Both the position numbers and the translations under genes were made by a program. The notes beneath the pieces were generated by a model that worked only from the letters and a program-made list of their open reading frames with translations, did not search any database and was not told where the DNA came from. Positions 1 to 30,116 of a stretch of DNA of 30,116 nt are shown piece by piece (the stretch's first letter is position 1; each line of letters begins with the position of its first letter). This DNA comes from a virus: IMG/VR virus record IMGVR_UViG_3300048557_000158, positions 1 through 30,116 of that record. One strand, given 5' to 3'.

Positions 1-2
1 GA

Positions 3-557
3 GTTTGGCAGACAGGAATGGATGCCATTGTAAATGTTGGTTTAGGTAATGGTACAACTCAAGAAAGAATGCAATATCTAGGTCAAATAGCATCAAAGCA
101 AGAACAGATATTACAAACATTAGGTGCGTCTAATCCTATTGTTGAGATGACTCAATATAGAAATACTATGGCAAAAATGGTTGAGTTAGCTGGATTTAAA
201 GATGCTTCTATGTTCTTTAAAGAGGTCCCTGATATGACACCTGAACAAAGACAAGCTATGCAACAAAAGAAACCTGATGTTCAAGAGCAGTTAATTCAAG
301 TTCAAATAGAGCAAATTAAAGCAGATATGCAGAAAGCAAATTCAAGATTACAGCTAGATACTGAAGAAATGAAGAGAAAAGATGATCTTGATAGAGATAA
401 GTTAGATGCAGAAATTATGCTAAAGGCCGCAGAAATAGAGGCAAAATACGGTACTCAAGTAGAAACTACTGTTATTAGAGCATTAGTTGAAAGAGATAGA
501 GAACAAATGAAAGCACAAACAAAATTAGTGAGTGATATGCAGAGAGTAAGACAATGA
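3..557 (+). CDS. Portal protein, C-terminal part (cut by window edge)
   Basis: The reading frame is open to the left edge, so this is the end of a longer gene; the first in-frame ATG (18) is internal. The visible 184 or so residues are a long, Gln/Glu/Lys-rich helical region with a predicted coiled-coil character (roughly the last 120 residues), ending in a basic tail. This matches the C-terminal helical barrel and crown of P22/SU10-like portal proteins, which form the dodecameric DNA channel at the capsid vertex. Position supports the call: it sits directly before scaffold and major capsid genes, the usual order. The stop overlaps the next start by 4 bases (ATGA), implying translational coupling. 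Identity rests on context and composition because the conserved N-terminal body lies outside the window. Confidence 0.7.
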   Translation, partial: VWQTGMDAIVNVGLGNGTTQERMQYLGQIASKQEQILQTLGASNPIVEMTQYRNTMAKMVELAGFKDASMFFKEVPDMTPEQRQAMQQKKPDVQEQLIQVQIEQIKADMQKANSRLQLDTEEMKRKDDLDRDKLDAEIMLKAAEIEAKYGTQVETTVIRALVERDREQMKAQTKLVSDMQRVRQ

Positions 558-826
558 GTAATGTAGATGATTTAATATCTTTTGGAAAAAACGCAAGAAA
601 CATTTTAGAAGATGCAACATTTAAAGCTGTTATAGAAAGTGTTAAAAGTGATATTCATAATAATTGGAAATTAACTTCTCCACATGAATCAAAAGAAAGA
701 GAAAGACACTATCAGCTTTTACAAGCAGTAGACTTGCTTGAAGAAAAATTATGGGCGGTGGCTGACAACGCACATATTTTAAAAATAAAATCAGAAAATA
801 TTGTCAAAAACAAAAAAGGAGTTTAA
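554..826 (+). CDS. Small conserved-type phage protein between portal and scaffold
   Basis: A 90-residue, largely helical, charged protein with no motif I can name. It overlaps the portal stop by 4 bases (ATGA) and its own stop lies one base before the scaffold ATG, so it is translated as part of the portal-scaffold operon. The His/Glu/Arg-rich stretch around residues 43-52 and the Leu-rich stretch around 55-63 suggest an amphipathic helix bundle. Small proteins at this position occur in other marine podoviruses, but I know no function. It could be an assembly helper for the portal or scaffold; that is only an inference from position. Confidence 0.75.
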   Translation: MSNVDDLISFGKNARNILEDATFKAVIESVKSDIHNNWKLTSPHESKERERHYQLLQAVDLLEEKLWAVADNAHILKIKSENIVKNKKGV

Positions 827-827
827 T

Positions 828-1880
828 ATGAACCAAGCGACAAACCCGATTGAGGAATCGCCTGAATTAAAATCAAGTGTAGACAAGGTTACAGACCTTT
901 TGAATCGCCCAAGCGACAACTCAGAAACAAGTAATCAAATAGAGTCAAGAGAACAAGAATACGAAGATGTTCCTATTGGCGAGGAGTTGACAGAAGAATC
1001 TGAATTGGAAACTTTTGAGTCTGAAGAATATGACGAAGAAATCCAAGAAGATCAAAACGATTCCGAACTGTATGCAGACGAACAAATCGAAGAAAATTTT
1101 GAAGATGATTTGCAACAAGATTTAATTGAAGTCAAGATTGACGGAAAAATAGAGCAAATATCATTAGATGAATTGAGAAATGGATATTCAAGGCAACAGC
1201 ATTTTACTAGGCAGAGTCAAAAACTTGCAGAAGAAAAAAAGCAATTTGAAATAGACTCTACTAAAGTATTAGAAGAGAGACAGCAATATGCTCAACTCTT
1301 AGGAACTTTAGAGCAACAAATACAGGGTTTCGATAATGAACCTGAACCTGACTGGAATTCTTTGTATGAGATAGACCCAGTAGAAGCTAGTAAAAAACAA
1401 CATGAGTACAATTCTTATAAGCAAACTAAAGCAGATAAGCTACAAGCTATCGCAGTTGAAAAACAAAGAATTGCAAATGAAAATAGACAAGCTGAGATGA
1501 TTCAATATCAAAAAATATTGTCTACTGAAGCTCAAAGATTATCTGAGTTTATTCCAAGTTGGAAAGACCAGAGTGTGGCTACTAAAGAAAAAGCTGAATT
1601 AAAAGAATTTTTAATCAGCAAAGGTGTTTCAGAAGAAGAAATATCTGCTCTAGTAAAAGCTAATCATGTCTCTGTATTAAGAGATGCTATGTTGTTTAAT
1701 AAAGGCAAAAGAAAAGTTGTTAAAAAAAGAACCGCTACAAAAGGACCTAAAGTTCTAAGAAGCGGTAGTAAAAAAGCACCTAAGAAAACTGACGCATTTA
1801 AGAAAGCTACTTCTAATCTAAAAAAGAGTGGAAAATGGCAAGATGCACATTCTGCCGTTTCCATGTTGTTAAACGAATAA
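828..1880 (+). CDS. Capsid scaffolding/assembly protein
   Basis: A 350-residue protein: a strongly acidic, disordered-looking N-terminal part (about residues 1-105), then a conserved-looking segment with the sequence LDELRNGYSRQQHFTR near residues 115-130, a long Lys/Gln/Glu coiled-coil region, and a very basic C-terminus (about residues 290-340) rich in Lys and Arg. Scaffold proteins of phages use such a basic C-terminus to bind the coat protein and leave or are degraded after assembly. Placement between portal and major capsid protein fits. I chose ATG 828 over an upstream TTG at 801 because AAGGAG lies 6-7 bases before it and because 801 lies well inside the previous gene. Confidence 0.75.
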   Translation: MNQATNPIEESPELKSSVDKVTDLLNRPSDNSETSNQIESREQEYEDVPIGEELTEESELETFESEEYDEEIQEDQNDSELYADEQIEENFEDDLQQDLIEVKIDGKIEQISLDELRNGYSRQQHFTRQSQKLAEEKKQFEIDSTKVLEERQQYAQLLGTLEQQIQGFDNEPEPDWNSLYEIDPVEASKKQHEYNSYKQTKADKLQAIAVEKQRIANENRQAEMIQYQKILSTEAQRLSEFIPSWKDQSVATKEKAELKEFLISKGVSEEEISALVKANHVSVLRDAMLFNKGKRKVVKKRTATKGPKVLRSGSKKAPKKTDAFKKATSNLKKSGKWQDAHSAVSMLLNE

Positions 1881-1899
1881 TAATTAATAGGATATTACA

Positions 1900-2871
1900 A
1901 TGGCAATAATTGCAAATACATTTACCCGCTATGCGGCTGTAGGTATTCGTGAAGAACTTAGCAATATCATCTATAACATTTCTCCTGAAGAAACTCCATT
2001 TATGTCAAATGGTGGTAGAGAGACCGTAACTAATACTTTTTATGAGTGGCAAACAGACTCATTAGCGGATGCTTCTACAAACTATCAGATTGATGGCGAT
2101 GATATAGCGGCTTTTCCGGTGACTGCACCGACAACAAGAATTGGAAATTACACAAATATTTCAAGAAAACTTGTTGTATTAGCTGACAATTTAGAAGTTA
2201 TCAATGAAGCAGGCCGAACATCAGAGCTTGCCTATCAAATCACAAAACTAGGTCAAGAGCTAAAAAGAGATCAAGAAAAAACTCTTATGGCAAATTCAGC
2301 CGCAGTTGGTGGTGGTACAGGCGTAGCAAGACAGACAGCTGGTTTACCAGCATGGCTTAAAACAAACTCCGATAGAGGTACTGGTGGAACTGATCCAACA
2401 GTTCTTAACGGTACTGTTAATAATGCGGCTGGTGATTCAACCAATGCTAACAAAAGAGCTTTCACTTTGAGCATACTTGATAATGTTATCGAAAAAGTAT
2501 GGGCTCAAGGAGGAACTCCTAAGATGCTTATGGTTGGGCCCCACAACAAAACAGTTGTCTCTGGTTTTGCCGGAATTGCAGCCAACAGATACCAAATAAC
2601 TAAGCCTGAAGCTGGAGTTATTATTGGTGCGGCTGACATTTATGTTTCTGATTTTGGAAGCGTGAATATTGTTCCAAATAGATTCCAAAGAGAAAGAGAT
2701 GCTTATGTTCTTGATCCAGAATTCTATTGTACTACTTTCCTAAGACCATTGGAAGTAATAGAATTAGCTAAAACTGGTGATGCAGAAAAACGCATGATCT
2801 TAGCTGAATATGGACTTAAAGTTAAAAATGAAGCCGCCCTTGGGGTTGCCGCAGATTTAACAGATTCATAA
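1900..2871 (+). CDS. Major capsid protein, SU10-type (HK97 fold)
   Basis: A 323-residue protein that I recognise as the SU10 major head protein type (the family formerly labelled DUF5309). It starts with the typical N-terminal segment in which an NTFTRY-like stretch is followed by an E(E)LSNIIYNISPEETPF block (about residues 17-35), then an IGNYTNISRK segment near residue 82 and a conserved basic C-terminal half. It builds the icosahedral shell. The ATG has an AGGAT ribosome site 8 bases upstream. A hairpin follows the stop directly (2886-2909). The Ala-Ala pairs in this gene are nearly all written with GCG or GCC as first codon, although single alanines use GCT/GCA. Length is normal for the family. 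Confidence 0.88.
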   Translation: MAIIANTFTRYAAVGIREELSNIIYNISPEETPFMSNGGRETVTNTFYEWQTDSLADASTNYQIDGDDIAAFPVTAPTTRIGNYTNISRKLVVLADNLEVINEAGRTSELAYQITKLGQELKRDQEKTLMANSAAVGGGTGVARQTAGLPAWLKTNSDRGTGGTDPTVLNGTVNNAAGDSTNANKRAFTLSILDNVIEKVWAQGGTPKMLMVGPHNKTVVSGFAGIAANRYQITKPEAGVIIGAADIYVSDFGSVNIVPNRFQRERDAYVLDPEFYCTTFLRPLEVIELAKTGDAEKRMILAEYGLKVKNEAALGVAADLTDS

Positions 2872-2885
2872 TACTGAATAGGGAA

Positions 2886-2909
2886 GGGTGGAGTTTAAAA
2901 GCTTCACCC
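2886..2909 (+). promoter_or_regulatory. Hairpin directly after the capsid gene
   Basis: An 8-base-pair stem (GGGTGGAG at 2886-2893 with CTTCACCC at 2902-2909, one G-U pair) closes an 8-base loop 14 bases after the capsid stop. There is no T-run after it, so it is a poor intrinsic terminator. A weak terminator, an mRNA 3'-end stabiliser or a processing site would each fit, and each would keep capsid mRNA more abundant than the downstream genes. The next gene has no clear ribosome site. Confidence 0.5.
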
Positions 2910-2918
2910 AAACTTAAA

Positions 2919-3248
2919 ATGAATAAAAAAAGATTAATTAGTTTTGATAATGATACAAAAATATCAAACAACTTTACATTTGAAGAAGATGCTTCAGGTA
3001 ACGGAGATCACACTTTTGTTTTAAGTAGAGAACAAGATGTTACTGCAATAATAAAAGACAACAAAGAACAGTTTAATGAAAGCGACAAAAGAGACCCTTA
3101 TGGTCACTGGAATAAAGTTGCTTCAATACCCATGGTTTTATATTACGATTTAAAAGCTAAAGGTATTTTAGATGATCCAAAAGCCGTTAAAAAATGGCTT
3201 AATGATCCTGATAATAGAGCATTTAGAACTAGAGAAGGTACTATTTAA
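2919..3248 (+). CDS. Hypothetical phage protein next to the capsid gene
   Basis: A 109-residue protein with a polar N-terminal half and a better-ordered C-terminal half: about residues 62-75 hold HWNKVASIPMVLYYDL, followed by a segment ending WLNDPDNRAFRTREG near the C-terminus. This C-terminal pattern recurs in proteins beside the capsid gene of many podoviruses and siphoviruses, but I know no established function. The ATG has no Shine-Dalgarno match (a CAAACTTAAA spacer follows the post-capsid hairpin), which suggests low or coupled expression. Its stop overlaps the next ATG (TAATG). A head-completion or minor head role is possible from position only. Confidence 0.75.
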   Translation: MNKKRLISFDNDTKISNNFTFEEDASGNGDHTFVLSREQDVTAIIKDNKEQFNESDKRDPYGHWNKVASIPMVLYYDLKAKGILDDPKAVKKWLNDPDNRAFRTREGTI

Positions 3249-3871
3249 TGGCTTTAGGTAATTATGCAGAATTAAAAGATAGTATAGCAGATTGGCTTAA
3301 TAGAACTGATTTAACAAATGTTATACCAGATTTTATTACTTTAGCTGAAGCTCAGTTAAATAAAGAAGTTAGAAATAGAAAAATGATTAAAAGAGCAACA
3401 GCGACTATAGATTCTCAGTATAGTGCTGTTCCAGCCGATTGGTTACAAACAGTTGATTTTGTCGTTGAAGCAAATCCTGTTGTAACTTTAGAATTTATAA
3501 CAAATGAACAACTTGATAAATTAAGAAGAACTTATACATCAGGTGGAACACCAAAATTTTACACAATAGTGGGTCAAGAGTTGGAAGTATTACCAATTCC
3601 AGATAGTGGAACCTTAACAGGAGAAATTACTTACTATAGTAAGATACCAAGTCTATCAGCAACTAATACAACTAATTGGCTTATCAATAGTAGTCCAGAT
3701 ATTTACTTATATGCTACTTTATTGCAATCGGCTCCTTATCTTGTTGATGATGCTAGAATTAGTGTTTGGGCAAGTCTTTATCAAAAGTTAGTTAAAGATT
3801 TGGAAATCGCCGATCAAAGAGCAAGAGTAGGTGATTCAACTTTAAAAATGAAAGCAAAGGCATTACAATAA
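3248..3871 (+). CDS. Head-tail adaptor (connector) protein
   Basis: A 207-residue protein with a helical N-terminal part (YAELKDSIADWLNR, about residues 6-19; then an FITLAEAQLNKEVR helix near 29-42), a beta-rich middle containing an LEFITNEQLDKLRR segment and a GTPKFYTIVGQELEVLP stretch (about 98-114), and a helical C-terminus. I recognise this as the adaptor type found after the capsid gene in SU10/P22-like phages, the ring below the portal that stabilises packaged DNA and takes the tail (role of P22 gp4). It overlaps the upstream stop (TAATG). The family call is from memory of this pattern and gene order. Confidence 0.72.
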   Translation: MALGNYAELKDSIADWLNRTDLTNVIPDFITLAEAQLNKEVRNRKMIKRATATIDSQYSAVPADWLQTVDFVVEANPVVTLEFITNEQLDKLRRTYTSGGTPKFYTIVGQELEVLPIPDSGTLTGEITYYSKIPSLSATNTTNWLINSSPDIYLYATLLQSAPYLVDDARISVWASLYQKLVKDLEIADQRARVGDSTLKMKAKALQ

Positions 3872-3881
3872 GGAGATTAAA

Positions 3882-4271
3882 ATGAGTTTTAGTGATTATT
3901 TAGAAAATAAAATTCTTGCATACACCTTTAGTGGTACAGCCTTCACACCTGCTAGTACAAAATATTTAGCTTTATATACTGTAGCTCCAGGTGATGATGG
4001 TACCGGAGGTACAGAAGTTTCAACTACTGGAACAGGTTATGCAAGACAACAGGTAGCTTTTACAACTACCAACAGCCAATCGTCAAATACTGCGGCTGTA
4101 GAATACCCAACAGCAACAGCAAGTTACGGAACAGTTGTGGCAGTAGGTGTATTAGATGCTACGACAGGCGGTAATTTATATGCAGTAGGAACTTTAGCAA
4201 CTCAAAAACCTATTTCGGTTGGAGATGTGTTTAGAGTACCAGCTGGTGATTTAGATATTGATTTAACATAA
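3882..4271 (+). CDS. Virion surface/tail-appendage-like protein
   Basis: A 129-residue, Thr/Ala/Gly-rich, beta-strand-rich protein. It begins with a short helix (SFSDYLENKILAYTFSG) followed by a segment pattern TKYLALYTVAPGDDGTG seen in a widespread phage family in which a small beta-sandwich is fused to a helical N-terminus; members are variously named head fibre, decoration or tail fibre proteins. An excellent ribosome site (AAGGAG, 6-7 bases) precedes the ATG, which suggests strong expression as expected of a structural part. Without a search I cannot tell capsid from tail location. Confidence 0.6.
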   Translation: MSFSDYLENKILAYTFSGTAFTPASTKYLALYTVAPGDDGTGGTEVSTTGTGYARQQVAFTTTNSQSSNTAAVEYPTATASYGTVVAVGVLDATTGGNLYAVGTLATQKPISVGDVFRVPAGDLDIDLT

Positions 4272-4279
4272 GGTAATAA

Positions 4280-4939
4280 ATGTCCGGAACAAGAAATTAT
4301 AGTCAAGGTGGATATAGCTCAAATGTTTTTGGAACATGGGGATATAGTGATGCCTCATGCTCTATAACAGCTACTTCTACTTTTACTAATAGAGCATTTC
4401 GAGGTTACGGAAAAGGTGCTTATGGATCAAATGTTTTTGGAATATGGGCAGAATATGATAGTGGCCCAATTTCTTGCTCCTCATCATCTAGTTTAAGTTT
4501 ATCGGCTGCCGTACCCGTTGACACATATTCATCAGGTGAATATGGATACGGAAATTACTCAGCCGGAACTATTAGAGAAGCAAGTATAACTATTAATGCT
4601 GTAGGAAGTGTAACTGCCGTTGGTGGATATGTTGCAAGTGGACTACCTACAGTAAATGCAGTAGCGACTATTTCATTACTAGGACAAGTAGTAAGTGGTG
4701 GAATAATACCGGCTCAAGCAACTTCATCATTAAGTGTAATAGCGACTGTTACATTTAGTGGTAACCCTCAAGTAATACAAGGTGTATCAAATGTAACAGT
4801 TACGCCTGTTAGAGTAGTGTTTATAGATGTTTCAAATATATCAGCTCAATCATCTACAAACTTTAGTGCAAGATTAAAATGGGTTGATGAACCAAACGCA
4901 ACTACTAATTGGACTGAAGTCTATAAAGTTGCGGCTTAA
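4280..4939 (+). CDS. Repeat-containing structural protein
   Basis: A 219-residue Ser/Gly/Ala/Val-rich protein. The N-terminal third has an internal repeat: GGYSSNVFGTWGY near residues 10-22 and GAYGSNVFGIWAEY near 46-59, with a third partial copy (GEYGYGNYSAGT) near 87-98. The rest is a series of alternating Val/Ser/Thr beta strands without cysteines or charged patches, typical of fibre or appendage proteins. It has no signal peptide. The gene lies in a run of tail/appendage genes. I do not recognise a named family. Confidence 0.65.
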   Translation: MSGTRNYSQGGYSSNVFGTWGYSDASCSITATSTFTNRAFRGYGKGAYGSNVFGIWAEYDSGPISCSSSSSLSLSAAVPVDTYSSGEYGYGNYSAGTIREASITINAVGSVTAVGGYVASGLPTVNAVATISLLGQVVSGGIIPAQATSSLSVIATVTFSGNPQVIQGVSNVTVTPVRVVFIDVSNISAQSSTNFSARLKWVDEPNATTNWTEVYKVAA

Positions 4940-4954
4940 TTTAGGAGAAAACAA

Positions 4955-5779
4955 ATGGCAGATACAACAACAACAAATCTGAATCTGACTAAACCAGAGG
5001 TAGGCGCCTCTACAGATACCTGGGGAACAAAATTAAACACCGATCTTGATTCTCTTGATGCTCTTTTCGCCGCCGCTGGTTCAGGAACTTCAGTTGGACT
5101 ACAAGTAGGTTCAGGAAAAACTTTAAGTGTAGGCGGAACTCTAGTAGGTAGCGGAACAATTACACTAGATAATTCAAGCATTTCAGCAACAGGATCCACA
5201 ATATCTAATTTAGGAACTGTAACTACAGTTGATTTAAATGGTGGAACTATTGACGGAGTAACTATCGGAGCTACTACAGCCGGAGCAATTACAGCCACAA
5301 ATTTAACAGGTACAGGCACAATTAATTTTAATGGTGCTACCGTTAGTGATTTAGGTTCTGTAACTACAGTTGACTTAAATGGTGGAACTATTGACGGAAC
5401 AGCAATAGGTGGTTCTGTAGCAAGTACAGTTACAGCTACAATTTTAAAATCAACAAGTACAAGAGAAACAAGTAGCAATGTTACACAATCTACAGGAACA
5501 TTAACTTTAGATTGTTCTACAGGAAATGCTTTTTCTTTTACACCTACACAAAACATAACAACATTAACAATTAACAATATACCAGCTTCAGGAGATGCTT
5601 ACAGCATGGTCTTAAAAATAGGTGGTTCATCATATACTATTGCATGGGGCGCCGCTGTTAAGTGGGCAGGTGGTCAAGCACCAGCTTTATCAAGTTCAAA
5701 TCATGATGTAATTGTTTTAATGACAGTTGATGGCGGAACTAATTGGTATGGATTTATTTCTGCTCAAGATATGTCATAA
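4955..5779 (+). CDS. Tail fibre-like protein with repeated beta motif
   Basis: A 274-residue protein beginning [20 protein letters not shown], an N-terminal signature I know from marine phage tail fibre proteins, where it probably attaches the fibre. The middle is Gly/Thr-rich and carries a repeated unit, [13 protein letters not shown], twice (residues about 89-101 and 136-148), encoded by a near-identical 48-base DNA repeat. The C-terminal 80 residues form a separate, better-folded domain with Trp/Tyr ([12 protein letters not shown] near 228-239), likely the receptor-facing or trimerisation part. A clear TTTAGGAGAAAACAAATG ribosome site precedes it. A long antisense frame over this gene is a by-product of its repeats. 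Confidence 0.72.
5210..5257 (+). repeat. Direct repeat, copy 1 (tail fibre gene)
   Basis: A 48-base unit beginning TTAGGAACTGTAACTACAG and ending ATTGACGGA. It is repeated 141 bases downstream with only a few differences. It encodes the repeated beta motif of the fibre and could allow copy-number change by slippage or recombination. Confidence 0.8.
5351..5398 (+). repeat. Direct repeat, copy 2 (tail fibre gene)
   Basis: The second copy of the 48-base unit, starting TTAGGTTCTGTAACTACAG. It differs from copy 1 by a few bases: a changed codon near the start (Thr to Ser) and one silent change (GAT to GAC). The near identity at DNA level points to a recent duplication or to gene conversion. Confidence 0.8.
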
Positions 5780-5792
5780 TTAGGAGATAAAA

Positions 5793-7277
5793 ATGAGTTT
5801 AGGCAACAACATGATTCTGGCTTCAGGTGCAGTTATTGAACCTGAAAATGTAAGTATTCCAATTCTTACACCAAGAGATGAAACTTTTACAATAACAGTC
5901 GTTAATTCTGGCGGTAATAAGTTTTATGCAAACGGACAAAATAGTTTGTATGTGCAACTATATCAAGGTTTTACATATAAATTTGACCAATCAGACGCAA
6001 GTAATTCAAGCCACCCTTTAGTGTTTAGTACAACAGAAGATGGTTCAAATTATACTACTGGCGTGTCAAGTTCTGGAACACCAGGTCAAGCTGGTGCTTA
6101 TACTCAAATTATCGTGGCTAATTCTGCTCCAGCAACTTTATGGATAAAATGTAGCAATCATTCTGGTATGGGTTTCTCAACTCCAGTTAATGCTTTCAAC
6201 AATATTCTATATACTACAGACGGAGCTTGGAATACTTCTGGTGATTTCACTTATCAATGGCAAAGAGGAGGAGGAGGTTCTTTCTCTAATATAGGTTCAG
6301 CAACAAGTAATTCTTATACTTTAACAGGTAGTGATGATGGACAGTATGTAAGATGTGCTGTAACATTAACTAATGATGCTGGAACAGCCACAGCTTATAC
6401 TAATCTTTCAAATGTAAAACCTGGTCAATATGAGTATACAGGAACTAGCGGTACTGTCGGTTGGACTTGTCCTGCTGGAGTTACATCTATATCTATAATG
6501 GCTATAGGTAAAGGTGGAACTGGTTACTCTGTTTGTAATAATGTTACTTCTGGCACAGGCGGTAAAGGTGGAGCATTATCTTATAAAAACAATTACACAG
6601 TAACTCCTGGAACAACTTATTATCTTCACATGAACTCGTATATAAATGCACCTCATTATGCAAATGTGGCTGGATTTAGTACAAGTAGTGGTACAAGTAG
6701 TATTAGTAATTTTATCGTTGCCGCACAGCCAGGGGAAAATGGAACTAGTGGTGGTGATGCCAGTAAAGGCGTAGGTGATGTTAAAAGAAATGGCGGTAAT
6801 GCTTACGGAAATCTAGGCTCTGGTGCTGGAGCGGCTGGTTATTCTGGTGATGGTGGTAGTATGAACAACGGCAGTAATCAATCTGGTAATGCTGGTTCTG
6901 GCGGAGGCGGAGGTGCTGGTGCTTCTGTTCCAGCTTATCAAAGTGGTGGAGCTGGCTCTGGTGCTGGTGGAGGTGGAACTGGTAGATATGGAGAAGGTAC
7001 AAGTGGAGCTGGTGGTGTTTATAATGGAAGTGTTACTACAAATAGATTCGGTGGCGGTGGCGGTGGCTCTGGCGCTGATGATGCCTTAGGTGTTGACTAT
7101 CAATATACCGGAAGTGGTAGAAGTGGTACTGATTACGGCGGTGGTGGAGCTGGTGGCGGTGCTTGGTATGGTTGGGGCCCATGTTCAGGAGCAGGTAGTG
7201 GCGCAAAAGCTGTCGTAAGAATTTTATTTCCAGGTAACACTAGGTCATATCCAACTACAAACACGGAGAATTTGTAA
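5793..7277 (+). CDS. Multidomain tail/appendage protein: cupredoxin-like, Ig-like, Gly-rich
   Basis: A 494-residue protein with three visible parts. Residues about 28-135 look like a cupredoxin fold: His74 (SSHPLVFS) and Cys120, His123, Met126 (WIKCSNHSGMGF) have the His...Cys-x2-His-x2-Met ligand spacing of type 1 copper sites such as amicyanin. Residues about 140-210 resemble an Ig-like domain, with FTYQWQRGGGG and a DDGQYVRCAVT motif. The rest starts with a GTVGWTCPAGVTSISIMAIG strand pair and becomes extremely Gly-rich (about 240-480), as in Gly-rich adhesin tips of T4-like fibres. It is preceded by a strong AGGAGAT site. Probable role: host-surface binding at the virion tip. Copper binding is inferred from ligand spacing only. 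Confidence 0.72.
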   Translation: MSLGNNMILASGAVIEPENVSIPILTPRDETFTITVVNSGGNKFYANGQNSLYVQLYQGFTYKFDQSDASNSSHPLVFSTTEDGSNYTTGVSSSGTPGQAGAYTQIIVANSAPATLWIKCSNHSGMGFSTPVNAFNNILYTTDGAWNTSGDFTYQWQRGGGGSFSNIGSATSNSYTLTGSDDGQYVRCAVTLTNDAGTATAYTNLSNVKPGQYEYTGTSGTVGWTCPAGVTSISIMAIGKGGTGYSVCNNVTSGTGGKGGALSYKNNYTVTPGTTYYLHMNSYINAPHYANVAGFSTSSGTSSISNFIVAAQPGENGTSGGDASKGVGDVKRNGGNAYGNLGSGAGAAGYSGDGGSMNNGSNQSGNAGSGGGGGAGASVPAYQSGGAGSGAGGGGTGRYGEGTSGAGGVYNGSVTTNRFGGGGGGSGADDALGVDYQYTGSGRSGTDYGGGGAGGGAWYGWGPCSGAGSGAKAVVRILFPGNTRSYPTTNTENL

Positions 7278-7789
7278 TGAGTGAATTAAGAGATATAAAT
7301 GCTATCTATTATATTAGAGTTGAAAATGATGAAGCTGTTGGTGTTCCACAAGAAAAAGAAAACATTATTGATGCTTTAAATGAAAATCCTGAAGACCCTA
7401 ATAATAACTGGGAACTAATAGATTGTTCAGCAGATTTTAATAACGATTTTGAGTGGACACTTTTACCTTATGAACAACTTGCTTCTGATACTTATGAAAA
7501 AATTAATGGAGTTTGGACTGTAGTTGAAAACAAAGAAGATATGTCTGGTCCAGTTTTAGTTCAAAAACAAGAGTTTATGAAACAAGAATTAGAATCAGGT
7601 AGAGATTTTCAACTTGCTTTAGCAATAGAAGATAAAGGTAAAGAAACAGACCCAGAAAAAATTGCTTTATGGGAAGGTTTTATTATTGAACTAGAAGATT
7701 GGGTTTTTGACCCTAATGACCCTAATCCTACTTTACCACCTTTACCTGCACCGCTATATCCACCAGAGGAAGAAGTTATACTTAATTAA
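7277..7789 (+). CDS. Acidic hypothetical protein, possible fibre-associated/chaperone
   Basis: A 170-residue acidic protein that overlaps the stop of the large fibre-like gene (TAATG), so it is coupled to it. It has several Trp residues, an EKENIIDALNENPEDPNNNW segment near residues 26-45, and a Pro-rich acidic C-terminus (FDPNDPNPTLPPLPAPLYPP). Small acidic proteins directly after a fibre gene are often tail fibre assembly chaperones, and the C-terminal helical part (about 100-140, with KIALWEGFIIELEDW) is compatible with that, but I cannot name the family. Confidence 0.62.
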   Translation: MSELRDINAIYYIRVENDEAVGVPQEKENIIDALNENPEDPNNNWELIDCSADFNNDFEWTLLPYEQLASDTYEKINGVWTVVENKEDMSGPVLVQKQEFMKQELESGRDFQLALAIEDKGKETDPEKIALWEGFIIELEDWVFDPNDPNPTLPPLPAPLYPPEEEVILN

Positions 7790-7800
7790 AAGGAGTTCTT

Positions 7801-7977
7801 ATGACTACATTATTATTAATACTAACAAGCATTGTTACAATATCATCTTTGATATGTAGTTTTGTTCCTACAAATATATTACCTGAAAAATTTAAAAAAA
7901 TAATAAAAATTTTAGCTTTGAATTTTAACAATGTGCATTACGACTGCAATCACAAGAAGAAGAAAAAGAGCAGTTAA
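7801..7977 (+). CDS. Small membrane protein
   Basis: A 58-residue protein. Residues 3-22 form one strongly hydrophobic segment (TLLLILTSIVTISSLICSFV), a likely membrane anchor, followed by a short amphipathic part and a very basic tail (HKKKKKSS). The ATG has a strong AAAGGAG site 6-7 bases upstream. The stop touches the next ATG without a gap. It heads a group of small membrane proteins that looks like a lysis cassette, so a holin accessory, antiholin or spanin-like role is possible; nothing in the sequence decides between them. Confidence 0.62.
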   Translation: MTTLLLILTSIVTISSLICSFVPTNILPEKFKKIIKILALNFNNVHYDCNHKKKKKSS

Positions 7978-8181
7978 ATGAGTGGTCTTTCAGAACTTGA
8001 ACAAGGTAAATTAATAGAAGCAGTTGAAAGTCTTGAAAAACAAGTAACGAGATTAAACACAAGACTTGATACTCTTGAAGGACAAATGAAATCAGGAAAA
8101 GGAGTTGTTATAGGAATATTTTTAACAGCAAGTGGTATTTCTGCCGCAGTTGTTGGTTTGTTTGGAAAAATGTTTGGGTAA
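7978..8181 (+). CDS. XhlA-like coiled-coil membrane protein (holin-associated)
   Basis: A 67-residue protein: an amphipathic coiled coil with heptad Leu spacing (residues about 4-36, LEKQVTRLNTRLDTLEGQ) followed by one membrane segment (about 43-63, VVIGIFLTASGISAAVVGLF). This two-part layout is that of haemolysin XhlA-type proteins, which sit with holins and endolysins. Its start directly follows the previous stop. The following nuclease gene begins inside its 3' end in another frame. A part in membrane lesion formation is plausible; the family call is from architecture, not from a diagnostic residue. Confidence 0.65.
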   Translation: MSGLSELEQGKLIEAVESLEKQVTRLNTRLDTLEGQMKSGKGVVIGIFLTASGISAAVVGLFGKMFG

Positions 8182-8593
8182 TAACAACAAGCAGTTAGGC
8201 AGAGTTGGTGAATTAATGGTTTGTTTTGAATTAGAAAAACTTGGTTATAATACCTCTTTAGTTGATGCTGAAGGTTATGACATTGTAGTTAATGTTTTAA
8301 ATAAACCTTTAAGACTTCAAGTTAAATCTTCTAGCACAACAGATAAACAATCAGCAAAAGGTGGTAAACCTAGATACAATTTTTCAACTTCAGTAGGTAG
8401 AGTAAAAAGAAAACTTACAAAAGAAGATACTGATATTGTTGCTTTAGCATCAATAAAACAACAAAGAATACTTTTTAAAAATGTTTCTGAAATTACAGGT
8501 CCTACAACTAAAATTAGTGAAGCTCATTTTTATGAACCAAATATTACAAAAGATTCTTTTGAAAAATGTTTAAATAGTGAAAAAATAATATGA
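8174..8593 (+). CDS. PD-(D/E)XK nuclease, intron-endonuclease-like
   Basis: A roughly 139-residue protein with the pattern of PD-(D/E)XK nucleases of the group I intron endonuclease type (I-Ssp6803I-like): LGRVGELMVCFELEKLGY at the N-terminus with Glu13, then GYDIVV with Asp36, and LQVKSS with Gln49-x-Lys51 in place of the usual E-x-K. These residues would bind the metal and cut DNA. The start is uncertain: a GTG at 8132 gives 14 more residues that are just the out-of-frame reading of the upstream membrane segment, so I prefer TTG 8174, which overlaps the preceding stop and has GGAA upstream. It lies inside an otherwise lysis-type gene group and is probably a free-standing homing-type or repair nuclease. 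Confidence 0.72.
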   Translation: MGNNNKQLGRVGELMVCFELEKLGYNTSLVDAEGYDIVVNVLNKPLRLQVKSSSTTDKQSAKGGKPRYNFSTSVGRVKRKLTKEDTDIVALASIKQQRILFKNVSEITGPTTKISEAHFYEPNITKDSFEKCLNSEKII

Positions 8594-8961
8594 GTTTATT
8601 AGCAACATCTTTAATAGGAAATGTATCTAAAATATTAGATAAGTTTATTCCAGACAAAGATTTAAAAGTTAAAGTCGAATCTGAGTTAGTAGCTTCTATT
8701 AATGATATAGATAAAGCTCAAGCACAAATTAATTTACAAGATGCTAAAAGTTCTAATTTATTTCAATCAATGTGGAGACCTACTCTTTGTTGGATTTTAG
8801 TATTATCTTTTAGTTTGCAGTATTTTTTCTCTCCAATTCTTGCTATATTTGACATTGATATACCACAAGCTGATATGTCCGTTATGATGCCTGTACTGTT
8901 TGGAGTTTTAGGACTTGGTACTCTTAGAACTTACGAACTTAAAACTGGAGTTAAAAAATAA
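8590..8961 (+). CDS. Holin, GTA/3TM superfamily type
   Basis: A 123-residue membrane protein: an amphipathic helical N-terminus (about 1-55, ending AQINLQDAKSS), a conserved FQSMWRPTLCWILVLSFSLQ block with the W-R-P motif at the first membrane segment (about 57-76), a second hydrophobic segment around 77-88 and a third (about 95-112, MMPVLFGVLGLGTLRTYE). This is the layout of the 3-TM holins described from gene transfer agents and alphaproteobacterial phages. It would open the inner membrane at the end of infection. It overlaps the nuclease stop (ATATGA) and the next gene starts in its stop codon (TAATG). Confidence 0.75.
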   Translation: MSLLATSLIGNVSKILDKFIPDKDLKVKVESELVASINDIDKAQAQINLQDAKSSNLFQSMWRPTLCWILVLSFSLQYFFSPILAIFDIDIPQADMSVMMPVLFGVLGLGTLRTYELKTGVKK

Positions 8962-10457
8962 TGCCTTATGTTGAATTAAAAATACCAAGTGGAGTTTATA
9001 AGAACGGAACAGAATTGCAGTCAAAAGGTCGTTGGAATGATTGTAACTTAGTTCGTTGGAACAATAATGCTATGCAACCAGTAAGAGGTTGGAGTCAATT
9101 AGGAACACAAACTGCAACAGGTAAAGCAAGAAAAATGATCTCATGGACTGATAATGCTAGAAACAGAAGATTAGGCGTAGGTACTTCTAGTAAATTGTAT
9201 TATTACACCATTGAAGGAGATCAGTACGATATTACTCCGTCTGGGTTTGTAGCAGGTCAAGACAACGCAACAGAAAATGTTTCTTATGGTAATTATGTTT
9301 ATGGTACAGGAAATTATGGATCGCAAAGACCAGATCATGGAATATGGGACCCTTGCACAACTTGGTCTTTAGATAATTGGGGTGAGTATTTAGTTGGTTG
9401 CAGTACAACAGATGGAAAAGTTTATGAGTGGCAATTAAATTCAAATATTGTAGCTCAACAAATTGCTAATTGCCCAACAAGTAATCAAGGTATAATTGTT
9501 ACAGAAGAAAGATCATTAATGCTTTTAGGTGCTGGTGGAGACCCAAAAAAAATACAATGGTCTGATTTAGAAGATAATACAGATTGGACACCAAGTGGAA
9601 CCAATCAAACTGGTAGCTTTAATCTTAATGGTAATGGAAAAGTAATAACAGCAATAAGAACTAAAGGGCAAATACTTATACTATCAACTATTGATGCTTA
9701 CACATCAACTTATGTTGGATTACCTTTTGTTTATTCTTTTGAAAGAGTTGGCTCTAATTGTGGAGTTATTTCAGCAAACTCAGTTGTTGCTACTGATACA
9801 TTTGCAGTATGGATGGGAAATGGTGATTTCTTTATCTATGATGGAATTGTAAAACCATTACCAAGTGATGTTGGTGATTATGTATTTAACGATTATAATA
9901 CAAGTCAAAAAAGTAAAGTATATGCTTTTAATAATTCTCAATATTCTGAAATATGGTGGTTTTATCCAAGCTCAGACAGTACAGAAAATAATAGATATGT
10001 AGCATGGAACTATAAAGAAAATCATTGGACTGTAGGTAATTTATCAAGAACTTGTGCCGAAGATGAAGGTATATTTTTAAATCCAGTTATGATTGGATCC
10101 GATTATAAACTTTATGAACATGAAACTGGATATTCATACTTAGGAGAATCAGCAAGTGTTTTTGCTGAATCGGGGCCCTATCAAATAGATCAACCTAGTG
10201 GTAGATTAATGAATGTTTTACAATTAATACCAGATGAAAATACTTTAGGAGATGTTTCTGCTAAATTTAAAGTTAAAAATTATCCAACAGGAACAGAAAC
10301 AACATTTCCAAGTAGTGGTTCTTTTACTTTAGCTAATCCAACTGATGTTAGATTTACTGCAAAAGAAGTAAAGCTTAGAGTTGAAACTGCTAGAAATACA
10401 GATTGGAGAGTAGGTAATATGCAAATATTTGTAAGATCAGGTGGAGGTAGAGGATAA
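8961..10457 (+). CDS. Tail tube/nozzle-like structural protein
   Basis: A 498-residue protein with repeated beta-rich, Trp/Gly/Asn-rich segments suggesting a beta-propeller. The N-terminus (VELKIPSGVYKNGTELQSKG, about residues 4-23, followed by RWNDCNLVRW) is a pattern I know from marine podoviruses. Size and position among tail genes fit the P22 gp10/nozzle class that closes the tail below the adaptor. The C-terminal part (about 410-495) looks like a jelly-roll with a Gly/Arg-rich end. No catalytic motif is visible. It contains a GGGGCCC site (10172-10178). Structural role is likely; the exact tail part is inferred. Confidence 0.65.
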   Translation: MPYVELKIPSGVYKNGTELQSKGRWNDCNLVRWNNNAMQPVRGWSQLGTQTATGKARKMISWTDNARNRRLGVGTSSKLYYYTIEGDQYDITPSGFVAGQDNATENVSYGNYVYGTGNYGSQRPDHGIWDPCTTWSLDNWGEYLVGCSTTDGKVYEWQLNSNIVAQQIANCPTSNQGIIVTEERSLMLLGAGGDPKKIQWSDLEDNTDWTPSGTNQTGSFNLNGNGKVITAIRTKGQILILSTIDAYTSTYVGLPFVYSFERVGSNCGVISANSVVATDTFAVWMGNGDFFIYDGIVKPLPSDVGDYVFNDYNTSQKSKVYAFNNSQYSEIWWFYPSSDSTENNRYVAWNYKENHWTVGNLSRTCAEDEGIFLNPVMIGSDYKLYEHETGYSYLGESASVFAESGPYQIDQPSGRLMNVLQLIPDENTLGDVSAKFKVKNYPTGTETTFPSSGSFTLANPTDVRFTAKEVKLRVETARNTDWRVGNMQIFVRSGGGRG

Positions 10458-10663
10458 TGAGATTGCCATTACCAATGCAAGAATATAACTCTAGTGTTGT
10501 TCAACAGACAAATAATACTTTAGAGCAAGAAGATAAAAAAAATTTTAAAAAAGATACTGATATTAATATTAATGATGGAAGATTAATATTAAAATCACCT
10601 AACGGAACTAGATATAATATTACAGTAGATAATTCAGGTAACATAACAGCGAGTACAATATGA
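10457..10663 (+). CDS. Small hypothetical structural-region protein
   Basis: A 68-residue protein with a polar, Gln/Asn/Lys-rich N-terminal half and a short beta hairpin at the C-terminus (INDGRLILKSPNGTRYNITV, about residues 38-57). It overlaps both neighbours (TAATG at its start, ATATGA at its end), so it is translated with them. Short proteins of this layout follow the tail tube gene in many podoviruses with no established function. A minor virion part is likely by position. Confidence 0.65.
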   Translation: MRLPLPMQEYNSSVVQQTNNTLEQEDKKNFKKDTDININDGRLILKSPNGTRYNITVDNSGNITASTI

Positions 10664-11022
10664 CAATAGAAAATTTTGATAAATGTTGCGAAAGCATACA
10701 GAAAGCTTTAGACTATGGTAAGAACAGTCATACTCTTAATGATGTAAGACAAAGTATAGCCAAAGGTGAAATGTTTTTTCATTCTTTAGGAAACTCCTTC
10801 ATTGTTACTGAAGTTCATGTATTTCCACAATATTATAATTTACATGGTTTTTTAGCCGGTGGTCATACAGAAGAAATAAAACAAATAATGCCTATATTAG
10901 AAAATAAAGCAAGAGAGGTAGGTTGCAAATATACAACTTTAACAGGAAGAAAAGGTTGGCAAAGAGAGTTTAAAGATGTTGGTTATAATCCAACTTTCTT
11001 TACATTAGACAAGGAGTTATAG
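10660..11022 (+). CDS. GNAT-like acyltransferase-fold protein
   Basis: A 120-residue protein. HTLNDVRQSIAKGEMFFHSL (about residues 21-40), then a strand pair with VTEVHVFPQYYNLHGFLAGG (about 47-66) and a helix-strand segment ending CKYTTLTGRKGWQREFKDVGY match a phage family with a minimal GNAT fold found among tail and ejection genes. In that family the usual acetyl-CoA loop (R/QxxGxG/A) is degenerate; here LAGGHTEEI is the only Gly-rich turn, so activity is doubtful. It may be a structural or assembly protein built on a GNAT fold. Overlap with the previous gene places it in the tail operon. Confidence 0.6.
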   Translation: MTIENFDKCCESIQKALDYGKNSHTLNDVRQSIAKGEMFFHSLGNSFIVTEVHVFPQYYNLHGFLAGGHTEEIKQIMPILENKAREVGCKYTTLTGRKGWQREFKDVGYNPTFFTLDKEL

Positions 11023-11024
11023 AA

Positions 11025-12542
11025 ATGGGAAAATCAAAATCAAGTGGAAGTTCAGAGCTAGACCCAGCCATTAAGGCAATGATGCAAGAAACCTTTAACA
11101 TTGGTAAAGGTGCTGTAATGGAATCAGTAGATACAGGTCGTAGAGATATGTATGGTCAACCTATTATGGAAGAAAGATTAAAAGATTATCAAGCTTTTGA
11201 AGGTCCAAGATTTGCGAGTCCTAGTGCTGTTACAGGATTGGGTGAAGCTAGTTTATCAAATTATTTAAACACAAATAAACCATTTCAACAAACTGAAAGA
11301 CTTGATGATCTTTATGGAAGAATGTCAAATGTTGCTAATTATACTCCTGACAATGTAAGTGCAGATACAGTTACATCAAGAGATGTAGCCGCCGGTCTTA
11401 TAGATTTACCAAGTGAAATAGCTAGAACAATGGTTAACTCAAGAGAAGTTGGACAAGAAAGAGTTGCAGACCCTAACGATATAACTGCTAGAGAAGTTTT
11501 TGAAAGAGACTTTAATATAGAAAGAGTAGATGCTCCAGGTTTAATTAATCCTCAGACTTTAGCTGAAACTTCTTTAGACCCATACATGAACCCATATAAC
11601 TCAATGGTAAGAGATGTAACTATCAATCAAATTGAAGAAGCTAGAGATAGACAACTATCAGAGCTTCAGAGTAGAGCCATACAGGCAGGAGCTTTTGGCG
11701 GTACTAGAGAAGATGTTGAATCCGGAATGATACAAGGAAAAGCTTTATCTGAGATAGCAAAACAAACAGCACAATTAGGTCAACAAGGTTTTAATCAAGC
11801 AACGCAATTAGCTACTCAAGACTTAGGTTTATTAAATCAAGCTGAAAGAGATAACATTGTGAATCTTAGAGAGGCACAAAGATTAAATCAAGCAACTGAT
11901 TTAGCCGCCGAGCAATCAATGTTAGATGCGGCCATGGAAGCACAAAGATTAAATCAAGCCAGAGATTTATCACTAGGTCAATTTAATACAGAAATGATGC
12001 AACAGTCTGCTTTAGCAAATCAAGCCAACGCAAGAGAAATTGATTTAGCAAATGCTACTAGAGATTTACAAGCACAAGGCATGAATCAAGAAGATGCTTT
12101 TAGAGTTGCTCAATCAAATGTAGATAATAAGTATAGAGCCCAAGCACAGAATGTATCTAATACATTACAAGCAGATTTAGCCAATCAATCATCATCATTA
12201 CAGGCTGCCGGTATGAATCAAGAATCAAATTTACAGGCCGCTTTAGCAAATCAAGGAGCAGGGCTTGAAGCTAACGCATTAAATCAACAAGGTTTATTAT
12301 CAGCGGCAGGATTAGCTGATGCGTCAAATCAATCAACTGTAGATAGATTTAATCAAATGAGAGAGATTGGTTCTGTTCAAGATGCAAGAGAACAGCAAAA
12401 TTATGATTTTGATTATCAACAGTATCAAGACGAGCAAACTTATCAGATGATGTTAGCACAATTCTTAGGTGGTCTGTTAAGTGGATTCCCAACACCTTTA
12501 TCTTCAAATCAGAAGATGACAGATACAAGAATATTTAGTTAG
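11025..12542 (+). CDS. Internal virion/DNA ejection-type structural protein
   Basis: A 505-residue protein. Residues about 180-235 hold LDPYMNPYNSMVRDVTINQI and a following RQLSELQSRAIQAGAFGGTR stretch, a pattern I recognise from marine phage structural proteins near the ejection genes. The second half (about 240-465) is Ala/Gln/Asn-rich, helical and repetitive, with AQRLNQA twice (near residues 284 and 306) and further NQA/LNQ units. Such low-complexity helical proteins are packed inside P22/T7-like virions and go into the cell ahead of DNA. The ribosome site is excellent (CAAGGAGTTATAGAAATG). Role inferred from composition and position. Confidence 0.65.
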   Translation: MGKSKSSGSSELDPAIKAMMQETFNIGKGAVMESVDTGRRDMYGQPIMEERLKDYQAFEGPRFASPSAVTGLGEASLSNYLNTNKPFQQTERLDDLYGRMSNVANYTPDNVSADTVTSRDVAAGLIDLPSEIARTMVNSREVGQERVADPNDITAREVFERDFNIERVDAPGLINPQTLAETSLDPYMNPYNSMVRDVTINQIEEARDRQLSELQSRAIQAGAFGGTREDVESGMIQGKALSEIAKQTAQLGQQGFNQATQLATQDLGLLNQAERDNIVNLREAQRLNQATDLAAEQSMLDAAMEAQRLNQARDLSLGQFNTEMMQQSALANQANAREIDLANATRDLQAQGMNQEDAFRVAQSNVDNKYRAQAQNVSNTLQADLANQSSSLQAAGMNQESNLQAALANQGAGLEANALNQQGLLSAAGLADASNQSTVDRFNQMREIGSVQDAREQQNYDFDYQQYQDEQTYQMMLAQFLGGLLSGFPTPLSSNQKMTDTRIFS

Positions 12543-12553
12543 AGGAAAATAAA

Positions 12554-13990
12554 ATGGATATGTTTGAAGATTACGATAAAAGAAAAAAAATGTTAGACAA
12601 ATTTATAATGAAAAAATATCCTGACTTTTCTACTGAAGCTGGTAGCGGTGATGCAAGAAGAGAAGCTCAGTTTGGTTTTGGAAAAGATACTATTTTTGGT
12701 CCAAATTATGTAATTCCAGAAGGTACAAAATTGCCAATAAATCCAAATAATCCAAACTTAATAAGTAGAGATGTTAATTTAAACGATTCACAACGAGCAT
12801 TAGGTTTAAATATTTTAGAAAATGCACCAAGCGGTTTAGGAGCATCAAAACCTCCTGTTGTAGGTCCTTTAACTGACTTTAAACAATTTGGAGGGATTAA
12901 AAGTATTATTGGAGATGCTATGTATGCCAACAATAAAATCGGTATTAGTTCTAAAGATGCACAACAAAGTAAAATAGATACACAATTTTATAATGAAAGA
13001 AAATATGTAGTAAATCCAAATAATGCAAAAGTTCTTTTTGATAGTGAAAGCAAAGATGAAATTAAAACAACTTTAGCAAATGTAGAAGCTTTAGGTGTTC
13101 AAAATGCTATTGTTATGAATAGAGAAGAATTACAAAATTTTAGAAAATCTCTTGCTTCAGAAGAAACTACTGATTCTTTTGCAAGAAGAATTCCAACAGA
13201 TGAGATTATTCAAAGCTCATTAATTGCAACAACAGAATCAGGAAGAGTCGATCCTTTATCTGAGATAGTAACAAATCAAATTAGATTTGCTTTAAATCCT
13301 CTTGATCAAGATGACAGAACTTTTGATGAAATAAAAAATTCTTACGATCAAAATATTCAAGGAAAAAGATTTAATTATCAATTATATGATGCTAATGGAA
13401 AAGCTCTTAGTGAAGAAGATCAAAATGAAATATATGGTGTAGGCATAGAAAATCCTTATGTACCTATTCCTGATAATTTTAATGTTGACTATGCTTCTGC
13501 TGGTGATCTTAAAGGCTTAGCTGGAAGATCAATGAGTGGTCTTTTTAATTTTTTTGGAGCTGAAGCTCCTGCCAATTTTGCAAGACAGACAACTGCTAAT
13601 CAAGCCTCATTTGATGGATTACTTCAACCAATACTTTGGTTTAGAGCAAGAGCTTTAATGCCAAAACCAACATCAAAAGAAATAGATCAACAAAGATTAT
13701 TATTACCAAGTTTTAATAAAAATGATTTTAAAAATGCCTCTTTAACTAAAACTGCTATTGTTGATATGCAATCAAAATTAAGAAATGCTTTACAGAAAAG
13801 AGAAAATATAAAAAACAATGTTACAGGTGGAAAACTAGAAGAATACGATCAAGCATTGATAGATCAAGCTCCGGCTATGATTGAATTATTAAAGGCTATG
13901 TATAAACAATTTGAAGAACAAGGAACTACTGGTCAAGGAGCTAGACGAAATAGTTATGAACTTAATCCAGTTGTTCCTAATAGAGGTTAA
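12554..13990 (+). CDS. Large hypothetical virion-module protein
   Basis: A 478-residue protein of mixed composition with no motif I recognise. The N-terminus is charged and helical (about 1-25). A Gly/Ala-rich segment around 320-345 (MSGLFNFFGAEAPANFARQ) could contact membrane, and the C-terminal 80 residues look helical. It is sandwiched between two probable internal proteins with short gaps (11 and 2 bases), and has an AGAGGAAAA ribosome site. In podoviruses two or three large proteins in this place form the ejection machinery, which is the most likely role here. No lytic transglycosylase or protease motif is visible. Confidence 0.65.
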   Translation: MDMFEDYDKRKKMLDKFIMKKYPDFSTEAGSGDARREAQFGFGKDTIFGPNYVIPEGTKLPINPNNPNLISRDVNLNDSQRALGLNILENAPSGLGASKPPVVGPLTDFKQFGGIKSIIGDAMYANNKIGISSKDAQQSKIDTQFYNERKYVVNPNNAKVLFDSESKDEIKTTLANVEALGVQNAIVMNREELQNFRKSLASEETTDSFARRIPTDEIIQSSLIATTESGRVDPLSEIVTNQIRFALNPLDQDDRTFDEIKNSYDQNIQGKRFNYQLYDANGKALSEEDQNEIYGVGIENPYVPIPDNFNVDYASAGDLKGLAGRSMSGLFNFFGAEAPANFARQTTANQASFDGLLQPILWFRARALMPKPTSKEIDQQRLLLPSFNKNDFKNASLTKTAIVDMQSKLRNALQKRENIKNNVTGGKLEEYDQALIDQAPAMIELLKAMYKQFEEQGTTGQGARRNSYELNPVVPNRG

Positions 13991-13992
13991 TA

Positions 13993-16900
13993 ATGGTTTC
14001 AATTTTAGATGAAGAAGAAAAAAAGAAAAAATTATTAAGTAATGATGAATTTCTTTTTTTAGATAAACTTCAAAGACAAGATAAGCTTACTGGAGGATAT
14101 TACAATCCTATAAATGATGCTAGTTCAAGACCAAGAAATTTAGAACTATTACAAGGAATATTAAGTAATAATAAAATTCCTAATGAAGAATATTCTAATG
14201 CTCTACAAAGCGAAATTTATTCACCATTACTTAATCAACAAAAAATTATGAATAGAAGTCCATCAACAAATTTTGGAGGTGATGCTTTATCAAGTTTATT
14301 AGCTTTACCTGGTGATTTAACCGATATTGGATACAATGTTCCTCGTCATTATCTAAGTGGACAAAATTTAGCCAACATAGGCATATCTGGTTTTGAAGGT
14401 ATAAGAGATATTGTTGCTGATAAGAATTTTACTCCAAGACCTCCAAGAATAGATAGATATGATGTTCCTGAAAAGATAGATGTAAGTGGAAAAATAAAAG
14501 ATGTTTTATTTGAAGATTTCAATATTGGAAGTGGTAGCGATCCAAGAAATGTAGGGCCCGATAATTTTGCTTCATCTTTTGGTAAAAACTTTGGAGACTT
14601 TACTAAGTTTAGTTTAAGTTCTCAACTTTTACTTTCTAAGTATGGGCAAGGAAGTAAATACTTTGATGATATGTATAATGCTATGGTAAAATCTCCAAAA
14701 ACATTTTTAGCTTCATCTGTTACAGGAGATTTAGCAGGATCAAATATATATACATACGCAGAAAAAAATGATTGGGGCCCAACCGCTACTATGGGTGCTG
14801 TATTAGTTGCAAGTACAGTAGGTATGATTCCTGGTGGATTAGTGTCTGGAGGAAAATCTACTTATAATAAAGTTTTAACAGGTGAGGGAATGTTAGGGAA
14901 ATTAAAAGGCCCTTTTGAAGCTATTGCTAATTTTGGTAACAGTATGAAGTTAAGAATTAGTTCAGACCCTCAAGCAGTTCAGAATTTATTAGCTTCAAAA
15001 TTATCTAGAGAATTAGCTAAAGACCCAGATGCAAATATTGATGACATTATTAAAAGATTTGTTGATGAAGATATACCACAATTAAGTGCTATGTCTGATG
15101 AAGAGCTTTTAAAAATTTCTACAAGAGAAGGTCAAGGTTATGGTATACCGGCTCGTATAGCAGATGATGAAACTATTACAGCTTTTAGTAATTGGGCCGC
15201 ATCTAACAATCAAAGCTTTAATCAAGTATTAACAAGTTTAATAAATAAAAATGCTAAGAATGTTATATTGGCTGATGATTTAAAACCAACAGGAGACCCA
15301 GATATATTTGTTGCGGAAATCAAATCACTTTTTAATAATCAATCACAAGAATATGGAAAAAAGTTTGTAACATATTTAGATGATTATGAAAAAATACTCA
15401 CAAAAGAATTTGGTTTTACTCCTGCTGAAGCTAATTTAGAGATCGCAAAGTTAATTAGAAAATCATACAAACAAACACGACAGGCAGAAAGCAATGCTTG
15501 GGGCAAATTAGATAAAAGAGAATTTATGGGTATTGAATTGCCAAAAGATTTCTTTGCACCTATGATAGCTGTAAGAAATAAATTGGCTGAACAAATGCAA
15601 ATAGATGATACTCCTGTTCTTCCTGGAAACATAAACAAAGAATTAAATGCTATTTTATCAAAGGTAGAAAAAGGAGATAAAATAACTTTTGGAGAATTAA
15701 AATCTTTTCAAACACAACTTAGAACTTCAATGGAAGCAATTAACACAGGTCCTTTAAGTAAGAACGCAGGTGTTCATTTTAATCTTTCAGAGTTAGAAAA
15801 ATCTTTATTTGAAAACTCAGACATTTTTATAAGTAATCAAGGCAAAGAGTTTGCAGAATTATTACAACAAGCTAAATATCATACATTCAATAAGTATGAA
15901 ACTTATGAGAGAAACAATATAATTAATTCAGTAATGAGTAAAAGCTCAAGAGGAAATTATAATTTAAATGATAGATACACCGCAAAAACAATATTAGATT
16001 TTGATCCAAAATATCTTGGAGAAGATATTAATGTTATTAGAACTGTTCTTGAAAGTGCAGATGATAACATAACAAAATCTTATTTTGGTCCACCAGATAG
16101 AACAGGAAGATTAAGACAACCTGAATTAAAAATAGATGGCGATAGAGCTTTTCAAAGTATAGTAGGTGATATGGCAAATGTGGTTATAGGTACAGACGGA
16201 AAAGTTAATGTAAGTAATTTTTACAGATGGATGAAAGATAACAAAGATACTATTAATAATTTTCCAAGACTAAAAGAAATATTAGAAAAATATAAAACAA
16301 ACTTTTCTGAATTAGAAAAAGATTTATCTTCTAATATTTTTGGATTAAAACCAATAAACAAGGACCCTGTTACAGGTAAAATTAATTTTGAAGTTGATAA
16401 GAGAAGTGCTTTCTATGGTTTATTAGAAACTGATAATGGTGTTCCAATAGTTCAAAAGGCTATGTTTGACCCTCAAAATGGTGGTAATAAAATTAGAACA
16501 ATATCACAAGCTCTTGAAAATGATAAATCTTTAAAAGATGGATTTAATGTAACAGTATTTGACGGATTAATTGATGATGCTTTAAAAAGTGCTAATCCAG
16601 TTTTACAACTACAAAAAAGATTAGATCAATCTATTGGAGGTGAAACTCTAAGAGAAGTTTTAATAGCAGAAAAAATATTAACTGAAAAACAATTATCTCA
16701 TTGGCAAAAAAGTTTTAACAGTTTTACTAAAGATGTTGATTTTATGAATCTAAAATTATTTCAAGATCAGACAACCGCTATGGCAACAAGTGATGCTTTA
16801 TCTGCCATATTTAGAGGCATGGGTTCTAAAGGTTTTAGTAAATTAATGGGTAGTGCAACAGGAAGTTCAGGATCAAGTCTTATTATTGCAGGTCGTGGCT

Positions 16901-17157
16901 CTCAAATAGGGCAAAAATTATTTGGGGGTGTTGCAAACAATAAAAGATTAAATGATCTAGTTATTGAAGTTATGTTAAAGCCAGAAAAGACTAGATATAT
17001 ATTAGAGCTAGTAAAAGGAATTGAGACTAAAGCTCTTTCAAAGCTAGAAGCTTATAAACAATATAAAAAACAGTTCTTAGCTGGTGGAAGAACAACTCAA
17101 GTTAATGTAAGAGAAATACCAGAATGGTTTTCAGAAATGTATGATGATGGAGAGTAA
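13993..17157 (+). CDS. Very large internal/ejection protein candidate
   Basis: At 1054 residues this is the largest protein in the window. It starts with an unusually charged stretch (DEEEKKKKLLSNDE) and is mainly helical. A hydrophobic Gly/Ala segment around residues 264-282 (TMGAVLVASTVGMIPGGLVS) could insert into membrane. The middle (about 390-640) and the end (about 930-1040) are long helices. No enzyme motif is visible. Position at the end of the virion module, size and the one membrane-like segment resemble the large ejection proteins of T7 (gp16) and P22-like phages, but without their transglycosylase. It carries two GGGCCC sites 221 bases apart (14554 and 14775). Confidence 0.65.
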   Translation: MVSILDEEEKKKKLLSNDEFLFLDKLQRQDKLTGGYYNPINDASSRPRNLELLQGILSNNKIPNEEYSNALQSEIYSPLLNQQKIMNRSPSTNFGGDALSSLLALPGDLTDIGYNVPRHYLSGQNLANIGISGFEGIRDIVADKNFTPRPPRIDRYDVPEKIDVSGKIKDVLFEDFNIGSGSDPRNVGPDNFASSFGKNFGDFTKFSLSSQLLLSKYGQGSKYFDDMYNAMVKSPKTFLASSVTGDLAGSNIYTYAEKNDWGPTATMGAVLVASTVGMIPGGLVSGGKSTYNKVLTGEGMLGKLKGPFEAIANFGNSMKLRISSDPQAVQNLLASKLSRELAKDPDANIDDIIKRFVDEDIPQLSAMSDEELLKISTREGQGYGIPARIADDETITAFSNWAASNNQSFNQVLTSLINKNAKNVILADDLKPTGDPDIFVAEIKSLFNNQSQEYGKKFVTYLDDYEKILTKEFGFTPAEANLEIAKLIRKSYKQTRQAESNAWGKLDKREFMGIELPKDFFAPMIAVRNKLAEQMQIDDTPVLPGNINKELNAILSKVEKGDKITFGELKSFQTQLRTSMEAINTGPLSKNAGVHFNLSELEKSLFENSDIFISNQGKEFAELLQQAKYHTFNKYETYERNNIINSVMSKSSRGNYNLNDRYTAKTILDFDPKYLGEDINVIRTVLESADDNITKSYFGPPDRTGRLRQPELKIDGDRAFQSIVGDMANVVIGTDGKVNVSNFYRWMKDNKDTINNFPRLKEILEKYKTNFSELEKDLSSNIFGLKPINKDPVTGKINFEVDKRSAFYGLLETDNGVPIVQKAMFDPQNGGNKIRTISQALENDKSLKDGFNVTVFDGLIDDALKSANPVLQLQKRLDQSIGGETLREVLIAEKILTEKQLSHWQKSFNSFTKDVDFMNLKLFQDQTTAMATSDALSAIFRGMGSKGFSKLMGSATGSSGSSLIIAGRGSQIGQKLFGGVANNKRLNDLVIEVMLKPEKTRYILELVKGIETKALSKLEAYKQYKKQFLAGGRTTQVNVREIPEWFSEMYDDGE

Positions 17158-17158
17158 T

Positions 17159-17293
17159 ATGAAAAAATTAATAATTTTATTACCAATGTTAGTAATGATT
17201 GGTTGTGCTAAACCTGGAAGTGTAAATGTATCTACACAAACTCCAGCAGACACCGATCTTAAAATTGTTATTGAATCTACAAGTAAGGAGTAA
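17159..17293 (+). CDS. Small lipoprotein (possible outer spanin)
   Basis: A 44-residue protein with a complete lipoprotein signal: basic start (MKK), hydrophobic core (LIILLPMLVMI) and Cys16 in an MIGC lipobox. Cleavage would leave a 29-residue lipid-anchored peptide rich in Thr/Ser/Val/Asp. A GGAGAG ribosome site lies 5-6 bases before the ATG, just after the preceding stop, and the next gene's AAGGAG site lies inside its last codons, so it is well embedded in the operon. Short phage lipoproteins are often outer spanins (Rz1-like) or superinfection-exclusion proteins. No partner inner spanin is next to it, and the peptide lacks the Pro-richness of Rz1, so the role is open. Confidence 0.7.
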   Translation: MKKLIILLPMLVMIGCAKPGSVNVSTQTPADTDLKIVIESTSKE

Positions 17294-17296
17294 ACT

Positions 17297-17899
17297 ATGT
17301 CAAAGGCAATGGGTGCAATGGCTGGGTCTGGTGAGCTTTTAAAAGCAACACTAGAAAAAAAGATGGCTGAAAAAATGGCTTCACCAAAAAAACAATTTAC
17401 TGATATTACTTCTGGTAAAAATTTTGATGCAATGACTCTAGAAGCAAATTCAATGTTGAGTAAATTAAATCCAAAAAATATGCCAGCTAATTTTAATTCA
17501 GCAATGAATAATTTTGGAGATAAGTTTAATGAATATAAAGAAAGATTAAATCCTGTAAATTTTAGAGAAACAGGAGATAAGATGTATCAAGAAATGGTTG
17601 AAGGAGATGACAAAAGAAATGCAATGCAGAAGATGATAACTGATTTAGATAATTTAAAATTTCAAAATACAAATTCTCAAATTCAACAATCTTTAAAAAA
17701 TAGACCTCCAATAAATTTAGATAAATTAGCAGGACAAGATACTATTAATAATTCTGTAAAACAATCTATTGGAAATTTAAATCAATTTACAACTACTGAA
17801 AGTGATATAGTTTTTCCAAGTTATAATGAAATGTCTAGTGAAGCAAAGTTACAAAGAAAGAAAAGAGTTGAAGATTATATGAGAAATTTTGGTAGATAG
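17297..17899 (+). CDS. Hypothetical protein at end of virion operon
   Basis: A 200-residue helical protein rich in Lys, Met, Asn and Phe, with a Gly/Ala/Met-rich start (KAMGAMAGSGELL) and repeated short helices ending in NP turns (SKLNPKNMP near 54-62, ERLNPVNFRE near 82-91). The C-terminus is basic (QRKKRVEDYMRNFGR). The ribosome site AAGGAG is 6 bases from the ATG and overlaps the lipoprotein gene. It is the last plus-strand gene before the minus-strand block. I do not recognise the family. A minor structural part or late regulator is possible. Confidence 0.65.
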   Translation: MSKAMGAMAGSGELLKATLEKKMAEKMASPKKQFTDITSGKNFDAMTLEANSMLSKLNPKNMPANFNSAMNNFGDKFNEYKERLNPVNFRETGDKMYQEMVEGDDKRNAMQKMITDLDNLKFQNTNSQIQQSLKNRPPINLDKLAGQDTINNSVKQSIGNLNQFTTTESDIVFPSYNEMSSEAKLQRKKRVEDYMRNFGR

Positions 17900-17920
17900 A
17901 ATTAATCAATATCAAAAATA

Positions 17921-17950
17921 AGAAGCAGTAAAAAACTAATTACTGCTTCT
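17921..17950 (-). terminator. Terminator of minus-strand block (perhaps bidirectional)
   Basis: A perfect 11-base-pair stem (AGAAGCAGTAA at 17921-17931 with TTACTGCTTCT at 17940-17950) and 8-base loop. Read on the minus strand it is followed by TATTTTTGAT, giving a usable U-run just past the 17960 gene. On the plus strand it is followed by an A-rich run, so it would act there only weakly. Confidence 0.7.
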
Positions 17951-17959
17951 ATAAAAACT

Positions 17960-18181
17960 TTAAGAATATTTATCATTATTTAATGCCCAACTATAAGTGT
18001 CCATTTTTTCTCTAAAAATTTTAGTAGACCATTTTAATTTTTCAAGTTGTTTTTCAATATCAACAGTCTTTGGATCCATTGTAGCTAAATCTTCTAAAGC
18101 TTCTAAGTCTTGTCTATACATTTCTGATAGTGCTAAGTAAAGTTGTAGATCAACAATTTGATCCTTTTTTTGATAATTCAT
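17960..18181 (-). CDS. Small hypothetical protein, minus-strand block
   Basis: A 73-residue, wholly helical-looking protein with alternating Leu/acidic positions (LALSEMYRQDLEALEDLATM, about residues 16-35, then IEKQLEKLKW near 42-51), suggesting a two-helix coiled coil. A strong GAAGGAGT site lies 8-9 bases upstream of its ATG. It is separated from the GHKL-protease gene by 133 bases that hold a terminator-like hairpin, so it may be transcribed partly by read-through and partly from its own promoter, which I could not place. Function unknown; being a partner or regulator of the neighbouring GHKL protein is a guess. Confidence 0.68.
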   Translation of the reverse strand: MNYQKKDQIVDLQLYLALSEMYRQDLEALEDLATMDPKTVDIEKQLEKLKWSTKIFREKMDTYSWALNNDKYS

Positions 18182-18281
18182 AATATAAACTCCTTCATCA
18201 ATCGAGTTGATAATAACTTGATTCGAGATTGTGTCTATATTGTGATTGAAATTTGTTGTTGATAAGATGTTAATAAGTAAC

Positions 18282-18300
18282 GAGGGGTTATTAACCCCTC
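18282..18300 (-). terminator. Hairpin after the GHKL-protease gene
   Basis: GAGGGGTTATTAACCCCTC is a near-perfect palindrome (7 GC-rich base pairs with a 5-base loop, or 9 with a 1-base centre), standing out in AT-rich DNA. On the minus strand it lies 14 bases after the stop of the GHKL-protease gene and is followed by only a broken T-run (GTTACTTATT), so it is a partial terminator or attenuator ahead of the 18181 gene. Confidence 0.5.
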
Positions 18301-18314
18301 ATTATCTCCTTTAG

Positions 18315-19808
18315 TTAAACTTTAAGAATTGTTAGCTTTGCACCAATTCTGCATAAACCGTCATAGTAACTTCTACTTAAATGATCGGAAGAATAGTAAT
18401 GACCAAACTCATGTATCAACAGTTCAAGTATCTCTTGTTTGTTTGTATCTAAATCAAACCATTGACGACCAAGAACATTAAAGAACAACTGCAAGTTCCC
18501 ACGACCATAACTTGCAAGGGCCCCTGAGCCGTCATGTACTGTAACTGATAAACTTCCAAAGCCTAATTGTTGATGTAAGAACTTTGCATAGTCAACTACC
18601 TCTTGCATCTTATCATCAACATCAACCTCTTCTGCTCCACTAGTAAATTCAGGTTTTGCATACTTACTAATTTGTCCTGATGGTAAAGCAAAGTCTGAAT
18701 ATTGTTCTCTTGCTTCTCTGACTCTAGACCATGCTTCTTTAGAAAGTTGGCTGCCTGAGATAACTTGTCTCTCATCAGCAAATGCTTTCTTGTTTGCTTC
18801 AATATCAGACATATCATATACAACTGCATCTTCACCAAACTTAGCGTCAATGACAGATTTAATTGCTTCAGCAGAAGATTCTTTTTGCTCTAAGGCTTCT
18901 TGAGCAAAAGTTGTCTGTAATTCCTCTTCTGATAAATCATTATGAGTATGATTTAAAACAAATGCTTTTAACTTTTTAAGATAAGCTGGTTTAACATTGT
19001 CTCTATCTTTAGAAAGAGGAACTTTCTGATTAACATTTATTGTAAAAGGAATATCAGTTTCAACAACTGGTATTCCAAGTTCACAAATATAGTTTGTATC
19101 TAAAGATTTAAACAATTCAATTTCAGTAACTCTTGAACTTGGAGTAAAGTTACCTTCTTCATCAATCGTTACAGTCGGTAAAGTTTCTGTAAATACTGAG
19201 TGTGTGTTTGATCTTTTAATCAAGTTATCATTAATTACAAACTCAACATTTTTTGGTGGAATGATAGTTCTTGATAAATCAAGCAACTCTTCGAACTCAA
19301 CTTTTTTAAGTTTAATCAAACCCTCAAAGATAGAACCTTTTTCAGTTTTAGTTCCAGTCTTAGTTCTAGTGCCATTAGATTTAAAAAGTATAGTTCCTTT
19401 TGTACTAACTATCTTAGCTTCTTTAAACATAGCTAAAGAAGATTTAGTTCCATAAGAAAATCTACCTCTCTTTGAAGTATCGTTAGCTTTGTAGCTTTCA
19501 TTAAATAATGTATAAGCATCAGCTAATTTTTTAAAACCCTCAGGGCTATCATCTTGAACTTTAATCTTTGTTCCTTCAGATGACCATGTAAGTTGAACTT
19601 CACATTTATTAATGTTCTCATCAAAAGCATTAGAGACTAATTCTTTAATGATAAAGATTTTATTTTTATCAGACTGATTTTTTTTCAAACCAATATGATT
19701 AACATTAAACCATGAGTTGTTAGATTTATTACCAACAGATTTTGTCTGCATATCGCTAGAGTTAATCTGACCAGTTTCAACTGGATTTTTCATAACATTA
19801 TTATTCAT
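18315..19808 (-). CDS. GHKL (Hsp90/MutL-type) ATPase fused to metzincin-like metalloprotease domain
   Basis: A 497-residue protein. The N-terminal part has GHKL ATPase motifs: N-box IIKELVSNAFDE (residues 53-64, Glu56, Asn60, Asp63), a D-x-G-x-G counterpart QDDSPEGF (85-92) and a glycine lid-like GRFSYGTKSS (115-124). This fold occurs in MutL, Hsp90, MORC and T4 rIIA. Near the C-terminus LLIHEFGHYYSSDH carries HExxH (His466, Glu467, His470) and a further His476, the spacing of metzincin zinc proteases except that Ser473 replaces Gly. The middle (about 300-440) is acidic and helical. The start has no ribosome site, but a TTGACA-17-TAAAAT promoter lies so close that the mRNA should begin a few bases before ATG. 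Role unknown: defence, anti-defence or chaperone-protease are all possible. Confidence 0.75.
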   Translation of the reverse strand: MNNNVMKNPVETGQINSSDMQTKSVGNKSNNSWFNVNHIGLKKNQSDKNKIFIIKELVSNAFDENINKCEVQLTWSSEGTKIKVQDDSPEGFKKLADAYTLFNESYKANDTSKRGRFSYGTKSSLAMFKEAKIVSTKGTILFKSNGTRTKTGTKTEKGSIFEGLIKLKKVEFEELLDLSRTIIPPKNVEFVINDNLIKRSNTHSVFTETLPTVTIDEEGNFTPSSRVTEIELFKSLDTNYICELGIPVVETDIPFTINVNQKVPLSKDRDNVKPAYLKKLKAFVLNHTHNDLSEEELQTTFAQEALEQKESSAEAIKSVIDAKFGEDAVVYDMSDIEANKKAFADERQVISGSQLSKEAWSRVREAREQYSDFALPSGQISKYAKPEFTSGAEEVDVDDKMQEVVDYAKFLHQQLGFGSLSVTVHDGSGALASYGRGNLQLFFNVLGRQWFDLDTNKQEILELLIHEFGHYYSSDHLSRSYYDGLCRIGAKLTILKV

Positions 19809-19817
19809 AATGTAATC

Positions 19818-19846
19818 ATTTTAGGAAATTGATTCCTTATTGTCAA
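19818..19846 (-). promoter_or_regulatory. Near-consensus sigma70-type promoter for the GHKL-protease gene
   Basis: On the minus strand TTGACA (19846-19841) is followed by a 17-base spacer and TAAAAT (19823-19818). Only 9 bases lie between the -10 box and the ATG at 19808, so transcription would start 2-4 bases before the codon, giving a leaderless mRNA; this explains the missing Shine-Dalgarno. The spacer contains GATTC (19831-19835). Confidence 0.7.
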
Positions 19847-19881
19847 CATCTTTTTTTTTAAGCTTACACAATAGTTCTAGT

Positions 19882-19935
19882 TTGATTCAGAAAATGAATT
19901 TGACTAATTTACGAATCAGAATATTTTTGAATCAA
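19882..19935. promoter_or_regulatory. Inverted repeat around the rightward promoter
   Basis: TTGATTCA (19882-19889) and TGAATCAA (19928-19935) are exact reverse complements 38 bases apart, flanking the rightward promoter candidate; another GAATC lies between them (19913-19917). The arrangement looks like paired operators for a dimeric repressor or a looped site controlling the replication operon. No repressor gene is recognisable nearby. Confidence 0.4.
19900..19927 (+). promoter_or_regulatory. Candidate promoter of the exonuclease/replication operon
   Basis: TTGACT (19900-19905, five of six consensus bases) and TATTTT (19922-19927, four of six) are 16 bases apart, with a start expected near 19934, about 20 bases before the ATG at 19954. 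It faces away from the minus-strand promoter, making this 145-base gap a divergent control region. Confidence 0.5.
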
Positions 19936-19953
19936 TCTTTGGAAGGAGAAATT

Positions 19954-20829
19954 ATGAAACAAATAAAATACAACTCTATTGAACCACATTTAAGTCATGA
20001 CGAATATCATTCTATATCTGAAGCTTTAGGTTCAACAGGTGTAAAGACTATATATAGTAAGAGTGTAGCACACTACAAATTTCAAGAGTTCACAAACAAA
20101 GTTCATTTTGATGTTGGTACTGCTGTTCATGTAGCAGTATTAGAACCTGAGAAGTTTGATTCTGAAGTTATTAAATGTGGTAAAAATCGCATGACTAAAG
20201 AATATAAAGATTTAAAGAAAAATAAACTTAGCAATCAAGTAATAGTTACTGATATTGAATATGATAAATGTTTAAGAATAAGAGATAGTGTTCATAGAAA
20301 AAGTGAAATTAATAAACTATTAGTTAGTGATAATGGACAATCTGAGATGTCTGCTTTTGCTAAAGACCCTAGAACTAATTTAAAGTTAAAGACAAGACCT
20401 GATAGAGCTGTACTTGGGTCTAAAGCAGATATGCTTGTTGATCTAAAAACAACTCAATTAGCTGATGAAGATAGTGTAGTAAAATCAATAGCTAGATATG
20501 GTTATCATATACAAGAAGCTTTTTATCGTCATGTCTGGTCGTTAGCTACTAAGAGAGAAGTATCAAGATTTGTTTTTCTTTTTGTTGAAAAAGAACCTCC
20601 ATTTGCCTGTTGTTTGTATGAAATTCCTGAGCCTTTTTTAGAAGAAGGAGTTGCTTGTATGAATATAGCTTTAGATAGATACAAAGAAGCTGAAGAACTA
20701 GGCGAATACCCTGACTACCCCAATGAAGTCGTGTCTTTAAATATACCTAATTGGGCTTACAAAGAAACTCTTCCACCGGAAGAAATAATATTATTTAACA
20801 AGTCAATCGAAATAGAAGGAGATTTATAA
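19954..20829 (+). CDS. RecE-like PD-(D/E)XK exonuclease
   Basis: A 291-residue protein with the pattern of RecE C-terminal/PDDEXK exonucleases of phages: an N-terminal helix block ending FDVGTAVHVAVLEPEKF (about 52-68), LKTRPD (145-150, Asp150), LVDLKTT (161-167, Asp163 and Lys165) and YGYHIQEAFYRHVW (182-195). These residues form the two-metal site that resects double-stranded DNA to make single-stranded ends for annealing or repair. I start it at the ATG with GGAAGGAG 6 bases upstream; an open frame back to 19840 uses TTG and runs through the promoter. The next gene overlaps its stop (TAATG) and looks like an ssDNA-binding protein, the expected partner. Confidence 0.82.
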   Translation: MKQIKYNSIEPHLSHDEYHSISEALGSTGVKTIYSKSVAHYKFQEFTNKVHFDVGTAVHVAVLEPEKFDSEVIKCGKNRMTKEYKDLKKNKLSNQVIVTDIEYDKCLRIRDSVHRKSEINKLLVSDNGQSEMSAFAKDPRTNLKLKTRPDRAVLGSKADMLVDLKTTQLADEDSVVKSIARYGYHIQEAFYRHVWSLATKREVSRFVFLFVEKEPPFACCLYEIPEPFLEEGVACMNIALDRYKEAEELGEYPDYPNEVVSLNIPNWAYKETLPPEEIILFNKSIEIEGDL

Positions 20830-21494
20830 TGGCTATGGGACTAATAAAAGAAGATAATGATAATGCACCAAGAGAGATTTATGATAGATTAAATTTCAAT
20901 GCTAAAGAAGGTAAGTTTACTCATCATCATTATGACAGAGAAAATGAAGTTGCAGTTGCAGATGATTATAAAAATGAATTTAAAATAATCATTGATTTCA
21001 ATGAGTTAAAAGTAGGTTGGGCAGATTGGACTCAAAGCCCTCCAAGTGTTGTTGTAGTGCCTCATGGTGTTTCGAATCAACTTCCTGAAAGACCTACTCC
21101 CGATCACAAAGAATACTTTAATGTCAATATTTACAATAAGAATCTGAATACAGTAAAATTTGGTTCTAGTGCAGGAAGTATTATTCAAAGTTTTGATAAG
21201 CTTCATGACAGTTATATTAGTGCTAATGAGAAGGAGAAATTGCCAGTAATACAAGTTAAAGGTGTTGTGGGCCCCACAAAATGGGGAAAAGCAACTGTAT
21301 ATCTGCCTGATTGGTCTATTATTGATTGGGTTGAAAGACCTGAGACTATGTTGACAACTAATAATAACAATAAATTAACTGAAGAAGTACAAGAGAAACC
21401 AGTTAATAAGGAGATCGAGAAAGAAATTAATTCATTAAGTCCAAGCATTGAAGATATAAAAGATGCTGATGATGATTTCGAAGAAGATTTTTAA
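20829..21494 (+). CDS. Probable phage single-stranded DNA-binding protein
   Basis: A 221-residue protein with a beta-rich core (about 20-175; DEL-type strands, aromatic residues in WADWTQ, YFNVNIYNKN, VVGPTKWGKATVYLPDW) and a disordered, very acidic C-terminal tail ending DADDDFEEDF. An OB-like core plus an acidic tail ending in Phe is typical of T7 gp2.5 and bacterial SSB. It overlaps the exonuclease gene (TAATG), a frequent pairing in phage recombination modules. It would coat DNA exposed by the exonuclease and the helicase. I cannot exclude an annealase. The operon ends after it with a long hairpin. Confidence 0.6.
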   Translation: MAMGLIKEDNDNAPREIYDRLNFNAKEGKFTHHHYDRENEVAVADDYKNEFKIIIDFNELKVGWADWTQSPPSVVVVPHGVSNQLPERPTPDHKEYFNVNIYNKNLNTVKFGSSAGSIIQSFDKLHDSYISANEKEKLPVIQVKGVVGPTKWGKATVYLPDWSIIDWVERPETMLTTNNNNKLTEEVQEKPVNKEIEKEINSLSPSIEDIKDADDDFEEDF

Positions 21495-21501
21495 TTAGTA
21501 A

Positions 21502-21589
21502 GCATACTACTGGGTGCTTGTTAATTGTGAAGGGTAGATTTTATTATTATTTTCCCCTGCTACCCTTCACTACAAAAACCCTTGTATGC
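21502..21589 (+). other. Extended nested hairpin after the SSB-like gene
   Basis: Four nested helices can form on one RNA: GCATAC (21502-21507) with GTATGC (21584-21589), GGGT (21512-21515) with ACCC (21578-21581), TTGT (21518-21521) with ACAA (21572-21575), and a perfect 11-pair stem GTGAAGGGTAG (21527-21537) with CTACCCTTCAC (21560-21570) around a 22-base T-rich loop. No T-run follows on the plus strand. It may end or process the exonuclease-SSB transcript, or be a small structured RNA. Confidence 0.5.
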
Positions 21590-21729
21590 AAAAAAATGAT
21601 AAGTCTGAAATATTAATTAATGTTCTTATGATTCTATATATATCTCTCAGTAATTATGTGTTTGATGGAGATGATAAGATAGTTATGTGCAGAAGGAATT
21701 TAAATGCTGAAATCTCAATCCAAATCTAA
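21586..21729 (+). CDS. Possible 47-residue small protein before the methyltransferase
   Basis: An open frame with one hydrophobic stretch (ILINVLMILYISLS, residues 9-22) followed by a polar part (FDGDDKIVMCRRN). It fills most of the gap and overlaps the methyltransferase start by 26 bases. Against it: there is no ribosome site, and its ATG lies in the closing stem of the upstream hairpin. It may be chance. Confidence 0.3.
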   Translation: MQKNDKSEILINVLMILYISLSNYVFDGDDKIVMCRRNLNAEISIQI

Positions 21730-22294
21730 AACAATTTTAAAGACAGGACAACGAGCTAAATATGATCTTTATCCTACACCTAAAAAATGTGTTACAGAAT
21801 TATTAAAGAGAGTTGATTTTAAAGGTAATATTTGGGAACCTGCTTGTGGTAAAGGAGATGTATCTGAAGTATTACTTGATAACAATTACACAGTTTTATC
21901 TACTGATATTGTAGATCATGGTTATGATAAATTAACTGCTCAAATTGATTTTTTAAACTGTATTAGTGCAAGAAATATACCAACTAATATAGTTACTAAT
22001 CCACCTTTTAATAAAGCTTTTGAGTTTGTCGAACATTCAATAAATTTAGTAAAACCTAATCAAGGCAAAGTCGCAATGTTTTTAAGATTGGCTTTTGCTG
22101 AAAGTAAAAAAAGAAGAAATTTCTTTATAAATAATAGACCTACTTACATATATGTTTTTTCAGAAAGACAAACATTGTGGAGAAATGGCGAAGTAATTCC
22201 AAAAGGTAGAAGTGGCACAACTGCTTATGCTTGGTGGGTTTGGGACTTTTCCAATAAGAAGCAATTTAATAAAACTATATTTGATTGGATTTAA
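21704..22294 (+). CDS. DNA adenine-type methyltransferase (NPPF motif)
   Basis: A 196-residue SAM-dependent methyltransferase. Motif I is WEPACGKGDVSEVL (44-57), a motif II-like acidic strand end is STDIVDHGYD (66-75), and the catalytic motif IV is TNPPF (98-102), the N/D-PP-F/Y form used by N6-adenine or N4-cytosine methyltransferases. It is short and has no target-recognition domain beyond the core, like many stand-alone phage enzymes that mask DNA from host restriction. An AAGGAA site 6 bases before the ATG supports the start. No partner restriction enzyme is visible. The sequence specificity cannot be read from the protein. Confidence 0.8.
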   Translation: MLKSQSKSKTILKTGQRAKYDLYPTPKKCVTELLKRVDFKGNIWEPACGKGDVSEVLLDNNYTVLSTDIVDHGYDKLTAQIDFLNCISARNIPTNIVTNPPFNKAFEFVEHSINLVKPNQGKVAMFLRLAFAESKKRRNFFINNRPTYIYVFSERQTLWRNGEVIPKGRSGTTAYAWWVWDFSNKKQFNKTIFDWI

Positions 22295-22298
22295 TATT

Positions 22299-24137
22299 AT
22301 GAATAAAAAATATGTAGAAGCAATTAAGATTATATCTCAAGAAGTTTGGGGTGAACCTAAAATAAAAAATGATGATGAATGGAGATTTGGAAATAAACTT
22401 AGTAAAGCTATTGATATTAAAAATGCTACTTACTTTGATTTTGAAGAAAACGAAGGAGGTGGTTTAATTGATTTAATATCTAAAACTAAAAATCTAAATG
22501 GTATTAATCTTTCAAAATATCTTCTGGAAGAGTTTGATATTGGAGAAAAATTAGAAGATAAGAAAAATTTTATAAATAAAAAACAAGATCAACCAAAAAA
22601 AATTGTATCTGAATATAATTATAAAAATGAATTAAATGAAATAAAGTATCAAGTCATAAGATATGAACCAAAAGATTTTAGACAAAGACATTTTAAAGAT
22701 AATAAATGGCATTGGGGTTTAAATGGTATTGATCCATTACCTTATAACTTACCACAAATTTTAGAAAAAGATTCGAGTACAATATTTATTGTTGAGGGTG
22801 AGAAAGATGCAGATAGATTAATGTCTATTGGTCTATTAGCTACAACTAATAGCGGAGGAAGTAAGAACTGGAATGAATCTTTAAACAAATGGTTTGAAAA
22901 TAGAAGAGTTATTTTAATCCCAGACAACGATTCTGCTGGGTACTTACATATAGACAAGGTCGCAAAATCGCTCCTACGAGCTTCCCTGAGCGTTCATATT
23001 TTGAAATTAGATGAAAAAGTAGCAGAAAAAGGAGATATATCTGATTTTCTTGATAATGGTGGTGATATAGAAGAGCTTATATTATCAGCTAAACCTTACG
23101 AAGAATCTAATATAGATGTTTTTCCAACTATGAATATAAGTGATATTCTAACATTAAAAAATCAAACTTTCTTAATTGAGAACTTAATACCAGAAAATGG
23201 TTTAGCCGTTATATATGGTCAACCGGCATCATATAAAACTTTTTGTGCATTAGATATGTGTCTATCAATATCTTCAGATCAAGACTGGCAAAAATTTAAT
23301 AGTAACTCAGGTAAAACAATGTATGTGGCAAGTGAAGGTGTTGGAGGTTTAAAGAAAAGAATTAAAGCATGGTTAGTTAAAAATAAACCTGAAGCTCAAC
23401 CAAATTTTCATTTACTTGCACAGACTGTAAATTTTTTAGATCAAGATGAATTAAATAAATTAATTCAAACAATTAATAAAGTTGGAAAAGATTTTAAGTT
23501 AGTTGTAATTGATACAGTTGCAAGAGCTTTATCTAATTCAGGCTCAGATGAAAACTCTGCAAGTGATATGGGACATTTTATAAGCTCATGTGATTTTATT
23601 AGAGAGAATATTAATTGTGCAGTTCTATTAGTTCATCACTCAGGAAAAAGTGAGACTGCTGGTCTAAGAGGTTCAAGTGCTTTATTAGGCGGAGTTGATA
23701 CTTCTATTTATTGTAAATACTCAAAACCAAATGTTCATTTAGAAGTACAAAAACAAAAAGATGCCGAGTCTTTAGAAGATATTGTTCTTGAGGTCGAATC
23801 AAGAGCATTGATTGGTCAAAGTTCCGTTACATTACAAAGAGTTATGGATCAAGAAACAGTACATACGCCTTATGTTCCAAAATTAGGTGCTAATCAGAAG
23901 TTAATTTATGATACTATTGTTGATGCAATGAGTTCAGAAATTTCAAAAGAAGGTTGGATTAATGCTGATGCAGGAGAGAATAAGTTTATTACAATAAGTA
24001 GTGTTGAGTTTTTAGTTTTACCAAAATTAACTGATAAGAATACAAGTCAAAAGAATCAGATATTAAAGAGAAGTTTATTAGGTTTACAGAATAAAAATAT
24101 TATAGGAATTTGGAATGAAAAGGTTTGGTTATGTTAA
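22299..24137 (+). CDS. Primase-helicase (TOPRIM plus RecA-fold ATPase)
   Basis: A 612-residue protein with two enzymes. N-terminal half: a small FDFEENEGGGLIDLI block (46-60), then a TOPRIM domain with IVEGEKDADRL (164-174, Glu166) and LIPDNDSAG (206-214, Asp209 and Asp211). C-terminal half: a RepA/AAA_25-like ATPase with Walker A YGQPASYKTF (306-315), Walker B LVVIDT (401-406) and VLLVHHSGK (442-450). There is no N-terminal Cys4 zinc finger, unlike T7 gp4. It should unwind the fork and make primers, or load a host primase. ATG 22299 lies 4 bases after the methyltransferase stop with a weak ribosome site; an upstream ATG at 22212 lies inside that gene. Confidence 0.82.
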   Translation: MNKKYVEAIKIISQEVWGEPKIKNDDEWRFGNKLSKAIDIKNATYFDFEENEGGGLIDLISKTKNLNGINLSKYLLEEFDIGEKLEDKKNFINKKQDQPKKIVSEYNYKNELNEIKYQVIRYEPKDFRQRHFKDNKWHWGLNGIDPLPYNLPQILEKDSSTIFIVEGEKDADRLMSIGLLATTNSGGSKNWNESLNKWFENRRVILIPDNDSAGYLHIDKVAKSLLRASLSVHILKLDEKVAEKGDISDFLDNGGDIEELILSAKPYEESNIDVFPTMNISDILTLKNQTFLIENLIPENGLAVIYGQPASYKTFCALDMCLSISSDQDWQKFNSNSGKTMYVASEGVGGLKKRIKAWLVKNKPEAQPNFHLLAQTVNFLDQDELNKLIQTINKVGKDFKLVVIDTVARALSNSGSDENSASDMGHFISSCDFIRENINCAVLLVHHSGKSETAGLRGSSALLGGVDTSIYCKYSKPNVHLEVQKQKDAESLEDIVLEVESRALIGQSSVTLQRVMDQETVHTPYVPKLGANQKLIYDTIVDAMSSEISKEGWINADAGENKFITISSVEFLVLPKLTDKNTSQKNQILKRSLLGLQNKNIIGIWNEKVWLC

Positions 24138-24643
24138 AAGATAAAGAAGAAGAACTAAAAAATATTTATTTATCTGAAGTAGATCAGACAGCTATTGAAA
24201 TGGAAAATGTTTGGGGCCCTGGTGTTTTAGAAAAACTTGTTTCTGAAGAGACAAAAAAGAAATTTTCTAAAGCAAAAGTAAAACTAAATACAGCTTTAGT
24301 AACAAAAGGTAATTCTTTATTATTTAAAAAAGCTTGTAGTAATATAATAAAAGGTTATTTAGCTTTAGATAAAGAAGCTAGATTATCAGGTCATGAACCA
24401 CCAAAAGGTGAATTTTGGTTAGCAAAATCTAAAAACAATAAAGAATTTTATATTGTAAAAAATGTTGCTGAAGGTGATATAGTTTTAACAAAATATCCAA
24501 GATGTATATTATACACACTAGATGAATTAGCTGAAATTTTAGAGACACTACATGAAGTTAATGAATGTAAAAAGATTTTTGCAAAAGCTAAAGTAACTAA
24601 ATTTGAAAAAGATATTCCTTTTGATGACCCTATTCCGTTTTAA
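24131..24643 (+). CDS. Hypothetical replication-block protein with SSB-like acidic tail
   Basis: A 170-residue protein, helical in its first half (KDKEEELKNIYLSEVDQTAI), with a WGPGVLEKLVSEE segment near residues 28-40 and a beta-rich middle (PPKGEFWLAKSKNNKEFYIV). The C-terminus ends FDDPIPF, very close to the terminal hexapeptide of bacterial SSB (DDDIPF) that docks host repair and replication proteins. It overlaps the primase-helicase gene by 7 bases; I prefer ATG 24131 with AAAAGG upstream over TTG 24125. Function unknown; recruiting host SSB partners, or competing with SSB, is an inference from the tail. A GGGGCCC site lies at 24213-24219. Confidence 0.68.
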   Translation: MLKDKEEELKNIYLSEVDQTAIEMENVWGPGVLEKLVSEETKKKFSKAKVKLNTALVTKGNSLLFKKACSNIIKGYLALDKEARLSGHEPPKGEFWLAKSKNNKEFYIVKNVAEGDIVLTKYPRCILYTLDELAEILETLHEVNECKKIFAKAKVTKFEKDIPFDDPIPF

Positions 24644-24656
24644 ATAAGAGATAATT

Positions 24657-24950
24657 ATGATTTGTTTAATTTGTAGTTCTGAAAAAAGTAAAGTAATAGA
24701 AAGTAGAAAATCTTCCGACTCTACAAGACGAAGAAGAGAATGTTTAGATTGTGGTAATAGATTTACAACACTAGAAAAAGTAATTGAAAAACCAAAAAAA
24801 AGAAAACTAATTCAAAGATCAGAACAGCAATCAAAAAAGAAAGAAAAAAAATATGAAACTTTTAGATCGCAAAGAACAGATAGTTTTGTTGTTCAATCTG
24901 ATTCAGATGAAAAAGATTTTTTAGAAGGTTTTTTAAAAGGTAAAATATAA
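24657..24950 (+). CDS. NrdR-like zinc-ribbon protein lacking the ATP-cone
   Basis: A 97-residue protein whose first 40 residues copy the NrdR zinc ribbon: Cys3-x2-Cys6, a VIESR strand, RRRRECLDC (24-32 region, Cys29 and Cys32) and NRFTTLE (34-40). In NrdR this ribbon binds operator boxes before ribonucleotide reductase genes, while an ATP-cone senses dATP/ATP. Here the ATP-cone is missing and is replaced by a basic, Lys-rich linker and a short acidic tail ([10 protein letters not shown]). It should therefore bind DNA without nucleotide control, perhaps lifting or imposing repression of host nrd genes. No ribonucleotide reductase gene is in the window. Confidence 0.75.
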
Positions 24951-25213
24951 TGACTACTAAATTGAGACTAACTTCTAAATTAAAAAAACAAGAAGAAAAA
25001 ACTTTAGAATTAGAAATTCAAAACAAAATATTAAAAAAACAAAATGATATATATAAAAAATTCATTGATAGAGTCAGCGAGTTAGAAAGCCCTAATGGTC
25101 ATTTTGGAAAACTATCAGCACCAATAGTTTTAGAAAAAGTTATTAAAGAATCAGAAAAATTAAAAGGAGTTATTGAAGATGTCGAAATCGAAAGAAAAAG
25201 ATATTACTTATAA
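24950..25213 (+). CDS. Small coiled-coil protein
   Basis: An 87-residue, Lys/Glu/Leu-rich protein. Residues about 5-50 form a continuous coiled coil (LTSKLKKQEEKTLELEIQNK and onward), followed by a short loop (ESPNGHFGKLSAP) and a second charged helix. It overlaps the zinc-ribbon stop (TAATG) and runs 35 bases into the next gene. No named family. It may be a dimerising partner for a neighbouring small protein. Confidence 0.65.
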   Translation: MTTKLRLTSKLKKQEEKTLELEIQNKILKKQNDIYKKFIDRVSELESPNGHFGKLSAPIVLEKVIKESEKLKGVIEDVEIERKRYYL

Positions 25214-25382
25214 TATAGATGCAGATGATATTGAAGATGAAGAATTTGAAGAAGTTGTAACATTTACATTTTCACAAAAAGTTAGAGATGAAAATAAAGG
25301 ATTTACAGATAAACAATGGGAACAAATGGGTGAAGATTTAGTTAATCAAATATTTGGAGTAGAAGATGACGAAAAAAATTAA
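25179..25382 (+). CDS. Small acidic hypothetical protein
   Basis: A 67-residue, strongly acidic protein (IDADDIEDEEFEEVV near residues 13-27) with a C-terminal helix (FTDKQWEQMGEDLVNQIFG). Such charge is typical of DNA-mimic or host-takeover proteins, but that is speculation. The ATG at 25179 has AGGAG 9 bases upstream; a TTG at 25173 is too close to that site. It overlaps both neighbours. Confidence 0.62.
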   Translation: MSKSKEKDITYNIDADDIEDEEFEEVVTFTFSQKVRDENKGFTDKQWEQMGEDLVNQIFGVEDDEKN

Positions 25383-25530
25383 GTATGATTATGTTAGTGT
25401 TAATTCTGAATATTTACTATTAAGTAATAATGAAAGAGAAGAACAAAAAATAAATTTATCAGATCAACAATTACTGAGACTATCAAAAGAAATAATTAAT
25501 AGCTTATGGATTAGAAATAATGCTGTATAA
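25366..25530 (+). CDS. Small hypothetical protein
   Basis: A 54-residue protein (start KKIKYDYVSV, end WIRNNAV) that fills the gap between two neighbours, beginning 17 bases inside the previous gene and ending 10 bases before the next ATG. The C-terminal half (LSDQQLLRLSKEIINSLW) is a clear amphipathic helix. No strong ribosome site is visible (GGAGT lies 9 bases upstream of the start). No family recognised. Confidence 0.55.
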   Translation: MTKKIKYDYVSVNSEYLLLSNNEREEQKINLSDQQLLRLSKEIINSLWIRNNAV

Positions 25531-25540
25531 TATAAGCACT

Positions 25541-25789
25541 ATGTCTAACAAAGATGAAGATAAAAACTTAACAGCAATAACTGAGGAAGATTATCTTGAT
25601 ATAATGGTAAATTCTTGTGCCCAGGTTATATGTTTTGAATATGAATCAAAGCTTTGTAATTGCGATTCTGCTAGAGATTGTCATGGAGCATCCGAGTTTA
25701 TTGATTCAGCTAAAGCTTGTATAGGTATTATTGGAGCTTTTGGTGATAACATTTATAGAATTGAATATAGAAAAGATCAGTTAAACTAA
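25541..25789 (+). CDS. Cys-rich small hypothetical protein
   Basis: An 82-residue protein with six cysteines (one near residue 26, one near 31, then CNCDSARDC, then one near 60), which could hold a metal. The start is uncertain: an in-frame ATG at 25520 would add 7 residues. I prefer 25541 because a perfect TATAAT (25526-25531) lies 9 bases upstream, the same geometry as in the leaderless GHKL gene, though no good -35 box is visible. Neither ATG has a ribosome site. Its stop overlaps the next ATG (TAATG). Function unknown. Confidence 0.6.
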   Translation: MSNKDEDKNLTAITEEDYLDIMVNSCAQVICFEYESKLCNCDSARDCHGASEFIDSAKACIGIIGAFGDNIYRIEYRKDQLN

Positions 25790-26049
25790 TGACAAAAGAT
25801 TCAAGATTAACTAGAGCAGGAGTTTCAGGTTATAATAAACCAAAAAGAACACCTGGTCATAAAACAAAATCTCATGTTGTTGTGGCTAAAGAAGGTGATA
25901 AAATAAAAACTATTCGTTTTGGTCAACAAGGTAAAACTGGTGATAAAACTATGACAAAAAGAGCAAAGTCTTTTAAGGCAAGACACGCAAAGAATATTAA
26001 GAAAGGTAAAATGTCGGCTGCCTTTTGGGCTAATAGGGTAAAATGGTGA
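25789..26049 (+). CDS. Small basic protein of a type common in marine phages
   Basis: An 86-residue, very basic protein. The sequence features SRLTRAGVSGYNKPKRTPGH (about 4-23), a KSHVVVAKEGDKIKTIRFGQ strand pair (about 27-46) and a KARHAKNIKKGKMSAAFWAN segment (63-82) ending in RVKW. I recognise this pattern from many marine phage genomes, usually near the terminase, with no known function. The charge and size fit a nucleic-acid-binding protein. It overlaps the previous stop (TAATG) and is followed after 4 bases by another basic protein that commonly accompanies it. Confidence 0.72.
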   Translation: MTKDSRLTRAGVSGYNKPKRTPGHKTKSHVVVAKEGDKIKTIRFGQQGKTGDKTMTKRAKSFKARHAKNIKKGKMSAAFWANRVKW

Positions 26050-26053
26050 TGAA

Positions 26054-26197
26054 ATGAGTTTAGTAGAAAATATTAACAAAAGAAAAAAAGCTGGTAAAAG
26101 TAGATCAAAAAAGAACAGTACAGTATCTAAAAAAGCCTATGCTGATATGAAATCTGGTTGGAAAAAGAAGAAGAAAAAATCTAAAAAGAAAAAATAA
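26054..26197 (+). CDS. Very small Lys-rich protein
   Basis: A 47-residue protein starting SLVENINKRKKAGKSRSKK and ending in a Lys run (KKKKKKSKKKK), with a VSKKAYADMKSGW segment between. The pattern is familiar as the small companion of the preceding basic protein in marine phages. About half its residues are Lys/Arg, so it must bind nucleic acid or another polyanion. Its stop overlaps the next ATG (TAATG). Confidence 0.65.
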   Translation: MSLVENINKRKKAGKSRSKKNSTVSKKAYADMKSGWKKKKKKSKKKK

Positions 26198-26355
26198 TGA
26201 TAAGCAGAAAATTACAGAAGAAAAGAATTAAAATCTGTAACGATTGTGATTCTAAATCAGAAGGAACTTATGGAGCAATTTGTAATTATTGCAGATGTGT
26301 TATAAAAGCTAAGACATTATTTAAACAACAAAAATGTCCTTTAGGAAAATGGTAA
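26197..26355 (+). CDS. Small zinc-ribbon protein, DUF6171-like
   Basis: A 52-residue protein with Cys14-x2-Cys17, Cys29-x2-Cys32-x-Cys34 and a terminal CPLGKW (Cys47). The C-x2-C / C-x2-C-x-C layout and the CP-x-GKW ending are those of a family of small phage zinc ribbons (DUF6171 as I recall it) lying directly before large terminase genes. The start overlaps the previous stop and the stop touches the terL ATG, so it is coupled to terL. It might be a packaging accessory; no function is established that I know. Confidence 0.68.
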   Translation: MISRKLQKKRIKICNDCDSKSEGTYGAICNYCRCVIKAKTLFKQQKCPLGKW

Positions 26356-27768
26356 ATGAATCAAGCTAATCCTTTTGTAAACTTTATAGAAAAGTATCAA
26401 TATGAACCAACTTTATTTTGTGAAAATGTTTTAAATGTTAAACCAGATGTTTGGCAATCCGAACTAATGAAAGCTGTTGTTGAAGGAGAAAGAAAAATAT
26501 CTGTTCGATCTGCTCATGGTGTTGGTAAATCTTCAGTTGCTAGTTGGATATTAATTCATACATTACTTACACATTTAGACTGTAAACTTATAGTAACTGC
26601 GCCAACAAGCGGTCAATTATTTGATGCTTTATTCGCCGAATTAAAGAAATGGATTGGCGAAATGCCACAAGCATTACAAGATTTAGTTGATATAAAAAGT
26701 GATAGAATATCTTTGCGATCTCGAAGTGCTGAAGCATTTATATCAGCAAGAACTTCTCGTAAAGAACAACCTGAAGCTTTAGCCGGTGTTCATAGTCAAG
26801 GTAAAGTTATCTTATTATGTGATGAAGCATCAGGGATTCCTGAACAAGTATATGAATCTGCTTCAGGGTCCATGTCCGGCAAAAATACTCACACAATCTT
26901 ACTTGGAAACCCAACAAGAAACTCTGGTTTATTTTATGACACTCATCATAAATTAAAAGGAGCTTGGAGAACATTTCATATATCAGCTTATGATAGCGAT
27001 AGAGTTTCAGATGAGTTTGTTGAAGAAATGGCTATGCGATATGGAGAAGATAGTTCTGCTTTTAAAGTAAGATGTTTAGGTGAGTTTGCTGAAGAAACAG
27101 ATGATACTATTATACCTTTAGAGTTAATTGACTCTGCTATTAGTAGAGAAATTCCAGTAGATCATTCTGTATCAGATACTATTTGGTCTCTTGATGTAGC
27201 AAGACATGGTGCCGACAGTTCTGTATTGGTAAAAAAAACAGGTAATAGTATTACTGAAATAAAATCATGGAAAAGATTAGACTTAATGGAGCTGAGTGGT
27301 CGTGTTCATGCAGAATTTGATACTACTGAACTTGAACATAGACCTCATGAACTTTATATAGATGTAATCGGAATGGGGTACGGAGTTTTAGATGCCATTA
27401 ATTCCATTGGTAGAATCAATGCTATTGGGATTAATGTTGCAGAAAGTCCTAGCCAAAAAGAAACTTATATGAATTTAAGAAGCGAATTATGGTTTAAATT
27501 TAGATCATTTTTAGAAAATAAAATGTGTAAATTGCCAAATAATGAGTACATGATAGCTGATTTAATTGGTGTTAAATATAAATTTACGGCTGCCGGAAAA
27601 ATTCAAGTTGAATCTAAAGAGATGATTAAGAAAAGATTAGGCAGATCACCTGATTTTGCCGATGCTTTAGTCTTACTAATGGCAGGAGAAGCCATTGCAT
27701 CAAGATCAGGTAACTATGCAAGAGACTGGAAACAGCCTTTAGTAAGAGATATTAAGGGTGTTGTTTAA
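26356..27768 (+). CDS. terL: Terminase large subunit
   Basis: A 470-residue DNA-packaging motor protein. The ATPase part has the Walker A variant RSAHGVGKSS (51-60), Walker B VILLCDE (151-157, catalytic Glu157) and a coupling-type GNPTRNSG (184-191). The nuclease part has SLDVARHGADSS (278-289, Asp280), YIDVIGMGYG (334-343, Asp336) and SPDFADAL near the C-terminus, the acidic residues of the RNase H-like site. It cuts concatemers and pumps DNA through the portal. Length is normal. No small terminase subunit is recognised; one of the small upstream genes may supply it. Transcription ends at the hairpin at 27825. Confidence 0.9.
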   Translation: MNQANPFVNFIEKYQYEPTLFCENVLNVKPDVWQSELMKAVVEGERKISVRSAHGVGKSSVASWILIHTLLTHLDCKLIVTAPTSGQLFDALFAELKKWIGEMPQALQDLVDIKSDRISLRSRSAEAFISARTSRKEQPEALAGVHSQGKVILLCDEASGIPEQVYESASGSMSGKNTHTILLGNPTRNSGLFYDTHHKLKGAWRTFHISAYDSDRVSDEFVEEMAMRYGEDSSAFKVRCLGEFAEETDDTIIPLELIDSAISREIPVDHSVSDTIWSLDVARHGADSSVLVKKTGNSITEIKSWKRLDLMELSGRVHAEFDTTELEHRPHELYIDVIGMGYGVLDAINSIGRINAIGINVAESPSQKETYMNLRSELWFKFRSFLENKMCKLPNNEYMIADLIGVKYKFTAAGKIQVESKEMIKKRLGRSPDFADALVLLMAGEAIASRSGNYARDWKQPLVRDIKGVV

Positions 27769-27824
27769 CTATAATTTGATTTAATATATACATCTATATA
27801 TAGAGAAAAAAGAATTTGATTCTT

Positions 27825-27880
27825 CCTAGTCGGACCGCAATCTATATCCTTCTTCCAATCATAGTTCGGCTAGGTTTTCT
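27825..27880 (+). terminator. Terminator after terL
   Basis: CCTAGTCGGAC (27825-27835) pairs fully with GTTCGGCTAGG (27864-27874), 11 pairs including two G-U, around a 28-base loop, followed by TTTTCT. It stops rightward transcription of the replication-terminase operon 56 bases after the stop codon. The loop is long, so efficiency may be modest. Confidence 0.6.
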
Positions 27881-27883
27881 CAT

Positions 27884-27915
27884 AAAAAAAAGGGCGATCA
27901 TTACAATCACCCTTT
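27884..27915 (-). terminator. Terminator of the recombinase operon
   Basis: On the minus strand AAAGGGTGAT (27915-27906) pairs with ATCGCCCTTT (27898-27889), with a 7-base loop and one G-U, followed by a T-run of eight (27891-27884). It is a textbook intrinsic terminator 31 bases past the last minus-strand gene, back to back with the terL terminator. Confidence 0.82.
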
Positions 27916-27946
27916 AACATTATGAATAAGATAATATTAGTATTTT

Positions 27947-28180
27947 TTAGTTCTTTTTGTCAACATAAGTTTCAACTAAAGTTGACAAAATATTCTTCAA
28001 TAAATTTACAAAAATAATCAATGTTTGACTAGCTGGAATATTCTTAATCATGTTAATTAAAAAATTTTCCACAACATAAGCCATAAAGAAAAGTTCTTGT
28101 TCATTGCCTTGCTCTCTATACTTAGATGCAAGTTGTAATATATCTTTTTTAATCTGATCTTGTAGCTGTTTCTGTTTCAT
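27947..28180 (-). CDS. Small hypothetical protein after the recombinase
   Basis: A 77-residue helical protein: a basic, Gln/Lys-rich start (QKQLQDQIKKDILQLASKYR), then a more hydrophobic half (about residues 31-66, FFMAYVVENFLINMI and TLIIFVNLLKNIL). The second half is amphipathic rather than clearly membrane-spanning. It has a very strong AGGAGG site 7 bases upstream and overlaps the recombinase stop (TAATG), so the two proteins are made together. It could be a recombinase accessory factor or a toxin-like membrane protein; neither is shown by the sequence. Confidence 0.65.
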   Translation of the reverse strand: MKQKQLQDQIKKDILQLASKYREQGNEQELFFMAYVVENFLINMIKNIPASQTLIIFVNLLKNILSTLVETYVDKKN

Positions 28181-28935
28181 TACATAACCTCCTGATTAAT
28201 AGCTAAACTTTCTTCATATTTTCTTGAGTCTGTTAATATTTTATTAACAGTTTGATGAGTAACTTGTGCTTCAACATACATTGAAAAAGTATTAGTAATT
28301 GTATCAGATATTTTTCTTAAAGATTGACCTTCATTATCTAATTTTTTCATAAGCACAACAGCATCATCAAGCCATTTATGTTTAATAAATTCTGCCTCTT
28401 TTCCTATGCCTTCTTTTCTATAACCATAAGGTATTTTACCGCCCATACCATTTCTAACGCTAGGAAAATCATGATAAGCAAAGTTTCTTTTTCTTTTAGT
28501 CCCGGCTCTACAATTCTCTTTAACTCTTCTAGCATATTCTTTGGCAAAAACTGCTCTTAACGAAGCTTCTAATCCAACTTTACTCTTAGTAATATTGCCT
28601 GTATTTGGCACAATAACATTTACTTTATTCATTTTACAATGGTGAATTAAGTTCTCGAAGATTCTATTGTCTCTAGCTAAACGATCAATATTAGAAGTAA
28701 ATATATAATCATTTTCTTTTAAATTAAGAAGTTCTTTTCCGAACTTTCTATCTTTAAATTCTAATAAACCTGAAACTCCTGAATCATCTATTAACTCAGG
28801 CTGAATATGTGAATCTATTTTATCTAATTCTTTAAGTTTATTTATTTCAATAATGTTAATTTGTTTTTGATTTTCTGCTGATTGATTATCAATCTGAGTC
28901 TCAGAAGATAATCTTATATAACTAATAACTCTCAT
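28180..28935 (-). CDS. Serine recombinase (resolvase/invertase family)
   Basis: A 251-residue site-specific recombinase. The N-terminal resolvase domain has ISYIRLSSETQIDNQSAENQ (4-23; Tyr6, Arg8 and nucleophile Ser10), a DDSGVSG turn (50-56) and SNIDRLARD (80-88) with the conserved Arg pair. A long helix (about 125-150) and a GGKIPYGYRKEG segment with WLDDAVVLMKKL follow, resembling the start of the 'recombinase' domain of large serine recombinases, but the zinc ribbon and coiled coil are missing. It should cut and rejoin DNA at short sites through a Ser-DNA link. AAGGAGA lies 5 bases before its ATG. Substrate unknown: dimer resolution, inversion or integration. Confidence 0.8.
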   Translation of the reverse strand: MRVISYIRLSSETQIDNQSAENQKQINIIEINKLKELDKIDSHIQPELIDDSGVSGLLEFKDRKFGKELLNLKENDYIFTSNIDRLARDNRIFENLIHHCKMNKVNVIVPNTGNITKSKVGLEASLRAVFAKEYARRVKENCRAGTKRKRNFAYHDFPSVRNGMGGKIPYGYRKEGIGKEAEFIKHKWLDDAVVLMKKLDNEGQSLRKISDTITNTFSMYVEAQVTHQTVNKILTDSRKYEESLAINQEVM

Positions 28936-28945
28936 AACTTCTCCT

Positions 28946-30116
28946 TTATATTGCTTTATCTATCATGGTTTCAATCTGTCCATCATCAAATAAATTTATT
29001 TGATTAGAACTTTCTTTTATTGCATTCCATTTGGGATCTAATGTTTTATTATCGGGGCCCATATATTCATGCGAGTAAAAAAATCTAGTTGATTGTTCTT
29101 TTGTATCATGTCTATGATAAGGAACTGTTGTTTGCATTTTCTTATTCATGCTAGTTGCTTTCCATAATTTTGATCTATCATTATATTCTCCAATTCTTAC
29201 ATGAGAAGTTTTACAAAAATATCTTCTATTACTTTCAATGTGCATATCGGCAATGGCATTGTGTAACTTTGTTCCAATTCCAAGCCCTTGAAAATCAGGC
29301 AATATAACTGTTCTACATTCTCTATAACATTTTCTAATATCACCCTCATATAATGGGGGATAATATCCAGGCATAGGAATACTACAACAAAACCCTACAA
29401 TATTATTTTCCCATATTGCTAAATAACATTTAACAGCAGTAGGTATTTCTGATGTTAAATAATGATGCTTCTTAAAGATTTCCCAATATCTTTTTGTGCA
29501 GTCGTGTATCGTAAAAGAGACTGATGGCCGATGATACCCCCTTGTCATCTTCTGACTATCAGTTAGATAAACCCAATCGGGCTCAAGCCAATCTAATATG
29601 TCATAATGACAACTAGCTAAAACAATATTCTTTAAATTGTTCCTTTTAATATACTTTGACAATGCTTTAGAACATGATTTGGCTACATCTCTATTAACTA
29701 CTGAAGTATATTCATCTATTACAGCATTATCTTTTAATTTTCTCGCCAGATCAGCTCTAAACCCTTCACCCATTGACAAGACATGGCGAGGCTTAGCCCA
29801 AGTTGGAACATTATTTAATCCAACTGCTGTTAATCTATCAATAGCATCATCAACATTATTAAAATGAGAAGCTACACTTCTATTATGTTGCCAATCAATA
29901 TTTTCTTCTTCACCAAAATCTTTTATTATAGATGATTTTCCTGAGCCACTTGAACCACAGACAACTCCAATATTAAAATCATCAGGTATCCCCGCAACTC
30001 TAGGAACTTCAAAAGAGCTTTCTCCATTAAAGTCTAAATCAAAATTTTTATATATACTTAAATCAATATCAGTTAATTCAACTGAACTTTTTAAAACTTT
30101 TGTTTCATTAAATAAA
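28946..30116 (-). CDS. ABC-type ATPase fused to GNAT acetyltransferase (N-terminus beyond window)
   Basis: The frame stays open to the right edge; 389 residues are visible and the TTG at 29779 is not the real start. The N-terminal part has an ABC ATPase Walker A, GSSGSGKSS (29956-29930), a signature-like LSMGEGFRADL (29779-29747), Walker B AVIDEYTS (Asp at 29716) and a switch His in LASCHYD (about 29608). The C-terminal part is GNAT, with CRTVILPDFQGLGIGTKLHN (QGLGIG near 29290-29273) as the acetyl-CoA loop. This order is that of the known class 'ABC-type ATPase fused to predicted acetyltransferase' (COG2401). No membrane segments are seen, so it is not a transporter. It lies 10 bases before the recombinase gene. 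Acetyl target unknown. Confidence 0.78.
   Translation of the reverse strand, partial: LFNETKVLKSSVELTDIDLSIYKNFDLDFNGESSFEVPRVAGIPDDFNIGVVCGSSGSGKSSIIKDFGEEENIDWQHNRSVASHFNNVDDAIDRLTAVGLNNVPTWAKPRHVLSMGEGFRADLARKLKDNAVIDEYTSVVNRDVAKSCSKALSKYIKRNNLKNIVLASCHYDILDWLEPDWVYLTDSQKMTRGYHRPSVSFTIHDCTKRYWEIFKKHHYLTSEIPTAVKCYLAIWENNIVGFCCSIPMPGYYPPLYEGDIRKCYRECRTVILPDFQGLGIGTKLHNAIADMHIESNRRYFCKTSHVRIGEYNDRSKLWKATSMNKKMQTTVPYHRHDTKEQSTRFFYSHEYMGPDNKTLDPKWNAIKESSNQINLFDDGQIETMIDKAI

Follow-up and report, generated by a model that had tools for sequence, protein, structure and literature searches.

We describe here a single-chain phage protein for which sequence comparison and structure prediction support a GHKL ATPase with its transducer at one end and, across a helical linker, a minimal zinc-protease domain of the Wss1 kind with an intact HExxHx5H motif at the other. 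The pairing is not confined to the phage in which it was noticed: the fusion is a widespread but unnamed family that occurs in phages and plasmids and in the genomes of many bacteria and archaea. The gene is a 497-aa open reading frame, starting with ATG, on the minus strand (18315-19808) of an IMG/VR virus contig of 30,116 bases from a marine phage. The whole contig is the window analysed here, and it also codes for an SU10-type capsid protein, a terminase-like protein, a Toprim/AAA protein and a serine recombinase. A preliminary description of this DNA had proposed that a GHKL ATPase and an HExxH zincin coexist in one phage protein, and the proposal is confirmed by the invariance of both sites in 43 viral homologues.

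The N-terminal part of the protein reads as a GHKL ATPase in its motifs, conservation, profile and predicted fold. A tail of residues 1-30 (19719..19808; minus strand, as for all parts of the gene), which is unconserved and modelled as disordered (pLDDT < 50), precedes the GHKL (Bergerat) domain of about residues 31-165 (19314..19718). There follow an S5-type transducer (about residues 166-291; 18936..19313), assigned from its invariant residues and an Hsp90/MORC fold match, and a linker that is helical in the model (about residues 292-397; 18618..18935). In a 43-sequence viral alignment, E56, N60 and D63 of the N-box IIKELVSNAFDE (residues 53-64), G115, R116, G120 and K122 of the lid RGRFSYGTK (residues 114-122), D86, G91 and, also within the ATPase domain, G158 are invariant, as are E243, G245, P247, Q261, P264 and R269 of the transducer, which carries a conserved QKVPL (261-265). 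The turn that had been likened to DxGxG stands in part: D86 and G91 never vary, but this G1 box (DDSPEG, residues 86-91) is a non-canonical DDSxxGF variant; a distant homologue (L083) has the canonical form, DNGSG. Pfam HATPase_c_3 matches the 497-aa protein at 3e-5, just below its curated cut-off, and a profile of residues 31-345 finds sacsin and MutL PDB chains (E 0.002-0.4). An AlphaFold2 model with the 43-sequence alignment as input (mean pLDDT 84.9, pTM 0.69) predicts a Bergerat-type fold, and its N-terminal two thirds match TRAP1/Hsp90 best in the PDB (E about 1e-12), with MORC3 among the matches listed. The early reading of GHKL motifs at the N-terminus was thus borne out, and the N-box, the lid and the predicted fold are all those of a GHKL ATPase. 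Hsp90/TRAP1, MORC3, MutL and sacsin likewise combine a Bergerat ATPase with a transducer or middle domain; the phage protein differs from them in its non-canonical G1 box and in its C-terminus, a zinc protease in place of dimerisation, CW, endonuclease or other domains. Compared with prokaryotic MORC and paraMORC proteins, it has the GHKL and S5-like parts; the operon with superfamily II helicase and nuclease genes that marks the paraMORC-type R-M context is not recurrent in most loci, helicase genes adjoining in a few, and the 2008 paper on MORC proteins is silent on peptidases and proteases.

The C-terminal domain (about residues 398-497; 18318..18617) is predicted, from its model and fold match, to be a minigluzincin-type zinc protease. 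The motif HEFGHYYSSDH, first read as HExxHxxGxxH with Ser for Gly, does lie near the C-terminus (residues 466-476; 18381..18413), and its conservation and Wss1-like spacing suggest H466, H470 and H476 as zinc ligands and E467 as the catalytic residue. These four residues are invariant in the 43 viral sequences, down to about 30% identity, and HExxHx5H arose in 32 of 200,000 shuffles of the protein. The accompanying label, metzincin-like, fails. Of 117 distinct C-termini, 102 keep the third His at +10; where metzincins have their Gly, 49 of these 102 have Ser and only 3 have Gly, so that the departure from HExxHxxGxxH is a trait of the family; moreover, only 21 residues follow H476, none of them Met, leaving no room for a Met-turn, and the best fold matches are minigluzincins. 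A relationship to astacins was likewise rejected: profile A3 matches myroilysin (5e-4), yet this similarity does not reach past HExxH and has no support from the fold search, and we took it as a shared IHEFGH motif. Modelled alone (pLDDT 93.3), the domain forms a helix, three strands, the HExxH helix and another helix, that is, a predicted minimal alpha-beta3-alpha-alpha fold of about 100 residues as in the minigluzincin/WLM/SprT/YgjP class. Its best PDB match is abylysin (4jiu, E 9e-4; a modest Foldseek TM-score of 0.55-0.59), then jannalysin and selecase; Wss1 is not among the Foldseek matches listed. Pfam returned nothing significant at the C-terminus of the 497-aa protein. Sequence similarity to the Wss1/Spartan type is marginal, with sub-threshold scores of the WLM, SprT-like and YgjP-like models for some homologues and no match for the window protein.

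Wss1 and Spartan, of the WLM and SprT types, are proteases of DNA-protein crosslinks. The zinc ligands of S. cerevisiae Wss1 are H115, H119 and H125, and its closest non-WLM structure is 4JIU (PMC5557861); both Wss1 and Spartan have been assigned to the minigluzincin-type proteases, and DNA activates Wss1 (PMC4559962). The phage zincin shares with Wss1 both the spacing of its putative three-His zinc site, H-x3-H-x5-H, and this closest structure, and with Wss1/Spartan and proabylysin (4JIU) a minimal zincin fold whose third His sits on the loop after the active-site helix. None of these relatives has a fused ATPase, unlike the phage protein. Wss1 recruits a separate one, the AAA ATPase Cdc48.

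Both domains are under purifying selection. Comparison with four homologues of 84-87% identity gave dN/dS values of 0.15-0.18 (ATPase half) and 0.11-0.23 (zincin), and residues 1-30 are not so constrained (0.9-1.3). Since neither domain varies at its key residues across the 43 viral homologues, chance is excluded as the source of the motifs, and the alignments indicate two intact, co-conserved active sites that are rarely separated.

A search for the same fusion in other phages, which the preliminary description had called for, found it in most relatives. The full profile recovered 69 loci from IMG/VR, a result biased toward the fusion because the query partly used the HExxH motif. The ATPase half alone found 262 related stretches. 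The 80 best were retained, and among the 76 new records that these supplied, 69 had HExxH, 3 were cut by contig ends and 4 lacked it, so that the zincin is present in 69 of the 73 complete matches in this best-scoring set. With the same ATPase-half query, bacterial and archaeal genomes gave 43 loci, 40 of them with an in-frame HExxH and a somewhat variable place of the third His. Among the remaining cellular loci, the zincin of L123 is in another frame and L104 is truncated; at L116 an in-frame stop interrupts a reading that is otherwise full-length as far as the zincin. Homologues devoid of the HExxH residues, which would have weakened the original proposal, are therefore few, these residues being conserved in nearly all. 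Carriers range from marine phages of about 30 kb to megaphages of 485 kb, plasmids (Bosea, Methylibium, Rhodovastum and, distantly, Picosynechococcus), bacteria and archaea. A tblastn search of 50,697 phage records found one recognisable homologue, in an uncultured 485-kb phage. Sequences from viruses and from cells are intermingled in the tree, a pattern which suggests, though it does not prove, that mobile elements carry many of the cellular copies. In the virus searches the zincin of this family was found only together with the ATPase; the sole candidate for a standalone viral relative (L185) is a different protein.

Five members (L220, L222, L244, L250 and L071), of 367-415 aa, lack the zincin and have a CPxCxx motif at or near their end. 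L071 and L220, taken as their representatives, group in a single nested clade (support 0.993), and absence of the zincin is on this ground a derived loss. No detached HExxH zincin was found in the examined flanks of L220, L244 and L250, and the idea of a split gene was dropped. The CPxCGR/CPxCGK-type end of this clade looks as if a small zinc knuckle had taken the zincin's place. Because one clade works without the zincin, the ATPase has a role of its own.

Within its clade the 497-aa gene is organised as a self-contained unit. Both flanking phage genes, at 17297-17899 and at 19840-20829 (a DUF3799 PDDEXK-like nuclease), lie on the other strand, and the opposite-strand placement noted at the outset thus holds. 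So does the near-consensus promoter of its own: a sigma-70-type TTGACA-17-TAAAAT (19818..19846, minus strand) lies directly upstream of the ATG, ending 9 nt 5' of it, and probably yields a leaderless transcript. Promoter-like sites across the region are no more numerous than expected by chance; the hexamers and position of this one are conserved in four diverged homologues (L003, L005, L006 and L007), while the spacers differ. Just 3' of the stop codon, the hairpin GAGGGGTTAATAACCCCTC (18282..18300, minus strand) is a probable terminator kept in relatives: its stem is retained in L005, L006 and L003, where both arms have changed together and pairing is preserved, and L007 has a different hairpin, with a T-run, after the stop. 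It is this conserved promoter and the hairpin after the stop that mark the gene as an independent unit in its clade. The cassette form is not universal: among the marine phages of a second clade (L020-L042), the gene sits inside a same-strand gene string. Between stop and hairpin (window 18282-18314, minus strand), AAGGAG is followed by ATG AGG GGT TAA, a possible 3-codon mini-ORF in the terminator region whose ATG is not kept in L003. Downstream lies a 73-aa ORF (17960..18181, minus strand) with relatives in some sister phages and no match in a Pfam search, and 3' of it a terminator-like hairpin was read from the sequence (17921..17950, minus strand). Elsewhere in the window, 24657-24950 (plus strand) codes for a protein of 97 aa whose N-terminus is a zinc ribbon of the NrdR type (Pfam 5e-15), with no match to the ATP-cone.

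Other phage GHKL proteins bear on the family. At two loci a further GHKL-like gene adjoins a member (L106 and L059); a general rule of paired GHKL genes was not adopted on so few cases. The L106 neighbour (L106:5020-6357, minus strand) belongs to phrog_6077 and is SprT-like at its C-terminus, with HEEAH, and its relative CDS0173 of Moorella phage MTATph1 has a zincin-like end with HETLH; a protein of an Exiguobacterium phage aligns with CDS0173 along 96% of its length. This is a separate family with a weak profile match to the 497-aa protein, and most of its members, such as Pseudomonas phage Ab18 ORF34, consist of the ATPase without a zincin, whereas at least two, CDS0173 and the L106 neighbour, have an HExxH zincin-like domain at the C-terminus. 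The SprT-like or HExxH end recurs in L106:5020-6357 and L264:4986-6323, with one such protein in the cultured phage MTATph1, and the zincin-bearing members of phrog_6077 make up a second phage architecture of GHKL plus zincin. The L059 neighbour (L059:6445-7947, plus strand) belongs to phrog_8203, common in Yuavirus phages. Here a lid-like GxxGxG segment precedes the ExxxN helix, an order that suggests a circularly permuted GHKL fold, and the zincin-like end is a degenerate EExxH; the phrog_8203 protein of Pseudomonas phage AN14 (L262:6998-8173) is annotated 'hydrolase, metallopeptidase'.

How the two active sites might work together is suggested by better-known relatives. Our preferred model, which we give somewhat less than an even chance, is a single-chain ATPase-protease whose clamp closes on DNA or a DNA-protein complex, whereupon the Wss1-like zincin cuts the trapped protein, likely a host or defence target. 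ATP binding would dimerise the GHKL halves, as in other GHKL proteins; the chain would close, clamp-like, on its substrate; closure would position or unmask the zincin; and hydrolysis would reset the clamp. Both the ATP-dependent closure of a dimer and the clamp-gated proteolysis are what we infer by analogy. A link to DNA may be drawn from the likeness to MORC, MutL and Wss1 and from DNA-metabolism neighbours, which are the PDDEXK nuclease and the Toprim/AAA protein in the window and, elsewhere, dUTPase and DNA helicase genes together with RecA-, ThyX- and dTMP-kinase-like genes by sequence reading. Against the model stand the clade that works without a zincin, the non-canonical G1 box, the modest TM-score of the abylysin match and the absence of Wss1 from the fold matches listed. 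Given the host-type promoter and stand-alone cassette in this phage, the target would most likely be a protein of the host, DNA-bound or part of its defence, that stands in the phage's way.

The main rival, which overlaps with the clamp model and which we consider unlikely but deserving of weight, is a counter-defence or superinfection-exclusion factor like rIIA (PMC7824862), in which the GHKL part would recognise a complex of the host or of a rival phage, the zincin would be one among several exchangeable effectors at the C-terminus and no DNA would be clamped. RIIA proteins are among the viral fold matches, the stand-alone cassette of this clade resembles an accessory gene, and T4 rIIA, likewise a phage GHKL protein, weakly resembles the ATPase region in a profile comparison (hhalign E 4e-4, probability 35%). 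The likeness ends there, T4 rIIA being a 725-aa protein with a different C-terminus, and where papers on phage GHKL proteins describe a variable C-terminal domain in rIIA, that of the present family is conserved across very distant phages. It is improbable that the protein is a chaperone-protease for folding or virion maturation, an Hsp90-like ATPase handing structural proteins to the zincin. Its closest PDB folds are indeed Hsp90/TRAP1, and jumbo phages have other chaperone-peptidase pairs, MoxR with a vWA-metallopeptidase (PMC7824862); yet head and tail genes are not consistent neighbours (head genes are near in one contig, L054), and many conserved neighbours, where present, are DNA-metabolism or unknown genes.

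Equally improbable is a defence-signalling component captured by phages that may act in a protease cascade, a reading prompted by three Picosynechococcus plasmids (L083, L084 and L085) with the gene order diadenylate cyclase (DAC) - GHKL/zincin - CHAT protease (Pfam DAC 2e-31, CHAT 6e-37). That string resembles an undescribed defence or cell-death operon, and points to a defence-like role in the cyanobacterial plasmid branch only: these homologues are just 24-27% identical, and the neighbourhood is absent from the phage and other cellular loci examined. PADLOC had no match for the window protein and, for homologues, only weak ATPase-region matches to TmtA. Slighter still is the likelihood that the zincin is structural or inactive and the protein works as an ATPase only. 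The existence of the zincin-less clade and the degenerate EExxH at the same place in phrog_8203 would fit, but H466, E467, H470 and H476 are invariant across the 43 diverse viral members, and the invariant E467 in particular counts against a purely structural zinc site, which would not need a catalytic Glu.

Pfam, NCBIfam, PADLOC and PHROGs gave only domain-level or weak matches to the GHKL-zincin protein. The initial impression that no phage protein with this pairing had been described holds as far as our literature search goes, which found no paper on it, but the fusion itself is widespread among homologues. The family spans phage genomes of about 30 to 485 kb as well as bacteria and archaea, yet lies outside the family libraries searched. 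The best-known ATP-dependent proteases are built on AAA+ unfoldases, whose rings drive Lon, Clp and FtsH. We raise, tentatively and as rather less than probable, the broader idea of a separate class of ATP-driven proteases, in which a GHKL clamp of the Hsp90/MORC type takes the place of such rings and, in one chain with a Wss1-like zincin, serves phages widely to strip proteins from DNA; the class may have originated more than once, in this family and in some phrog_6077 proteins. If true, proteolysis would here be powered or gated in a different way, by an Hsp90/MORC-type ATPase joined to a zinc protease. The parallel architecture sits in a cultured phage, Moorella phage MTATph1, as a 'hypothetical protein', which makes the idea testable now. 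Should the protein serve to clear DNA of bound proteins, it would correspond, as one chain in phages, to the pairing of Wss1 with Cdc48.
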